Shown here piece after piece: positions 1 to 64,000 of a stretch of 64,000 nt of DNA. The notes below the pieces were generated by a model. The model worked only from the letters and a program-made list of their open reading frames with translations, made no database searches and was not told the origin of the DNA. This stretch comes from Vulcanimicrobiota bacterium. Lineage in GTDB: Bacteria; Vulcanimicrobiota; Vulcanimicrobiia; Vulcanimicrobiales; Vulcanimicrobiaceae. Where the stretch lies: the NCBI GenBank assembly GCA_027452165.1, contig DAIDGX010000003.1:186001-250000 (forward strand), written 5' to 3'. Within the stretch, counting starts at the first letter, position 1, and every line of letters begins with the position of its first letter. The translations under genes were made by a program, and so were the position numbers.

Positions 1-262
1 GTTCGCGCAGCATTGCGATGCACTCCGCGAGCAAGCGCATGGAATCAGCATCTTTCCAGCGCGGATCGCTGTCGGGAAAGTGACCGCCGAGATCGCCGAG
101 CGCCGCCGCGCCGAGCAACGCGTCGGACAGCGCGTGCGCAAGGACGTCGGCATCGGAGTGGCCGAGTGCGCCGCGCTCGAACGGCACCTCGACGCCGCCC
201 AACACGAGACGCCGTCCCGCGACCAACCGGTGGGCATCGAATCCGTGACCGACCCGCATCAT
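1..262 (-). CDS. ispF: 2-C-methyl-D-erythritol 2,4-cyclodiphosphate synthase, N-terminal part
   Basis: IspF closes the cyclodiphosphate ring in the MEP route to isopentenyl diphosphate. The gene runs off the left edge, so only about 87 N-terminal residues are present. I translated it by hand. It begins [11 protein letters not shown], which carries the metal-binding Asp-x-His of the family (D9, H11), followed by the G-H-S-D-A-D-V motif and the D-L-G-G-H-F-P motif. The start ATG at 262 overlaps the ispD stop in an ATGA arrangement; a second in-frame ATG lies one codon later. Order and overlap imply co-translation with ispD. The C-terminus is missing only because of the window edge. Confidence 0.93.
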
Positions 263-960
263 GCCTGCATCTCCGTTGCGACACGCCCCTGTAACAACAG
301 CTCCGCACGCGCGAGATCGTGCGCGTGCGTCACTTTGAAATTCTCGCCCGTGGCCGGAACGATCGCCACCTCGCAACCGATCGCTTCGAGCAGCGCGACG
401 TCGTCGGTTGCCTCGATCTGCGTCTGCAGCGCTTGAGCGTGCGCGCGTTCAAGATCGTCGCGCCAGGCAAACTGCGGCGTTTGCGCCGCCCACAGCGTTG
501 TACGATCGAGCGTCTGCCGGACGGTCATCGAGGCTGCATCGACGATCTTGATGGTATCGACGACGGGGGTCGCGATCACCGCACCGCGTCCCGGGCGAAC
601 CTCGCGCATGCCCGCGCGAACGTCTTCGACGCGTACGAGTGGACGCGCACCATCGTGCACGAAGAGTGCGTCCGGTGCGGCCGAGAGCGCGCGCAAGCCG
701 GCGGCGACGCTCGCTTGGCGGGTCGCACCGCCGGCAACGACCAGCGTCGATCGCCCCGGCAGCAGCCGCGCGACGAGTTCCCCCATCGGCGCGAGCCATT
801 CGGCTTCGGTCACGACGACGATCTCGACAAGCTCCGGCACCTGCGCGAATGTCCGCAGAGACCATCCGACCATCGGCAATCCGGCGAGCTCAAGGAGTTG
901 CTTGGGGCGCCCGAAACGCGTTCCGCGCCCCGCTGCGACGACGACGACAGCCCAGGTCAT
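259..960 (-). CDS. ispD: 2-C-methyl-D-erythritol 4-phosphate cytidylyltransferase
   Basis: IspD transfers CMP from CTP to methylerythritol phosphate in the MEP pathway. The 233-aa product opens with the nucleotide-binding loop [11 protein letters not shown]...P-K-Q and has the H-D-G-A-R-P motif near residue 105 and the T-D-D-V motif near residue 200, with family-typical length. The ATG at 960 overlaps the stop of the upstream PIN/TRAM gene by four bases (ATGA), and the stop overlaps the ispF start in the same way. A longer in-frame reading upstream exists but lies wholly inside the PIN/TRAM gene. Confidence 0.95.
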
Positions 961-2048
961 CGCGTCGCGACGTTGCCTCTCGGGCGCGCAAAGATCATGC
1001 GTCCGGCTGAGGTCTGCAGCACGCTCGTCACCACGACGTCGGTCGTCTCTCCGATCAGCCGGCGGCCGTGATCGATGACGATCATCGTTCCGTCCTCGAG
1101 GTAGGCGACGCCTTGCTGCGCTTCCTTGCCTTCGCGAATGACGTGTACGTGCAACTCTTCTCCCGGAAGAACCACGGGGCGCAGTGCCGTCGAGAGGTCG
1201 TTGATATTCAAGACCTCGACGCCCTCCACGTGCGCGATACGATTCAGATTGTAATCGTTGGTCAGCAGCTTTGCGCCGCGTTCTTGCGCGAGGCGCACCA
1301 GCTTCGCATCGACGCCGCCCGGGGCCAGATCGTCGTAGTCGCGTTCGTCGATCTCGAGGGTACGCACCTCTTGCAGACGGCTGAGAACGTCGAGCCCGCG
1401 CCGTCCGCGCATACGCTTTTGCGCATCCACCGAGTCGGCGATCGCTTGCAACTCGCGCAATACGAAGCGCGGAACCACGAGCACGCCTTCGAGAAAACCG
1501 CTCTCCACGATCTCGACGATCCGTCCATCCACGATCACCGAGGTGTCGATCACCTTTGCAACGTTTGCCGTCCCGTTCGCCTGCCGGTTGCCGGTTGGCC
1601 ACAATCGATTCTTCGCTCCAACGCGCGCTCCAAGATACGCGCAGAAGATCGCAATGAGCAGATACACCACGATCGCGAGGTATCCGCCGACGCGGCCGGT
1701 CGAGGTGAAAAATTCAAACAGGATGCTCTTGATGAGCAACGCGATGCCGAGTCCCGCGATGAGACCCGCCGCACCGCCCGCGATCTCGCCGGGTGCCAGC
1801 CGTTCGATGGCACCCTCGGCCACGCGCAACTCGTCTTCGAACAGGCTCTGCGCGACCGGCGCAAGCAACAAACCGACCAGGGCTCCCGCGACCGGCGAAG
1901 CGACCAGGAACGTCCATTGCAGCGCCTCGCTTGCAAAATGCAGCGAAAATACGTTGAGGTACGCTTCGCGACCGAGCAAAAAGCCCGTAACCGCGAAAAC
2001 GACCGCAAACATTGCGCGTAAAACCGCACCGGGTACGTTTGTATTCAC
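957..2048 (-). CDS. Membrane PIN/TRAM-domain protein (YacL-like)
   Basis: This is a 363-aa protein with about four hydrophobic helices in the first 145 residues. A PIN nuclease domain follows (V-I-D-T-S-V-I-V-D-G-R-I near 168-180 and T-N-D-Y-N-L-N near 265, giving the acidic residues of PIN domains), then a C-terminal TRAM RNA-binding domain from about residue 290. The architecture matches Bacillus YacL, whose gene also sits beside ispD and ispF in Firmicutes. The exact substrate is unknown; a membrane-tethered RNase role is inferred from the domains. The start overlaps the hemW stop by four bases. Confidence 0.88.
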   Translation of the reverse strand: MNTNVPGAVLRAMFAVVFAVTGFLLGREAYLNVFSLHFASEALQWTFLVASPVAGALVGLLLAPVAQSLFEDELRVAEGAIERLAPGEIAGGAAGLIAGLGIALLIKSILFEFFTSTGRVGGYLAIVVYLLIAIFCAYLGARVGAKNRLWPTGNRQANGTANVAKVIDTSVIVDGRIVEIVESGFLEGVLVVPRFVLRELQAIADSVDAQKRMRGRRGLDVLSRLQEVRTLEIDERDYDDLAPGGVDAKLVRLAQERGAKLLTNDYNLNRIAHVEGVEVLNINDLSTALRPVVLPGEELHVHVIREGKEAQQGVAYLEDGTMIVIDHGRRLIGETTDVVVTSVLQTSAGRMIFARPRGNVATR

Positions 2049-3178
2049 GCGAAGACCACGAAAGCTCCACAGACGTCGTTAGCGACAAAACGGCCACGCC
2101 GCGTCAAGCGCAGACGACCATCGATCAGCTCCAACACGCCGGCGTCGCGATACGTGGCAACCACCGGAGCATAACGCTCGAGCACATCGACTCCGTATCG
2201 CTCTTTGAAGACGGAAAGCTCGACCCCCTGCGCCGTGCGCAGCGCGAGCATGATCGCTTCCCCGACGGCGGCCAGGCCCCCTAAACGCTCCACCTCCCCC
2301 GGGATCGGCTGCCCCGCGCGAGCGGCCGCGACATAGGTCGCGAGTTCGCGGCTATGCACCGCGCGCACGCCGGCACGATACGAGGCGGCCCCGACGCCGA
2401 GCCCGACATACTCGCCGTTGGCCCAGTAGTTGGCGTTGTGGCGCGAACGGTGCCCGGGTCGCGCAAAATTGCTGATCTCGTAGTGCTCGAATCCCGCCGT
2501 TTCGAGCACCGTGATGGCAAGATCGTAGAGCTCGGCCTCGCGTGCCTCGTCGGCGAAGGCTCGCGGCTCACGCGCTTGCCAGCGCTCGTAGGGCGTCCCC
2601 GCCTCAACCGTGAGGCCGTAGGTCGAGCAGTGATCGACCTCGAGCGCGAGGGCCGCTTCGAGCGACCTGCGCCAGCTCGTCGCATCTTGTCCGGGCACCG
2701 CAAAGATGAGATCCAGCGAAACGCTACGGATACCGGCGGCACGGGCGGCACGGACCGCGCGCTCGACGTCGGCCGGGGTATGTTTGCGCCCGAGCGTCGC
2801 GATCTCCGCGGCGACGAAGCTTTGGACGCCGATCGAGACGCGATCGATGCCTGCGCCCGCGTATGCTTCGAAATCACCCTCGCGAACGAGTTCGGGATTG
2901 ATCTCGATCGAGATCTCGTGTGTCACGCCGGCAGGGGCTGGAAAGTGCGCGCGCAGGTCTCGCACGAGCGCCGCGAGCGCCTGCGCATCGTACGTGTTCG
3001 GCGTACCGCCACCGAGAAAGATCGTGCTTGCCGCAACGCTGGGCTCGCGCTCGAGTTCGGCGCGCAGGGCATCCAGATACTCGTGTGCGGCGCTGCGACG
3101 AAGCGGCCACTTGGCGAAATCGCAATACGGGCAGAGATACGGACAGAACGGCAGGTGGACGTACACGCCGAGGGCCAT
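2045..3178 (-). CDS. hemW: Radical SAM protein HemW (heme chaperone, HemN-like)
   Basis: This 377-aa radical SAM protein has the cluster motif C12-x3-C16-x2-C19, followed by D-F rather than the fourth cysteine of true coproporphyrinogen dehydrogenases (HemN). That points to HemW, a heme-binding chaperone. The G-G-G-T-P-N motif near residue 57 and the C-terminal HemN-type domain are present. It lies 23 bp after fakB1 and overlaps the PIN/TRAM start. HemN activity cannot be excluded by reading alone but is less likely. Confidence 0.9.
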   Translation of the reverse strand: MALGVYVHLPFCPYLCPYCDFAKWPLRRSAAHEYLDALRAELEREPSVAASTIFLGGGTPNTYDAQALAALVRDLRAHFPAPAGVTHEISIEINPELVREGDFEAYAGAGIDRVSIGVQSFVAAEIATLGRKHTPADVERAVRAARAAGIRSVSLDLIFAVPGQDATSWRRSLEAALALEVDHCSTYGLTVEAGTPYERWQAREPRAFADEAREAELYDLAITVLETAGFEHYEISNFARPGHRSRHNANYWANGEYVGLGVGAASYRAGVRAVHSRELATYVAAARAGQPIPGEVERLGGLAAVGEAIMLALRTAQGVELSVFKERYGVDVLERYAPVVATYRDAGVLELIDGRLRLTRRGRFVANDVCGAFVVFA

Positions 3179-3201
3179 GCGGGACTGCGATTCCGGATAC
3201 G

Positions 3202-4047
3202 TCAGGGAACGATCGCGAAGATGCCGACCGCACCCGGCCCCATGTGCGTCGCGATCGTCAGGGGCGAATCGCTGACACGCTCCGCTCGCGGCGGATGGCC
3301 GAGCTTCGCTTCGATCATTTTGGCCAGCTCCGCGGCGGTACCGGGCGCTTCGACGTGGCTGATCGCGACGCGACAGTTCGGCGCATGACCGATCGCGCGC
3401 AATACCGAGTCAACCAGCAACTCGCACGTCTTATCGAACGAGCGGCTCTGCCCCGCAAGGCCCACCTCACCGCTCTCATTCATCTTGAGCACGAGGCTTA
3501 CGTTGAGCATCGACCCGAGCGCAACGAGCGCCCGCGGCAAGCGCCCAGAACGCCCCAGATGATTGATATCGTGTACCGCAAAGAAGTTCGCATGGGTGAG
3601 GTTGTGCGGATCGATACGGCGCGCAACCTCGGCCGCGCCGTCGCCCGCCTTCGCGCATTCGAGCGCATAGAGCGCAAGCAACGATTCTGCGCCCGCCGCG
3701 CCGAGCGAATCGATCACATGCACCGCGCCACCAAAGCCTGCAGCTGCGTTCTTCGCGTTTTCGTACGATTTCGAGAGCTTCGACGAGAGCGTGACGGCCA
3801 CGACCTCGTTCCCGCCCTTCACGAGCCGCTCGAAGACCGCATGAAAATCTTGGATGCTAGGGGGTTCGGTGGTAGGCATCTCGCCCGCGGCCATACGCCG
3901 CGTAAACGTATCCTTATCGATCTCAATCCCGTCGCGCAACCGCTCCGGCCCGAAGATGATCGTGATCGGAACGACCTCGATACCGGCGCGGGTACACTCC
4001 TCGCGCGTCAAGTCGCAGCCGCTATCGGTCACCACGCGGACGCCCAT
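3202..4047 (-). CDS. DegV family fatty-acid-binding protein, divergent FakB paralogue
   Basis: DegV/FakB proteins hold a fatty acid for phosphorylation by FakA. This 281-aa copy has the N-terminal V-V-T-D-S-G-C-D motif, H-L-G-R-S-G-R-L near 181 and the C-terminal A-T-H-M-G-P-G-A-V-G. Unlike its neighbour, the phosphate-binding loop reads L-S-S-K-L-S-K-S instead of the usual S-S-K-L-S-G-T, and T-T-E-P-P replaces T-S-Q-P. These changes suggest altered ligand choice or reduced FakA coupling. The gene lies 36 bp after the second degV gene in the fakA-plsX operon. Confidence 0.85.
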   Translation of the reverse strand: MGVRVVTDSGCDLTREECTRAGIEVVPITIIFGPERLRDGIEIDKDTFTRRMAAGEMPTTEPPSIQDFHAVFERLVKGGNEVVAVTLSSKLSKSYENAKNAAAGFGGAVHVIDSLGAAGAESLLALYALECAKAGDGAAEVARRIDPHNLTHANFFAVHDINHLGRSGRLPRALVALGSMLNVSLVLKMNESGEVGLAGQSRSFDKTCELLVDSVLRAIGHAPNCRVAISHVEAPGTAAELAKMIEAKLGHPPRAERVSDSPLTIATHMGPGAVGIFAIVP

Positions 4048-4083
4048 GCAACCTCCTGCGCATTCGCGCGACGAATGTCGCGC

Positions 4084-4938
4084 CTAAGGATCCTGCGCGA
4101 CGAAGATTCCAACCGCTCCGGGCCCGCCATGCGTTGCAATCACCGGCCCGGCTTCAATACTATCGAGTAGTTTTGGTACCACCCCATCCAGACGCGTTCG
4201 CACTTTTTCGAGGACAGCCTGCGCGAGGGCGGGCGCGTTCGTGTGCATGACGAGAAAGCGGGCCTTTGCGGGGTCCGAGACCGCCTTGAGCGCAAGGTCG
4301 AGCATCGCCTCTTGAGCTCGCGCGAAGGTCCGCACTTGCGCCTCGGCTGCCACCTCACCGTCCCTGAGCACGAGCACCGGCACGATCTTCATCAGTGTGC
4401 CGAGCACCGCTTGCGCCTTGCCGATGCGCCCGGTACGTTGCAGGTGCGAAAGATCGGCGATGCACGCATAGAGGCGCTGGGTGACGCGCTCGTGATCGAG
4501 CGCCGCGACGATCTCATCACGCCCCTTCCCCTGCTGCGCAAGCTCGCTTGCACGCAACGCCATCATTCCCAAGCCACCAGCCGCCGTTTGCGAATCGTAG
4601 ATCTCGATGTTCGCGCCGGGGAAATGCTGCGCGGCCGCGCGTGCAGCGTTGATCGTTCCCGAGAGCTTGGATGAAATCGTGATGCACAGAATCTCTCGAC
4701 CGTCCGCGACGAGCGGCGCAAACGCTTCCTCGAACATCTGCGCGGTCGGTTGCGAGGTGATCGGCAGCGTCTTCTCGGTGGCGAGTTTCTTGAAAAACTC
4801 TTCACGCGAAAGATCGATGTAGTCGCGGTAACTGCGTTCCCCGAAAACGACGAAAAGCGGAACGACGGTGATACCAAGCGCCTGCGCGCGACCCGGTTCG
4901 ATATCGGAGGTGCTGTCGGTTACGATGGCGATGGACAC
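4084..4938 (-). CDS. DegV family protein, FakB-type fatty-acid carrier for FakA
   Basis: This 284-aa DegV protein keeps all the FakB landmarks: T-D-S-T-S-D at the N-terminus, T-S-Q-P near 61, I-S-S-K-L-S-G-T near 93 (the phosphate-contact loop), L-Q-R-T-G-R-I near 170 and A-T-H-G-G-P-G-A near the end. In the Fak pathway it would present a bound fatty acid to FakA, giving acyl phosphate that PlsX and the acyltransferases use. The gene is 18 bp after plsX and two genes from fakA, which supports this role. Confidence 0.9.
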   Translation of the reverse strand: MSIAIVTDSTSDIEPGRAQALGITVVPLFVVFGERSYRDYIDLSREEFFKKLATEKTLPITSQPTAQMFEEAFAPLVADGREILCITISSKLSGTINAARAAAQHFPGANIEIYDSQTAAGGLGMMALRASELAQQGKGRDEIVAALDHERVTQRLYACIADLSHLQRTGRIGKAQAVLGTLMKIVPVLVLRDGEVAAEAQVRTFARAQEAMLDLALKAVSDPAKARFLVMHTNAPALAQAVLEKVRTRLDGVVPKLLDSIEAGPVIATHGGPGAVGIFVAQDP

Positions 4939-4956
4939 AGAGACGCGCTCCAGATT

Positions 4957-5970
4957 CTACGAGCGATCCGCGAGGTGCGGGGCGACGAGTTGGGTGATCT
5001 TGCCGATAACGTCGTGCTCGGCCTCGGCGATTGCGGCGCCGATCGCGTGCTTGATCGCACGCCGGCTGGCGCGTCCGTGGGTGACGATGCAGTTGCCGCG
5101 CAGCCCGAGCAGCGGCGCACCACCATAGGTTTCGTAGTCGTAGGTATGGCGCAAACCGCGCAACGCCGGTGCAAGCATCGCGGCGCCGATCTTGGTGAAG
5201 AGGCTTCCACCGAGCAGCAACTCCTTGATCACCTTGCCGACCGCAGAGCTCATGCCTTCGCTCGTCTTTAAGACCACGTTGCCCACGAAGCCATCCGCGA
5301 CGACCACGTCGGCTCCGCCCAAAAAGATGTCCTTGCCCTCGATATTCCCGATGAAATGCACCGGAGCTTGTTCGAGGAGCGTCGCCGCCTCAAGCACGAG
5401 TGCGTTGCCTTTGGTGCGTTCCTCACCGACCGAGAGCGTCGCGACGCGCGGACGCGCGATGCCGAGGACCGCCTTCGCGTAGGCCGATCCCATGATGCCG
5501 AACTGTTCCAGCCACTCGGGCCGGCAATCGACGTTGGCACCAGAATCAAGCAGAACGGTTCGACCGCTCAGCGTCGGCAACACCGTAGCGATCGCCGGAC
5601 GCGCGATCCCCTCGAGCGTGCGCAAACGGATAAGGGCGATTGCAAGGAACGCGCCGCTGTTCCCGGCCGAGACCACCGCATCCGCCTCGCCTTTTTTTAC
5701 CAAGTTGACGGCGATGCCGAGCGAGGTACGTTCCGACGAACGCAGCGCTTGCGACGCATGCTGATCCATCGGCACCGCTTCGTCAGCGTGCAGCACGGTG
5801 ATCCGATCCGCACCCGGACCTTGCAGCAGCGCGCGGACCTTCGCTTCGTCGCCTACGAGCGTGAGATCGACGTCTTCATACGCCTGCGCCGCAAGCAGGG
5901 TCCCCGCGACAATTTCTTCGGGTGCGTGGTCGCCGCCCATGGCGTCGATCGCGATTCGTGGCCTAGTCAT
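4957..5970 (-). CDS. plsX: Phosphate acyltransferase PlsX
   Basis: PlsX interconverts acyl-ACP and acyl phosphate at the start of phosphatidic acid synthesis. The 337-aa product begins with I-A-I-D-A-M-G-G-D-H-A-P, the family signature, and has V-S-A-G-N-S-G-A near 100 and typical length. Its start overlaps the fakA stop by eight bases. It sits between fakA and two fakB-like genes, so acyl phosphate made by the kinase can feed straight into its pool. A PlsC-type acyltransferase is encoded 11 kb away at 17059. Confidence 0.95.
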   Translation of the reverse strand: MTRPRIAIDAMGGDHAPEEIVAGTLLAAQAYEDVDLTLVGDEAKVRALLQGPGADRITVLHADEAVPMDQHASQALRSSERTSLGIAVNLVKKGEADAVVSAGNSGAFLAIALIRLRTLEGIARPAIATVLPTLSGRTVLLDSGANVDCRPEWLEQFGIMGSAYAKAVLGIARPRVATLSVGEERTKGNALVLEAATLLEQAPVHFIGNIEGKDIFLGGADVVVADGFVGNVVLKTSEGMSSAVGKVIKELLLGGSLFTKIGAAMLAPALRGLRHTYDYETYGGAPLLGLRGNCIVTHGRASRRAIKHAIGAAIAEAEHDVIGKITQLVAPHLADRS

Positions 5971-7555
5971 CGAGTGAAATCCAATACTCCGCGTTCTTCA
6001 TGCCGCCGTAGTAGTACTCGACTTCGGCGGAGGGAAAGACCGTAGCAAGCTCTTCGCTCAGACGCTGCGCATCCTTTTCCTTCTGCGCGCCGCCGTAGTA
6101 CAGGGTGACCAACCCTCCCTGCTCCGCGCCCATCGCGCGAAGGACCCCGCTTGCGGCCTCGAGCACGTTCTCTCCGCCGACGAGTTGGCCGCGATATGTC
6201 GCTGCCGGTTTGCCCTTCGCGACCGTCACGCCCCCGAGCGTCGCATCTTTGCCGGCGACGAAGAGCTGCGCGCTGCCGACACGCTGCGCATGGGCCAGGA
6301 GTTCGTCGTCGCTCGGGAGCACGGCGCCGGCCGCGGTACGCAACGCAAAGAGGCCGGCGATGCCGCCAACGATATCCACGGTCGGGATCACGTGAAGCGA
6401 GCGGTCGGTAAGCTTTGCCACCTCGCTCGCCGCGAGCGCAACATTTTTGTCGTTCACGAAGAGATATATCTCGTCGCCGAGCGTCTTATTCACCGCCAGC
6501 AGCAGATCGCGGACGCTTGGGTTTTTCTCGCCGGCGACCGTCACCTCGGCGCCGAGTTCGCGCGCGATGCGTTCGAAGCCCGGGCCGGGCACAACAGCGA
6601 TCACCGAGCGCTCCACGTGCGGCGCATCGACGACGAGCACGTTGTGCTGCTGCTCCATGTTATCCACCTTCACGCGCGTCAGCCGTCCGTACTTGGCCGC
6701 GAGGTGCTGCACGCGATCGGGATCGTCGGTGTGGATATGCACTTTGATCGTGGGCGGGGAACCGATCACGAGCAACGATTCGCCGCGCGGCTCGAGTAGG
6801 TCGCGCAGATCGAGTTCGCTCGTCGTCGCATCCTCTAAGATGAACTCGGTGCAGTACTTGTTCTCGCCCACAACCTGCGATTGCGTGAAGACGTTCTGGC
6901 GCACCGGCCGCCGAGGAAACGCGGTCGCCCGCACCTTGACGTCGGGAAGAAAGCGCAAGACGCCCTCGATGAAGTACACAAAGCCGGCGCCGCCGGAATC
7001 GACCACACCGGCCTCTTTGAGGACCGGTAGCTGCTCGGGCGTACGCTCGAGGGCCTCGTTCGCAGCGCGCAAGATACCGTTGGCAAGCCGGTAAAAATCG
7101 CGCTCGTGCAGCGCCTGATGGTACGCGGCATCGGCGGCCGCCTGTGCCACCGAGATGATCGTGCCCTCGACCGGCCGCAGCAGCGCCTGACGTGCGGCGG
7201 CAACCGCCTCGCGCATCGCCGTTGCAAGCACGAAGGTATCGATGTCGCGGCGATGCCGGACGTGGTGGGCGAAGCCGCGGAGCATCTGCGAGATGATGAC
7301 GCCGGAGTTTCCTCGGGCGCCCATGAGGCTGCCCTGGGCCGCAGCTGCCGCCACCTCGGCGAGCCCGGCGTCACGCACCTTCCCGGCTTCGAGCATCGCG
7401 GAGCGAACGGTCAGGTACATGTTGGTTCCGGTATCACCGTCCGGAACGGGAAAGACGTTCAGGTCGTTAAGGACCTGGCGGTACTTCCTCAAAAAGTAGG
7501 TCCCGGCCGCGATAAACTTGGCATACGCACGACCGTCGAGCGCGATGACGTCCAC
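5963..7555 (-). CDS. fakA: Fatty acid kinase catalytic subunit FakA (DAK/YloV family)
   Basis: This 530-aa protein has an N-terminal DhaL-type ATP-binding domain with [11 protein letters not shown] near 37-47 and G-A-R-G-N-S-G near 78, then a linker and a C-terminal DegV-like domain ending near Y-Y-G-G. This is the FakA/YloV layout and length. FakA phosphorylates fatty acids bound to FakB. The start is a GTG at 7555, at the head of the long minus-strand operon ending in ispF. I see no strong ribosome-binding site, so a downstream start is possible. Confidence 0.92.
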
Positions 7556-7591
7556 GGGGGGACCGATTGCCCCGAGCCGCGCGCGGAATCC

Positions 7592-7621
7592 TTGTCAGCA
7601 CCCTAGGCGCCGTGGTATTAT
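7592..7621 (+). promoter_or_regulatory. Sigma-70-type promoter of rpmB
   Basis: A TTGTCA -35 element (7592-7597) and a TATTAT -10 element (7616-7621) are separated by 18 bp, each one base from consensus. They point towards rpmB, predicting a transcript start near 7628 and a leader of about 70 nt. It is the clearest promoter in the window. Confidence 0.75.
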
Positions 7622-7697
7622 CTGCGGGTTGTGCGCGCCTGCCCTGCGCCGGTGCGATATTTGTCTGATTTTCGTTCGAAATAAAGGAACTCATTCG

Positions 7698-7889
7698 ATG
7701 GCGAAGCGTTGTGAAGTTTGTGGCAAGGGGCCGAAGGCCGGCAACAATGTCAGCCACGCAATGAACAAGACGAAGCGCCGCTGGCTGCCGAACCTGCAGT
7801 CGGTCAAGGTTGACGTTCGAGGCACCCACCGCACCGCCCGCGTCTGCACCCAGTGCCTGCGCTCGAAGCGGGTCACCCGCGCCGTCTAA
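7698..7889 (+). CDS. rpmB: 50S ribosomal protein L28
   Basis: L28 is a small structural protein of the large ribosomal subunit. The 63-aa product starts [12 protein letters not shown] and has [13 protein letters not shown]. It is a zinc-ribbon type L28, with cysteine pairs C-x2-C near residues 5-8 and 50-53. An A-A-A-G-G-A-A ribosome-binding site lies about 8 nt before the ATG. It is a single-gene unit between a strong promoter and a terminator, divergent from fakA. Confidence 0.97.
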
Positions 7890-7910
7890 CCTCCGAACCT
7901 CAGTCCTTCG

Positions 7911-7940
7911 AAAAGAGCCGCCCACCGGGGCGGCTCTTTT
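7911..7940. terminator. Bidirectional intrinsic terminator
   Basis: A perfect 13-bp stem (7911-7923 with 7928-7940) closes a 4-nt loop. It has four A on one side and four T on the other, so it works in both directions. It ends rpmB on the plus strand and the long minus-strand run whose last stop codon is at 7946. Confidence 0.92.
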
Positions 7941-7945
7941 CGTGT

Positions 7946-8374
7946 TTACGTGGTTGCGCGCTCGAGAAGGTCGATATCGCGGATGGCGCGCGTGATCGAG
8001 TCGGGCTCTAAGGTAACGAGATACTCGATGCGCAGGTGCGCCGCGTCGATGCTCTTGAGCTGAACGGCGCAGAGAATCGGCCCCCGCCTGCTGGGAGCGA
8101 ACGAGAGCGCAAAGACGCCGCCCGCGAAGGTAAAACTCGCCTGTGGCCCGTTGCCGGAATTGATCTCGGCGAGATACGCGCGCAGTTCGAGGAACTCATC
8201 GACGCGAACGGCCAGATCGAACGTCGCGCGCAGCGGCGGCGCGCAAGCATGCACGCGGCAGTTCAGAAGGTCGAGGCCGTGCGGTTCGGCCGTGTCAGGA
8301 TGGGCGAAATCGTCGATCTCGATGCGGACGTGCGCGCGCGGCTCGTCCCCGATGCGAACCATCGTCCCGATCAT
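7946..8374 (-). CDS. Small protein, possible WapI/DUF6228-like fold
   Basis: This is a 142-aa protein of unknown function. The ATG at 8374 shares one base with the stop of the kinase gene (TGATG), favouring it over a longer reading that would run into that gene. Alternating beta-strand pattern, a central Cys-containing L-L-N-C-R-V-H stretch and the block F-D-L-A-V-R-V-D-E-F-L-E-L-R-A-Y-L recall WapI-type immunity or DUF6228 proteins. I am not certain of that match. No toxin gene is adjacent. It is the last gene of its run, before the bidirectional terminator. Confidence 0.7.
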   Translation of the reverse strand: MIGTMVRIGDEPRAHVRIEIDDFAHPDTAEPHGLDLLNCRVHACAPPLRATFDLAVRVDEFLELRAYLAEINSGNGPQASFTFAGGVFALSFAPSRRGPILCAVQLKSIDAAHLRIEYLVTLEPDSITRAIRDIDLLERATT

Positions 8375-9327
8375 CAGCCGTAGATGATCTTGTGCTTCGG
8401 CGGCGCAAACTTCAGGCGTGCGCCGTCCTCGGAGGTAGGCTTGAGTTGTTGCGACTCGACGCTGGAGCGCTCGCAGAAGCGCATCGTCCGGTCGTCGTCC
8501 ACTTGATAGCCGAGCGGATTCCATTTTGCGAGGGCCGCGATTGGGTCGGCCGTAGCGCCGCCATACGGGGTCGTGTTCGCGACGGCGCGCGACGCAAGCG
8601 CCGTCGCCAGCAGCGTCGCGGCGAACGGCGAGCCTCCCAGGCAGACAAAGGCCGAGACCGCTGCTGCGAATACGTCACCGATGCCGTGCGCAGGATAGCG
8701 CGGAAAGTACGGGCCGACGATGCGATAGTAACTATAGCCGTTGGAAAACAGCGATGTCATGCGGTGCTTCTCGGGATCGCGCGAGAACGAGGTGATGATC
8801 ACCGCCTCCGGACCTAAATCGAAGATTCCGTTCAAGTACTTATGCTCCGACATGTCGTCGCCGCCGGCGCCGATAAGCACTTCGGCTTCGAAGCGGTTTG
8901 GCGTCACGATCTGCGCGAGCGGCAAGAGACGATCGCGAATCGCGCGAGCCGTTTCCTCGCTGATGAAGAGCCCCTTTTTGTAGTCGCCGATCACCGGATC
9001 CAAAAGCACGATGCCCTTAAAATCCGCGAGCGCGTTCGCAACGGTGTCGACGTGAGCCGGCTTCGGCAGGTAGCCGATGTGCAGCATCGCCGGGCGCGCG
9101 GCGATGACGAAGTTGACGTCCCGGCGAAATTGCGCGACGTCGGCAATGACGCTCGTTCGTCCCGCCACGCCGGCATGGGCATTGGCGAACTGCGACTGCG
9201 CGTGTACCACACGTGCACCGAGGGCGTTTGCGATCGCCATCGTCGCCTGGTTGCCCAGAAAGCCCATGCCAACGCTGTTTTGAACGCTGCCGATGAGCGG
9301 AAACGTGGTTACGTCGTCGTCGAACAC
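8374..9327 (-). CDS. Ribokinase-fold kinase, pyridoxal kinase-like
   Basis: This 317-aa protein has the pyridoxal-kinase order of motifs: G-N-Q-A-T near 27, L-D-P-V-I-G-D-Y-K-K-G near 109-119 and I-V-T-P-N-R-F-E-A-E near 141. G-I-G-D-V-F-A-A near 216 replaces the usual G-T-G-D anion hole. PdxK/PdxY enzymes phosphorylate vitamin B6 vitamers. The C-terminus is about 30 residues longer than PdxY. It lies 22 bp after thiL, another cofactor kinase. A hydroxymethylpyrimidine kinase role is the main alternative. Confidence 0.78.
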   Translation of the reverse strand: MFDDDVTTFPLIGSVQNSVGMGFLGNQATMAIANALGARVVHAQSQFANAHAGVAGRTSVIADVAQFRRDVNFVIAARPAMLHIGYLPKPAHVDTVANALADFKGIVLLDPVIGDYKKGLFISEETARAIRDRLLPLAQIVTPNRFEAEVLIGAGGDDMSEHKYLNGIFDLGPEAVIITSFSRDPEKHRMTSLFSNGYSYYRIVGPYFPRYPAHGIGDVFAAAVSAFVCLGGSPFAATLLATALASRAVANTTPYGGATADPIAALAKWNPLGYQVDDDRTMRFCERSSVESQQLKPTSEDGARLKFAPPKHKIIYG

Positions 9328-9349
9328 GCGGTCTCGATCCTCGTAAGCC

Positions 9350-10327
9350 TCACGCGAAGTGATCCCATCCGCTGGGGGTCAGTGGATGCGTCACCCCCTG
9401 CTTCACCATCACCAGCGCTTCGTCCGCCTGCACGACGCCGACACGATGCAGCGTTCGCCCCGTCTGCGCGCGTACGCGCGCGGCGACGTGCGCAAACGCG
9501 CGCGCTTGGACGGTCACGAGCAATTCGAAGTCCTCGCCGCCCGCAAGCGCGAAGAGATCGGCCTCCTGGCCAAGCTTGCGCGCGGCCGCGAGAGCGCTCG
9601 CCGCAACCGGCACGTTCTCGATGCGCGCTCCCACGCCACTGCGCGCACACAGGCGCGCGAGGTCGGTCGAGAGGCCGTCGGAGCAGTCCATCATCGCATG
9701 GACGTTGCGGCTTGCACCGAGCAGCCGCCCTTCGCGCACGCGCGGGAACGGGCGCGCGTGTGCCTCGATCGCCTCGGCCGCGAGCGCCGGTTCGAGCGTC
9801 ACCTCGCCGCGCAGCGCGGCAAGCCCCGCACGGCTCGCTCCTAGCGCTCCCGTCACCGCGATCACATCACCCGGCCGTGCCCCGCTTCGCAACGTGCAAT
9901 CGGTCGCGCGAACCTCACCGACGACGGTGAGCGCAAGCGTCAGCGCCGGTGCGCGCGAAAGATCTCCGCCGGCGATCGCAAGGCCATACGCGTCAGCGCA
10001 CGCTTGCATGCCCGCATAGAGTTCGAGCACGTCAGCTGGCGGGGTGTCCTCCATCATGCCAAGTGCGACCGTCGCGAGCACGGGGCGTGCCGCCATCGCG
10101 GCAACGTCGCTAAGATTCGCCGCCATGGCGCGCCATCCGATATCTCGGATCGACATCCACGCTCGCGAAAAATGGACGCCCTCGACCAGCATATCGGTCG
10201 TGATGACGCTGCGATGCGAACGCGACGGTTGCCATACCGCTGCATCATCACCGATACCGACCAGCACACGCGAGTGCGACCCGCGGACGAGCGCGTCGAT
10301 CGCGCTTACGAGTTCATCTTCGCGCAC
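9350..10327 (-). CDS. thiL: Thiamine-monophosphate kinase
   Basis: ThiL makes thiamine diphosphate from thiamine monophosphate. Motifs include G-I-G-D-D-A-A-V near 23-30, T-T-D-M-L-V-E-G-V-H-F near 44 and D-C-S-D-G-L-S near 207. I chose GTG at 10327, five bases after the rpe stop, giving 325 aa and the usual N-terminus E-D-E-L-V-S-A. The next in-frame ATG is far inside rpe and would add a low-complexity extension. It forms a tight group with rpe and the PASTA gene. Confidence 0.92.
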   Translation of the reverse strand: MREDELVSAIDALVRGSHSRVLVGIGDDAAVWQPSRSHRSVITTDMLVEGVHFSRAWMSIRDIGWRAMAANLSDVAAMAARPVLATVALGMMEDTPPADVLELYAGMQACADAYGLAIAGGDLSRAPALTLALTVVGEVRATDCTLRSGARPGDVIAVTGALGASRAGLAALRGEVTLEPALAAEAIEAHARPFPRVREGRLLGASRNVHAMMDCSDGLSTDLARLCARSGVGARIENVPVAASALAAARKLGQEADLFALAGGEDFELLVTVQARAFAHVAARVRAQTGRTLHRVGVVQADEALVMVKQGVTHPLTPSGWDHFA

Positions 10328-10331
10328 GCGT

Positions 10332-10991
10332 TTAGCCGGCGAGCATCGCGCGCATCCCGCGCAGCGTCGCCGCCGGATCGGGGGTCCCGAACACGCTCGA
10401 CCCCATGACGATCGCCCGCGCACCGGCATCGACGACCGCACGGAGGTTCTCGGTCCCAACGCCCCCATCGACCTCGAGCACGCATGCGGGATTTCGCGCA
10501 TCGATCAAGGCTCGCGCCTCGCGCAACTTCTCCATCGCCCGCGGGATAAAGCGCTGACCGCCAAAGCCCGGATTTACGCTCATCACCAGGATCAGATCGC
10601 AATCCTCGACCAGGTCTTGCAGCATCGCGACCGGCGTCTGCGGGCAGATCGAGATTCCCGCCTTCGCGCCGAGCGAGCGAATGTGCGAGAGCAGGCGCTG
10701 CGCGTGCGGCGTAGCCTCGTAATGAAACGTGATAATGTCCGCGCCGGCCTTGCGAAAGTCATCCACGTAACGCTCGGGTTCGACGATCATGAGATGACAG
10801 TCGAAAACCCGCGTCGAGAGCTTGCGAAGGTCGCCGATGATCTTCGGTCCCCAAGTGAGGTTCGGCACGAAGCGCCCGTCCATCACGTCGAGGTGCAGAT
10901 AGTCGGCACCGCCCGCCTCGACCTCGCGGACCTGTTCGGCAATTCGTGCGAAATCGGCGGAGAGCAACGAGGGGGCAAAGAGGACGCTCAC
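10332..10991 (-). CDS. rpe: Ribulose-phosphate 3-epimerase
   Basis: Rpe interconverts ribulose 5-phosphate and xylulose 5-phosphate. The 219-aa TIM-barrel protein has A-P-S-L-L-S-A-D, L-H-L-D-V-M-D-G-R-F-V-P-N near 32-44, M-S-V-N-P-G-F-G-G-Q near 138 and the phosphate-binding G-S-S-V-F-G. Its start overlaps the PASTA gene stop by four bases. It is separated from the pentose-phosphate operon at 28-37 kb, where no second epimerase is seen. Confidence 0.96.
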   Translation of the reverse strand: MSVLFAPSLLSADFARIAEQVREVEAGGADYLHLDVMDGRFVPNLTWGPKIIGDLRKLSTRVFDCHLMIVEPERYVDDFRKAGADIITFHYEATPHAQRLLSHIRSLGAKAGISICPQTPVAMLQDLVEDCDLILVMSVNPGFGGQRFIPRAMEKLREARALIDARNPACVLEVDGGVGTENLRAVVDAGARAIVMGSSVFGTPDPAATLRGMRAMLAG

Positions 10992-12031
10992 GGTGTGGCT
11001 CCCGGTGGGGATGAGGCTTTCGGACGTGTATCGTACACGGTCGCCGGCTCGTTTCCTAGGCGCGTCTCGCCGACGAGGACGTCGTTTACATAGAGATCGA
11101 CGACCGACGTTCCGAGTGCCACCACGGTGAAATCGAGCTTCTGCCCCGGCTGCGCGTATGCGCGATAGAGATCGTAGCGGCCGGTTGCATCACGCATCCG
11201 CAGTGCCACCTTGACCGATTGCCCCGGCGCGATCCCTTGAAGCACCGGTACGGAGACGAGCAGGTGCACTTGACGTAGCAGATAACCCGACTCGTTCGGC
11301 CCCGCGCTCACTTGCAGCGAGACGGTATCATACGGCGCGACCTTCGTGCCCGGTGCGATCGACTGCCGCGCGATCACGCCGTGTGCCGGGCCATGGGGTC
11401 CAAGCGGAGTCCAGACCAATTGACCGAGCTTGATGCCCAGACGATGAGCAAGCACGCGGGCTGCATCGACGCGCATGCCAAGGAAATCCGGAAGCGTGAT
11501 CGCCGCGACACCTCCCTTGCTCACGGTGAGGTTCACGACGTCGCCTTCGTACACGTTTGCCAGCGGCTGCGGATCCTGCTCCACCACATGGTCGCTCGGC
11601 ACGACATCGCTCTTCACATAGCGCACCTTGCCAAGTTGCAGGTGCGCGCGCGAAAGATCGAGGCCAACGTCACGCATCGAAAGATAGCGCAGATCGGGCA
11701 TCAAGCGCGAGATCATTCCGTCGCTCACCACGAAACTCACCTGACGCCCTTCGCGCACCTTCGTTCCGGGCTCTGGGCGCTGGTTGATCACCACGCCTTT
11801 AGGATAACGATCGCTCGTCGCATGATTCACCTCGACGGCGGTCAGATGCATGCGCGACGCAACGCTCGTGGCGTCCGTGATCGTTTGGCCAACGAACGGC
11901 GGCACCGTCACCGTATCGCTCGGCGGCGAAAGAAACGCGACAATATCTTGCGCGAACCAGACGAGAACGCCGACGAAGCAGGCCAGCACGATCGGAAACA
12001 CCCATTCGCGCGGAACGTACTCACGGAGCAC
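10988..12031 (-). CDS. Membrane-anchored PASTA-repeat protein without kinase domain
   Basis: This 347-aa protein has a short cytoplasmic N-terminus, one transmembrane helix (about residues 11-33) and three PASTA repeats outside (about 41-105, 107-173 and 175-245). A C-terminal beta-rich region of about 100 residues ends in a Pro-rich tail. PASTA repeats bind muropeptides or peptidoglycan in PrkC/Stk1 kinases and some penicillin-binding proteins. No kinase or transpeptidase domain is present. It precedes rpe and thiL, the position PrkC holds in many Firmicutes. Confidence 0.88.
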   Translation of the reverse strand: MLREYVPREWVFPIVLACFVGVLVWFAQDIVAFLSPPSDTVTVPPFVGQTITDATSVASRMHLTAVEVNHATSDRYPKGVVINQRPEPGTKVREGRQVSFVVSDGMISRLMPDLRYLSMRDVGLDLSRAHLQLGKVRYVKSDVVPSDHVVEQDPQPLANVYEGDVVNLTVSKGGVAAITLPDFLGMRVDAARVLAHRLGIKLGQLVWTPLGPHGPAHGVIARQSIAPGTKVAPYDTVSLQVSAGPNESGYLLRQVHLLVSVPVLQGIAPGQSVKVALRMRDATGRYDLYRAYAQPGQKLDFTVVALGTSVVDLYVNDVLVGETRLGNEPATVYDTRPKASSPPGATP

Positions 12032-12054
12032 CTCCCGCCAATCGCGCGAGGAGT

Positions 12055-12795
12055 TCAGACGAGTGCCTCCATCGCAGCATCGCTCACGTCGAGGTTGCTG
12101 AACACGCGCGCCGCGTCCTCGTGGTCCTCGAGCGCATCGAGAAACGCAAGCACCTCGCGTAACGGTGCCCCCTCCGGAGCAACCTTTTGCTTGGCGCGTA
12201 CGCCGAGATATGCATCTTTGACCGCAATGCCCGCACCGCGCAATGCGTCGCGCACGGCAGCGAGTTGCGCCGGCTCGGTGTACACGAAAGAGACCGGCTC
12301 CTCGAATTCGAGATCGATGACGCCATCGACGAGGGACGCCTCGGTGAGGGCGTCCTCACTCCGGCCGCCGGGATCCACTTCGACGATACCGACCGGATCG
12401 AACATCCATGCGACCGAGCCCGTCTCGCCGAGCGTCCCGCCGTGCTTCGAAAAGAGAAAACGAAACTCGCCGGCGGTGCGATTGCGGTTGTCGGTTTGCG
12501 CATCGACCACAACCGCGACGCCATGCGGGCCGTAGCCCTCGTAGCGCAGTTCCTCGATCTCTTTCTCGCCACCGGCACCCGAACCGCGTGCGATCGCCCG
12601 TTTGATGTTGTCCTGGGGCATGTTGTTCTCGCGCGCCTTCTCGACCGCGAGCTTCAGGCGATGGTTGGATTCGGGATCGGGCGAACCGCCCTTCGCGGCG
12701 AGGGTGATCTCTTTACTCAGCTTGGTGAAGAGGGCACCGCGCTGCGCGTCCGATTTGCCTTTATCGAGCTTAATATTCTGCCATTTACGACCCAT
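12055..12795 (-). CDS. YebC/TACO1 family protein
   Basis: This 246-aa protein has the family N-terminus M-G-R-K-W-x-N-I and the conserved block N-N-M-P-Q-D-N-I-K-R-A-I near 58-69, then Y-E-G-Y-G-P-x-G-V. Members act as DNA-binding regulators or as translation factors for proline-rich stretches (TACO1, YebC2). Which role applies cannot be told from sequence alone. The protein repertoire nearby includes proline-rich secreted proteins, which would fit a translation role, but this is inference. Confidence 0.93.
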   Translation of the reverse strand: MGRKWQNIKLDKGKSDAQRGALFTKLSKEITLAAKGGSPDPESNHRLKLAVEKARENNMPQDNIKRAIARGSGAGGEKEIEELRYEGYGPHGVAVVVDAQTDNRNRTAGEFRFLFSKHGGTLGETGSVAWMFDPVGIVEVDPGGRSEDALTEASLVDGVIDLEFEEPVSFVYTEPAQLAAVRDALRGAGIAVKDAYLGVRAKQKVAPEGAPLREVLAFLDALEDHEDAARVFSNLDVSDAAMEALV

Positions 12796-12827
12796 AGTTT
12801 GATCCTATTCCTCGAAACGAGCCTTCG

Positions 12828-15800
12828 CTATCCGGGCCCAACGATCCACTTCTCGATCCACATCCGGTTGTGCCATGCGTTCCACGTGATCGGCTGCGCC
12901 GAGAGGATTGGATAGAAAAAGACGAATGCCAAGCCGATCGCGAGCACGATGCCGCCGACCGAGGCAAGGCCGATCCACCGGCCATTCGGCCCGCGGGCCT
13001 TCGCCCACGTCCAGAGCCGCTGCAGCACGAGCGCGTTGCAGAGGCAGATGAGCGGTATATCCACGTAAAAGTGGTACGCAAAGGCGATACGTGGCGACCA
13101 CGCCCACGGCACCCACTGCAAGATGTAGTCGAGCACGATCAGCGCGTAGCCCTTGTTGCGTTCCTTCCACGCAAGGACGCCGATAAACGGAACCGCGAAG
13201 AGGCCGAACCACATGTTGAAGGGGTTGGGCATCGACGTGATCTCTTCGACGCAGCACCCGTTCGGATCGTTCTTGTTCGTACGATCGTCCTGATAATAGT
13301 ACGCGATCGGCACGTAATCGAGCGGCCACTCCCACCACTTCGACGAGTACGGGTGCGTCGCTTTGAGCGTATCGTGGTAGTGGAACATCGAGTACTGGCG
13401 AAACACGACATCGTTGAAGTTGTGGATCTCGTTCGGGTCGGGAGACTGACGCACGAGATCCGGCACCCACGCGAGCATATAGACCGTCGCGCTGATAAAG
13501 AGAATCGTTGCGAGCGCTCCATCGAGACGGAATCCTCGCGAATTTCCCCACAGCCACGGACGCCCTTCACGAAAGTACCGCTGGAGCCAGATGAAGATCA
13601 GCGAGACGAAGCTCACACCGAAGCCCATCACGCCGTACCACTTCGTGCTCACCAGCAACCCGAGCGCGACCGTGAAGAGGATCAGCCACAAGATCGCCGA
13701 GGAGCCGCGTTCGCGCTCCACCGCGGTACGTATTTCGTTATCCTTGTAGGTCGCGCTGCCCGCAGGCGTCGCGTATTCGACCGAGCCGTCTGGGCGATAT
13801 GAGATCGTCAGGTCGTCTTGTGTATAGACGAGTGTACCCGCGCGGTTACCCGAATGCTCGCCGCCTGCGATCTTCGGTTTGCCGCCGCGCGTGACGTCGA
13901 TGCTTCCGCCATCCGGCGCATACAGGGTCGCCGTCGTATCCGTACGCAGAAGATATGACCCATCCGGAAACGTCTGTTCTTCCACACCGTCGGCGAAGAG
14001 GCGCGCAAACACGACGTAGCGCGCGAGCAGGTACGCGCCGATGCTCACGTAGCCGGTGACGATCACAAATGAGGCCGGGTGCAGAGGGGGCCAGATCAGT
14101 TTGTAGAGGCCGGCCGCGGCAATACCCGCCGCGAGCGAGCAACCGGCGGCAATGCCGAAGGCATTTGACGGAACGACGACGTGCTTGCGTGTCTCGACCT
14201 GTGACGCGATCAAGAAGCGGTACAACGCGTACACCGCCAGTAACGAGAAGACGACGACGAACCCTTCGGGCGTCGCGATTCGCGACTGCACGAAGTGCAT
14301 GCCGTCGAAAATCAAGAGCAGCGCCGCGATTCCTGCAAAGAGCGTCGATCCCGTTACGCGCTTGGCGAAGGCAAAGAGTATCATGACGACGAGGGCGCCA
14401 AAGAGCACGTTGAGGAAACGCCAGCCCATCGCGTTGTCACCATGCTGCAAACCGCCGAAAAGGATGACCGAGAGCGTCACAAGCAGTTTCGAAAGCGGTG
14501 GGTGCGTATTCTCGTAGATGCGCATATTGCGCAGATACTCTTCCGCAGCGCGCGCAAAGTAGATCTCGTCGAAGATCTTGGTTCCGGGGAACCAATAGTG
14601 TATGTACGAGAGCACGAAACTAGCAGCGCCGAGTCCCGCCATCACGAGATAGTCGAGCGGTGCGCGCAGCCGGGTGAGCCCTTCCGCCGGATCGAACCAG
14701 GCGCGCGCACGCGTGCCGAGTTGGCTAAAAAATGACGCGCCCTCGAGCAGTGCGCTGCCCTGCGCGAGTTGCTTCGGATCGGCGACCTCGACGTCTGTTC
14801 CCAAAAACAGGTACCCTAAGGCGAAGAACGTCGCAACGGCCGCGAGCGCGAAAAACGTCGTGCCGAGCCCCCACAGATTGAGCGTGTTCGCGCCGGGCAT
14901 CTGTCCCGATGCCGCGGCGAGGTATTGGAGCGAATAAATGAGGTTCGCGTAGAGCACGATCGAGAGCGCGATCGCTCCCCATAGGTACCGCCGTGCAAGC
15001 GGAACGCAGGCGATCGTAAACATGAGCGCATTGAACGAATAGCGCTCGTGCATGCGCGTCGCGAGCACGAAGAACGCCAGGAGCGCAAGGGCGCAGGCTT
15101 CCAACAGCGCCGATGCACTGCGCGCCTGGAGGTAGCGCCACACGATCAAGGCGAGGGCGGCAAGCACGAGCCCAATACCCCAAAAGTACTGCGGCGCTTT
15201 TAGGATGAAGCCGATGAGCACGTCGTCGCGTTGCCAAAACGGTCCTTTGATCGCCCACAGGTTGAACGCGTTGACCGTATTGTACGGATAGACGTTGGAG
15301 CCGAACTCGTAGCGTCCGAGCAGCCACTGTAGCGTGGCAAGCGGATTCGCCGGATGGAACGGTTCGCTCGCGACGACCGCAAACGCAAACGCGGCGACGA
15401 TGCCGATGCCTGTGCCGATGAGGCGCGTACGCCGCCGCTGCGCATCGACGAATGCGAATGCGATGAATACCGGAATGACCGCCGCGGCCTGCGGCTTGAT
15501 CAGCAACGAGTATGACAGCGATATCCATGCAACCGGAATCTCCCAGCCGAGTTGCCCCGGCGCGCGATCGTCCGAGCGCAATAAAAGATACGCGGCGAGC
15601 AAAACGAAGAAGCCGGCGAACGCATCGACCTGCCCCCAATTCGCCGAGATGTAGATCGTCGCGGGGTTCAGCACATAGAGTGCCGCAGCGCCGAACGCAA
15701 CGACGGGAGGCGCAAAACGCTTCCCGAGCGCGAAAATCAACGCACCAATGCCCAGATCCGCAAAGATCGACGGGAGTTTCGTCATCAGCATGAGGATGCC

Positions 15801-16088
15801 GAAGTTCGGATCGTGCGCGCGCAGCGGCGCCCATAGGTGACCGATAAGCGCGAGAACGTAAAAATATCCCGGCGGGTAATCGGCGAATCCGGTCTGTCCG
15901 TAGAAGTTCGCAAGGCCGTGGTCGAGCAACGAGATCGTCCAAGCTTCGAAGGTTTGGATGTCGTTCTTGAAGCCCTGATCGCCCACGAAGAGCAGCCGGA
16001 TCAGGAAGGCCACGATGAGCAGTGCGGGCATGCCCCAGGGAAGCATACGCTCCCAGACGGACGTGCGGACGTTCGTCCTCGTGTTCAC
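12828..16088 (-). CDS. Fused double GT-C glycosyltransferase with PMT-type C-terminal half
   Basis: This 1086-aa polytopic protein holds two GT-C modules. Residues 1-430 form a GT87/ArnT-like half with N-D-I-Q-T-F-E-A-W and F-A-D-Y-P-P-G-Y. After a soluble linker (435-470), residues 475-1086 form a protein O-mannosyltransferase half (GT39) with F-D-E-I-Y-F-A near 505 and T-H-P-P-L-S-K near 525, the donor and metal motifs of the family. A soluble beta-rich insertion lies near 695-790. Such enzymes use polyprenyl-phosphate sugars; the next gene upstream encodes a polyprenyl synthase. Bacterial PMTs are usually near 500 aa, so the fusion is notable. Confidence 0.9.
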   Translation of the reverse strand: MNTRTNVRTSVWERMLPWGMPALLIVAFLIRLLFVGDQGFKNDIQTFEAWTISLLDHGLANFYGQTGFADYPPGYFYVLALIGHLWAPLRAHDPNFGILMLMTKLPSIFADLGIGALIFALGKRFAPPVVAFGAAALYVLNPATIYISANWGQVDAFAGFFVLLAAYLLLRSDDRAPGQLGWEIPVAWISLSYSLLIKPQAAAVIPVFIAFAFVDAQRRRTRLIGTGIGIVAAFAFAVVASEPFHPANPLATLQWLLGRYEFGSNVYPYNTVNAFNLWAIKGPFWQRDDVLIGFILKAPQYFWGIGLVLAALALIVWRYLQARSASALLEACALALLAFFVLATRMHERYSFNALMFTIACVPLARRYLWGAIALSIVLYANLIYSLQYLAAASGQMPGANTLNLWGLGTTFFALAAVATFFALGYLFLGTDVEVADPKQLAQGSALLEGASFFSQLGTRARAWFDPAEGLTRLRAPLDYLVMAGLGAASFVLSYIHYWFPGTKIFDEIYFARAAEEYLRNMRIYENTHPPLSKLLVTLSVILFGGLQHGDNAMGWRFLNVLFGALVVMILFAFAKRVTGSTLFAGIAALLLIFDGMHFVQSRIATPEGFVVVFSLLAVYALYRFLIASQVETRKHVVVPSNAFGIAAGCSLAAGIAAAGLYKLIWPPLHPASFVIVTGYVSIGAYLLARYVVFARLFADGVEEQTFPDGSYLLRTDTTATLYAPDGGSIDVTRGGKPKIAGGEHSGNRAGTLVYTQDDLTISYRPDGSVEYATPAGSATYKDNEIRTAVERERGSSAILWLILFTVALGLLVSTKWYGVMGFGVSFVSLIFIWLQRYFREGRPWLWGNSRGFRLDGALATILFISATVYMLAWVPDLVRQSPDPNEIHNFNDVVFRQYSMFHYHDTLKATHPYSSKWWEWPLDYVPIAYYYQDDRTNKNDPNGCCVEEITSMPNPFNMWFGLFAVPFIGVLAWKERNKGYALIVLDYILQWVPWAWSPRIAFAYHFYVDIPLICLCNALVLQRLWTWAKARGPNGRWIGLASVGGIVLAIGLAFVFFYPILSAQPITWNAWHNRMWIEKWIVGPG

Positions 16089-16106
16089 GAAGCGGTGATC
16101 CTCTCC

Positions 16107-17030
16107 TTAAGCGAGGGTGCCGAGCAGGTACTCGCGCAACGCCACGCTCGGGTGACGCTCCACGACCGCGATAGGTTCTGCGAGCGCACGCACCGCGGCC
16201 TCTTGGGCCCCGAGCGTCACGAGTGCTGAGGCGACGTGGGTCACCTCGTGGGGTTCGAGTGCGCGACGAAGCGCGTAGGCCTCTGCGATGATGCTGCGGG
16301 CCGGTGAAGGCGGCTGGGCCAACGCCCAGACGACCGGGAAGCTCCACTTCCGGCGCGCGAGGTCGTTGCCGGTCACCTTCCCGGTGGTGTCGCTGCTTGC
16401 CCAAATGCCGAGCGCGTCGTCGCGAATCTGAAAGGCCCGACCGTAGGCACGGCCGAGCTCCGCATATCGTTCGAGCGCCGGCGGCTCGGCCCCGGCGGCG
16501 AGCGCACCGAGCACAAACGAAGCCTCGAAGAGCGCGCCCGTCTTGCCGGCGATCATGCGATGATAGGCATCGAGATCCACGTGCGACGCATCCTCGAACC
16601 GTAAGTCGCTCGCCTGCCCCTCGCACATCACGCGATGCGCCTCGTGCAAAACGCGCACCATGTCGAGGACGCGATCCCCGGGAAGGTGTTCCCGCGCATG
16701 CGTCAAGGTCAAGAAGCTGACCGCGCACATCGCGTCGCCCGCGTTGATCGCTTGGGCAACGCCGTAGAGGGTCCAAAGCGTCCGGCGTCCGTGACGCAAT
16801 TCGTCGCGATCTTCGATGTCGTCGTGCACGAGCGAGTAGTTGTGCAGTATCTCGATCGCGGCGGCGGCATCGAGGACGTGGTCGATCGGCGCTCCCTCGG
16901 CGAGCGCGGTGCGCATCGCAATCTGCGGACGCAGGCGCTTTCCGCGCCGAACCGATGCCCCGTCCCCGCCGTAGCCAAAGTGATACAGCAGCATATCGGA
17001 GACCGGCGGCGCGCCTCGATACCGCCGCAC
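16107..17030 (-). CDS. Polyprenyl diphosphate synthase
   Basis: This trans-prenyltransferase builds polyprenyl diphosphates from isopentenyl diphosphate. It has G-K-R-L-R-P, the first aspartate-rich motif V-H-D-D-I-E-D-R-D and the second motif F-Q-I-R-D-D. The best start is GTG at 17030, which has a G-G-A-G site 6 nt upstream and follows plsC by 28 bp (307 aa). The first ATG (16994) would give 295 aa. The reading frame continues upstream into plsC but without a convincing start there. It likely supplies lipid carriers for the adjacent mannosyltransferase; a geranylgeranyl or quinone-chain role is possible. Confidence 0.9.
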   Translation of the reverse strand: MRRYRGAPPVSDMLLYHFGYGGDGASVRRGKRLRPQIAMRTALAEGAPIDHVLDAAAAIEILHNYSLVHDDIEDRDELRHGRRTLWTLYGVAQAINAGDAMCAVSFLTLTHAREHLPGDRVLDMVRVLHEAHRVMCEGQASDLRFEDASHVDLDAYHRMIAGKTGALFEASFVLGALAAGAEPPALERYAELGRAYGRAFQIRDDALGIWASSDTTGKVTGNDLARRKWSFPVVWALAQPPSPARSIIAEAYALRRALEPHEVTHVASALVTLGAQEAAVRALAEPIAVVERHPSVALREYLLGTLA

Positions 17031-17058
17031 GCGGGACTCCAGGTGCGCTTCGAAACGT

Positions 17059-17658
17059 TCAATCGGTTCGACGGCCGTACTCCTTCGCGAGTGCGGCGAT
17101 GGCCGCCATGATCTGTTCGGTGAAGGCCGCCAGGTCGTCCCGGGTCGCCTTTCGGTCCGCGGGTAGCGCGATCGGCGGCCCAAAGACCACGTCGATACGG
17201 TGCAGCCGCACCGCGCGATCCGAACCAACAATGCACGCGGGAACCACCGGCGCTTTTCCGAGCGACGCGAGCAGCGCGACGCCGGCGCGTGCCTCGCGAT
17301 CGCCCGTAACGTTGCGACCACCCTCGGGAAAGATCCCCACACATCCCTGTGCGCGCAAGATCTCGACCGAGCGCTTGATCGCGGCAGTCGCACTTCCGTG
17401 TCGATCGACCGGGTATGCGCCGAGCGCCGTGATGAGTGCTCCAAGCCCTGGAATGGCAAAGAGCTCCTTCTTTGCCATGTAGCTGAGCCGCCGCGGCACC
17501 CAACAGCCCATCACGGGCGGATCGATATTCGAGACGTGATTGCATGCGATGATCAGCGGGCCATGCAGCGGTATATTTTCGAGGCCGTGCACGCGCGTGC
17601 GCCACACCAGCCGCGAAATCGTGCGTACGGTCGCGGTCGCAAAGTCGTAAAACGTCAC
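17059..17658 (-). CDS. plsC: 1-acyl-sn-glycerol-3-phosphate acyltransferase
   Basis: PlsC makes phosphatidic acid from lysophosphatidic acid. This short 199-aa version has the catalytic N-H-V-S-N-I-D near 41-47 (the family H-x4-D) and F-P-E-G-G-R-N near 110. It overlaps cmk by four bases (ATGA), the common cmk-plsC arrangement. Along with PlsX at 4957 it would complete the acyl-phosphate route; no plsY is in the window. Confidence 0.93.
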   Translation of the reverse strand: MTFYDFATATVRTISRLVWRTRVHGLENIPLHGPLIIACNHVSNIDPPVMGCWVPRRLSYMAKKELFAIPGLGALITALGAYPVDRHGSATAAIKRSVEILRAQGCVGIFPEGGRNVTGDREARAGVALLASLGKAPVVPACIVGSDRAVRLHRIDVVFGPPIALPADRKATRDDLAAFTEQIMAAIAALAKEYGRRTD

Positions 17659-18344
17659 CGGGAACGCTCCACGATCGTTGCGATCTCGGCGACCACCGCG
17701 TTTACGGTCATCTCGCTTGAATCGATCACGTGCGCATCGGGAGCAGCAACGAGCGGCGAGAACGGACGTTCACGATCGAGGCGATCGCGCTCTTCGATCT
17801 CGCGTGCGAGTTGATGCAGACTTACGTCGATGCCGGCTGCGCGAAGCTGGGTCGCGCGACGTTCGACGCGTGCGCCGACCGACGCGGTAAGAAAAATCTT
17901 CACGTGCGCAAGCGGCAGCACCACGGTGCCGATGTCGCGCCCAGCCATCACCACCGGCCCCTCGAGCGCGATGTGACGCTGGCTCTGGACCATCGCCTCG
18001 CGTACGCGCGGATGGGCTGCAATCGTCGAAACGATCGCGGTCACATGCTTCGACTGTAACGTCATCTCGTCGAGTTCGTCGCCTCCCGCCACGATCCGAA
18101 ACCCGAGCGGTGCCATCTCATCGAGCACGATGCGAACGCTCGCCTGCTCCCATAAACGCACGAGCGCGCCTTCGTTATCGGCATCCGTCCCCGTCTGCAA
18201 CGCCATATACGCAAGGGTGCGGTACATCGCCCCGGTATCGAGGTAGAGCACCTTGAGGCGCTGCGCCAGCAGGTGCGCGACCGTGGTTTTGCCCGACGCT
18301 GCAGGGCCGTCGATCGCGATTTGGAGGTGGGATGGGAGGCTCAT
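17655..18344 (-). CDS. cmk: Cytidylate kinase
   Basis: Cmk phosphorylates CMP and dCMP. The 229-aa product has the P-loop D-G-P-A-A-S-G-K-T-T near 11-20, Y-L-D-T-G-A-M-Y-R and G-R-D-I-G-T-V-V. I chose ATG at 18344 (M-S-L-P-S-H-L-Q-I-A-I-D-G), which places the P-loop at its normal distance; a longer reading to 18416 adds a basic extension with no family match. It heads the minus-strand run and is divergent from radA with about 107 bp between them. Confidence 0.94.
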   Translation of the reverse strand: MSLPSHLQIAIDGPAASGKTTVAHLLAQRLKVLYLDTGAMYRTLAYMALQTGTDADNEGALVRLWEQASVRIVLDEMAPLGFRIVAGGDELDEMTLQSKHVTAIVSTIAAHPRVREAMVQSQRHIALEGPVVMAGRDIGTVVLPLAHVKIFLTASVGARVERRATQLRAAGIDVSLHQLAREIEERDRLDRERPFSPLVAAPDAHVIDSSEMTVNAVVAEIATIVERSR

Positions 18345-18451
18345 GAACGCCCGCCGGATTCGAGCAACCGGCCGAAAAGTCCCGGATCGCCACCGCATGA
18401 CGCCACGGCCCGGCATAGGCGCGAAGCGGCAGCGCGCCTAATCCGTGCCGC

Positions 18452-19774
18452 GTGGCCAAAGCGCGCTCCGTCTTCTTTTGCAACGCTTGCGGGTTCGAAT
18501 CCCCGCGCTGGCTCGGACGCTGTCCGCAATGCGAGGCGTGGAACTCGTTCGACGAGCGGCCATTCGCCGTTGCAACCAAGAGAACGGCGAGTGCAAGCGC
18601 ACGCACGACGGCGCTCACCACCGGTCCGATCGCCCTGAACGAGATCGACGGTGGGCGCATCGCCCGCGTCCACACGCAGATGCCGGAGTTCGACGCGCTG
18701 CTCGGTGGCGGAATCGTGCCGGGCAGCCTCACCCTGGTCGGCGGGCCGCCCGGAGCGGGCAAATCGACGTTGCTGCTGCAAATCGCGGCCCGCATGGCTG
18801 CCGCAGGTCCGACGATCTACGTGTGCGGCGAGGAGTCCGCAGCACAGGTGAAGTTACGAGCGCAGCGGCTACAGGTGGAAGCGCCGCTGCTCGTTCACGC
18901 CGAGACCAACCTGCGCGTGGTGCTCGATGAGCTCGAACGCGCGCGCCCGCGCGCTCTGGTCGTCGATTCGATCCAAACCGTCTGGTTACCCGAATCGGAA
19001 TCGTATGCCGGATCCGTAACACAGATTCGCGACTGCACCCAGGCTCTCATGGAGTTTGCCAAGCGCACCGGGTGCGCCACGTTCATCGTTGGGCACGTAA
19101 CCAAAGACGGAGCGATCGCCGGCCCACGTCTGCTCGAGCACCTCGTCGATACCGTACTCTACTTCGAAGGAGAGTCGAACGGCGAGTATCGCATCCTGCG
19201 CGCCTACAAGAACCGGTTTGGATCGATCGACGAAATCTGCGTCTTCGCGATGCACGACAGCGGACTCGAAGAGGTCGCCAACCCATCGGAACTCTTTCTT
19301 GCCGGACGAGACGAACGCCCGAGCGGCAGTTGCGTCGTCGCCTCGATCGTCGGATCGCGGCCGGTGTTGATCGAGGTACAAGCACTCGTCGGGGAGACAA
19401 GTTACGGAACGCCGCGACGCCTCGCGAACAACCTCGACCAAGCGCGGCTCGCGATGATCCTCGCGGTCCTCGAACGCCGCGTAGGGTTGCATCTGGGCAC
19501 CCACGACGTCTATGCCTCCGTCGCGGGCGGCCTGCGCGTCAGCGAGCCGGCCGCTGATCTCGGCATTGCCCTTGCAATCGCCTCGTCGTTTCGCAACGTA
19601 CCGCTACCGCAGCACGCAGTTGCGTTCGGGGAGCTCGGACTCTCCGGTGAGTTGCGCGCGGTGGGTGCGGCTGCGCGCCGCGAATCCGAGGCCCGGCGCT
19701 TGGGCTATCGCGATCTCTTCACACCCGAAGGATACCGTGACATCGCGGGCGCGATCCGCGGAGCGCTCGGGTAA
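18452..19774 (+). CDS. radA: DNA repair protein RadA
   Basis: RadA (Sms) is a RecA-like branch-migration ATPase. The 440-aa product starts at a GTG and has the zinc finger C-x2-C-x11-C-x2-C in the first 30 residues, Walker A G-G-P-P-G-A-G-K-S-T near 95, the RadA signature K-N-R-F-G near 250 and a C-terminal Lon-like fold. It is first of a three-gene plus-strand set whose other members have no known tie to repair. Confidence 0.96.
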   Translation: MAKARSVFFCNACGFESPRWLGRCPQCEAWNSFDERPFAVATKRTASASARTTALTTGPIALNEIDGGRIARVHTQMPEFDALLGGGIVPGSLTLVGGPPGAGKSTLLLQIAARMAAAGPTIYVCGEESAAQVKLRAQRLQVEAPLLVHAETNLRVVLDELERARPRALVVDSIQTVWLPESESYAGSVTQIRDCTQALMEFAKRTGCATFIVGHVTKDGAIAGPRLLEHLVDTVLYFEGESNGEYRILRAYKNRFGSIDEICVFAMHDSGLEEVANPSELFLAGRDERPSGSCVVASIVGSRPVLIEVQALVGETSYGTPRRLANNLDQARLAMILAVLERRVGLHLGTHDVYASVAGGLRVSEPAADLGIALAIASSFRNVPLPQHAVAFGELGLSGELRAVGAAARRESEARRLGYRDLFTPEGYRDIAGAIRGALG

Positions 19775-19776
19775 AC

Positions 19777-20622
19777 GTGGCGCTCTTCGAACTGGTCCCG
19801 AACATCTCCGAAGGCCGCTCGTCCGAGACGGTGGCGGCAGCGGTGCGCGCGGTATGCGACACCGGCGCAGCGGTCTTGCATCACACGAGCGACGCCGCCC
19901 ATCACCGCAGCGTGTTGACGATCGCGGGGTCGGCGCAGGAAGTGCTCGATGCGGCCGTGGCGCTCGCGGGCGTCGCGCTCGCGCGGATCGACCTGCGCAC
20001 CCATCACGGCGTCCATCCGCGGATCGGGGCGCTCGACGTTCTGCCCTTCGTTCCGTTGGAGGGCGCCTCCCTTGACGAGGCGGTCGCACTTGCACGTCGC
20101 GCGGCCACGGCCATTTGGGACGCATACCGGATTCCGAGCTTCTTCTATGGAGCCGCGGCGACGAGCGCGCAGCGGCTGCTGCTGGCCGACGTTCGTCACG
20201 GCGAGTTCGAAGGGCTCGATGCGCGCTTTGCCGACGCCGCGTGGCAACCGGACGTCGGTGACGTCCCGCGCCATCCAACCGCGGGTGCGATCGCGATCGG
20301 CGCGCGTCCGTTGCTCGTCGCCTTCAACGTCGAACTGCGCACGGGCGATCTGCGCATCGCCCGCGCCATAGCCCGGCGTTTGCGCGAAAAGCATGGCGGC
20401 TTGCGTACGCTGCGCGCGCTCGGGCTTCGTCTCTCCGAGGAGGTCGTGCAGGTCTCCCTCAACGTCACGGATTTCAACGCCACACCGCTGTATCGGATCG
20501 TGGAACTGATCCGGTTGCTTGCCCGCGACTTCGGCGTCGCCGTGGGCAAGAGCGAACTCATCGGATGCCTTCCGCGTGCGGCCGTGGAGACGAGCGCGCG
20601 CTACTATCTAGGAGAATCGTGA
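19777..20622 (+). CDS. Glutamate formimidoyltransferase (FTCD N-terminal type)
   Basis: This 281-aa protein begins E-L-V-P-N-I-S-E-G-R, the start signature of formimidoyltransferases, and has the catalytic-region H-H-G-V-H-P-R-I-G near 75-82. It has the two transferase subdomains but lacks the cyclodeaminase domain, as in many bacteria. It would move the formimino group of formiminoglutamate to tetrahydrofolate, the last histidine-degradation step, although hutHUI lie 26 kb away. It follows radA by two bases. Confidence 0.9.
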   Translation: MALFELVPNISEGRSSETVAAAVRAVCDTGAAVLHHTSDAAHHRSVLTIAGSAQEVLDAAVALAGVALARIDLRTHHGVHPRIGALDVLPFVPLEGASLDEAVALARRAATAIWDAYRIPSFFYGAAATSAQRLLLADVRHGEFEGLDARFADAAWQPDVGDVPRHPTAGAIAIGARPLLVAFNVELRTGDLRIARAIARRLREKHGGLRTLRALGLRLSEEVVQVSLNVTDFNATPLYRIVELIRLLARDFGVAVGKSELIGCLPRAAVETSARYYLGES

Positions 20623-23315
20623 AACGTCTCGCCAGCCTTGCGCTCTTTGTCCTTCTCGCCGCGGTCGTACCGGCGCACAGCCTCAGCGCCGAACCCGGCG
20701 GCCCGGGCGATGCGGGGATCTACTCGACGTATCTCAAGAACGGCTTGCAGGTCGTCGTCGTCGAGGATCACGCCGCGCCCGTCGTGCAGACGGCGATGTG
20801 GTACCACTTCGGATCGCTCTACGAAACGCCCGGAAAGACCGGCCTTGCGCATGCGCTCGAGCACATGGCATTCCGCGGAACGAGCAACATCAGCGCGGGC
20901 GGGTTGGACGACATCGTCGCGCGCCTCGGCGCACAGATGAACGGCGAGACCTCGTACGACTACACCCAGTTTTACTTCGTGATGCCGGCCGACAAGGTCG
21001 ATGTCGGGCTCTACATCGCGGCCGATCGCATGCAGCACCTGTTGCTGCGTCAGAAAGATTGGAATATCGAACGCGGGGCCGTCTTGGACGAGCTCGAGGG
21101 TGATGCGAGTTCGCCCTTTCTCTCGCTCCTCGCACGCGTGCGCGCCGCCGCGTTTCCCAATCAGCCGGAGGGGCGAATGCCGATCGGCCATCGCGCCGAC
21201 GTCGAGCACGCCACCGCCGCGGACATCGCGAAATATTACCACGAATGGTATGCGCCGAACAACGCCACCCTTGTCGTCGCGGGAGACGTCGATCACACGG
21301 TGATCTTCGCAAAGGCTCAGCATTATTTCGGCGCCATCAAGCCGCGCCCGCTCCCGCCCGGTCCACCTACAAACCCGAAGCCGGTCGGGCACACGGTGAC
21401 GGTCGAATCAAGCCTGCCGTTCCCGTTCGAGGTGCTCGACATCTCCTACGCCGTGCCCGGTGACACCGAAAAAGGCGAACCGGAGATCAGCACCCTCGCG
21501 ACGCTGATCGAAAACCAGCTTTCACCGTTCTACCGCGCGCTCGTGCAATCGAACGTCGCGCTCTCGATTCAAGCCAACGAAGACACCCAACTACACGGCG
21601 GCCTGCTCAACGTCTTCATCATCCTCAATCCCGGACACACGGCCGACGAAGCCCGGACGATCTTCGAGAATACGATGGACGAAGCGCTCAAGCACGGGTT
21701 CGCACCCGACCTCGTTGCCGCCGCAAAACGCTTGACGATCGCCGACCGCATCTACAGCGCCGACTCGATCACCGGGCTCGGCGATCTCGCGGGATACACC
21801 TATGGGATCGTGGGCGAGCGTATCTCCGACGAGGATGCCCGGCTCGCTGCGATCACGCCGCAATCTCTGCTCACCGTGGCGCAGGCGTACCTCAACGCGC
21901 CGACCGTCATCGGTCACCTGCTTACGAGCACGGGCCCGAGTCACGGCGGATCGAACAAGAGCAGTGCCTCGATCACCGACGACTTTTCGAAACGAGTTCC
22001 CAGCGGGCCGATCATCGAGCCCGCGGCGATTCGGCGCGCCGTTCGCACGCCGACGACCTCGCGCAGCACCCTCGCGCCGACCGAGTTCACGCTGCCGAAC
22101 GGCATCAAAGTGCTGGTCTCGCAGAAGAGCGATCGCGATACCTTCGTTCTGGCCGGGAACATCGCATCGTCGCCGGCATTTGTACCGGCCGACAAGGCGG
22201 GCATCGCGCGCCTGGCCTCGTCGGTGGCCGATTACGGAAGCGAGCATTATCCGTTCGCGGCGCGACGTCGCACGATCGACATGCTCGGAGCGGTCGTGAA
22301 TAACGGCGCGGATTTTAGCGCGCGCGGGTTGGTGCAAGACTTCCCAACGATCGCGCGCATCCTCGCGGACGGCGAGGAGCACCCGACATTCGCCGAACCG
22401 TGGTTTACGCTCGAACGCGACCAACTCGCCAATAGCCTGCAATCGGAGAATACGATCTCCGGCGTCATGATCGATCGCGCGTATTTGAATCTGCTCGCGC
22501 AGCCCGGCGATCCGTCGCTCCACGTGGCGACGCCGGGAACCGTCGAATCGATCTCGCAATACGATCTCGAGCGATACGTGCAGGCCTACTGGCGCCCCGA
22601 TCTCACGACGATCGCGGTCGTGGGAGACCTCTCGCCGAACGAGGTCAAGAGCGTGCTTACCCAAGCCTTTGCCGACTGGCACGCGACCGGCCCGGCACCC
22701 GATCCGCATGCGATGGCCTACGCGAAACCACACGCAGGCCACGAGTACGTGCAGACCGACGCGCAGCAAGTCTATGTCCGGCTCGGCCAGCCCGCGGTAG
22801 CGCGCAATAGCAAGGATTACGACGCCATGCTCGTGCTCAACCAAATCCTCGGGGCTGGCGGCGCCTTTGAGTCGCGCTTGTGGCAATCGATGCGGCAGAA
22901 GCGCGGCATCGTGTACAGCGTTACGAGTTCGCTGCACGCCGGAGCCGATCGCGGCGACTTCCGCGTCGAACTCGCCGCATCGCCCGATCACGTACAAGAA
23001 GCGGTACGATTCGTGCGCAGTGAGCTGCGACGGCTCCAAGCCGAACCCGTCACGCAGACCGAACTCGCCGAGGCGAAGTTACGGCTCGTGAGCGACGCGC
23101 TCTTGGCCGAAGCCTCGGCGGACGGGCAAGCCGAGCAACTGCTCGACATCGGCGTGAACGGGTTGCCGCTCGACTACTACCGTACGCTCAACGAACGCTT
23201 CGCAAACATCACCGCGGCGGACGTCCAGCGCGTTGCCCGACGCTACCTGCAGCCCAACCGTCTCGTGCAGATCTACGCGGGCCCGGTGGGCGCCTGGGCC
23301 TACGGCTCCCTCTGA
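20619..23315 (+). CDS. Secreted M16 zinc peptidase, two-domain
   Basis: This is an 898-aa inverzincin. The GTG start at 20619 overlaps the formimidoyltransferase stop and has A-G-G-A-G just before it. A signal peptide covers about residues 1-25. The first M16 pair carries the active-site H78-A-L-E81-H82, with the distal Glu expected near 155. The second half (about 490-898) repeats the fold without the H-x2-E-H motif and should act as the partner lobe. This PqqL/YmxG-like layout suggests a periplasmic peptide-degrading enzyme. Confidence 0.92.
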   Translation: MKRLASLALFVLLAAVVPAHSLSAEPGGPGDAGIYSTYLKNGLQVVVVEDHAAPVVQTAMWYHFGSLYETPGKTGLAHALEHMAFRGTSNISAGGLDDIVARLGAQMNGETSYDYTQFYFVMPADKVDVGLYIAADRMQHLLLRQKDWNIERGAVLDELEGDASSPFLSLLARVRAAAFPNQPEGRMPIGHRADVEHATAADIAKYYHEWYAPNNATLVVAGDVDHTVIFAKAQHYFGAIKPRPLPPGPPTNPKPVGHTVTVESSLPFPFEVLDISYAVPGDTEKGEPEISTLATLIENQLSPFYRALVQSNVALSIQANEDTQLHGGLLNVFIILNPGHTADEARTIFENTMDEALKHGFAPDLVAAAKRLTIADRIYSADSITGLGDLAGYTYGIVGERISDEDARLAAITPQSLLTVAQAYLNAPTVIGHLLTSTGPSHGGSNKSSASITDDFSKRVPSGPIIEPAAIRRAVRTPTTSRSTLAPTEFTLPNGIKVLVSQKSDRDTFVLAGNIASSPAFVPADKAGIARLASSVADYGSEHYPFAARRRTIDMLGAVVNNGADFSARGLVQDFPTIARILADGEEHPTFAEPWFTLERDQLANSLQSENTISGVMIDRAYLNLLAQPGDPSLHVATPGTVESISQYDLERYVQAYWRPDLTTIAVVGDLSPNEVKSVLTQAFADWHATGPAPDPHAMAYAKPHAGHEYVQTDAQQVYVRLGQPAVARNSKDYDAMLVLNQILGAGGAFESRLWQSMRQKRGIVYSVTSSLHAGADRGDFRVELAASPDHVQEAVRFVRSELRRLQAEPVTQTELAEAKLRLVSDALLAEASADGQAEQLLDIGVNGLPLDYYRTLNERFANITAADVQRVARRYLQPNRLVQIYAGPVGAWAYGSL

Positions 23316-23342
23316 TCCTCCCGCATGCGCGGCGGCGGCGTG

Positions 23343-25439
23343 CTACGCGCCGCTGCCGCCGCCCGTATGGAAGACGTACTTCACGATGAAGCGATGCAGC
23401 GTCTGCGTCGCCGCCGGTGTGCCGAACTCAACGTAGAGCAAATCGCTATTCGGGAAGCGCTGCTGATAAAGCAGCGAGAGGTCGCTGCCGGGCGCGGCAA
23501 AGCCACCCGTCCCGTTGATCGCCCGGAACGCAAGCCCGAGCGACGCGTCGCTGCCGAAAGTCCGCAAAAGTGCGGCGCGCCGCAGCCATTGCGTGTCGCG
23601 AATCGGCCCAGCCGCAGAAATGCGCTCGACGTTTCCGTCGTACTCGAGATCCAAACTGTAACGACCATAGACGCGCGCGGCGAGCACCTGCGTCTGCTGC
23701 ACGTAATAGCCGGCAAAGGGGCCCCACGTGTAGGAGAACTGCTCCGAATCCGGCGTGCTTTCCGCGTAACCGAGCGCGATCTGCCTGCGATTGAACCATT
23801 CGATCGCGCCCGGCGCGATCTGCAGCTCACTCGGCCCCAAAAAGCCTTGCACCGAGATCAGATTTTTGAACTGGACGTTATAAAATGCATTGATATCGGC
23901 CTGACGCACCGACCCGTCACGTGCGAGGTATCGATCCATCGTCACACTCGATTGATACGAAAGGATCGGACTGTGCGACGAACCCGTGCCGTGGTACCCC
24001 ACGACGAGGGCCGGCCCGCGCGCATCGTTGACCGCGGTGTACCCGTCGAGCGGCGCATAGCCAGCGCTTGTGTCCCGATAGTAACCCTCGAGGGTAAAGT
24101 GCTCGTTGCGAATGCCTTCGCTCAGGTTAACATCATGCGCCGCCCCCGCAAGGGCGCTATCGTTCTCGGCGGAGAATGCGAGCTCGGTGTTCTCGCCCGA
24201 GCGCCGGTTCAAGCGGCTGAGACCGATGCCCGAGGTGGCGTCGTGTAGCCCGTCGTGATTGGCAAAGACGCTCTGCGCGCTCAGTGAAAACGCACCTCCA
24301 GGCGTCGTGTAGGCATAGCCTGCGGCATCGTCATTCACGCCCGGGCCGACCACGTTGAGCGCTCCGATCGCGTTACGTCCCGCCGTTCCCTCGATTTTCA
24401 ACCCGCTATTGAAGATGCCGATCGAGGGCGTATAGAACATCGAATTGGCGCCGAGGGCACCGATCTGCGGGATCGCGTTGATGTATTGCGCGCCCTCGGA
24501 GAAAAACGGACGATACTCGCTGTACGCTTTGGCGAACTCTTGCGGCGCGATCGTCGTCTGATCTTCTTCCACATTAGAGAAATCCGGCGCGAGCGTCCCG
24601 ACGAAGGCAAGGGTGTTCGTAAAGGGGACGGTTACGTCGAGACCCACGTTGCGCGGCGCGGTTCGCTCGAATCTACCGATGCCGTCTTGAAAGAGGTTGC
24701 CGTCGCTCCCGCCGCTCGCAAGCCCGTAGAGATCGGCCTGCGCGCGTGGACGCGCCGAACGCGCTTGCAGGCGGATGCCCGAGAGAACCGGCCAGTACTG
24801 CGCCGACGTGATGCTCTGCATGGCCGGAGCATACGCCCATGTCGTATCCGCGTTTCGCGCGGCGATGAAGCGTTCGAAGTCAAAGCGCCAGGATTGCACC
24901 GGCGTCGATTGCGCGCGGATATCGGCGAGCGGAACGATCATCATCACGTCGTAACTTCCGTCCGGATCGATGCGCGCGATCGATCGCCATGAAGGCGCGT
25001 AGCGCGCGTTTTCGCTCGACGACTCGTCGTGCACCCCGAGCGGGTTGACGCGAAAGGTGTAGATGCGCGTCCCATTTCCCGAGGTGTCGATTGCGAGCAT
25101 CACGTGATCGTCGCCGCCGACCCCCGCGTGATCGACACGCTGGGTCGCCGTGATCGGCACGCCGCGTTGCTCGCAATGAAAGGCAACGTAGAGGTTCGTG
25201 TCGTCGTACAAGAGATAGGCCATCGTCCGGTACGGCGATCGGCGGCGTGCCGTGAAATCGACAAAGCCGTGAGCTACGATCGCGTGCTGCCAGCGCGAGG
25301 GATCGACCGGAAGCGCGAAGGGCGGCGCCGACGACGCCTTCGCTGCGAGGATCCGTGCGTTCGGTGAGACGGCGGCCGGCGACACACGTGGAAACGCCGC
25401 GCACACGAGCACGGCCGCGACCGCGAATCGTCGGCGCAT
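23343..25439 (-). CDS. DUF5916-type outer-membrane protein with CBM9-like N-terminus
   Basis: This 698-aa exported protein has a signal peptide (about 1-22), a beta-sandwich of the carbohydrate-binding family 9 type (about 35-215) and a long beta-strand region matching DUF5916. The conserved segment F-S-N-V-E-E-D, then P-F-F-S-E-G, lies near 280-315. It ends in a run of amphipathic strands typical of a barrel. The ATG at 25439 shares one base with the aminotransferase stop (TAATG). The ligand is unknown. It converges on the M16 peptidase gene with 27 bp between stops. Confidence 0.85.
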   Translation of the reverse strand: MRRRFAVAAVLVCAAFPRVSPAAVSPNARILAAKASSAPPFALPVDPSRWQHAIVAHGFVDFTARRRSPYRTMAYLLYDDTNLYVAFHCEQRGVPITATQRVDHAGVGGDDHVMLAIDTSGNGTRIYTFRVNPLGVHDESSSENARYAPSWRSIARIDPDGSYDVMMIVPLADIRAQSTPVQSWRFDFERFIAARNADTTWAYAPAMQSITSAQYWPVLSGIRLQARSARPRAQADLYGLASGGSDGNLFQDGIGRFERTAPRNVGLDVTVPFTNTLAFVGTLAPDFSNVEEDQTTIAPQEFAKAYSEYRPFFSEGAQYINAIPQIGALGANSMFYTPSIGIFNSGLKIEGTAGRNAIGALNVVGPGVNDDAAGYAYTTPGGAFSLSAQSVFANHDGLHDATSGIGLSRLNRRSGENTELAFSAENDSALAGAAHDVNLSEGIRNEHFTLEGYYRDTSAGYAPLDGYTAVNDARGPALVVGYHGTGSSHSPILSYQSSVTMDRYLARDGSVRQADINAFYNVQFKNLISVQGFLGPSELQIAPGAIEWFNRRQIALGYAESTPDSEQFSYTWGPFAGYYVQQTQVLAARVYGRYSLDLEYDGNVERISAAGPIRDTQWLRRAALLRTFGSDASLGLAFRAINGTGGFAAPGSDLSLLYQQRFPNSDLLYVEFGTPAATQTLHRFIVKYVFHTGGGSGA

Positions 25440-26578
25440 TACGCGCGTGAACGCGTGCGGTCGATGTACGTACCGATGCGCGCGATGCCCTCGCGCACGC
25501 GTTCGAGCGGCGCGACCCAACTCAGACGCAACCAACTCTCGAACGACGGGCCGAACGCCACACCCGGAATTGCGAGCACGTCGTCCCGGTCGATGAGGTC
25601 GAGGGACGCTTCGAGCGATGATGTCCCGTCGGGAAGGCGAACGCAGGCGTAAAAGCTTCCTTCCGGGCGAATGAACCGGGCGCCGCTGCGTTCGAGCGCA
25701 TCGACGACGCCCGCGTGCTGTTCGCGATACCATGCCGCGTGCTCGCCCAGCCCGCCGTCGCTTGCGAAGACGTGTATCGCAACCTGCTGTGCAAAGGTGT
25801 CCGCGCACGACGTGAGCCAGGCGTGCGCCTTGATCGCTTCGGTAATAAACGCGGCCGGCGCAAGGATCCAACCGAGGCGCAAGCCGGTGAGCGCGTTTGA
25901 CTTGCTGAGCGAGTTGGTTGCGATCGTGTACGGATAGAGTTCCGCAAGGCTGGCGGCGTCGCCGGTAAAGCATTGCTCGCGATAGATCTCGTCGTGGATG
26001 AGCCAAATCGGCTCGCCTGGCCGCGCTTCGAGGGCCCGGATCAGCTTCTGCGCTTGCGCATGACCGATGACGCGCCCGGTGGGATTGTTCGGCGAGCAGA
26101 TGACGATCGCGCGCGTGCGCTCGCCGATCGCCGCGACGATGCGATCCGCGTCGATCGCGAAATCATCCTCCTCTCGCATCGTCACGCCGCGCACGGCCAC
26201 GCCTTCGAGCTTCGCCATCTTCACGTACGATGGAAAGGTCGGCTCGACGACGAGCAACTCGTCGGTCGCGGGATCCAGCAACGTCTTGAGGGCAACGTAC
26301 ATCGCTTCTTGCGATCCCGTCGTGACGCACACGTTCTCCGCCCGACCCATGCCGGGATATCCGTAATGGTGCGCGATCGCCTCGCGTAATGCAGGCTCGC
26401 CTGCATTGGCCGTATATTTGATGCCGTGACGCTCCACGTAACGCATGGCATGCTCAAAGTGTGCGGCGTTGGGCATCAGCGACGGTTCGCCCAAGCCGAG
26501 GTCGATCGAACTCGGCTTCTTCTTGGCCGCAACCTCGCGTATGAGCGAGCCCGGAATTGCAAGAACCTTTGGATTCAT
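25439..26578 (-). CDS. PLP aminotransferase class I, probable succinyldiaminopimelate aminotransferase
   Basis: This 379-aa fold-type I aminotransferase has the N-N-P-T-G motif near 165 and the PLP-lysine region N-S-L-S-K-S-N-A-L-T-G-L-R-L-G-W near 222-237. Its start overlaps the dapD stop by four bases. That pairing points to DapC, which aminates the succinylated DapD product in lysine and peptidoglycan-precursor synthesis. Other aspartate or aromatic aminotransferase activities cannot be ruled out by motif reading. Confidence 0.88.
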   Translation of the reverse strand: MNPKVLAIPGSLIREVAAKKKPSSIDLGLGEPSLMPNAAHFEHAMRYVERHGIKYTANAGEPALREAIAHHYGYPGMGRAENVCVTTGSQEAMYVALKTLLDPATDELLVVEPTFPSYVKMAKLEGVAVRGVTMREEDDFAIDADRIVAAIGERTRAIVICSPNNPTGRVIGHAQAQKLIRALEARPGEPIWLIHDEIYREQCFTGDAASLAELYPYTIATNSLSKSNALTGLRLGWILAPAAFITEAIKAHAWLTSCADTFAQQVAIHVFASDGGLGEHAAWYREQHAGVVDALERSGARFIRPEGSFYACVRLPDGTSSLEASLDLIDRDDVLAIPGVAFGPSFESWLRLSWVAPLERVREGIARIGTYIDRTRSRA

Positions 26579-27402
26579 ACGGCCACCTCGTACTCACGCA
26601 AGGCGGCGTTGAGCGACGTCTTGCGATCGGTCGAGTCGGAGCGTTCACCGATGATCAACGCGCACGGCACGTTGAACTCGCCCGCCGGGAAGCGCTTGGG
26701 TATGGATCCCGGAATGACGACCGCACGTGCGGGGATGCGCCCTTTGGTCGTGACGGGTACCTCGCCGCGCGCATCGACGACCGGCGTACTTGCCGTCAGC
26801 ACAACGCCCGCTCCGAGCACGGCTTCACGTTCGACCACGACGCCTTCGACGACGATGCAGCGCGAGCCGATGAAGGCGCCATCTTCGATGATGACGGGCG
26901 CCGCCTGCGGCGGCTCGAGCACGCCGCCGATCCCCACGCCGCCGGAGAGGTGTACGCCCTTGCCGATCTGCGCGCACGATCCGACCGTCGCCCACGTGTC
27001 GATCATCGAGCCTTCATCGACGTAGGCGCCGATATTGACGTAGCCCGGCATCAAGATCGAGCCGCGTCCAAGGAAACTTCCGTAGCGCGCGACCCCGGGC
27101 GGAACGCAGCGCACACCGAGTCTTTTGTAGTTACGCTTCACCGGCAACTTATCGAAATAGACGAGTGCGTCGCGTTCGCGATCGCCCATCCACGCGAGGT
27201 CGCGACGCGAAAAATAGAGGAGAATCGCGTTCTTCACCCACGCGTTGACACGCCAACCCTCCTCGGACGGCTCGGCCGCGCGCAGCATCCCCAGATCGAG
27301 CGCGCCGATGACCTCATCGATCGCTCTCCCTTCGCGACCGCGCACGTCGCCCTCACCGGAAGCGAGCGCCTCGATGGCCTCGCGTAGCGTTTGAATCTCC
27401 AT
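26575..27402 (-). CDS. dapD: 2,3,4,5-tetrahydropyridine-2,6-dicarboxylate N-succinyltransferase
   Basis: DapD succinylates tetrahydrodipicolinate in diaminopimelate synthesis. The 275-aa protein has the left-handed beta-helix hexapeptides from about residue 105, including G-S-M-I-D-T-W-A-T-V-G and G-G-V-L-E-P. The N-terminal helical domain starts M-E-I-Q-T-L-R. I chose ATG at 27402; a longer in-frame reading overlaps the divergent dehydrogenase gene. With the downstream aminotransferase it covers two successive steps. Confidence 0.94.
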   Translation of the reverse strand: MEIQTLREAIEALASGEGDVRGREGRAIDEVIGALDLGMLRAAEPSEEGWRVNAWVKNAILLYFSRRDLAWMGDRERDALVYFDKLPVKRNYKRLGVRCVPPGVARYGSFLGRGSILMPGYVNIGAYVDEGSMIDTWATVGSCAQIGKGVHLSGGVGIGGVLEPPQAAPVIIEDGAFIGSRCIVVEGVVVEREAVLGAGVVLTASTPVVDARGEVPVTTKGRIPARAVVIPGSIPKRFPAGEFNVPCALIIGERSDSTDRKTSLNAALREYEVAV

Positions 27403-27439
27403 GACGGGCCTATCGTTACGCTGCGACGAAGCGGCTTTC

Positions 27440-28474
27440 ATGCACGCGTACCGTCTCTTCGCAGAAGGCCCGAAACGTGTCACCGACGCGCCGGTCGCGG
27501 AACCACGCGACGGCGAAGTCCTCATCAAGATCGCGGGTGCAGGCGCATGCCACTCCGACCTGCACGTCATCGATGCCAACGCCGCGGGAACGTCGCTCTT
27601 TAGCCCGCCCTTTACGCTCGGTCACGAGAACACCGGATGGGTCGAGCAGTGCGGTCCCGGCGTCACGAACCTGGAGGTCGGTGAACCCGTCGCCGTCTAT
27701 TGTGCGTGGGGCTGCGGCCGCTGCCGTGCGTGCCTGCTCTCGGCCGAAAACTACTGCGAGCGCCAACAGCTGCTGCTCGGCGGAGGTCTGGGCCGCGACG
27801 GCGGCATGGCAACCTATCAACTCGTGCCCTCCGCCCGGTATTTAGTTCCCCTCGGCGACCTCGAGCCGCGCGACGCCGCGCCGTTGACCGACGCGGGCCT
27901 CACCCCCTACGCGGCCGTAAAGCGTGCGCTCCCGCTGCTCACCCCCGATGCAACCGCGCTCGTCATCGGCGTCGGGGGGCTTGGGCACATGGCACTGCAA
28001 GTTCTACGGGCGACGTGCGGAGCGCGCGTCTTCGCCGTCGATTCCCTTCCAACGCATGCGCACCTCGCCACGCAACTCGGTGCCGATCGCACCTTCGTCG
28101 CCGGCGATGACACGCTCGCCGAGCTCCGCGAGGCAACCTCCGGGCGCGGCCTCGATGTGGTCTTCGATTTCGTGGGCGCGCAGACGACGATCGACCTCGG
28201 CCGCAAGCTCGTGCGTCCGGACGGCGCATTGCTCATCGTCGGACTCGCCGGTGGAACGATGCCCTACGCCCAAGGAAAAATCGCCTGGGGCGCGCGCGTG
28301 TCGATCCCCTTCTATGGTTCGATCGCCGAGTTGCGTGAGACGATTGCGCTTGCCGCGCGCGGGCAGCTCCACGCGCGCGTCACGCGTTTTCCGCTCGAGC
28401 GTGTGACCGACGCATACCAGGCACTGCGCGACGGGACCCTGGACGGGCGTGCGGTGATCGTCCCCAACGGCTGA
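27440..28474 (+). CDS. Zinc-dependent medium-chain alcohol dehydrogenase
   Basis: This 344-aa MDR enzyme has catalytic-zinc ligands C-H-S-D near 38 and G-H-E near 62, the structural-zinc cysteines in C-G-R-C-x2-C-x7-C near 92-106 and a Rossmann G-V-G-G-L-G near 170. Start ATG 27440 is chosen by the usual N-terminus M-H-A-Y-R-L; upstream codons lie in the 37-bp gap to dapD. The substrate is unknown. It sits just before the pentose-phosphate operon but an 88-nt leader separates it from tkt. Confidence 0.9.
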   Translation: MHAYRLFAEGPKRVTDAPVAEPRDGEVLIKIAGAGACHSDLHVIDANAAGTSLFSPPFTLGHENTGWVEQCGPGVTNLEVGEPVAVYCAWGCGRCRACLLSAENYCERQQLLLGGGLGRDGGMATYQLVPSARYLVPLGDLEPRDAAPLTDAGLTPYAAVKRALPLLTPDATALVIGVGGLGHMALQVLRATCGARVFAVDSLPTHAHLATQLGADRTFVAGDDTLAELREATSGRGLDVVFDFVGAQTTIDLGRKLVRPDGALLIVGLAGGTMPYAQGKIAWGARVSIPFYGSIAELRETIALAARGQLHARVTRFPLERVTDAYQALRDGTLDGRAVIVPNG

Positions 28475-28562
28475 AGAATCCAAACCCACTGCATGTGGGT
28501 AAGAGATCACGGTAGGAGAGCGAACCTGTACCTCTCCGCTTCCACCACGCGAAGGAGAGCTC
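28475..28562 (+). promoter_or_regulatory. tkt leader with candidate SD-masking hairpin
   Basis: The 88-nt gap before tkt can fold in two exclusive ways. A nine-pair helix (28532-28536 and 28539-28542 with 28551-28559, two bulged bases) would bury the GAAGGAGAG ribosome-binding site. The same CTCTCC at 28532-28537 can instead pair with an earlier GGAGAG at 28515-28520. A separate ACCCAC/GTGGGT hairpin lies at 28484-28500. No T-run follows, so translational rather than transcriptional control would be expected. The ligand, if any, is unknown. Confidence 0.4.
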
Positions 28563-30566
28563 GTGTCGAATTCCCCTGCCGACGAGCAGCGTGTCAACGC
28601 CATCCGCTTCCTTGCCGTTGACGCGGTACAGCGCGCGAACTCCGGGCATCCCGGGATGCCGCTCGGCGCGGCCGCGGCTGCGTTTGCACTCTGGTCGCGC
28701 CACCTGCGCTTCGACCCACACGATCCGCAGTGGTTCGACCGTGACCGCTTCGTGCTCTCGGCCGGACACGGCTCGATGCTGCTCTACGCGCTCCTTTATT
28801 TGACCGGGTACGACCTCTCGCTCGACGATCTGAAGTCATTCCGCCAACTGCATAGCCGTACGCCCGGGCATCCGGAAACGCACCACACCGCGGGTGTCGA
28901 AGCGACGACGGGCCCGCTTGGTCAGGGCGTCGGCAACGCGGTGGGCATGGCGATCGCGGAAGCACACCTGGCCGCCACCTACAATCGCGGTGACGCGCCG
29001 ATCGTCGATCACTACACCTACTGCCTGGCCGGCGACGGCGACTTGATGGAAGGCATCAGCCAGGAGGCGATTTCGCTTGCCGGTCATCTGCAACTCGGCA
29101 AGCTCATCGTGCTCTACGACGACAATCGCGTCTCGCTCGCCGGCCCTACCGACATCACCTATGGCGACGACGCCTGCGCCCGGTTCGACGCAAGCGGCTG
29201 GCACACGCAACTGGTCGCCGTGACGCACGGAAACGACGTGGACGCGATAGACGAAGCGATTCGCATCGCGAAGAACGTCACCGATCGCCCGTCGCTGATC
29301 GCCCTGCGGACGCACATCGGCTATGGCTCGCCCCTGCAAGACTCGTTTAAAGCTCACGGCGAGCCGCTCGGCGTCGAGAACGTAAAGGCGACAAAGGAAC
29401 GGCTGGACTGGCCGCTCGAGCCGGACTTCTACGTGCCGGACGACGTGCTCGCGTACTTCCGCTCGCTCGGTGACGCGGGCGGGCGCGCGCGCGCCGCATG
29501 GCAACAGCGCTACGACGCATGGAAATTGGCAAACGCTGCGCTTGCCGCGCAACTCGAACGTGTCCTTGCGGGCGAACCTCCAGCAACACGAGCGTGGCCG
29601 GCATTCGACGAACAGAACGGCAACATCGCCACGCGCGACGCGGGCGGAATGGTGATGAACGCAATCGCAGCATCGCTGCCCGAACTCATCGGCGGCTCCG
29701 CGGATCTCGATCCCTCAACCAAGACCTATCTCAAGGGCGCGGGCGACTTCCAGCCGGGAACGCGGCAAGGCCGCAACATTCACTACGGCGTGCGCGAACA
29801 CGCGATGGCGGCGGCATCGAACGGCCTTGCACTCCACGGCGGCGTGCTGCCGTTTTGCGCCACGTTCTTCAACTTTGCCGACTATCTCAAGCCCTCGCTA
29901 CGCCTAGCAGCGCTGAGCAAGCTCCACGAGATCTACATCTTTACGCACGACTCCGTCCTGCTCGGTGAGGACGGCCCGACACACCAACCAATCGAGCAAT
30001 TAGCGATGCTGCGCGCGATGCCGAACCTACGCGTCGTGCGACCGGCAGACGCGCTCGAGACGCTCGAAGCGTGGAAGCTCGCGATCGATCCACGCAGCAC
30101 CGGCCCTTGGGTCCTCGTACTCACGCGCCAGAAGGTACCGTTTCTCGGCGCGCGCGCCGCGCGTGTCGATCGCGGAGGCTACATTCTGGACGATACCGCA
30201 GGCACACCCGATCTCATCCTCATCGCCACCGGGTCCGAAGTCGCGCTCGCACGCGATGCAAAACGACTGCTCGATGCAGAGGGCGTGGCCACGCGCGTCG
30301 TCTCGCTACCATGCTTCGAACTCTTCGACGCGCAACCGCAGACCTATCGCGACGAGGTCCTACCGCCGTCGTGTACCGCGCGCATGTCGATCGAGGCGGC
30401 TGCAACCTTCGGTTGGAGCCGCTACGTGGGCGACCGCGGCTTCACATACGGCATCGATCGTTTCGGGCTTTCAGCTCCTGCAGCCGACGTCGCGCGCGAA
30501 TTGGGCTTCACGCCCGAACATGTGGCGCGTGTCGCCATCGATCATTTTTCGTTCGCACCCCGCTAG
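28563..30566 (+). CDS. tkt: Transketolase
   Basis: Transketolase moves two-carbon units between sugar phosphates. The 667-aa product has R-x-L-A-V-D-A-V-Q-x-A-N-S-G-H-P-G near the N-terminus, the thiamine diphosphate motif G-D-G-D-L-M-E-G-I near 158 and Y-D-D-N-R-V near 183. The start is a GTG with a strong A-A-G-G-A-G-A-G site 4-10 nt upstream that lies in the leader hairpin. It opens the pentose-phosphate operon. Confidence 0.96.
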
Positions 30567-30575
30567 GAGACTCAC

Positions 30576-33413
30576 GTGAGCAATCAACTACACCAACTGC
30601 TCGACGCCGGCCAGAGCGTGTGGCTGGATAATCTACGACGTAGCATGTTCGCCTCGGGCGAGTTGCAGCGGCTGATCCAAAGCGGCCTGCGCGGCATGAC
30701 AAGCAATCCGACGATCTTCGAAAAGGCGATCGGTACCGGCGACGACTACGACGAGCAGTTGCGCACGCTGATCGATCAAGAGAAGAATGCCGATGCACTC
30801 TTCTGGGACCTCGCCGTCTCCGATATCCAAAACGCCTGCGACGCTTTTCGCGGCGTGTACGACTCGTCCGGTGGAAACGACGGCTTCGTAAGCCTGGAGG
30901 TTTCGCCGTTGCTCGCCCACGATAGCGCCGGCACGATCTCCATGGCAAAGGAGCTGTGGGCGCGCGTCGATCGTCCGAATTTGATGGTCAAGATCCCCGG
31001 CACGAACGAAGGCGTCCCCGCAATCGAGGAGTGCATCCGCGCCGGTATCAATATCAACGTCACGTTGATCTTCTCGATCGAGATGTACGAAAAAACGGCG
31101 CAAGCGTACATCAACGGTCTACGCCGTCGCATGGCCGACGGCGCTCCGATCGCACACATTCGGTCGGTCAATTCGGTTTTCGTGAGCCGCATCGACACCG
31201 CAATCGACAAGCTTCTTCAAGCCAAGATCGACAAGAGTGAAAAGGCGCTCGTGCCGCTCCTCGGCAAAGCCGGAATCGCCAACCTGAAGTTGACGTATCA
31301 GAAGTTCAAAGAGCTCTTCGAAGCGCCGTTTGCCGACGTCGCCAAAGCCGGCGGCGCCGTACAACGTCCGCTCTGGGCCAGCACCTCGACGAAGAATCCG
31401 CATTACCCCGATCTGCTCTACGTCGAGACCGTAGTCGGCCCGCATACGGTCAACACGATGCCACCGAACACGCTCGACGCGCTCATGGATCACGGCACCG
31501 TCACGCCCGGCACGGTGGAGCAGGACGTCCAGGGTGCGCGCGACGTGATGCGGGCGCTCGCGGATGCGGGCATCTCGATGTTCGACGTCACGCACCAACT
31601 GCAAGTAGAGGGCGTTTCGTCGTTCGCCGATTCATGGGGCGCCTTGCTCGGTGCGATCGTGTATAAGCAAAAGCAACTCGCCGACGGCACCGAGCGCGTC
31701 GCGCTGAGCTTAGGCACGCATGCCGCGGCGGCGGAGCGCGCGCTCGAACGTTGCGTCGCTACGGACTTCCTCAAGAAGCTTTGGGCGAAGGATCCAAGCC
31801 CATGGTCGAGCGATCCGGACGCGATCGGCATCATCAAACATGCGCTCGGATGGCTCGACATTCCGCAGCACCTCCTCGAACACGTGCCGGCATTGCTTGC
31901 TTTCGCCAAGGAGATCGCGGCGCGCTACGATCACGTCGTGGTGCTCGGCATGGGCGGTAGCTCGCTCGCGCCGGACGTGCTCGCCGATACCTTCGGCAAG
32001 ATCGACGGCTACCCGACGCTGCACGTGCTCGACTCGACCGATCCCACGCAGATTCAAGAGTTGGACGAGCAACTCGATCTTGCAAGCACACTCTTTATCG
32101 TCGCAAGCAAAAGCGGTACGACCACCGAACCGAACGCCTTCTTCGCATACTATTACGAGCGCGTCGTCAAGCTCGTTGGCGCCGATCACGCGGGCGATCA
32201 GTTCATCGCGATCACCGATCCCGGAACGCATATGGTCGAGGTCGCAAAGGCGCATCGCTTCCGGCGCATCTTCGAAAACGATCCAAACATCGGCGGGCGT
32301 TACTCTGCACTCAGCTTTTTCGGCATGGTTCCGGCAGCGCTTGCGGGGTATGACGTCAACCTGCTCCTCGATCGCGGCCTAGGCGCCATGCACGCAAACG
32401 ACAAGACGATCGATCCGAAGAAGGCGCCGGGCGTACGCTTCGGCGCGGCGATCGGCGGGCTCGCGCTCGAGGGCCGCAATAAGCTTACGATCATCACCCA
32501 TCGCGACGTCGCCGCCTTCGGCGCGTGGGCCGAACAATTGGTCGCGGAATCGACGGGCAAACAGGGCACCGGGATCGTTCCGGTCGAGGGCGAGGCGCTC
32601 GGTTCTCCGAGCGACTACGGCAGCGACCGCGTCTTCGTGTACGTCGGCGCCAACCTGCCCGACCCCGCGCCGGGCACGGCGGAGAAGCTCGACGCACTCG
32701 AGGCCGCAGGACATCCGATCGTGCGCCTTGCGCTCAACGACGCCTACGATCTCGGCGAGCAGTTTTACCTCTGGGAGATCGCAACGGCAACGGCCGGTTC
32801 GATTCTCGCCATCGATGCCTTCGACCAGCCGAACGTCCAAGAGTCGAAAGACAACACGAAGACGCTGCTCGATGCTTATCAGGCAACCCATCGCATGGAT
32901 GAACCGGCGGCCAGCGTCGCCGGCCGGCAATTTGATCTGAGTTATCTACGCGGTTCGGCAGCCATCGTCGCGGCGGACGCAACGTCGGCGCTCAGCGAAC
33001 TCTTCAAAACCCTCGCTCCGGGCGACTATGCGGCCATCTGCGCGTACATCGCACGCAACAGCGCGCACATCGCGCTCCTTGACGCATTGCGTATTCGCAT
33101 TCGCGACGCTCGTCGAGTGGCGACAACCGTCGGCTTTGGGCCGCGCTTCCTCCACTCGACCGGACAACTCCACAAGGGCGGCCCCAACTCCGCGGTCATG
33201 TTGCAGATCACCGCTGACGAACCGAACGACCCAGCGATCCCCGGCATGAACGTGGGATTCCGCACGCTGCTCGCCGCGCAAGCGCTCGGTGACTGGCAAT
33301 CGCTCGACAAGCGCAGACGCCGCGGCGTTCGTATCCATCTCCACGGCGAGATTGGTGCGGCCCTACAGGCCCTGATCGCCGCCGTGGACGACGCCCTCAC
33401 CGCACACGCTTAA
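30576..33413 (+). CDS. Bifunctional transaldolase/glucose-6-phosphate isomerase
   Basis: This 945-aa fusion has transaldolase at residues 1-370 (T-S-N-P-T-I-F-E near 32 and the Schiff-base lysine in M-V-K-I-P-G-T near 139). Glucose-6-phosphate isomerase occupies about 400-945 (G-M-G-G-S-S-L-A near 460 and the S-K-S-G-T-T phosphosugar loop near 512). Such fusions are known in several bacterial phyla. The fusion links both ends of the pentose-phosphate loop, returning fructose 6-phosphate to glucose 6-phosphate for the zwf product. GTG start nine bases after tkt. Confidence 0.95.
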   Translation: MSNQLHQLLDAGQSVWLDNLRRSMFASGELQRLIQSGLRGMTSNPTIFEKAIGTGDDYDEQLRTLIDQEKNADALFWDLAVSDIQNACDAFRGVYDSSGGNDGFVSLEVSPLLAHDSAGTISMAKELWARVDRPNLMVKIPGTNEGVPAIEECIRAGININVTLIFSIEMYEKTAQAYINGLRRRMADGAPIAHIRSVNSVFVSRIDTAIDKLLQAKIDKSEKALVPLLGKAGIANLKLTYQKFKELFEAPFADVAKAGGAVQRPLWASTSTKNPHYPDLLYVETVVGPHTVNTMPPNTLDALMDHGTVTPGTVEQDVQGARDVMRALADAGISMFDVTHQLQVEGVSSFADSWGALLGAIVYKQKQLADGTERVALSLGTHAAAAERALERCVATDFLKKLWAKDPSPWSSDPDAIGIIKHALGWLDIPQHLLEHVPALLAFAKEIAARYDHVVVLGMGGSSLAPDVLADTFGKIDGYPTLHVLDSTDPTQIQELDEQLDLASTLFIVASKSGTTTEPNAFFAYYYERVVKLVGADHAGDQFIAITDPGTHMVEVAKAHRFRRIFENDPNIGGRYSALSFFGMVPAALAGYDVNLLLDRGLGAMHANDKTIDPKKAPGVRFGAAIGGLALEGRNKLTIITHRDVAAFGAWAEQLVAESTGKQGTGIVPVEGEALGSPSDYGSDRVFVYVGANLPDPAPGTAEKLDALEAAGHPIVRLALNDAYDLGEQFYLWEIATATAGSILAIDAFDQPNVQESKDNTKTLLDAYQATHRMDEPAASVAGRQFDLSYLRGSAAIVAADATSALSELFKTLAPGDYAAICAYIARNSAHIALLDALRIRIRDARRVATTVGFGPRFLHSTGQLHKGGPNSAVMLQITADEPNDPAIPGMNVGFRTLLAAQALGDWQSLDKRRRRGVRIHLHGEIGAALQALIAAVDDALTAHA

Positions 33414-33436
33414 AGAAGAACGGAATATCGACGATT

Positions 33437-34345
33437 ATGCAGCTCGGAATGGTCGGCCTAGGGAAAATGGGCGCCAACATGACCACGCGTTTGATTGGCG
33501 GAGGGCATGGGGTCGTCGTGTACGATCGCAGCGCCGACGCTGTCGCGCACGCGGCAGCCGGTGGTGCAACGCCGGCAAACGACCTCAACGACTTGGTCGC
33601 AAAGCTCAACGGCTCGCCGCGCATCGTCTGGATCATGGTGCCGTCCGGCAAGCCGACCGACGAGACGATCGACGCGCTCGCGAGCATCCTCGCACCGGGC
33701 GACATCATCATCGACGGCGGCAACACCAACTGGAAAGACGGCCTCGCCGCCTACGAACGCTGCGCTGCAAAGCACGTGCACCTGATCGACGCGGGCACGA
33801 GCGGCGGCGTTTGGGGCCTCGCCGAGGGGTACTGCTTGATGGTCGGCGGAGACGACGCCGCGGTCACCACATGCGAACCGATCTTCCGTACGCTCGCGCC
33901 GGAAAAAGGCTACGCGCACGTCGGGAAAGCCGGCGCCGGCCATTTCTCGAAGATGGTCCACAACGGCGTGGAGTACGGCATGCTCCAAGCCTACGGAGAG
34001 GGTTTCGAGATTCTCGAATCATCGCCGTTCGATTTCGACATGCAGCAACTTGCGGAGCTCTGGTGTCACGGCAGCGTCGTCCGTTCCTGGCTGCTCGAGC
34101 TCGCGGTGCTCGCATTCAAGGCCGACCCAAAACTCGATGCGATCCGCGGCTATGTGGACGATACCGGCGAAGGGCGCTGGACGGTACAAGCGGCAATCGA
34201 TCAAAACGTGCCGGCGCCGGCGATCACGCTCGCGCTTCTCGCGCGTTTCGCCTCGCGTCAAGACGAATCGTTCAGTGCCAAGGTGATTGCGGCGCTACGC
34301 AACCAATTCGGCGGGCACGCCGTAAAGCCGGAGACTCATGTCTGA
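33437..34345 (+). CDS. gnd: 6-phosphogluconate dehydrogenase, short decarboxylating type
   Basis: This enzyme oxidises 6-phosphogluconate to ribulose 5-phosphate. The 302-aa product is the short GndA/YqeC class, with G-L-G-K-M-G-A-N-M at the N-terminus, D-A-G-T-S-G-G near 118 and K-M-V-H-N-G-V-E-Y near 174. After the second beta-strand it reads V-V-Y-D-R-S, with Asp where NADP-dependent enzymes have Asn-Arg-Thr, so NAD preference is likely. Its end overlaps zwf by eight bases. Confidence 0.93.
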   Translation: MQLGMVGLGKMGANMTTRLIGGGHGVVVYDRSADAVAHAAAGGATPANDLNDLVAKLNGSPRIVWIMVPSGKPTDETIDALASILAPGDIIIDGGNTNWKDGLAAYERCAAKHVHLIDAGTSGGVWGLAEGYCLMVGGDDAAVTTCEPIFRTLAPEKGYAHVGKAGAGHFSKMVHNGVEYGMLQAYGEGFEILESSPFDFDMQQLAELWCHGSVVRSWLLELAVLAFKADPKLDAIRGYVDDTGEGRWTVQAAIDQNVPAPAITLALLARFASRQDESFSAKVIAALRNQFGGHAVKPETHV

Positions 34346-35897
34346 CCTGCTCGCGACCGTTTCGGCCAACGGCGACGGTGCGATGAACCCGTTGCGTGCG
34401 GGCATCGCAAGCGACCGGATCACCGATCCCTGTAGCATCGTCTTCTTCGGCGCGAGCGGCGATCTTTTCAAGCGCATGCTGCTTCCGGCCATGTACGCCC
34501 TGCGCGTACGCGGTATCTTGCCGAATGACTTCGCGATCGTTGGATTTTCGCGAAGTGCGTACAATGACGACGACTTTCGCGCATATTGCAAGGAGCAGCT
34601 CGACCAATTTTGTCCCGACGATCAAAAACCGCAAGGTGCGATTTGGGACGACTTCTCGCAGCGCCTATCGTACATTACCGCGGATTTCGACAGCACAAAA
34701 TCGTATGCGGCACTTGCCAAACGTCTCGCGCAGAACGACAAAGAGCTCGGTACGCGGGGGAACCGCCTCTTCTACCTCTCGACCCCGCCCTCAGTCTTCC
34801 CCACGATCATCGATCACCTCAAACACGCCGCGCTCAACGCGCGCGAGGATGCGCCCGGATGGGCTCGCATCATCGTCGAAAAGCCGTTCGGAACCGACCT
34901 GGAATCGGCGCGCGCGTTGCAGCAAACGGTCGATCGTGCCTTTCGTGAGCGGGAAGTCTATCGGATCGATCACTATCTCGGCAAAGAGCCGGTTCAAGAC
35001 ATCATGGCCTTGCGTTTTGCGAACACGATCTTCGAGCCGGTGTGGAATCGCAATTACGTTGAATCGGTACAGATCACCGCGGCCGAGCAGTTAGGCGTCG
35101 AGTTGCGCGGCGGCTATTACGACAACGCGGGCGCGCTGCGCGACATGATTCAAAACCACGTCATGAACTTGCTTGCGCTCGTGGCGATGGAACCCCCTTC
35201 CGGGCCAGATGCCGACGCGATCCGCTCGGAGAAGTACAAGGTGCTCTCGGCGATCATGCCGCCAACCCACGAACAGGTCGGTGAGATGTCCGCACGCGGC
35301 CAATACGGCGCGGGCCAAATCAACGGCAAGCCCGTACCGTCGTACCGCGACGAGCCCGATGTCGATCCGAAATCGAACACCGAGACGTTCGCAGCGGTCA
35401 AACTCTTCATCGACAGCTGGCGCTGGGCGGGAGTTCCATTTTATCTGCGTTCGGGCAAACGGCTCGCCAAGAAAACTTCCGAGATCGCGGTTACGTTCAA
35501 AGCGATCCCACACCGCATCTATGGCGAACGCACCGACACGATTGAAAACAACGTCCTCGTGATGAAGATTCAGCCTGAAGAGGGCGTCGCCATGCGCTTT
35601 TCGGCGAAGGTCCCGGGTCCGAAGAGTCACATCCGTAGCGTCTTCATGGATTTCAACTATGGCACGGGCTTCGGCGTACAGTCACCGCCTGCGTACGAGC
35701 GCCTGATCGGCGATGCGATGCGTGGCGATCAAACGCTGTTCACCCGCTGGGACGCCGTCGAGCGTGCGTGGGAGGTCGTCTCGCCCGTCCTCGAGGTTTG
35801 GCAAAACACGAAAGACTTTGCGTTCCCAAACTACGAATCGGGTAGTCAGGGTCCGGCTTGCGCAAGCTCCCTCTTCGCCGGGTGGCGCCCATTGTGA
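34338..35897 (+). CDS. zwf: Glucose-6-phosphate 1-dehydrogenase
   Basis: Zwf opens the oxidative pentose-phosphate pathway. The 519-aa product has F-F-G-A-S-G-D-L-F-K-R near 34-44, the signature R-I-D-H-Y-L-G-K near 209-216 and the C-terminal S-G-S-Q-G-P. The N-terminus is about 25 residues longer than in E. coli. The stop overlaps the opcA GTG by four bases, consistent with translational coupling to its assembly factor. Confidence 0.96.
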   Translation: MSDLLATVSANGDGAMNPLRAGIASDRITDPCSIVFFGASGDLFKRMLLPAMYALRVRGILPNDFAIVGFSRSAYNDDDFRAYCKEQLDQFCPDDQKPQGAIWDDFSQRLSYITADFDSTKSYAALAKRLAQNDKELGTRGNRLFYLSTPPSVFPTIIDHLKHAALNAREDAPGWARIIVEKPFGTDLESARALQQTVDRAFREREVYRIDHYLGKEPVQDIMALRFANTIFEPVWNRNYVESVQITAAEQLGVELRGGYYDNAGALRDMIQNHVMNLLALVAMEPPSGPDADAIRSEKYKVLSAIMPPTHEQVGEMSARGQYGAGQINGKPVPSYRDEPDVDPKSNTETFAAVKLFIDSWRWAGVPFYLRSGKRLAKKTSEIAVTFKAIPHRIYGERTDTIENNVLVMKIQPEEGVAMRFSAKVPGPKSHIRSVFMDFNYGTGFGVQSPPAYERLIGDAMRGDQTLFTRWDAVERAWEVVSPVLEVWQNTKDFAFPNYESGSQGPACASSLFAGWRPL

Positions 35898-36829
35898 CCC
35901 AGGACGCGCGCCCGCTCGCCGCAACGATGACGTTCGTGCTCTTTTACGAAGACGCCGGCGTCAGCACGTGGGCACGCGAACGCACGCAGGCGCTCGCAGC
36001 GAAGCACCCGTCGCGCGTCCTGGTACTCGACGCAACCCGCCCGCCAGTTCACGAAGACGCCCCGGCAACGCCCGGAGCTTGGGTGGAACTTGGTGCACAG
36101 GGTGCAACCGAACACGAACTTGTCGCGCGCGTACGCGCGATCGCGCTGCCCGAAGCTCCGATCGTACTCGCCTGGATCGCGAAGGGACTCGCGAGCGATC
36201 CGCGCTTCGTCGCGCTGGCGCACATTGCAACGACGGTGGTATGCAGCACCTCGGTCATCGACACGGGGACCAGCGGTCTTGCAGATCTCTGCGCGTTCGC
36301 ACGATCGCACCCGGAGATCCCGGTGCAGGATATCGCGTACCTGCGTTTGGGTGCATGGCAAGACGTGGTCGCGTCGTTCTTCGACGAACCGCAGGTGCAA
36401 GGCGACCTGCAGGCGCTACGCCGCGTCGAGCTGGCAGCCGGTTCTCAACCGGAAATGTACTACGTGCTCGGTTGGCTTGCGAGCCGACTCTGCTGGACGC
36501 CGGCCGGCCCGACGCATCTGACAAACGACCACGGTGCACCGATCGATATCGCACTCGCATGCGAAGGCGTACCGCGCCGGCTCGAACGTATCGTGCTCAC
36601 CAGCGCAAACGCGCGCTACTCCGCCGCAGTCCATCCCGAAGACCCAAACGCAATCTCGTTGCAGATCGAACGGCCACCAGAACGGATCGTCCGCTACGCA
36701 CCTTTGCATTCACTCGACATCGCTTCACTCGTCGAGCGCGCGATCTTGATGGCACATCGCGACGACGTCTTTGCGGCGTCGCTTCACGCTGCCTCACATC
36801 TGATCGACGTCATCCGGCTGGGATCATGA
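35894..36829 (+). CDS. opcA: Glucose-6-phosphate dehydrogenase assembly protein OpcA
   Basis: OpcA helps form or redox-regulate active G6PDH; it is known chiefly from cyanobacteria and actinobacteria. The 311-aa product has the conserved H-I-A-T-T-V near 110 and the L-G-W-L-A-S-R-L-C-W block near 197. I chose GTG 35894, which overlaps the zwf stop (GTGA). A start further upstream would lie wholly in zwf. Its place directly after zwf supports the call. Confidence 0.87.
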   Translation: MTQDARPLAATMTFVLFYEDAGVSTWARERTQALAAKHPSRVLVLDATRPPVHEDAPATPGAWVELGAQGATEHELVARVRAIALPEAPIVLAWIAKGLASDPRFVALAHIATTVVCSTSVIDTGTSGLADLCAFARSHPEIPVQDIAYLRLGAWQDVVASFFDEPQVQGDLQALRRVELAAGSQPEMYYVLGWLASRLCWTPAGPTHLTNDHGAPIDIALACEGVPRRLERIVLTSANARYSAAVHPEDPNAISLQIERPPERIVRYAPLHSLDIASLVERAILMAHRDDVFAASLHAASHLIDVIRLGS

Positions 36830-37560
36830 ATCGGAGCAACGGATCATTGATCGTCCATGATGGACCGCCTGAGGTTGCGGCCGCCCTCGCTCACCTCTTC
36901 GTCACCGAGGCAAACGCGGCGATCGCGGCCCGTGGGCGCTTCTCCGTCTCACTCGCCGGTGGCAGCACGCCAAAGGCGGCGTACGCGTTGCTAGCGGAAT
37001 TGCCCGCCTCGCGAGCTCTCGATTGGCGCGCGATCGATGTGTTCTTCGGCGACGAACGCTGCGTTGGGCCGGACGACGAGCAGTCGAATTACCGTATGGC
37101 CAAGCTCGCGCTGCTCGATGCGGTGACGATTCCCGCGGCAAACGTGCACCGCATGCACGGCGAAGAAGAACCCGCGCTCGCTGCCGGCGCCTATCGCTCG
37201 ACGGTGCTCGCGACGCTTGGGCCCCAACCCCGCCTCGATCTCGCGCTACTGGGAATGGGACCCGACGGCCACACCGCTTCGCTCTTTCCCGGCACCGATC
37301 CGTTCACGGACGATAAACTTTTAGTACGCGCCGTCTATGCCACCTCGCAAGCGCAATGGCGTCTGACGCTGACGCCACATGTCCTAAACGCCGCGCGTGC
37401 GGTCGCCTTTGCGGTCGAAGGAAGCGCGAAGGCCTCAACGCTACGTGCCGTGCGCGAGGGTACGTACGAGCCCTCGCGCTACCCTGCGCAGTCGATCGCA
37501 CCGAGCGACGGCCGCCTGTTTTGGCTCGTCGATCGCGCGGCGGCCGGCGTCAGCGCGTGA
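36826..37560 (+). CDS. pgl: 6-phosphogluconolactonase
   Basis: Pgl hydrolyses the lactone made by Zwf. The 244-aa product is DevB-type, with L-A-G-G-S-T-P near 43, the F-F-G-D-E-R-C-V near 72-79 motif and G-M-G-P-D-G-H-T-A-S-L-F-P near 141. The ATG overlaps the opcA stop by four bases. It is the last gene of the operon; its 3' end overlaps a small ORF on the other strand by 11 bp. Confidence 0.95.
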   Translation: MNRSNGSLIVHDGPPEVAAALAHLFVTEANAAIAARGRFSVSLAGGSTPKAAYALLAELPASRALDWRAIDVFFGDERCVGPDDEQSNYRMAKLALLDAVTIPAANVHRMHGEEEPALAAGAYRSTVLATLGPQPRLDLALLGMGPDGHTASLFPGTDPFTDDKLLVRAVYATSQAQWRLTLTPHVLNAARAVAFAVEGSAKASTLRAVREGTYEPSRYPAQSIAPSDGRLFWLVDRAAAGVSA

Positions 37561-37681
37561 GGCGGCGACTCCACCGGTCTAATTCCCGCGCGTAGAGCAC
37601 GGCCGAACGTTCTTGGAGCTTTCTGTGGGTAAGCGCGCTCATACGCACCCGTCGCAGTGAGTCCGAAATGGTCGTCATCAT
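37550..37681 (-). CDS. 43-aa basic ORF coupled to the tolC gene
   Basis: This ORF was found by hand. ATG at 37681 overlaps the tolC stop (ATGA), a second ATG follows at once, and the frame runs 43 codons to a TGA at 37550. It reads M-M-T-T-I-S-D-S-L-R-R-V-R, then a Lys/Arg-rich amphipathic stretch. About 72 percent of codons end in G or C, as in true genes here. It overlaps the 3' end of pgl on the opposite strand. Function unknown; the overlap argues for translation but not for a role. Confidence 0.4.
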   Translation of the reverse strand: MMTTISDSLRRVRMSALTHRKLQERSAVLYARELDRWSRRLTR

Positions 37682-39390
37682 TTCTGTGCATCTCCCGTTC
37701 CGAGCTTTGCTAACGTAACGCCATTGGCCGCCAAAATAGTTCCGTCGGCACGCTGCAGCTCGACGACCGCTTTGTTCAAATCGGTCTGCGCTTGCAACTC
37801 CCGTCCTTCGTCGGCAACCAATTCGGTCTCGCGTTGCAGTACGAGGAACGTCGTCGATGCGCCATTTTTGAATTTGCGCTGTTCGCTTGCATAGACGGCC
37901 GCCGCGTTCTCGCGCGCGCGCCGGGCAGCATAGAGGCGAGCAACCGCCGATTGATACCCTTGCACCGCATTTCGCACGTCGAAGAGGATGCGCTGATCGA
38001 TGCCCTTGCTTTGGATATTCGCGATGCGCGCTTGCTCGCTCGCCGCAGCAAGGCTCGCCCTTGCCGTGCGATTGCCAAGCGGCGTCGATATCACGACACC
38101 CGCCGAGTACGTGGGAAAGCGTCCAAGGTTTCCGTACGCCTGCCCGAAGGTTCCCCCCAAATAACCGGGCGGCGTCTGCGCGCCGAATTGAGCGAGCGGC
38201 GGCAAGGCGTTTCCGGCAAAGCCGTTGCCCTGATACTGCACTTGCAGGTTGACCTCGGGAAGCAGTTGATTCTTCGCATACGCGAGGCTGGCACTCGCCT
38301 GTGCCTGCTCAGCCTGCACCTGTGCAAGCTCGGGCCGATGCTGCATCGCGCGCGCCAGCTCTTGATCGAGCTTTGGTGCCTGCGGCAACTGCCGCACGGG
38401 CGACGTCGGCATGAGGTTCGCCTGCCAGATCGGATCCGCGGGATCGTCCACGATCATGCTTTTGAGTTGATTTTGTAATTCGGAAACGGTCTGAAGGGCG
38501 GAGAAGACATTGTCTTGATAGACGGCGACTTGGGTTGAGGACTCCACCGCGTCGATCGGTGCCGCGGCGCCCTTCTTCGCAAGACGCACGTTACTGTTCT
38601 GTTGCGCTATCGTATTGCGGAGTGCCGATTCTTGGATCGCCGCGTTACGCCACGCCGCGACCAGGTCCCAATAGACGTCTTCGACGCCTGCGATCGTGTT
38701 CGATGCGGCGGCGAGCGCCTGAGCGCGCGTCGCGTCGTCGTTGATGCGCGCGAGTTCCAGTTGAAGTTTGGCCGGGTTGATGCCGGCGTTCTTCAAGAGT
38801 GGCTGCGTGACGGCAAGGTTGATGCTCGCTAGGTAATAGGGGTCGAAGGCATTGACAACCGTATTGTCGTCAACGCGCGTCTGCGAGACACTTGCACTAA
38901 ACTCGGTTCCGAGTGGAAGCTGACCGGAGACTCCCGCCTGCAGGTTTTGAACGTTCTGCTCGACGGGTCCGAATTTCGGACCTGCAAAAAATGCGTTTTC
39001 CGGAGCGCTCTTACTGTGTTTGATCGACGGTTCGATCATAAAGCGCAGATCGTACGCCCCCTTCGCCTCCCCGATCTGATATGCCGCGATCTTCGCGTTT
39101 GCCGCTGCGACCGCCAGATCGGGGTTTTTCAGCAGCGCCATCCCGATGGCGTTCTCGAGCGAGATCCCGACGAACGGCTGCTGCGTCACGCCGACGACAT
39201 TGGCGTTCGCCGGAGGCACCTCGGGAGCGTGAAAGCCCGGAGCGACCGCGGGCACCGGCGGCGCGATGGGAGATGGTTCGGGTGACGGTATGCTCACCGC
39301 CGACACGGAAGGTTGCGCCGCCCGTGCGACGACGGCACTGCCGCCCGCAAGCGCGAGCGAGAGTGCAAAGACGGAGAGATGTCGAGTCAT
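37678..39390 (-). CDS. TolC-type outer-membrane efflux channel
   Basis: This 570-aa protein has a signal peptide (about 1-25), a Pro-rich linker (about 30-55) and two OEP repeats with long heptad-like helices (about 85-300 and 310-545). It forms the outer-membrane duct for the EmrAB pump encoded just upstream. ATG 39390 is chosen because A-A-G-G-A-G lies eight bases upstream and the signal peptide starts there; a longer reading to 39429 overlaps emrB. Confidence 0.92.
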   Translation of the reverse strand: MTRHLSVFALSLALAGGSAVVARAAQPSVSAVSIPSPEPSPIAPPVPAVAPGFHAPEVPPANANVVGVTQQPFVGISLENAIGMALLKNPDLAVAAANAKIAAYQIGEAKGAYDLRFMIEPSIKHSKSAPENAFFAGPKFGPVEQNVQNLQAGVSGQLPLGTEFSASVSQTRVDDNTVVNAFDPYYLASINLAVTQPLLKNAGINPAKLQLELARINDDATRAQALAAASNTIAGVEDVYWDLVAAWRNAAIQESALRNTIAQQNSNVRLAKKGAAAPIDAVESSTQVAVYQDNVFSALQTVSELQNQLKSMIVDDPADPIWQANLMPTSPVRQLPQAPKLDQELARAMQHRPELAQVQAEQAQASASLAYAKNQLLPEVNLQVQYQGNGFAGNALPPLAQFGAQTPPGYLGGTFGQAYGNLGRFPTYSAGVVISTPLGNRTARASLAAASEQARIANIQSKGIDQRILFDVRNAVQGYQSAVARLYAARRARENAAAVYASEQRKFKNGASTTFLVLQRETELVADEGRELQAQTDLNKAVVELQRADGTILAANGVTLAKLGTGDAQK

Positions 39391-39406
39391 CACGAGCACT
39401 CCTTGT

Positions 39407-40939
39407 TCATTCGGCCGCAATGTGGCCACCTAGACGCGGTTTGTTCAAGAGTAAAACGAGCGGCGCAAGCGCAATCGAAAGGATCGCAACCCACCGCGAG
39501 GTGTCGGCGTAGGACATAACAACCGCCTGCCCCTCGACGAGCGCCTCCAAATTTGCAAGCGCGACCACGGAATGTTCGCCGCCGTGTTGCTGCAAGTAGA
39601 TCGCCGTCGGCGCATGCCGTAGCGTCTCGGACGCCGCAAGCTGCGTTTGGTGGTAGGTGATACCGCGCACGAGGATCGTCACCAGAACCGCGGTCGCGAT
39701 GCTCCCTCCGACCTGGCGCGAAAGGTTGAAAAACGCCGAGGTCGCCGGCACGTCCTTGTCGGGAACGCCGCCGAGCACGGCAACCGACAGAGGGACGAAT
39801 ATCTGCGAGAGCCCGATGCCGCTAATGATGAGCGACGCGACGAACGTCCCAAAATCCGCCGTCGGTGTGGTAACACCGGCAAGCATCCAATTCGAAACGC
39901 CGAGCAACACGAAGCCGAGCGCGGTCGAAAGCCGTACGTCGACCGTGCCGCGGCTTGCAAGCGCCGCCGTGATCGGCGTAAAGAGCATCACCGCGCCTGC
40001 GCGCGTAAGGATGGTGAGGCCCGAGAGCGTAGCCGTAAATCCAAGCGAACCTTGGAGATATTGTGGAAGCACCAGGATCGAGCCGTAGAGGCTCACGCCA
40101 AGCACGGCGCCAAGGACGCTTCCGGCCGCGACTTGGCGCAGGCGGAGCACGTGTAGATCGACCACCGGAATCGCCGAGCGCAGCGTCCACCACACGAAGC
40201 CGATGATGCCGCCCGCGGCAAGAGCGGTAAAGAGGCGAATATTCGGGTCGCTGAACCAATCGTATTGCTGCCCCTGATCGAGCACGTACTGCATCGAGCC
40301 AAGACCCAGGGCGAGCAATCCCAAGCCGACCCAGTCAAGCTTCCTCTGTTGCGGCTCGGACGGATTGCGCAGATACATCCAAATCAGCGTTGCCGCCACG
40401 ATACCAACCGGAAGGTTGATGAAGAACGCCCAACGCCATGTCAAATTGTCGGTGATCCAGCCGCCAAGCACCGGTCCCAGGGCTGGACCGACGATCACGC
40501 CCATGGCGAAGATGCCTTGCGCCTTGCCTTGTTCGCGCAGCGTGTACGTATCGCGTAAGATCGCCTGAGAGGTCGAGATCAAACCGCCTCCTCCTAAGCC
40601 CTGTATGATGCGCCAGAACACCAGGCTCCCGAAGCTACCCGCGAGCCCGCACATCAAGGATGCGATCGTAAAGATGACGATCGAGGCAAAGAAGTACTGA
40701 CGCCTTCCAAAACGCGCGGCAAGCCACGGCGTGATCGGAATCACGATGACGTTTGCCACGATATATCCCGTGACGATCCAAGCACCCTGATCCACCGGCA
40801 CTCCGAAATTTCCTTGGATGTTTGGCAACGCCACGTTCACGATCGTGGTGTCGATGATCTCGAGTAACGTCGCAGCGATAACCGCGATGCTCACGATCGC
40901 ACGGCGTGTGCCGTGTTCGACGACGCTCTGCTGCTGCAC
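39407..40939 (-). CDS. DHA2-family MFS drug exporter (EmrB-like)
   Basis: This 510-aa, 14-helix transporter has the family motif L-E-I-I-D-T-T-I-V-N-V-A-L-P-N-I near 27-42, the loop G-R-R-Q-Y-F and motif C (G-P-A-L-G-P-V-L-G-G-W-I) near 151-162. GTG start. It would pump drugs through EmrA and TolC as a tripartite system. It is about half identical in layout to the second pump at 62374, which has no EmrA or TolC partner. Confidence 0.93.
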   Translation of the reverse strand: MQQQSVVEHGTRRAIVSIAVIAATLLEIIDTTIVNVALPNIQGNFGVPVDQGAWIVTGYIVANVIVIPITPWLAARFGRRQYFFASIVIFTIASLMCGLAGSFGSLVFWRIIQGLGGGGLISTSQAILRDTYTLREQGKAQGIFAMGVIVGPALGPVLGGWITDNLTWRWAFFINLPVGIVAATLIWMYLRNPSEPQQRKLDWVGLGLLALGLGSMQYVLDQGQQYDWFSDPNIRLFTALAAGGIIGFVWWTLRSAIPVVDLHVLRLRQVAAGSVLGAVLGVSLYGSILVLPQYLQGSLGFTATLSGLTILTRAGAVMLFTPITAALASRGTVDVRLSTALGFVLLGVSNWMLAGVTTPTADFGTFVASLIISGIGLSQIFVPLSVAVLGGVPDKDVPATSAFFNLSRQVGGSIATAVLVTILVRGITYHQTQLAASETLRHAPTAIYLQQHGGEHSVVALANLEALVEGQAVVMSYADTSRWVAILSIALAPLVLLLNKPRLGGHIAAE

Positions 40940-40965
40940 GCTCGCTCTCTACCTCAAATGTATCC

Positions 40966-42222
40966 TTAGCGCACTTTCACGTAGGCTTCGACGCTCATGC
41001 CGGGCCGAAGCGGTTTGCTCGCCTGCATGTCGTCGATCGATATCCGCACGGGGATACGCTGCGTTACCTTCACAAAGTTCCCCGTCGCGTTTTGCGAAGG
41101 AACGAGTGCGTAGGTGTTCTGCGAGGCAGGGTTGATCGACACGACGTGCCCGTGGAACAGCGTTCCCTTGTAGGCATCGACCGTGATATCCGTAGGTTGC
41201 CCCACCTTCATATCGCCAAGCTGCGTTTCTTTGAAATTCGCTGTCACGTAAATCTTACCGGGTCCATCGGGAATCAGCGTCATCAACGTCATACCCGCTT
41301 GCACCGTCTGCCCAACCTCAGCGCTCTTTTCCCCGATGTAACCATCCGAGGGAGCATAGATGCGCGTGTACGCAAGATTTTGCCTGGCGATGTTCAATTG
41401 TGCGCGCGCGGCCTCCACTTGACTGGAATCGGTCGACTGCGCGAGTTTTCCCTGAGCCGTTGTCACGCCACCCTGCGCGGCGGATACGCCGGCAAGCGCC
41501 GCCGAGACGCGCTGCTGCGCCGCCGTAAGGTTGGCGAATGCGACGTTGATTTCGTCTTTTGCGGAGCGCATCTGCGCCGCCGCGCTTGCCGCCTCGGCAC
41601 GTGCCGCATCTAACTGCGCCTTCGACACGTCACCGGTTCGGAAGAGCGACGCCGCGCGACGATAGTCCGCCGCAGCACGCTCGTCAGCCGCTTGCGCCGC
41701 CGGTAATTGCGCCTGTGCCGCGCTCAATTGGGCGCGCGCCTGTGCCACGTCGGCATCCGCGACCGGCACCGCAACTTGCGCACTGATCGCGTTTGCCCGT
41801 GCCTGCATCATGCCGCCCTGGCTCTGAAGGGTATTGGTCGCCTGGTTCGCCGTCGCGAGATCGTACTGCGCCTGCGCCGTGCGAACCTGATCTTCTTCGA
41901 CCGCATTATCGAGTACGATCAGCAGCTGGCCCTTCTTCACCTCTTGGTTCGTATCCACGAGAATCTTGTCGATCCGCTCATTGATCTTGCTCGTCACAGC
42001 CACCGGATCGGCGTCGATACGGGCGTCGTCGGTACCCTCGTGCACGCGGGCGTAAAGGAACCACTTGACACCCCACACGAGCAAGATCACCGCCACGATC
42101 GCGCCGATCGTGCCGAAGATCACGCGTTTGCGCGGGCCGCTTCGCTCCTCGATCTGATCTATCGCCACATCGCCGCTCCCATTGCTCGTAGATGAAGGTT
42201 TTTGTGCTTCACGCGTGTCCAT
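40966..42222 (-). CDS. HlyD/EmrA-type membrane fusion protein
   Basis: This 418-aa periplasmic adaptor has one N-terminal transmembrane helix (about 34-54), split lipoyl halves, a long Ala/Gln-rich coiled-coil hairpin (about 115-265) and a C-terminal beta domain. The A-A-G-G-A-G site eight bases before ATG 42222 sits inside the tetR 3' end, and the two genes overlap by 14 bp. It bridges the MFS pump and the TolC channel. Confidence 0.92.
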   Translation of the reverse strand: MDTREAQKPSSTSNGSGDVAIDQIEERSGPRKRVIFGTIGAIVAVILLVWGVKWFLYARVHEGTDDARIDADPVAVTSKINERIDKILVDTNQEVKKGQLLIVLDNAVEEDQVRTAQAQYDLATANQATNTLQSQGGMMQARANAISAQVAVPVADADVAQARAQLSAAQAQLPAAQAADERAAADYRRAASLFRTGDVSKAQLDAARAEAASAAAQMRSAKDEINVAFANLTAAQQRVSAALAGVSAAQGGVTTAQGKLAQSTDSSQVEAARAQLNIARQNLAYTRIYAPSDGYIGEKSAEVGQTVQAGMTLMTLIPDGPGKIYVTANFKETQLGDMKVGQPTDITVDAYKGTLFHGHVVSINPASQNTYALVPSQNATGNFVKVTQRIPVRISIDDMQASKPLRPGMSVEAYVKVR

Positions 42223-42841
42223 GTCCGTTGCTCCTTACGCCGTTGAGAAAGACGTCGATCATATAGCGGAGTGCGTAGTCCGTATCGGTAAAAATTCTTT
42301 GGTCAGGGAATTTTTCGCGAGCGATCACGCGCACGAACATCATCCCCATAAACACCGAGGCAAGTTCTCCGGGGTCGCCCCGCAAATAACCCTCGGCAAT
42401 GCGCGAGGACATATACTCCGTGATGACGCCGCGAATCGCCGTCTGTGGACGCCAGGTCTCTTGCGCAAAAATGTTGTTCTCGTAATCGGACTCGACGAGC
42501 GACCAACGAATCATGTCGATCATCGACTCCATGCGCTCCGTCATCGCTTTGCCGATGGTAAAGAGTTCTTCCTCAAGCGACCCCTTCAACTGCGAGATCA
42601 CGTCGCGAAGAACGATGTCGCCACACGTGTGCCGTGCGACCGCGATGATGAGCGCGTCCTTGTTTCCGAAGTGCCGGAATAGCGTTGCTTCATTGACGCC
42701 AGCGGCATCTGCGATCTCGCGCGTGGTTGCACCGCGCTTACCTTTGCGCGCCATCACCTCGCGCGCGGCGAGAAGAATGCGCTCACGGGTATCCTCGGGC
42801 GTCGAGCGTGGAGCGTCGGGCGATTTGGCGTTATCGATCAT
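42209..42841 (-). CDS. TetR-family regulator of the efflux operon
   Basis: This 210-aa repressor has an N-terminal helix-turn-helix (about residues 17-63: T-R-E-R-I-L-L-A-A-R-E-V-M then T-T-R-E-I-A-D-A-A-G-V-N-E-A-T-L-F-R-H-F). A helical ligand domain follows. It lies within the operon, overlapping the LolA-like gene by four bases. Paired palindromes upstream of the first gene (43793-43862) are its most likely operators. Confidence 0.92.
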   Translation of the reverse strand: MIDNAKSPDAPRSTPEDTRERILLAAREVMARKGKRGATTREIADAAGVNEATLFRHFGNKDALIIAVARHTCGDIVLRDVISQLKGSLEEELFTIGKAMTERMESMIDMIRWSLVESDYENNIFAQETWRPQTAIRGVITEYMSSRIAEGYLRGDPGELASVFMGMMFVRVIAREKFPDQRIFTDTDYALRYMIDVFLNGVRSNGHGHA

Positions 42842-43500
42842 TGCTGCGTGAAGACCTTAGAGTCCACGGCGACGTTCGTGCGATAGGTTTCGTACACGGA
42901 ATCACCGACCGCGTGGATATGCGGAATATTGATCTCGACGTGCTGCTGCGAGATGAGGGCGAACCCGCCTTCGTTGCGGTACCATTGCCGCATCACGATC
43001 TTTCCACCGCTCGTGTAATACCATTCCATGCGATCGAGCTCGTAGGTTGCGGGATCCACGTAGGCAAGCGCGTGGTCGAGAATCGAGCTGTGAATTTTTT
43101 TGGTGAGACGCAGCACGATCATCGGGTGCCCATCGATGGCTCGCATACCGTCGTACGTCACGTTCTGGTCGTTTTCCCAGGCAGCCGGGTCGCCGATATC
43201 GGTAAAAAGTTTTCCAAACCCCTTGGCATAGCTCGGCATACGATCGAAAACGACGACGAATTTGCCGGGACGCTTGTAATACGTCGTTCCATCGAGCGTC
43301 GGGGCCAAAAAAGGAAAATTCAGCATGCGCAGATTCACATGAACCCGAGCGGTGTAACTCGCAAGCGCTGGATTGCGGGCGAGCATCTTCTCGATCACGG
43401 CATGCGCGCTCGACGGGGCTGGCGTCACCGGTGCCGCCGGCGCAGCGGCAAGCAGAACGAGTGCCGCGATGGTAGCAACAAGCGTGCGAATCAGCGTCAT
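42838..43500 (-). CDS. LolA-like periplasmic protein
   Basis: This 220-aa exported protein has a signal peptide (about 1-23) and a half-barrel pattern like LolA/outer-membrane lipoprotein-sorting proteins, with the characteristic D-P-A-T-Y-E-L-D-R-M-E-W-Y-Y near 147-160. It may bind a lipid or hydrophobic compound in the periplasm. It overlaps both neighbours by four bases, placing it in the efflux operon. The exact ligand is unknown. Confidence 0.78.
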   Translation of the reverse strand: MTLIRTLVATIAALVLLAAAPAAPVTPAPSSAHAVIEKMLARNPALASYTARVHVNLRMLNFPFLAPTLDGTTYYKRPGKFVVVFDRMPSYAKGFGKLFTDIGDPAAWENDQNVTYDGMRAIDGHPMIVLRLTKKIHSSILDHALAYVDPATYELDRMEWYYTSGGKIVMRQWYRNEGGFALISQQHVEINIPHIHAVGDSVYETYRTNVAVDSKVFTQQ

Positions 43501-43781
43501 GCCGCCTCGACGAGCGGAAAGATGCGATCGAGCGCCGTGACCTTGAGGGAGCGCAGGATGTCAGGACGCGAGGCGCGCAGCGCGAGTTCTCCGCCGCGTT
43601 CGCGCGTGCGCCGCAGCAGGGAGATCAGGCCACGAACGCCTTCAACGTCGAGCCGTTCGAGGGAATCGAGGTTGAAGACCACCATCGGGGCGCCGGCATC
43701 GAGGGCGGCGAGCGACGCCGCCTGCAGTTGCTCGAGCGCGGCCGGATCGTAGTCAAACGTCGGGGAATCGGTATCCGTCAT
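43497..43781 (-). CDS. STAS-domain protein lacking the phospho-serine
   Basis: This 94-aa single STAS domain resembles anti-anti-sigma factors. The segment L-E-R-L-D45-V46-E47-G48-V aligns with the D-S-S-G motif of SpoIIAA, so the kinase-target serine is Val and the next serine is Glu. A permanently on or off partner-switch protein, or a non-signalling role, is possible. It is the first gene of the efflux operon, next to the paired palindromes. No anti-sigma kinase gene is in the window. Confidence 0.85.
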   Translation of the reverse strand: MTDTDSPTFDYDPAALEQLQAASLAALDAGAPMVVFNLDSLERLDVEGVRGLISLLRRTRERGGELALRASRPDILRSLKVTALDRIFPLVEAA

Positions 43782-43792
43782 CTTCTATCCAT

Positions 43793-43862
43793 CATGCAAG
43801 TGGGTACCTGCATGCACAAGATTACCACCTTCAGGTTACGCGTGCAAGTACCCACTTGCAGG
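43793..43862. promoter_or_regulatory. Two near-identical palindromic operators
   Basis: Copy A (core 43795-43812) reads TGCAAGTGGGTACCTGCA. Copy B (core 43843-43860) is TGCAAGTACCCACTTGCA, whose reverse complement differs from copy A by one base. Copy B has perfect 7-bp arms; centres are 48 bp apart. They lie in the 121-bp gap between the divergent STAS-efflux operon and the serine hydrolase. A weak minus-strand promoter (TTGCAC, 17 bp, TAATCT) would place the -35 in copy B and the transcript start near copy A. Confidence 0.7.
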
Positions 43863-43902
43863 CCGCAGGGTTGCGCTTGCGGGGCAGGAAATCGCTCGGC
43901 CG

Positions 43903-44685
43903 ATGATCGCGCCATCCGAGCTTACCTCCCTCGTAGCCGCTCACGGACTGCATCCTCGTGGCGTTGTGCTTCGGAGCCTCGATGGGGCAGGAGGCGTTGC
44001 ACTCGATCCGGAGATCCCGCTCTACCCAGCGAGCATGATCAAGACCCCGCTCGTCGCCGCCGCCCTGCTCGAGGCCGAGTCCGGCCGTTACGGTCTCGAC
44101 GACCCGGTTGCGATCAACGCGGCCAACCTCACCGAGAACGACGCCCCGTCGCCGCTGGTTCCCGGCTACACGGCGACCGTGCGCGAACTCTGTACCCGCG
44201 CGATCGCCTACTCCGACAACGTTGCGACCAACGAGCTTTACGACCTGGTAGGGCGCGAACGCGCAACGAGCCTTGTTCGCCGGCACCTCGGGCTTGGAGC
44301 AACCGGCTTCTTCCGCAAGCTCTCGGGCAGCGAGCCCCGCATCGCAGATGCGGGATGGGACGGCATGCGGCTCAACACCCACCCCCCATGCGATGCGGCG
44401 CGGTTATTCGAGGCAATCGCGAGCGACGCCATTCCTTACGCTGACCTTCTGCGCGACATGCTCGCTGCACAGATGTGGAACGAGAAGCTCGCGTGCGGTC
44501 TCCACGACGGCGATCGTTTCGCACACAAAACCGGCGACACGGACGAGGTTTGCCACGACGGCGGCATTCTCACCACCGCTTCCGGTAGCCGGTACGTCAT
44601 CGTCGTGTACACTGGTCTCGCGAGTTCAAAAGCAAACGACGCGCGCCTCGCCTCCTTCATGAAGGCGCTGCGCGCGTCGTTATAG
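43903..44685 (+). CDS. Serine hydrolase of the beta-lactamase fold, no signal peptide
   Basis: This 260-aa protein has the penicillin-recognising triad S44-M-I-K47, S-D-N near 106 and H-K-T-G-D near 209. It fits the Beta-lactamase2 family. The class A glutamate motif E-x-x-L-N is not clear (R-L-N-T-H-P-P instead). No export signal is present at the chosen ATG, and the in-frame upstream codons offer no start. A cytoplasmic hydrolase is therefore more likely than a secreted resistance enzyme. It is divergent from the efflux operon. Confidence 0.82.
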   Translation: MIAPSELTSLVAAHGLHPRGVVLRSLDGAGGVALDPEIPLYPASMIKTPLVAAALLEAESGRYGLDDPVAINAANLTENDAPSPLVPGYTATVRELCTRAIAYSDNVATNELYDLVGRERATSLVRRHLGLGATGFFRKLSGSEPRIADAGWDGMRLNTHPPCDAARLFEAIASDAIPYADLLRDMLAAQMWNEKLACGLHDGDRFAHKTGDTDEVCHDGGILTTASGSRYVIVVYTGLASSKANDARLASFMKALRASL

Positions 44686-44704
44686 TCCGCGGCTACGGTT
44701 GTCG

Positions 44705-45118
44705 TTAGTCGCCGTCGGTATCGCCGTCGCTCGAGGGCGTCCCCATTGTCGCTCCCGCATGTTTGCCGTGCATCGCACGCTTTCCAGCGCCGGCCGCATG
44801 ATAGCCGGCCTTTGCGGCAGCCGACGGGCACATGAATCCGCCGTGCTTCGTCTTGCCGTAGTAGGGATCGTTCGGTTCGTGATACACATGCGTTGCCATG
44901 TTGACCCACACGGGCTTCATCGCCCCGCACGAAAGCGACGCTGCGTCGGCAGACATACCGGCCTGCATAGCCCCCTTCATCGACGACATCGCGCCGCCCA
45001 TGGTGCTCGCCACCGGCGCAGCCGAAGCCGCCGTGCTCGACGAGGCGGATTTGCCCCCGCCACACGCCGCGAGCGCGACGACAACGAGCACTGAGATCAT
45101 CGATTTATGGAATGACAC
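44705..45118 (-). CDS. Small lipoprotein with His/Met-rich tail
   Basis: This lipoprotein of about 137 aa has the lipobox L-A-A-C-G-G-G, then a Ser/Ala/Met-rich spacer. A compact motif P-V-W-V-N-M-A-T-H-V-Y-H and Y-Y-G-K-T-K-H-G-G-F-M-C, then A-A-K-A-G-Y, follows, a pattern seen in many uncharacterised exported proteins. The tail is rich in His, Lys and Met. I prefer GTG 45118, with A-A-G-G-A-G ten bases upstream; ATG 45100 and TTG 45127 are alternatives. It overlaps the amidohydrolase end by 14 bp. Confidence 0.72.
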   Translation of the reverse strand: MSFHKSMISVLVVVALAACGGGKSASSSTAASAAPVASTMGGAMSSMKGAMQAGMSADAASLSCGAMKPVWVNMATHVYHEPNDPYYGKTKHGGFMCPSAAAKAGYHAAGAGKRAMHGKHAGATMGTPSSDGDTDGD

Positions 45119-46397
45119 GTTTCGCAATCTCCTTTACCGTATGCGCAGCATGATGCGCTAGAGGAGAGCGTTCGCCGGTAAAGACGCGGGCTCCGCCGAC
45201 GAAGGCCGCCTGCACCGACCGATCTTCGGCACGGTACACCAACGCTTGGACGTCGGGCGACCACGGATCGACGCGGGTCGCGTCGAGCACAACGTAATCG
45301 GCAAAGTTTCCAGGCGTCAAATCGCCCGTCGCAACGCCCAGCGCGCGCGCTCCCTGCGCCGTCCCGAGATCGAACGCGGCGCGGGCGCCGAGTGCACTTC
45401 CATCGACGCGCCGGATCTTTTGGAGCAACGTCGCTGCACGCATCTCATCGATGAGCGAAGGCTTCACATCGGCATCGGTCCCAAGCCCCATCGTGACACC
45501 GAGCGCTTGCAGCCCGACGACGTCGCAAATGCCGTCACCGAGATATTGGTTGGTCATCGGATTGTGGATCACGCGCGCATCGCGCTGTGCGAGCAGCCGC
45601 TTCTCCTCTTCCGTAATGTAGATCGCGTGAATCGCGACGGTCCGCTCGTCGAGCGCGTCGAGGCGATCGAGCAGGGCGATCGGGGTAGCGCCGTGTTTCG
45701 CCAGCGTCTCCTCTCCCTCGTAGGGAGCTTCGGCAACGTGCACGTGCATCATGCATTGCTGTTCGCGCGCGAACGCGGCCGCAGCTCGAATCATTTCGTG
45801 CGAGGCCGCGTGCAGCGAGTGCGGCGCGACGCAGACGTTCGCCCACGGAAAGCGTTCACGGAGTTCGAGCGTGCGTTCGCGTGCGACGTCGATCGTCTCT
45901 CGAAATTGCGCCGGCGCGTAGGCGGCGTCCATCCACGTTCGTGCAAAGACGATGCGGATGCCAGTATCCGCGGCCGCCCGTAACGCGGCCTCCGCATGCG
46001 CATTTCCTGCGCCGTTCAAATAGAAAAACTCCGCGACCGTCGTAATGCCCGCGGCGAGCATCTCCGAAAACGCCATGACGAAGATCCAGTAGATATCGTC
46101 GGGCGTCAGTTGCGGCACGACCTCGTAGAGCGCCTCGCTGCGCCATCGCGCAAATGGAAGATCGTCGGCCCACCCGCGTAGCAGAATTTGATACGCATGG
46201 CTGTGCCCGTTCACGAAGCCCGGAACGATCAGGCGGTCCGCCGGAAACGCCCGTGCCGGGAGGTCGCGCGCGCGCTCTTGAACGACCGCAAAATCGCCAG
46301 CGTCGACGATCGTTCCATGACGCACGACGAACGCGTAGTCGCGCCGTTCTTCGCCGCCGACGAGCGCCCGCGCGGCGCGCACCAATTCATCGATCAT
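45105..46397 (-). CDS. Amidohydrolase, candidate formimidoylglutamate deiminase
   Basis: This 430-aa ATZ/TRZ-type amidohydrolase has the metal ligands H-S-H in N-G-H-S-H-A near 64, H-V-H-x-A-E near 209, a His in A-I-H-A near 245 and D in G-T-D near 290. The ATG overlaps the hutI stop by four bases. In a hut operon the likely role is HutF, turning formiminoglutamate into formylglutamate. Adenosine- or guanine-type deaminases of the same family are alternatives. A longer reading upstream overlaps hutI and is rejected. Confidence 0.8.
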   Translation of the reverse strand: MIDELVRAARALVGGEERRDYAFVVRHGTIVDAGDFAVVQERARDLPARAFPADRLIVPGFVNGHSHAYQILLRGWADDLPFARWRSEALYEVVPQLTPDDIYWIFVMAFSEMLAAGITTVAEFFYLNGAGNAHAEAALRAAADTGIRIVFARTWMDAAYAPAQFRETIDVARERTLELRERFPWANVCVAPHSLHAASHEMIRAAAAFAREQQCMMHVHVAEAPYEGEETLAKHGATPIALLDRLDALDERTVAIHAIYITEEEKRLLAQRDARVIHNPMTNQYLGDGICDVVGLQALGVTMGLGTDADVKPSLIDEMRAATLLQKIRRVDGSALGARAAFDLGTAQGARALGVATGDLTPGNFADYVVLDATRVDPWSPDVQALVYRAEDRSVQAAFVGGARVFTGERSPLAHHAAHTVKEIAKRVIP

Positions 46398-47641
46398 ACG
46401 TTCTCTCCATGGCGCACGAGGGCGCCGCGATGCACCACCGCTCGCGCGAGGTTGCCGCCGTGTAACCACCCGAACTCCTCCGGCGAAGCAAGTTCCATGG
46501 CAACGAAGTCGGCAACGCCACCGGCCCGTAGCCTGCCGGCATCGACGCGCAACGAATGCGCCGCCGCGCGGGTAACGCCGTAGAGTGCCTCGGCCGCGCT
46601 CATGCCAAACAGTTTGCGTCCAAAATATGCAACCGTCTGGAGATTGAAGCACGGCGAAGTTCCTGGATTGAAATCGCTCGCAAGCGCAACCGTACCACCG
46701 CGTGCGAGCAGATCACGCACCGGCGCCCGTCGCGGCAGATCGAGGTATGCGATCGTAGCCGGGCATGCAACCGTCACAATGCCTGCATCGGCGATCGCGC
46801 GTGCGTCCACATCGCGGATGCAGTTGCAGTGATCGACCGCATCCACGCCGACTTGCACGGCCATCTCTGCCGCCGCGCCAAACGACATCTCGTCACAATG
46901 AACGCGCAAACGCATGCCGTGCAGGCGACACGCTTGCAGATAGCGCCGTGTCACCTCCGGTGAGAAGAATCCAGGTTCGCAGAAGGCGTCGGCATAGATC
47001 GCACCGTGTGAGGCCGCGCTCGGAATCACGTGGTCGATCAGGTATTCGACGAACGCCTTCTCGTTCGTAAACTCCGGCGGCAAGGCGTGTGCGCCGAGAA
47101 AGGTAGCGACGAGGGCGGGTACGTCCGCATCATCTTTGTGCGTGGCGATCAGGTCGAGCAGGGCGGTTTCGCCCGGCTTGTGCAGCGCATATCCCGTCTT
47201 GGTTTCGAGCGTCGTTGTTCCGTGTGCGAGCAGCAGTTGCAGCCGTGGACGCACGATTCGGTCGTAGAACGAACGCGCATGTAGTAGCGCCTCACGCGTG
47301 CGCTCCACGGTATAGAGCATGCCGAGCGGCGCCCTTTCCCCCCGTTGGCGCGCGGTGAAATCAGGCTCGCGGTCTCCGGCAAAAAGCGGGTGCGCGTGCG
47401 CATCGACGAAACCCGGTACGACGACACTATCGCCCAGATCGAGTTCCCGAACGTCGCGCGAGCCGATGGCGCGCTCCACCTCTGCTCGTGCGCCGATTGC
47501 CGCGATGTGCTCACCCTCAACGAGCATCGCCCCGTCGTCGATACGACCGAGATCGTCAAACGTGACGCCGCATTGCGCGGCGTCACGTTCGCAACTGATG
47601 ATCGTCCGGGCGCGGACGAGCAGCGGCGTTACAGACGCCAA
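46394..47641 (-). CDS. hutI: Imidazolonepropionase
   Basis: HutI opens imidazolonepropionate to formiminoglutamate. The 415-aa product has [12 protein letters not shown] near 80-91 (metal site), K-T-G-Y-A-L near 147, H-C-D-E-M near 248 and D-F-N-P-G-T-S near 321. It overlaps hutU by 13 bp and the amidohydrolase by 4 bp. Length and motif order match the family. Confidence 0.95.
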
Positions 47642-49290
47642 TCGATGCCCTTTTCATCGGCGGTCGCGACGGCAAGGTCGTAGCCTGCATCCGCGTGGCG
47701 TACGACACCCATGCCGCAATCGGTATCAAGCACCGCCTCCAGGCGTGCCTGCGCGTCATCCGAACCATCGGCCACCACGACCATGCCCGAATGCTGCGAG
47801 TAGCCGATGCCGACACCGCCACCATGATGCAAGCTCACCCAGTGCGCACCGGCCGCCGTGTTCAAAAGTGCGTTCAGGAGCGGCCAATCGGAGATCGCAT
47901 CGCTACCGTCCTTCATCGACTCCGTCTCACGATAGGGCGATGCGACACTACCGGTGTCGAGATGATCGCGTCCAATGACGATCGGCGCCGAGATCGCGCC
48001 GCTGCGCACGAGTTCGTTAAAGCGCAGGCCGGCCTTCTTGCGATCGCCGAACCCAAGCCAACAGATGCGGGCGGGTAATCCTTGGAATGCGATCCGCTCG
48101 CGGGCAAGACGAATCCAGCGCTGCAGTCCGGCGTCCTGCGGAAACATCGCGAGCAGTTCTTCGTCGAGACGGTGAATATCGGCCGGATCCCCGGAGAGCG
48201 CGGCAAAACGGAACGGTCCCGAGCCCTTGCAGAAGAGCGGGCGGATGAACGCGGGAACGAAACCCGGAAACGCAAACGCGCGTCCATAACCGGCTTTTTG
48301 AGCCATAGCGCGCAGATTGTTGCCGTAATCGAAGACGATCGCGCCGGCATCGAGAAAACGCACCATCGCTTCGACGTGTTTCCCGCAACTCTCGAGCGCG
48401 CGCCGCTCGTACTCACCCGGATCGCGCTTGCGCAGATCGTCGGCCTGTGCAAGCGTCACGCCCTCGGGCACGTATCCGTTGATGAGATCGTGCGCCGACG
48501 TCTGATCGGTCACGGCGTCGGGACGCAAGCCAAGATCGTAGAGTTCCCAGAATTCGGTCGCAGCATTCCCTTCGTAACCGATCGAGATCGCCTCGCCCGC
48601 GGCTTTCGCACGCGCGACCTCGCGTAGCGCCTCTTCGCGTGAATCGACGACTTTGTCGAGATACCGCAGATCGCGACGGCGTTCCAAGCGTGCTCGATCC
48701 ACATCGACGACGAGCGCGATGCCCTCGTTCATCGTAATCGCGAGCGGCTGCGCGCCGCCCATGCCGCCGATTCCGGCGGTCAAGCAGACGCGACCTTTCA
48801 GCGAGCCGCCAAAATGCTGGCGCGCGAGCTCCGCGAAGGTCTCGTAGGTGCCCTGCACGATGCCCTGCGTGCCGATGTAGATCCACGAGCCGGCCGTCAT
48901 CTGGCCGTACATGATCAGGCCCTTGGCCTCGAGTTCGCGGAAGACCGACCAATCGGCCCACTTCGGCACGAGATTTGAGTTTGCGATCAGGACGCGCGGT
49001 GCCCGTTCGTGCGTCTTCCACACCGCAACCGGCTTGCCCGACTGCACAACCATCGTCTCGTCGTTCTGCAAACGTTTGAGCGTGCGAACGAGCGCGTCGA
49101 ACGCCTCCCACGAGCGCGCCGCGCGGCCATTACCGCCGTAGACGACGAGATCATCGGGGCGCTCGGCCACCTCGGGATCGAGGTTGTTCATGAGCATACG
49201 CAGCGCCGCTTCTTGCGGCCAGCCATGGCAGTTCAATTGCGTGCCGCGCGGCGCGCGCACGGTGCGGGGTCCGGAGATCGTGCTGGTCAT
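47629..49290 (-). CDS. hutU: Urocanate hydratase
   Basis: Urocanase hydrates urocanate to imidazolonepropionate using NAD as an electrophile. The 553-aa protein has Y-G-G-N-G-R-A-A near 51, G-G-M-G-G-A-Q near 173, the catalytic-Cys region P-A-R-I-C-W-L-G near 408-415 and H-H-G-G-G-V-G near 498. It follows hutH by 75 bp, and that gap contains a GGCCC/GGGCC hairpin but no T-run. Confidence 0.97.
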
Positions 49291-49365
49291 AACCCGTTCG
49301 AGATTCCGGCCTCGTTCGGCGGCCCCTTCGGGCCCTACCCGGAACGGTAGAGCAGCCCTCGCAGG

Positions 49366-50916
49366 CTAGAGCTTTACCTGTGCCGCACGTTCGGCGGCGG
49401 CTACGAGCGCGCCCGAGCGAATCAACTCGCGCGCCGCGACGATATCCGGGGCGGGAACGCGGTCCTCGGTCCAGGGTGCGATGCGTTCGCGCGCGGCGTC
49501 ATAAGCGGCTTGCGTCCCGATGCCGGAGCGCAGCGGACGGCGAAAATCGGTCGCGGCGAGCGCACCGAGCAACTCGCAGGCAAGGGCGCCTTCCACGTTG
49601 TCGAGCACGCGCACGAGATTGTTCGCCGAGGTCATGCCCATGCTCACGTGATCTTCCTGTCCCGCCGACGTCGGAATCGAATCGACGCTCGAGGGCCACG
49701 CGAGCGCTTTGTTGTCGTTGACAACCGCGGCAGCAGCGTACTGCACGATCATGAGCCCCGACTGCAAGCCGGAACGTCCGGTGAGAAAGAGCGGGAGATC
49801 GCGGTCCTCCGCGTTGAGCAACAGATACAAGCGCCGTTCGCCGATCGACGCGAACTCGGCGATCGCCATCTTTAAAAAGTCCATCGCAAGCGCGATCGGT
49901 TCGCCGTGAAAGTTTCCTCCGGAGAGAAACTCCCCGTCGTCGGGGAAGACGAGTGGGTTATCGGTAACCGAGTTCGCCTCGGTTTCGGCAACGCGCCGCA
50001 CGTGCGCGATCGAATCGCGTACGGCGCCGTGTACCACCGGAATGCACCGGAACGAGTAGGGATCTTGAACGCGACCGCACTCGCGATGCGACTGCATGAT
50101 CTGCGACTCGGCGAGAATCGCCCGCAGATTCGCTGCCACCTTCGTCTGGCCCGGATGAGGACGCAGATCGTTCAGCCGCTGATCGAAGACGCGATCGGTC
50201 CCGAGATACGCCTCGAGCGACATCGCCGCGATCACGTCGGCTGCGGCGGCGAGACGCTCTGCGCGCAGCACCGCGAGCGCAGCCGTTCCCGTCATCACCT
50301 GCGTGCCGTTGATCAGCGCGAGCCCTTCTTTGGGACCAAGCGTCACCGGACGTAACCCCGCACGTTCGAGCGCTTGCCCACTTGGCATGCGCTCCCCGCG
50401 ATACCACGCTTCGCCTTCGCCGATCAGCGTGAGCGTCATGTGCGCGAGCGGTGCGAGATCGCCCGATGCGCCGACCGATCCCTGACACGGTACCACCGGT
50501 ATCACACCGCGATTGAGAAGCTCGACGAGCAACGCGAGCGTCTCCGGTTTCACGCCCGAATGTCCGGCGGCGAGCGAATTTACACGCAGCACGCCCGCGG
50601 CGCGCACGCGATGTACATCGAGAGGTTCCCCGGTACCCGACGCATGCGAACGAACGAGGTTCAATTGTAACTGTGCGGCGTCTTTCGGATCGATGTGTAC
50701 GTTCGCCAAGCGACCGAATCCGGTCGTGACGCCGTAGATCGCGTGGCCGTCCGCGAAGCGCTCATCCACAAAACGGCGCGCCTTGGCAACGCGCTCGTGC
50801 GCCGCCGCGGCAACGGCGACGGGTGCACCGCCGGCAACCGCCTCGATTGCTTCAAGGGTGAGGTGACGCCCGTCGAGTTCGACGGGTGCAAGGGCATCGC
50901 GGGTCGTGGAGGTCAT
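49366..50916 (-). CDS. hutH: Histidine ammonia-lyase
   Basis: HutH removes ammonia from histidine to give urocanate. The 516-aa product has the MIO-forming A150-S151-G152 in G-S-V-G-A-S-G-D-L-A-P-L and Y-G-V-T-T-G-F-G near 61. ATG 50916 is chosen because an M-T-S-T-T N-terminus gives the usual length; an in-frame extension towards 51387 is low-complexity and crosses the intergenic region. It is first in the hut operon. Confidence 0.96.
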   Translation of the reverse strand: MTSTTRDALAPVELDGRHLTLEAIEAVAGGAPVAVAAAAHERVAKARRFVDERFADGHAIYGVTTGFGRLANVHIDPKDAAQLQLNLVRSHASGTGEPLDVHRVRAAGVLRVNSLAAGHSGVKPETLALLVELLNRGVIPVVPCQGSVGASGDLAPLAHMTLTLIGEGEAWYRGERMPSGQALERAGLRPVTLGPKEGLALINGTQVMTGTAALAVLRAERLAAAADVIAAMSLEAYLGTDRVFDQRLNDLRPHPGQTKVAANLRAILAESQIMQSHRECGRVQDPYSFRCIPVVHGAVRDSIAHVRRVAETEANSVTDNPLVFPDDGEFLSGGNFHGEPIALAMDFLKMAIAEFASIGERRLYLLLNAEDRDLPLFLTGRSGLQSGLMIVQYAAAAVVNDNKALAWPSSVDSIPTSAGQEDHVSMGMTSANNLVRVLDNVEGALACELLGALAATDFRRPLRSGIGTQAAYDAARERIAPWTEDRVPAPDIVAARELIRSGALVAAAERAAQVKL

Positions 50917-51266
50917 GGCGCCTATCTTCCGGCCACCATCCGGCTCGCCTGCATCTGGAAGCGGTTCGCGAGGCCGGCGCGCACGGCGGATAGCCGGTGG
51001 GTAACCGTAAGAATCTTGTGGATAGCGTGTGTATGGCAGGAGCGATCTCTTGTGGCACCATGAGGGCGGTGCTACGATGCGAGAACTTCGAATCAAATCG
51101 AAGTGCGCCGCACGTATCGGACGCGACGTGGATCCCGATTGTGAAAGCTGCGATGGCAGCGATCCGACCGCCACGGCCGAACCGCCGCTCGACGTCAGTA
51201 GGGCTCTCCCACCCGGGAGCCAGACAGGCGAGAACGGTGCGCGAATACGTCGAAACCCGTCGGAAT
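50917..51266. other. 350-bp intergenic region before the hut operon
   Basis: No convincing protein gene. On the plus strand a promoter-like pair (TTGTGG 51050-51055, 17 bp, TACGAT 51073-51078) precedes a perfect 7-bp hairpin (51085-51104), and the region ends in a strong terminator. The hut promoter (minus) must also lie here, but I cannot place it. Short plus-strand frames run through the terminator and look non-coding. Confidence 0.6.
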
Positions 51267-51285
51267 CTATCCGACGGGTTTTGCT
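51085..51285 (+). ncRNA. Candidate small RNA, about 200 nt
   Basis: Transcription from the plus-strand promoter at 51050-51078 would start near 51085, open with a 7-bp hairpin and end at the terminator. ACGTAT at 51112-51117 can pair with ATACGT at 51245-51250, suggesting a closed fold. The U-rich tract of the terminator (TTTTGCTTCT) favours the plus strand. I could not match it to a known family. Confidence 0.28.
51253..51282. terminator. Intrinsic terminator, overlapping the WYL gene 3' end
   Basis: A perfect 12-bp stem (51253-51264 with 51270-51281) and 5-nt loop. On the minus strand the last codons and stop of the WYL gene form one arm. The plus strand has the better T-tract. Confidence 0.85.
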
Positions 51286-52268
51286 TCTGCGTACTTCTCG
51301 GTGATCTGGTTCGCAAATTCGCGAATGCGTTCGCGCGCTGCCGCGGGTTCCACGATCTCGGCCTGAGCGCCCCAGCCGAGGACCCACCGAATCAGCTCGT
51401 CGACGTCGGCCACCCGATATTCGATCTCCACGCCGCCCTCGGGATCGCGCAGCACCTGACGTTCGGCGACGATCCGTGCCGCGATTGCCGCCTTGCCGAC
51501 GCGCGGCGCAAACCGGACGCGCACCGCGGTCGTCTGAGCACCGTGCATCACGCCCGAGATCGACGCGGCGGCATAGGCTTCGACGTCGAAATCGCGCGGT
51601 TTGAGAAACGTACGCGCCAACATCTCGGGCTCGCCGATGTTGTCGATGGCGAAGACGCGCTTGTCGCGCCGGCCGTGGTCGTATGCAACGCAGTAGATGC
51701 GCCCCGAGTTCACGATGAAGCCGTACGGATCGACCGTGCGCGTGCTGCGATTGCCCTCTTTGTCTTGATAGACGAACTGTACGCTGCGCGAATCGCGCTC
51801 CGCGGCCGAGAAGAGACTAAACGCCCGCTCGCCGGCTTCGTCGAGCCGGATCTCCGGAAGCCGGAACGCCATCGGCGATGCGGCTTCGCCCTTCGCGCGC
51901 GCCGAGCCGTTCGACGAGCCGAGCAGCTTGCTCGTGAGCTCGTCGATCGATTGACCGATCGCTCCACCGATCGATGCGCCGAACGAGCGCAACGCGACCA
52001 AACCGAAGAGCTCGGCGTTCGAAAGCTCCAAGCGCTTCAAGCTGTAGCCGTCGGCAAACCGGTACGTGTTCGTCGCGCGGTCGAAGTACCACGGAAACCC
52101 CGCGTCGGAGAGCACGGCCAGGTAGCGGCGCAGGCTACGCGTGCTCGGTCGCTTGGTTCCTTCGGCAATGCGGTCCTTGAGGTGCTCGAACGAGTGCCGG
52201 CCGTCGTCGATGGCGTTGAGCAGCCTGACCAGCAAAACGATCTTCGGTTCTGTCGTACGTTCCACCAT
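51267..52268 (-). CDS. WYL-domain transcriptional regulator
   Basis: This 333-aa protein has an N-terminal winged helix (about 8-75, with S-T-R-S-L-R-R-Y-L-A-V-L), a middle helical part and a WYL domain (about 145-240, with T-V-D-P-Y-G-F-I-V-N and R-I-Y-C-V-A-Y). A WCX C-terminal part ends I-R-W-V-L-G-W-G. WYL regulators sense nucleic-acid or nucleotide ligands and often govern stress or defence genes. Its targets are unknown; no defence genes are nearby. The two-gene minus unit includes the secreted protein upstream. Confidence 0.9.
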   Translation of the reverse strand: MVERTTEPKIVLLVRLLNAIDDGRHSFEHLKDRIAEGTKRPSTRSLRRYLAVLSDAGFPWYFDRATNTYRFADGYSLKRLELSNAELFGLVALRSFGASIGGAIGQSIDELTSKLLGSSNGSARAKGEAASPMAFRLPEIRLDEAGERAFSLFSAAERDSRSVQFVYQDKEGNRSTRTVDPYGFIVNSGRIYCVAYDHGRRDKRVFAIDNIGEPEMLARTFLKPRDFDVEAYAAASISGVMHGAQTTAVRVRFAPRVGKAAIAARIVAERQVLRDPEGGVEIEYRVADVDELIRWVLGWGAQAEIVEPAAARERIREFANQITEKYAEAKPVG

Positions 52269-52332
52269 GTGAGCCTACCGCATCTCAGGATCATCGTGTG
52301 CCAAAGAGACGGCCCTTTGATTCAAATTTCGA

Positions 52333-53949
52333 TCAAAGCCCCCCGCCCGGCTTCGGGAAGCACCCGTCGGGAGCCGTCAGCGGGGGCGCCACCGGCTGCA
52401 CGGGCCTCCCGGTGATGCCCACCTCGAGCGGATAGTTCGAGCCCCCGTCCGTCATGGTTTGCACCTGCAACTGATACTTCTGCTGCGGGGCCAGCGCAAA
52501 CGCCGCGATCTGATAGGGCTGGCTGACGCGAACGCACCCGATCTGCTGAAGGTTTCCATCCACGAGAAAGCTCGAGCGAACGATCCCTCCGATCGGCTTC
52601 TCGTACAAGTACACGGTCGCCGTTTGCGCGGTCGGATTATCGAGCGAGAACAGCAGCGTGTGGATCACGCCGTAATCCCCGTAGTCGCGCCCCGCGCTTG
52701 CCGGGTTGAGCGGGCGTGGCGCGTCGTCACGATCGGCATAAACGAGCGCCGCATCCGCGCCTCCGACCGTGTAGGCAAGCGAGTTGGTTCCAAAGTTGAG
52801 GATCGAGAACCGGCCGCGCCGATGGTGTCCGTCGCCTGCAAGGCGCGGGCCACCGAGCAGGCTTGCGGGATCGATGCCCGGCGAAGCGGCCACTACGCTC
52901 ACCGTCACCGCGCCACCGGAGAGCACCTGCAGACCAATGCTTCCCGCGACGCCCTGCTGCGGTTGCATCGTTCGGTCGTGGAGCACGTAGGGCGTCTCGC
53001 TATCCAGCGCAATGACCGTGCCTTCGTTACGCGCTTTCTCTTGAACGAAATCGCGTGAGACCGCATGTCCGACACTCATCACGTCGAGATTTGCACCGGC
53101 CGTCGCATCGATCACCTGGATGCTCGTCGGATCCTCGCCCGTCGCTTGTAGCATCACGACGAGCCTGCGCGGCTGCGGGCCATCAACGTGATAAAAGTAG
53201 AGCCGTGCGGGCGTTCCGGGTTGGACGGTCCCGCGGAAGAGCACGCCGTCGGCGCTCACGCGCTCCGGATCGTCATCGTACATGAGGACCGGCGGCGCGA
53301 ACGGTTCGACGGTCAGATCATCGATCGTCACCTGCGTCGTCGTCTGCACGTCGAAATATGCACCGTTCCCCGCGATCTGCACCGGGACGTCGATCGAGCT
53401 CTGCTGCCCAAGCCCCGGTGGCGAGGGCGAGGGGAACGGCGCGACGGTCACGCTCGCTCCCGGCTGCACGACGGCCTCGCGCATGACGAGTGCCCTAATC
53501 TGCTGCGCGAGCCATTGCGAATCGATCGGCGTTCCCGTGATGTCGAGCTGAAGCGATGCCGGTACCGTCCCCGCATCGAACGCGATGTGTAGCGGCACAT
53601 CGACGGCAGCTCCGATCGCATCGACCACGTGCAACGTGTCGGTTCCCGGCGTCGCACCCGCGCTAACGGTGAGCGTCTGCGTTGCCTGGTCGATCGTTAC
53701 CGTCGCAAGACCGCTTGCAAACGCCGCCGTCAACGGCGCCGTCGCGCCGGTAATCGTGAGGGTCGCCTGCGCGTTCGGATGCAGGGCAAGCAATGCCGGC
53801 GTTGCGACGAGTGCTACCGGTGTCGCAAACGGTGTCGGCGTGGGCGAGCCGGGGCTCGCCGGACTCGCGCTCGGCGCGGGCGTGACGAGCAATGGTGGCG
53901 GCGGCGGCGGCACCTGCGCAAGCAGCACCGCGAACAAGACGTTCAGCAT
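52333..53949 (-). CDS. Large secreted protein of unknown function, Pro-rich N-terminus
   Basis: This 538-aa protein has a short signal-like segment (M-L-N-V-L-F-A-V-L-L-A), then a run of seven Pro and a Pro/Ser/Thr linker to about 45. Beta-sandwich repeats resembling Ig-like or BACON-type folds follow (about 45-125), then a long beta-rich region. Only two Cys occur, both near the C-terminus, and could form a disulphide. I do not recognise the family. Its start is 24 bp from the divergent mtnB ATG. Confidence 0.75.
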   Translation of the reverse strand: MLNVLFAVLLAQVPPPPPPLLVTPAPSASPASPGSPTPTPFATPVALVATPALLALHPNAQATLTITGATAPLTAAFASGLATVTIDQATQTLTVSAGATPGTDTLHVVDAIGAAVDVPLHIAFDAGTVPASLQLDITGTPIDSQWLAQQIRALVMREAVVQPGASVTVAPFPSPSPPGLGQQSSIDVPVQIAGNGAYFDVQTTTQVTIDDLTVEPFAPPVLMYDDDPERVSADGVLFRGTVQPGTPARLYFYHVDGPQPRRLVVMLQATGEDPTSIQVIDATAGANLDVMSVGHAVSRDFVQEKARNEGTVIALDSETPYVLHDRTMQPQQGVAGSIGLQVLSGGAVTVSVVAASPGIDPASLLGGPRLAGDGHHRRGRFSILNFGTNSLAYTVGGADAALVYADRDDAPRPLNPASAGRDYGDYGVIHTLLFSLDNPTAQTATVYLYEKPIGGIVRSSFLVDGNLQQIGCVRVSQPYQIAAFALAPQQKYQLQVQTMTDGGSNYPLEVGITGRPVQPVAPPLTAPDGCFPKPGGGL

Positions 53950-53972
53950 CGCGGTATGGTATGGTGATGCGC

Positions 53973-54596
53973 ATGGCTCTCCACCTCCTCACGGTCCCAC
54001 GCGATGTCGCGAACGAGATCGCTGCGATCGGCCGCTTGGCCGCCGCTCGCGGTTGGGTGCCCGCGACGAGCGGCAACTTCTCGCGGCGTATCGACGAGCG
54101 CCACATCGCCATCACACGTTCCGGGATCGACAAGGGCGCGATCGAGGCGGATGACGTGGTTGCGCTTGCACTCGATGCTCCGCTGCCCGGCGGGGTATCG
54201 GCCGAGACGCCACTGCACCTTGCTCGCTATCGCGCCGATAGCACGATCGGCGCGATCGGCCACGTCCACTCGCTTGCCGCGACCGTCCTTTCGCGCGCCG
54301 ATGCGGCGCATGGGTACATCGAGATGCACGGATTCGAGATGCAGAAGGCGCTTGACGGATGCGTAACGCACGAATCGACCCTACGCATCCCGGTCTTTGC
54401 AAACGACCAGGACACGGCGGCACTCGCACAGCGTATCGAGGTGGAACTAGCGACGTTGCCGGCGGTTCCCGGGTACTTGCTCGCCGGCCACGGGCTCTAT
54501 GCGTGGGGTTCGACGATGAACGACGCGCGCCGTCATCTTGAGGGCATCGAATTTTTGCTCGGTTGCGTGCTCGAAGAACGGAGACTACAACGATGA
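53973..54596 (+). CDS. mtnB: Methylthioribulose-1-phosphate dehydratase
   Basis: MtnB is a class II aldolase-fold enzyme of methionine salvage. The 207-aa product has P-A-T-S-G-N-F-S near 29, the zinc-ligand G-H-V-H-S near 90 and A-G-H-G-L-Y-A-W-G near 170. Start codons at 53961, 53967 and 53973 are all in frame; I use 53973 (M-A-L-H-L-L) for length. The stop overlaps the mtnD start. Confidence 0.92.
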   Translation: MALHLLTVPRDVANEIAAIGRLAAARGWVPATSGNFSRRIDERHIAITRSGIDKGAIEADDVVALALDAPLPGGVSAETPLHLARYRADSTIGAIGHVHSLAATVLSRADAAHGYIEMHGFEMQKALDGCVTHESTLRIPVFANDQDTAALAQRIEVELATLPAVPGYLLAGHGLYAWGSTMNDARRHLEGIEFLLGCVLEERRLQR

Positions 54597-55153
54597 ATGC
54601 GACCGCCACGACAACGCTTCGCGTATGGAATGATAACGATCCCGCCACGCTGCTGCTCGACACCACGGATGGCGCTCACATCGCGCGGGAACTCGCGGCA
54701 GCCGGCGTGCGTTTCGAACGCTGGGCGGCCGACGCGCACCTCGCGCCGGGCGCCGATCAGGCCGCGGTGATCGCGGCGTACCGGTCGTCGATCGATCGGC
54801 TGATCGCGCAGTGCGGCTATCAATCCGTCGATGTGATTCGCATCGAACGCGGTACGCCCAACATCGCACCGATGCGCGCGAAATTTCTCGACGAGCATCG
54901 CCATTCCGAAGATGAAGTGCGATTTTTTGTCGAGGGACGCGGTGCGTTTTACCTGCATATCGGCGATCGCGTCTATCAAACGATCTGCGTACAGGGTGAT
55001 TTGATCGGCGTTCCAGCCGGCACCAAGCATTGGTTCGACATGGGACCCGATCCGGAATTTACGGCGATACGTCTGTTCGTCAATCCGGACGGCTGGGTTG
55101 CAAACTTCACCGGCGAGGCGATCGCCTCGCACTTTCCGAAACTCGACGCGTGA
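54593..55153 (+). CDS. mtnD: Acireductone dioxygenase
   Basis: MtnD cleaves acireductone to the keto acid precursor of methionine and formate (Fe form), or to methylthiopropionate and CO (Ni form). The 186-aa cupin has metal ligands H102-x-H104-x3-E108 and H146. ATG 54593 overlaps the mtnB stop; a ten-codon longer start in mtnB is less likely. Confidence 0.95.
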   Translation: MNATATTTLRVWNDNDPATLLLDTTDGAHIARELAAAGVRFERWAADAHLAPGADQAAVIAAYRSSIDRLIAQCGYQSVDVIRIERGTPNIAPMRAKFLDEHRHSEDEVRFFVEGRGAFYLHIGDRVYQTICVQGDLIGVPAGTKHWFDMGPDPEFTAIRLFVNPDGWVANFTGEAIASHFPKLDA

Positions 55154-55845
55154 AGCTGCGAGCCCGCGTCGCGCTCATCGACATCGAGGGCACGGTCGGT
55201 TCGATCGCGTTCGTGCGCGACGTGCTCTTTCCGTACGCGCAGGAACGCATGGACGCCTATGTCAACGCGCACCGCGACGAGCCGTGGATGCGCGCGATTC
55301 TCGATGAAGCCGCACGTGAGGCCGGCATCGACGTGCACGACCTGCCCGCGGTCCTCGCCGCGCTGCATACCTGGGCCCGTAACGACGTCAAGGTGACGGC
55401 GCTCAAAGAGCTCCAGGGGCACATCTGGGTCGAGGGGTTTGAGTCGAGCGGCATTCGTGGGCATCTTTACGACGACGCGGTTGCAGCGCTGCATCGCTTC
55501 CACGACGCGGGTGTCGCGCTCTACATCTACTCCTCGGGATCGATTGCCGCGCAAAAATTGCTTTTCGCCCACACGGTTGCGGGCGATCTGCTCGCGCTCT
55601 TTCGCGGCTTTTACGACACGACGATCGGCGGAAAGCGCGAACGCGCCTCCTACGATCGGATCCTCGCGCAGATCGGTGTCCCGCCGGGCGAGACGGTCTT
55701 CTTCTCCGACAACGCAGCCGAACTCGACGCCGCCCACGAGGCAGGCATTCAGACGGTGCAGTTGGCGCGACCGCAGGACGGAACGGTCCGCTCGACCGCG
55801 CATGCGGCGATCGAATCGTTTACCGGCGTCGAGATCGCACCGTAG
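55150..55845 (+). CDS. mtnC: Enolase-phosphatase E1 (acireductone synthase)
   Basis: MtnC is a HAD enzyme that enolises and dephosphorylates diketomethylthiopentyl phosphate. The 231-aa protein has an atypical HAD motif I-D-I-E-G-T-V-G near 10 (Asp/Glu pair of the MtnC family), Y-S-S-G-S near 125 and F-F-S-D-N near 184. GTG 55150 overlaps the mtnD stop (GTGA). mtnA and mtnK are not in this window. Confidence 0.92.
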   Translation: MKLRARVALIDIEGTVGSIAFVRDVLFPYAQERMDAYVNAHRDEPWMRAILDEAAREAGIDVHDLPAVLAALHTWARNDVKVTALKELQGHIWVEGFESSGIRGHLYDDAVAALHRFHDAGVALYIYSSGSIAAQKLLFAHTVAGDLLALFRGFYDTTIGGKRERASYDRILAQIGVPPGETVFFSDNAAELDAAHEAGIQTVQLARPQDGTVRSTAHAAIESFTGVEIAP

Positions 55846-55864
55846 CCGAACGTCGCGGCTACGG
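55840..55864. terminator. Hairpin spanning both convergent stop codons
   Basis: A perfect 9-bp stem (55840-55848 with 55856-55864) and 7-nt loop covers the stop codons of mtnC and the NadR-like gene. No T-run follows on either strand, so it may act as a weak or factor-aided bidirectional terminator. Confidence 0.45.
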
Positions 55865-56851
55865 ACCCACCGCTGCGAGCATGGCGTCGATCGCCGCGAT
55901 CGCCTGCTCGTACCGGTCGTCAAAACTACCCTGGAGGATGACGTGCGGAGCGCCGGTCTTTGCAATCTCTTCGAGAAAGCGCTCGTGCATCCAGAAGCGC
56001 AAGTGTTCTGCGTCCCTGATCTCATCGGGTACATAGGGCGTATCCGGAAACGGGACCAGATAGAGGGCGATGCTCTGCTGCGCGAGCGGTAACCACGGAG
56101 CCGCCGTCTGCAAGTAGCGTTCGTACCAAACTTTGGTCGCGAGCACGTCGGTATCGCAGACGAGCAGCCGATTTGCCGAACGCGCGGCTTCGTCCTCGCG
56201 GCGCTGCTGCTCCCTCGCGATGTGAAAAAACTCGTCGGAGACAAACGTGTTTGCAAGTCCCTGATCAACTTTGACGAGCGAGTACTCGCGCCCGTACTCG
56301 GGTACCCAGATGGTGTGGTAGTGATCGGCCAGGCGACGTGCAAGCGTCGTCTTCCCGGTCGATTCCGCACCGACGATGCCCACACGCTTCACGTAATGCG
56401 CGCGCACGCACGGTTCGAGCCATTCCAGGTTCTCTAGCGGTGACCGGCGCACCGTGGTCCCCGACACCGGAATCCATCCACGGTCGCGATCGACGATGAA
56501 ATGCAACGGGATTCCGATCGCGCGCGCCATCGCCTCACCGTATGGCTCCGAGGTAAAGAGCATGTCGATCTGTTCGCCGCGCAAGGAGCGTTTGAGGTGT
56601 TCGCCTTGGCGCTCGACGTCGAGCGGCTGAACCGTCGGATCATCGGGAATGATCCGCACATCGGCCTCGGGGACGATCTCGCGAATCCAACGCACGCGCA
56701 GTTGCGCGCTGACCGAGGATTCGGGATACTCCCACACGAGCACGATCAGCCGATCGACATGCCCAAGCGCGATGTCAAAGAGCAGCGTGTGCCCACGATG
56801 TGGTGGATCGAACTTACCGAAAGCCAAACCCGTTGCGTGGCGTCGTTCCAT
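55859..56851 (-). CDS. NadR-like NMN adenylyltransferase/ribosylnicotinamide kinase
   Basis: This 330-aa protein joins a nucleotidyltransferase (G-K-F-D-P-P-H-R-G-H-T near 10-20 and the I-S/T-x-V-R-like G-T-T-V-R near 146) to a P-loop kinase (G-A-E-S-T-G-K-T-T near 173-181 and V-P-E-Y-G-R-E-Y near 197). This matches NadR without its N-terminal repressor domain, so it should salvage nicotinamide riboside to NAD. ATG 56851 has G-A-G-G upstream; an earlier ATG lies within the clpC terminator. Confidence 0.88.
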   Translation of the reverse strand: MERRHATGLAFGKFDPPHRGHTLLFDIALGHVDRLIVLVWEYPESSVSAQLRVRWIREIVPEADVRIIPDDPTVQPLDVERQGEHLKRSLRGEQIDMLFTSEPYGEAMARAIGIPLHFIVDRDRGWIPVSGTTVRRSPLENLEWLEPCVRAHYVKRVGIVGAESTGKTTLARRLADHYHTIWVPEYGREYSLVKVDQGLANTFVSDEFFHIAREQQRREDEAARSANRLLVCDTDVLATKVWYERYLQTAAPWLPLAQQSIALYLVPFPDTPYVPDEIRDAEHLRFWMHERFLEEIAKTGAPHVILQGSFDDRYEQAIAAIDAMLAAVGP

Positions 56852-56886
56852 GATCCCTCGCGAGGTGCGTTCGCAACAAATGAAGA

Positions 56887-56912
56887 CCCCGGAGTGTTCG
56901 TTCACTCCGGGG
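56887..56912 (-). terminator. Intrinsic terminator of clpC
   Basis: A perfect 10-bp stem (56887-56896 with 56903-56912) and 6-nt loop lies 15 bp past the clpC stop; a T/C-rich tract follows on the minus strand. Confidence 0.85.
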
Positions 56913-56926
56913 CTTCTTCTTGGTAG

Positions 56927-59431
56927 CTACACGTTCGGAACTGCGGCTTCCGGCGGTGCCGCAGGCGGCTCGACCGACGGAATCTTCGAGAACTTCAGTT
57001 GCTCGGGGTCGTCGGCGTTCACGTCTGCCAGAATATGGTCACCCGCGCCGAAGGTGCCGCGCAGCATCTCCTCGGCGAGTTCGTCTTCGACGTTGCGCTG
57101 AATCGCGCGACGTAGCGGACGAGCTCCGAATTGCGGATCCCATCCCTTCTTGGCGAGCAATGCCTTTGCCGCCTCGGTGACCTTGAGATGCATCTCCTGG
57201 GCTTTGACTTCGCGCAACACTTTCTCGAGTTCGAGACCGACGATCTGCTCGATCTGATCGCGCGTCAGTTGATGGAAGACGACGACCTCGTCCACACGAT
57301 TCAGAAACTCGGGACGGAACGTGTGCTTGATCTCTTCAAGCACCTTGTTCTTCATGCGTTCGTAGCCCTTAGCCTCGTCCTCCGCATCGGCCTTCGTGGG
57401 ACGGAAGCCGATATCGGTGGTCGTCTGCATGCCGGTCGCACCGACGTTTGACGTCATGATGATGACCGTGTTTTTGAAGTCGACCTGACGGCCCTGAGAA
57501 TCGGTCAACCGTCCATCATCAAGCACCTGAAGGAGCAGGTTGAAAACGTCGGGATGGGCCTTCTCAATCTCATCGAGCAGCACGACCGCATAGGGACGTC
57601 GCCGCACCGCTTCGGTGAGTTGCCCGCCCTCTTCGTACCCAACGTATCCCGGAGGCGCACCGACCAGACGCGACACCGAGTATTTCTCCATGTATTCCGA
57701 CATGTCGATGCGTACCATCGATTCCTCGTCGTCGAACATGAACTCAGCGAGGCTACGCGCCACCTCGGTCTTGCCGACGCCGGTCGGCCCGAGGAAGAGG
57801 AACGAGCCGATCGGCCGATTCGGATTCTTCAACCCGGCACGCGAACGGCGAATCGCCCGCGTGATCACGTTGATCGCCTCTTCTTGCCCGATCACGCGCT
57901 GGTGCAGTTGGTTGCCCATGTTCAGCAACTTCTCGGTCTCGGCTTGAGCAAGCCGGCTTACCGGGATGCGCGTCCACGAGGCCACGATCTCCGCCACGCT
58001 CTCTTCGGTCACCTTGAGCGGCTTGTCGGCCATTGCGGTCTTTTTATCTTGCCATTCTTGCTCGAGGCGCGACTTCTCGAGCCGCAATTTCTCCTCGCGG
58101 TCGCGAATCGAGGCGGCGCGTTCGAACTCTTGACTCTTGACGACCGATTCCTTTTCGGCGATCACCTTACGCAGTTGGGCATCGACGTCCCGAATCGATT
58201 GCGGTGGGAGCGTTGCCTGTAATCGGACGCGCGAACTCGCTTCGTCGATCAGATCGACGGCCTTGTCGGGCAAGAAGCGATCGGTAATGTACCGGTCCGA
58301 GAGCTTCGCGGCGGCAACCAGCGCGTCGTCGGTGATGACGACTTTGTGGTGCGACTCGTAACGATCGCGCAGTCCCTGGAGGATCTCGACCGTCTCGTCA
58401 ACCGATGGCTCACCCACCATGACGGGCTGGAAGCGCCGTTCGAGGGCCGAGTCCTTTTCGATGTGCTTGCGAAACTCGTTGAGCGTGGTTGCCCCAATGC
58501 ACTGCAACTCGCCGCGCGCGAGCGCCGGCTTGATGATGTTGCTTGCGTCGATCGCGCCTTCGGCCGCACCCGCCCCGACCAAGGTATGCAGTTCGTCGAT
58601 GAAAAGGATGATCTCGCCCGCCGCGCCGCGGATCTCGTCCATGACGCGCTTCATGCGTTCTTCGAACTCGCCGCGGTATTTGGTGCCGGCGACCAAGCCG
58701 GCCAAGTCGAGCGTGATCACGCGCTTTTCGCGCAGCGGATCCGGGACGTCGCCCTTGATCACGCGCTGCGCGAGCCCTTCGGCGATCGCCGTCTTGCCGA
58801 CGCCCGGCTCTCCGATCAAGGCTGGATTGTTCTTCGTGCGACGCGAGAGAATCTGAATCACACGTTCGATCTCGGTGCTGCGACCGATGACCGGATCGAG
58901 TTTGTTGTCGCGCGCAAGCGCGGTGAGATCGCGTCCGTACGCATCGAGCGTCGGCGTCTTGCTCTTGCCTTTGGGTGCGGGCGGCTGACCTTCGGCGCCG
59001 AGCAGCGACGTGGTTTGGACGCGCACCTTGGCCGGATCGACACCGAGGTTGGTGAGCACGCGCGCGGCGACGCCTTCGCCCTCGCGGATAAGCCCAAGCA
59101 GCAGGTGCTCGGTCCCGATGTAGTTGTGATTGAGTTGTCGCGCTTCTTCGAAGGCAAGCTCGATCACGCGCTTGGCCCGCGGCGTGAAGACCATCTCTTG
59201 CTGCACGGTCTGGCCGCCACGGCCGACGATCGCTTCGACTTCTTGGCGCACCTTAGCCAAATTGACGCCGAGCGACTCGAGCACTTTGGCCGCGAGGCTC
59301 TCGCCTTCGGAGATGATGCCAAGAAGAATGTGCTCGGTTCCGATGTAGTTATTTCCGAGACGCTGTGCCTCTTCTTGTGCAAGAACGATGCTGCGTCTCG
59401 CTCGTTCGGTGAACGGTTCCCACATTGACAT
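56927..59431 (-). CDS. clpC: ATP-dependent unfoldase ClpC
   Basis: ClpC unfolds proteins for ClpP. The 834-aa product has two N-domain repeats (about 3-145), a first AAA module with G-E-P-G-V-G-K-T near 208, a UVR-containing middle region (about 415-475) and a second AAA module with G-P-T-G-V-G-K-T near 550. The UVR segment separates ClpC from ClpB and ClpA. A G-G-A-G-G site lies 12 bases before ATG 59431; ATG 59425 is an alternative. Proline- and Ala-rich C-terminal tail. Confidence 0.96.
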
Positions 59432-59484
59432 GGCTGGTGCTTTCCTCCGGTAGTCCCTTAACTCTACCTGCTCTGAACCGGTTT

Positions 59485-59505
59485 CGTGACACGTCCCGCG
59501 TCACG
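59485..59505. promoter_or_regulatory. Inverted repeat upstream of clpC
   Basis: CGTGAC and GTCACG are separated by nine bases, 54-74 bp before the clpC start. The N9 spacing resembles CIRCE but the arms do not match it or CtsR sites. It may be an operator for a stress regulator. Confidence 0.4.
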
Positions 59506-59527
59506 CTTTTCACTTGATAGTACGAAT

Positions 59528-59983
59528 CTAGAACGAAAAACGTATCCCGACGAATCCGGATGTCGCGCCGCCTGCTTGCGTCCCCTGGTAGATACGCAAT
59601 TCGAGCGTGCTGTTCGGGGCGATCGGCTTGCCTACGAACGCCGTAAACACCGGCCCCGGCGTGTGATTGGCGCTCAGGTCGGCGATGCCGGCCCCAACGC
59701 CGATATAGGCGCCGCCAAAACCGCCCCCGGAAAGCCCGCGCACTTCGCCGGTCACCGCATACCCGCCGTGCGGGGTCAGAGGCACGAGCAGCGTCGCCTG
59801 GAGCGCCACCGGAATCGCGGGGACCGAAGCAGCCGAGCTCACCAGCACCGCGGCGCCCGCCTGGGAGGGCGACCCGGTGAGAAACCCGCCGCCCGCCGCC
59901 GAAAGCTGCGCCGCGCCGGCGCGGACGCCACCGGCGGCAAAGGCGACGGCTACGAATGCGATCGTCAGTAGAGCCCTCTTCAT
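59528..59983 (-). CDS. Small exported protein, barrel-like
   Basis: This protein of about 151 aa has a signal peptide (about 1-26) ending A-G-A-A, then Gly/Ala-rich alternating strands and a C-terminal aromatic residue (F-S-F), as in small outer-membrane barrels. I do not recognise the family. ATG 59983 is used; GTG 59989 adds two residues. It lies 96 bp upstream of clpC on the same strand, with a separate promoter likely between them. Confidence 0.7.
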   Translation of the reverse strand: MKRALLTIAFVAVAFAAGGVRAGAAQLSAAGGGFLTGSPSQAGAAVLVSSAASVPAIPVALQATLLVPLTPHGGYAVTGEVRGLSGGGFGGAYIGVGAGIADLSANHTPGPVFTAFVGKPIAPNSTLELRIYQGTQAGGATSGFVGIRFSF

Positions 59984-60062
59984 CTTCACGGGCTCTTAGG
60001 CATCGCGTCGGCAGAGTCCGTTTTGCGTGAAGCACTTGCGGGCGGCCGTGCGATCGGGTTTC

Positions 60063-60383
60063 ATGGTGGTGATGCCTACCGTTGAAGAAGTTCGCAGCGC
60101 GCTCGAAGAGGTCAAGGATCCCGAATTGAACTTGGGGATACTCGAACTCGGATTGGTTTACGATGTCAGCGTCGCAGGTGACGAGCGCGAACACGTCACC
60201 GTGGTGATGACGCTCACCTCGCCGATGTGTCCCGTCGGCCCGATGTTCAAGAAATCGGTCGAAGATCGCGTCCTCGCCGTCGAAGGCGTAAAGAGCGCTA
60301 CGGTCGATATCACGTTCTCGCCGCCGTGGGATCCGGCAACGATGGCGTCGGACGACGTCAAAGCGACGCTTGGGATCTGGTAG
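60063..60383 (+). CDS. DUF59/MIP18-type iron-sulfur assembly protein
   Basis: This protein of about 106 aa has the PaaD/SufT-like pattern: V-K-D-P-E-L-N near 18-24 and the conserved T-S-P-M-C-P-V-G near 53-60, whose Cys is the reactive residue, then F-S-P-P-W-D-P. Such proteins help load Fe-S clusters. Start codons at 60063 and 60072 are both possible; an earlier GTG at 60027 is less likely. Its end overlaps the convergent thioesterase by 26 bp. Confidence 0.85.
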   Translation: MVVMPTVEEVRSALEEVKDPELNLGILELGLVYDVSVAGDEREHVTVVMTLTSPMCPVGPMFKKSVEDRVLAVEGVKSATVDITFSPPWDPATMASDDVKATLGIW

Positions 60384-60873
60384 TCTCGCGATCGAGGATC
60401 GCAAGACTCGTTGACGCGTGCGCGATCAACCGGTCGCGGCTATCGAAAAGGCGCGCCTCGGCGGTCGCAAGGGTAGTGCCGACGTGCAACGCAACGCCCT
60501 GCGCACGCACGCGAGAGCCGTCGGGAAAGAGCGGGCGCACGTAATGGACGTTGAGGTCGATCGTCGTGCAGAACCGGTCGCGCGGTAACCGCGTCGTCAC
60601 CGCGAGCGTCAGTACCGAATCGAGAATCGTCGCCGTGATGCCGCCGTGAATGGCGCCCGCCGGATTGGTCATCCACTCGTGAAGTTCCATGCTGAAGATC
60701 ACGCGGCCGTCGCCGATCTCGTCGAACGCAAGGCCAAGCGTCGCGGCAAAGGGTGCGGGCGGGATCGTCCCCGACATCATCTGCGCCATCCAGACCGGAT
60801 GATCGAGACCCGCCATCGCGCGCACGACTTCGCGCGGATCGGCCCACGAATAGGTCCGCTCTCGCTCGGTCAT
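60358..60873 (-). CDS. PaaI-type hotdog thioesterase
   Basis: This 171-aa hotdog-fold protein has the motif A-G-A-I-H-G-G-I-T-A-T-I near 72-83 with the conserved N-P before it, and V-H-Y-V-R-P near 107. It should hydrolyse acyl-CoA thioesters; the substrate is unknown. The start overlaps the alpha/beta hydrolase stop by four bases, placing it last in the tetR operon. Confidence 0.87.
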   Translation of the reverse strand: MTERERTYSWADPREVVRAMAGLDHPVWMAQMMSGTIPPAPFAATLGLAFDEIGDGRVIFSMELHEWMTNPAGAIHGGITATILDSVLTLAVTTRLPRDRFCTTIDLNVHYVRPLFPDGSRVRAQGVALHVGTTLATAEARLFDSRDRLIAHASTSLAILDRETTRSQASL

Positions 60874-61733
60874 AATCCCTCCATTTCGACGTTTTCAAGC
60901 TGTATGTATGCAAACGCCCGCTCCCAGAGCGCACGCGATTGCACGCGAAAGAATCCCATGTGGCCGACATGCCCACCGGCGTCGCTCGCTCGCAACTCGA
61001 TGCGTTCCGTCGGCGCATTGGTAAAGGCGACGCGTAGCGCCTCGATCGCTTGTGGGGTCGCCCACGGGTCGTCATCGATGCCGATCATCAGCGTCGGCGC
61101 CGTGTACGACCGCGCGTTCGCAAGCACCGCACGCATCGTCGGATCGTCGAGAAAGTATCCCGGTGTAACACACCAGCGGCTCCACTCATAGAGCACGCCG
61201 GGCGCAAGGTTCGTCCCGAAGGCCACGCGCGCACCCGGAAAATAGCCGTTGAGGCGCGTGAGCGCCGGCATGATGATCTTGACGAACGCATAGACGCGAA
61301 AGCGTTCGAGACCACGGTAGAGCGGCCAATATCCCGATTGCGAGGCGACAAGCACCGCGCGATCGATCTCGCCGTTGTTCTGCGCCATCAACAGCACGTG
61401 GCCGCCAACCGAGTGTCCCACCGCGTAGAGCGGTATCTGCGCGTGACGTTCGCGCATCCACGCTACGACACCGGAAAAATCTCGCTCGCCCCAATCTCGC
61501 ATGCGCGCGCTCGACGCGCGCAGCACGGACGGCGGTTCGAACGTGCCTCGGTAGTCGTAGGTCACGACCGCCGCCCCACGCGCAGCGAGTTCGTCGCAAA
61601 ACGCGCGATAGAATCGGCGCGGCGTGCCGGTAGCAGGGCTGACGATGACGGCCGCTCGCGCCGCGGGCGTCTCCCAGTACGTGACGGGGAGCGCGTAACC
61701 ATCGGTCGCGGGCACCTGGAGATCGACGCTCAT
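60870..61733 (-). CDS. Alpha/beta hydrolase
   Basis: This 287-aa protein has the lipase-type nucleophile elbow G-H-S-V-G-G near 107 and an N-terminal domain like the serine aminopeptidase or YheT-like group (A-V-I-V-S-P-A-T-G-T). A late acid and His (G-H-V-G-H-M-G-F) complete the triad. Substrate unknown. It overlaps both the TetR gene and the thioesterase gene by four bases, so all three are made together. Confidence 0.86.
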   Translation of the reverse strand: MSVDLQVPATDGYALPVTYWETPAARAAVIVSPATGTPRRFYRAFCDELAARGAAVVTYDYRGTFEPPSVLRASSARMRDWGERDFSGVVAWMRERHAQIPLYAVGHSVGGHVLLMAQNNGEIDRAVLVASQSGYWPLYRGLERFRVYAFVKIIMPALTRLNGYFPGARVAFGTNLAPGVLYEWSRWCVTPGYFLDDPTMRAVLANARSYTAPTLMIGIDDDPWATPQAIEALRVAFTNAPTERIELRASDAGGHVGHMGFFRVQSRALWERAFAYIQLENVEMEGL

Positions 61734-62317
61734 ACGCGCCGTTCCGCAAGCATCGCGCGCAGACTTCGCGCAACGCGCTGCACGTGCGAACGGGAACGCA
61801 GTGCGCGCGCGAGCAGGAGCGCCCCCTCGAGGGCGGCGACGAGCATGTCCGTCAGCGCTTCGCGGTCGGTCGCCGCCGCGAACTCGCCCTTGGCGATCGC
61901 CCGCCCGACGTTGTGCGCCACCGCGTCGCGCAGCGTTTGAAACGCCTCGCGCACGCGTTCGCGCAAAAAGGGCAGCGCGTCGTCGGCCTCGAGCGCAGCG
62001 TTCGCAAGCGGACAGCCACCATCGACGACGGGACGTTCAACGTACCGCTCGAAAGCGTCGATAAAGGCCACGAGCCGCGCGTACCCCGATGTAACGGCGG
62101 AGAGCTCACGTGAGAAATAGGCCTGAACCTCGCCGAAGGCATACTCGAACGTCTCGAGCGCAAGCTCTTCCTTGCTGGCAAAATGATTGTAGAGCCCGCC
62201 CTTTTCGAGCTCGGTTGCGGCCAAAATCTCGGCGATCGACGTGCCTGCAAAGCCGTGCCGATTGAAAATCGGGGCAGCCGAGACCAGGATCGCGTGCCTG
62301 CGCTGCGAAGCTTTCAC
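61730..62317 (-). CDS. TetR-family regulator, NemR/LmrA-like
   Basis: This 195-aa regulator has a helix-turn-helix (about 9-55, with T-S-I-A-E-I-L-A-A-T and G-G-L-Y-N-H-F) and a C-terminal domain carrying G-G-C-P-L-A-N near 100, a Cys position used by NemR/LmrA-like sensors. Its GTG start abuts the operator at 62318-62339. It probably represses both its own operon and the divergent pump. Confidence 0.9.
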   Translation of the reverse strand: MKASQRRHAILVSAAPIFNRHGFAGTSIAEILAATELEKGGLYNHFASKEELALETFEYAFGEVQAYFSRELSAVTSGYARLVAFIDAFERYVERPVVDGGCPLANAALEADDALPFLRERVREAFQTLRDAVAHNVGRAIAKGEFAAATDREALTDMLVAALEGALLLARALRSRSHVQRVARSLRAMLAERRV

Positions 62318-62339
62318 AAACCGACCGTTCGGTCTGTTT
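62318..62339. promoter_or_regulatory. TetR/NemR-type operator
   Basis: AAACCGACCG and CGGTCTGTTT flank a 2-bp centre; the 10-bp arms differ at one place. This matches the GACC/GGTC core of NemR-like boxes. It lies directly at the TetR start and 35 bp before the MFS ATG. Confidence 0.78.
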
Positions 62340-62373
62340 TCATGGACTCCTGGTTGGACGCATGAGGGGAACG

Positions 62374-63903
62374 ATGCACGGATCCGAGGATCTCGTCGAG
62401 TACGGGGCGCGCCGATGGCTGGTGGTCACCGGGGTGATGCTCGCAACGTTGCTGCAAGTTCTCGACGCGACGATCGTCAACGTCGCGCTTCCGACAATCC
62501 AAGGCAACCTTGGGGCGAACTTCGACGACGGCGCCTGGATCGTGACCGGCTACATCATCGCGGCGGTGATCGTGATCCCGCTCACCCCCTGGCTGCAACA
62601 GCTGCTCGGACGCCGCAACTACTACGTGGCGGCAATCATCGGGTTCACGATCACCTCGGCGCTCTGCGGATTCGCCACCTCGCTGCACGAGCTCATCGTC
62701 TTTCGCGTGCTGCAGGGCCTGTGCGGCGGCGGGCTGATCTCGACCGGCCAGGCGATCATGCGCGACACCTTTCCGCCTCGTCAACTCGGCTTGAGCCAAG
62801 CACTCACGTCCCTCGGCGCCATCGTCGGCCCCTCGATCGGTCCAACGCTCGGCGGCGTGCTCACCGACACGCTATCGTGGAACTGGATCTTCTTCGTCAA
62901 CATCCTGCCCGGCATCGTTTCGGCGCTACTCTGCGCGGCGCTCTTGCGCGACCCGCAACGCCGCGGACGTCCGTCGGTTGACGGCATGGGGCTCGCGCTG
63001 CTCGCGACCGGGCTCGGAAGCCTGCAGTACGTCCTCGACGAAGGCGAGCGGTACGACTGGTTCAAGGATGCGAACATCCTGCGCATAGCGCTGCTCGCGC
63101 TCGTATCGCTCGTGCTCTTCGTCTATTGGGAACTCCGTGTCAAGAACCCGATCGTCGACATTCGCATCCTCATTCACAACCGCGTGGTCGCCGTCGGATC
63201 GCTCCTTGCGATGACGCTCGCGTTCTCACTCTTCGGCGGCGTCATCCTCGCACCGCAGTTTCAGCAGAGCCTGTTGAATTTCACCGCCACACTCTCGGGT
63301 CTCTCGATCCTCACGCGGGCGCTTGGCATCATGGTGATGACGTTCGTCACGCTCGGTTTGCTCAATCGTTTGAAAATGCGCCCGCAGGTGCTGCTCGGCA
63401 TCGGGTTCCTCATCGTCGCCGCAGCGAACTTTCTGACCGCACAGGTGCTGACCACGCAGAGCGTCTTCGGCACCTTCGTCTTTCCGCTCGTGCTCGGCGG
63501 CGTGGGCTTTGGGATGCTCTTCGTCCCACTCTCGGTCGCCGTGCTGAGCAGCGTGCACGGCGCCGACACGCAAAAGGCTACGTCGCTGATCAGCCTGTGC
63601 CAGCAACTCGGCGGCTCGATCTCGACCGCCGTCCTCGTGACGCTACTCGATCGGCGAGCCGCGTTCCACCAAGACATCCTCGCCGGGAACATCACGCTCG
63701 CAAGTCCCGCCGTACAGCGCGCGCTCGCGGCGCATGCCCCGCTGACGCTCCTCGCGGGGCTCGTACAGCAACAGGCGGCAACCATGGCCTTCGCCGACGC
63801 CTTCTTCTTCCTCGGCGCGGTAACGCTCGTCCTCACGCCTCTCGTGCTGTTCCTGCGCTCGAACGCACCCGCGCATGCAAGCATTGCGGTCGCAATGGAA
63901 TAG
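62374..63903 (+). CDS. DHA2-family MFS drug exporter, stand-alone
   Basis: This 509-aa, 14-helix transporter has L-Q-V-L-D-A-T-I-V-N-V-A-L-P-T-I near 25-40 and motif C (G-P-S-I-G-P-T-L-G-G-V-L) near 150. I chose ATG 62374, which has A-G-G-G-G-A five bases upstream; ATG 62362 is in frame too. Unlike the pump at 39407 it has no EmrA or TolC neighbour, so it may export compounds to the periplasm or borrow those partners. Confidence 0.92.
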   Translation: MHGSEDLVEYGARRWLVVTGVMLATLLQVLDATIVNVALPTIQGNLGANFDDGAWIVTGYIIAAVIVIPLTPWLQQLLGRRNYYVAAIIGFTITSALCGFATSLHELIVFRVLQGLCGGGLISTGQAIMRDTFPPRQLGLSQALTSLGAIVGPSIGPTLGGVLTDTLSWNWIFFVNILPGIVSALLCAALLRDPQRRGRPSVDGMGLALLATGLGSLQYVLDEGERYDWFKDANILRIALLALVSLVLFVYWELRVKNPIVDIRILIHNRVVAVGSLLAMTLAFSLFGGVILAPQFQQSLLNFTATLSGLSILTRALGIMVMTFVTLGLLNRLKMRPQVLLGIGFLIVAAANFLTAQVLTTQSVFGTFVFPLVLGGVGFGMLFVPLSVAVLSSVHGADTQKATSLISLCQQLGGSISTAVLVTLLDRRAAFHQDILAGNITLASPAVQRALAAHAPLTLLAGLVQQQAATMAFADAFFFLGAVTLVLTPLVLFLRSNAPAHASIAVAME

Positions 63904-63950
63904 CGCGCCAAACCAGGGCCTGCCAAAGGCGCGGTGAAAACGCCCTACTC

Positions 63951-64000
63951 GTGAAAACCCACGCAGAAAAGTACGCCGAACTCGAGCGCAAACGCGCGCT
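63951..64000 (+). CDS. Start of a gene, possible acyl-CoA carboxyltransferase
   Basis: From GTG 63951 the frame reads V-K-T-H-A-E-K-Y-A-E-L-E-R-K-R-A and runs off the window. The pattern resembles the N-terminus of acetyl/propionyl-CoA carboxylase beta chains. With 16 codons this is only suggestive. Confidence 0.4.
   Translation, partial: MKTHAEKYAELERKRA

Follow-up and report, generated by a model that had tools for sequence, protein, structure and literature searches.

Twin palindromes form a putative TetR operator pair at the promoter of a conserved efflux operon in Vulcanimicrobiota

A short intergenic region in the genome of an uncultured Vulcanimicrobiota bacterium contains two palindromes that very probably constitute an operator pair for a TetR-family regulator, clamping the single predicted sigma-70-type promoter of a STAS-LolA-tetR-emrA-emrB-tolC operon. 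The sites themselves, their specificity for this locus, their deep conservation, their overlap with the promoter and their covariation with the regulator were computed directly from the genomes. The region (positions 43782-43902) belongs to the window, the 64,000-nucleotide stretch of contig DAIDGX010000003.1 analysed here, in a genome assembly of 2.64 Mb (27 contigs, 95% complete). It is flanked by divergent genes that start at 43781 on the minus strand (STAS) and at 43903 on the plus strand (a serine hydrolase), in agreement with an earlier, sequence-only reading of this DNA. The minus-strand genes form a six-gene operon in the order STAS, LolA-like, TetR, EmrA, EmrB and TolC, with genes that overlap or are closely spaced (Table 1). 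The stand-alone STAS protein and the periplasmic LolA-like protein at the head of the operon (42838-43781), an arrangement kept in many genera, are an uncommon addition to an operon of the EmrAB-TolC type. On the 3' side of the hydrolase gene, the minus strand encodes a small lipoprotein-like ORF and the histidine-degradation genes hutF-like, hutI, hutU and hutH (44705-50925), which adjoin the locus in many genera.

Table 1. Genes and predicted regulatory features of the efflux locus (window coordinates)
Feature	Position	Strand	Remarks
TolC-type outer-membrane efflux protein	37678..39429	-	Pfam OEP, E 1.1e-30, two stretches
EmrB-type DHA2 MFS efflux permease	39407..40939	-	TIGR00711, 397.7 bits (cut-off 230.2)
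EmrA/HlyD-type periplasmic adaptor	40966..42222	-	HlyD domains clear; TIGR00998, 231 bits, under the cut-off of 390.8
TetR-family regulator	42209..42841	-	Pfam TetR_N, E 2.9e-16; proposed binder of operators 1 and 2
LolA-like periplasmic protein	42838..43500	-	220 aa; 4-nt overlap with STAS and with tetR; label from sequence inspection alone, Pfam/NCBIfam match absent
STAS-domain protein	43497..43781	-	94 aa; operon gene 1; Pfam STAS_2, E 1.5e-10
Operator 1, TGCAAGTGGGTACCTGCA	43795..43812		18 bp; 1 mismatch to TGCAAGT-N4-ACTTGCA; covers predicted +1 of leftward promoter
Predicted extended -10, TGG-TAATCT	43819..43827	-	17 bp from -35
Predicted -35, TTGCAC	43842..43847	-	inner half of operator 2
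Operator 2, TGCAAGTACCCACTTGCA	43843..43860		18 bp; perfect; inner half contains -35 of leftward promoter
Class-A beta-lactamase-fold serine hydrolase	43903..44685	+	PF13354; divergent neighbour of operon

The sequence-only reading described the palindromes as two 18-bp copies of TGCAAGT-N4-ACTTGCA in opposite directions. This is accurate for operator 2, but operator 1 deviates at one position in the window genome (it is perfect in both congeners), and the opposite orientation applies to nothing but the 4-bp spacer, which is asymmetric (GGGT/ACCC) and free to vary from genus to genus. The two sites lie 48 bp apart, start to start, and each is almost exactly the reverse complement of the other, so that they form a 21-bp inverted repeat. 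A pattern search of the entire 2.64-Mb genome, a check suggested in that reading, yielded no site with up to one mismatch besides operators 1 and 2, which rules out a common genomic repeat or a chance occurrence; with two mismatches allowed, two further sites were recovered versus three for a reversed-pattern control. A literature search did not uncover a described operator with the sequence of either site.

The distribution of the motif was analyzed in 99 genomes of the family (Ca. Eremiobacterota/Vulcanimicrobiota, WPS-2), where the close relatives are represented by metagenome-assembled genomes. The exact motif is present at 53 sites in 47 of these genomes, one or two in each, compared with none for the reversed control, and all 53 are located within 1.3 kb upstream of an orthologue of tetR, a gene found in 94 of the 99 genomes and missing from none of the 55 good ones. 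When regions were selected by the TetR protein alone, an upstream site with at most two mismatches was detected in 92 of the 98, and the rest of these loci, 775 kb altogether, contained a single such site. No exact site was found in 18 genomes of the same class from outside the family, of which 14 (family f3) have no close orthologue of TetR and the other four (family f2) possess a diverged one. Twin operators were identified in 74 regions from 31 genera at a spacing of 43-49 bp, with 47 bp in 43 regions and 48 bp in 21, so that 64 of the 74 pairs are separated by about 4.5 helical turns. The half-sites that face the spacer between the operators are nearly fixed as TGCAAGT, and the outer half-sites are variable or degenerate, often reading TGCGTGT; some genera retain only one recognisable site. 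A compact palindrome of 14-22 bp was considered as the true unit and rejected because the recurrent TGCGTGT variant of the outer half-site explains the data more simply.

The AlphaFold2 model of the regulator shows an all-helical TetR fold (pLDDT 89.4), and the best 50 Foldseek matches to this model are TetR-type regulators with TM scores of ~0.6-0.7. The nearest sequence and structure neighbours include MexL and FrrA, efflux-linked TetR regulators which, at ~20% identity, predict neither the effector nor the operator of the present protein. Within the family, the recognition region TTREIA..AGVNEATLFRHF hardly changes even where overall identity drops to ~40%. In the sister family f2, the recognition helix is GVNEVTLF. 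The palindrome there adjoins tetR on the upstream side, has the sequence TGTAAGY-N4-RCTTACA and is contained within a promoter with a TTGACA -35 element and a 17-bp spacing to the -10. An Ala to Val replacement in the recognition helix coincides with a change from TGCAAG to TGTAAG in the operator, and this covariation, which represents a single evolutionary event, links the TetR protein to the site. Operators of another DNA-binding protein, encoded elsewhere in the genome, are a highly improbable alternative given that in each genome the sites are confined to the tetR locus and that they have changed in step with the recognition helix of TetR.

A conserved leftward promoter is predicted between the operators, with the -35 sequence TTGCAN in the inner half of operator 2, a 17-bp spacing, TANNNT at the exact -10 offset in 26 of the 31 twin-pair genera and the extended -10 TGNTANNNT in 22. 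In the window, transcription is predicted to start near 43812, at the edge of operator 1. By a simple promoter score, the best leftward promoter exceeds shuffled sequences by a mean z of +2.2, and the score is much alike in loci with and without the hydrolase gene. This promoter anatomy points to the efflux operon as the target. Co-localisation of the exact sites with tetR orthologues, overlap with a conserved promoter and helix-operator covariation together support the suggestion of the sequence-only reading that the palindromes suit the TetR of the operon, and make binding of TetR at both operators and autorepression of the efflux operon well supported predictions.

The inverted arrangement of the two sites could alternatively reflect an RNA-level element, that is, a hairpin, terminator or leader structure, for which 90% complementarity over 21 nt might seem to speak. 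We consider this scarcely credible, however, and rejected it: the predicted transcript begins at operator 1 and would not include both arms, some genera keep one site only, each unit is palindromic by itself, and the conserved promoter sits in the spacer between the units.

In the TetR switch that we propose instead, one dimer on operator 2 would cover the -35 and another on operator 1 would cover the start site, the two probably lying on roughly opposite faces of the helix, as judged from their spacing. In the absence of ligand, TetR, which is encoded within the operon, would repress both the pump and itself, whereas the ligand-bound protein would leave the DNA and allow expression of the operon. 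Because the hydrolase start codon is close to operator 2, the same bound repressor might also partially silence the divergent hydrolase as a secondary effect. A point against the switch is the position of tetR, third in the operon, which makes the supply of regulator dependent on leaky expression. The components of this scheme that we infer are the actual binding of TetR, repression rather than activation, and release by a ligand.

A stronger proposition, compatible with the efflux switch, is that the same TetR pair represses the divergent hydrolase as well, such that pump and enzyme are co-induced; we regard this as a serious possibility, although on balance we lean slightly against it. The hydrolase gene is located divergently, directly beyond operator 2, in 26 of the twin-pair genera, and its start codon is no more than ~60 nt from operator 2 in most genera and 1-20 nt in several, so near that an upstream promoter must fall in or near the operators. 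Moreover, repression by the TetR regulator is the usual case for divergent genes at a distance below 200 bp (PMC3511530). Operator 2 is near-perfect in 17 of the 26 genera with the hydrolase versus one of the five without it, a difference that is not significant (Fisher p=0.13). Against shared control, no position-conserved rightward -10 was found among the 31 twin-pair genera, and the rightward promoter score averages a z of -0.3 relative to shuffles whether or not the hydrolase gene is present. Furthermore, the operator pair is kept in the five genera that lack the hydrolase; hydrolase genes sited elsewhere, namely the relocated copy in genome G024 and the homologues in family f3, have no operator; and in f2 the hydrolase gene, pointing the same way as the hut genes, is upstream of the operator. 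A face-to-face hydrolase promoter with its -35 in operator 1 was also considered and discarded, there being no -10 at the appropriate spacing. Interference of bound TetR with hydrolase expression is possible, given the position of the start codon, and control of the hydrolase by TetR only plausible. Of the idea that one regulator governs both export and enzymatic attack, the part on the efflux operon, whose leftward promoter is overlapped by the operators, is supported, and the part on control of the hydrolase, for which no conserved rightward promoter is apparent, is at most plausible.

The hydrolase is predicted to adopt the class-A/PBP-A fold (~21-26% identity in fold alignments), and the motifs S44/K47 (SxxK), S104-D105-N106 (SDN) and K209-T210-G211 (KTG) are invariant in 72 of 72 sequences; Arg138-Lys139 and Asp149, also invariant, are peculiar to this enzyme. 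The class-A fold and the three motifs, together with a Glu (Glu144) in the window copy at the position aligned with Glu166, would agree with a joint defence, with export by the pump and destruction by the hydrolase of one and the same compound, for example, a beta-lactam. Nevertheless, this scenario appears very unlikely. The Glu166-aligned residue is variable, with Glu, Leu and Asp in 24, 22 and 20 of the 72 sequences, respectively; PBP-A, a DD-peptidase that lacks the catalytic Glu (PMC11189452), is among the nearest folds; and the score against the NCBIfam class A model, 69.9 bits, does not reach the cut-off of 200. In addition, only ~43-46 residues precede the nucleophile, too short a stretch to include a signal peptide, which indicates a cytoplasmic enzyme; in many genera the start codon adjoins operator 2. 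With the variable Glu166 position, the short N-terminus and the PBP-A-like fold, a periplasmic beta-lactamase role is unlikely, and the sequence-only proposal that the hydrolase attacks the class of compounds handled by the pump finds no backing in these data. Compared with PBP-A of Thermosynechococcus and the class A beta-lactamases, the hydrolase shares the fold and the three motifs but differs in its low identity, the missing signal peptide, the variable Glu166 position and its own conserved residues. HutG (PF05013) was detected neither in the window genome nor in ~90% of the family; a role of the hydrolase as a HutG replacement was rejected because HutG is missing also in genera without the hydrolase, and the two patterns of presence and absence are not complementary.

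A deeply conserved TetR twin operator of an efflux operon is a classical, known kind of switch, here in a poorly studied phylum; a literature search did not retrieve regulatory data for Ca. Eremiobacterota/Vulcanimicrobiota. As in the Tn10-type tetR/tetA system (PMC3511530), two palindromes share one short intergenic region, the repressor is a TetR-family dimer and the target is efflux. Unlike in tetR/tetA, the regulator gene is here a member of the efflux operon, a single leftward promoter is flanked by the two operators, and no conserved promoter could be detected for the divergent gene, which encodes an enzyme; with respect to overlap of the operators with divergent promoters, the leftward overlap was observed in 26 of the 31 genera, and a rightward promoter was not detected. 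The operon itself resembles MFS tripartite efflux systems of the EmrAB-TolC type with a TetR-family regulator in combining a probable EmrA-type adaptor, an EmrB-type DHA2 permease, TolC and tetR. It differs from E. coli emrRAB, the regulator of which belongs to the MarR family, in having TetR, and it additionally starts with the STAS and LolA-like genes. The locus provides an exact predicted regulator-operator pair, together with the layout of its promoter and the way in which it varies naturally in at least 31 genera; the pair is directly testable in vitro, and the operator could be built into reporters for discovering ligands. Should the hydrolase be co-controlled, this would be a first lead on a beta-lactamase-fold enzyme family of unknown function. 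It is unlikely, in our estimate, that the two-operator TetR switch jointly controls the STAS/LolA-extended EmrAB-TolC-type operon and a cytoplasmic hydrolase that modifies the natural substrate of the pump before export, possibly in connection with the adjacent histidine-degradation genes.

Finally, several variations of the locus deserve mention. In three f2 loci (L064, L066 and L074), the operator, with the half-site TGTAAG, is located between the hydrolase gene and tetR, and in the neighbourhood of the f3 hydrolase both the pump and the hut genes are absent. In L042, L111 and L115, which come from genera lacking the hydrolase, only ~10-30 nt separate the end of the hut operon from the operators, and its transcription, directed at the efflux operon, might read through. 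The window genome encodes a second, distant class-A-like homologue (G000:C24:72130-72780, E 4.5e-26). The assembly G089 contains two tetR-operator-hydrolase loci, L163 (G089:C118) and L120 (G089:C82), one of which is much more distant (40% TetR identity); the presence of two copies may reflect contamination or transfer.
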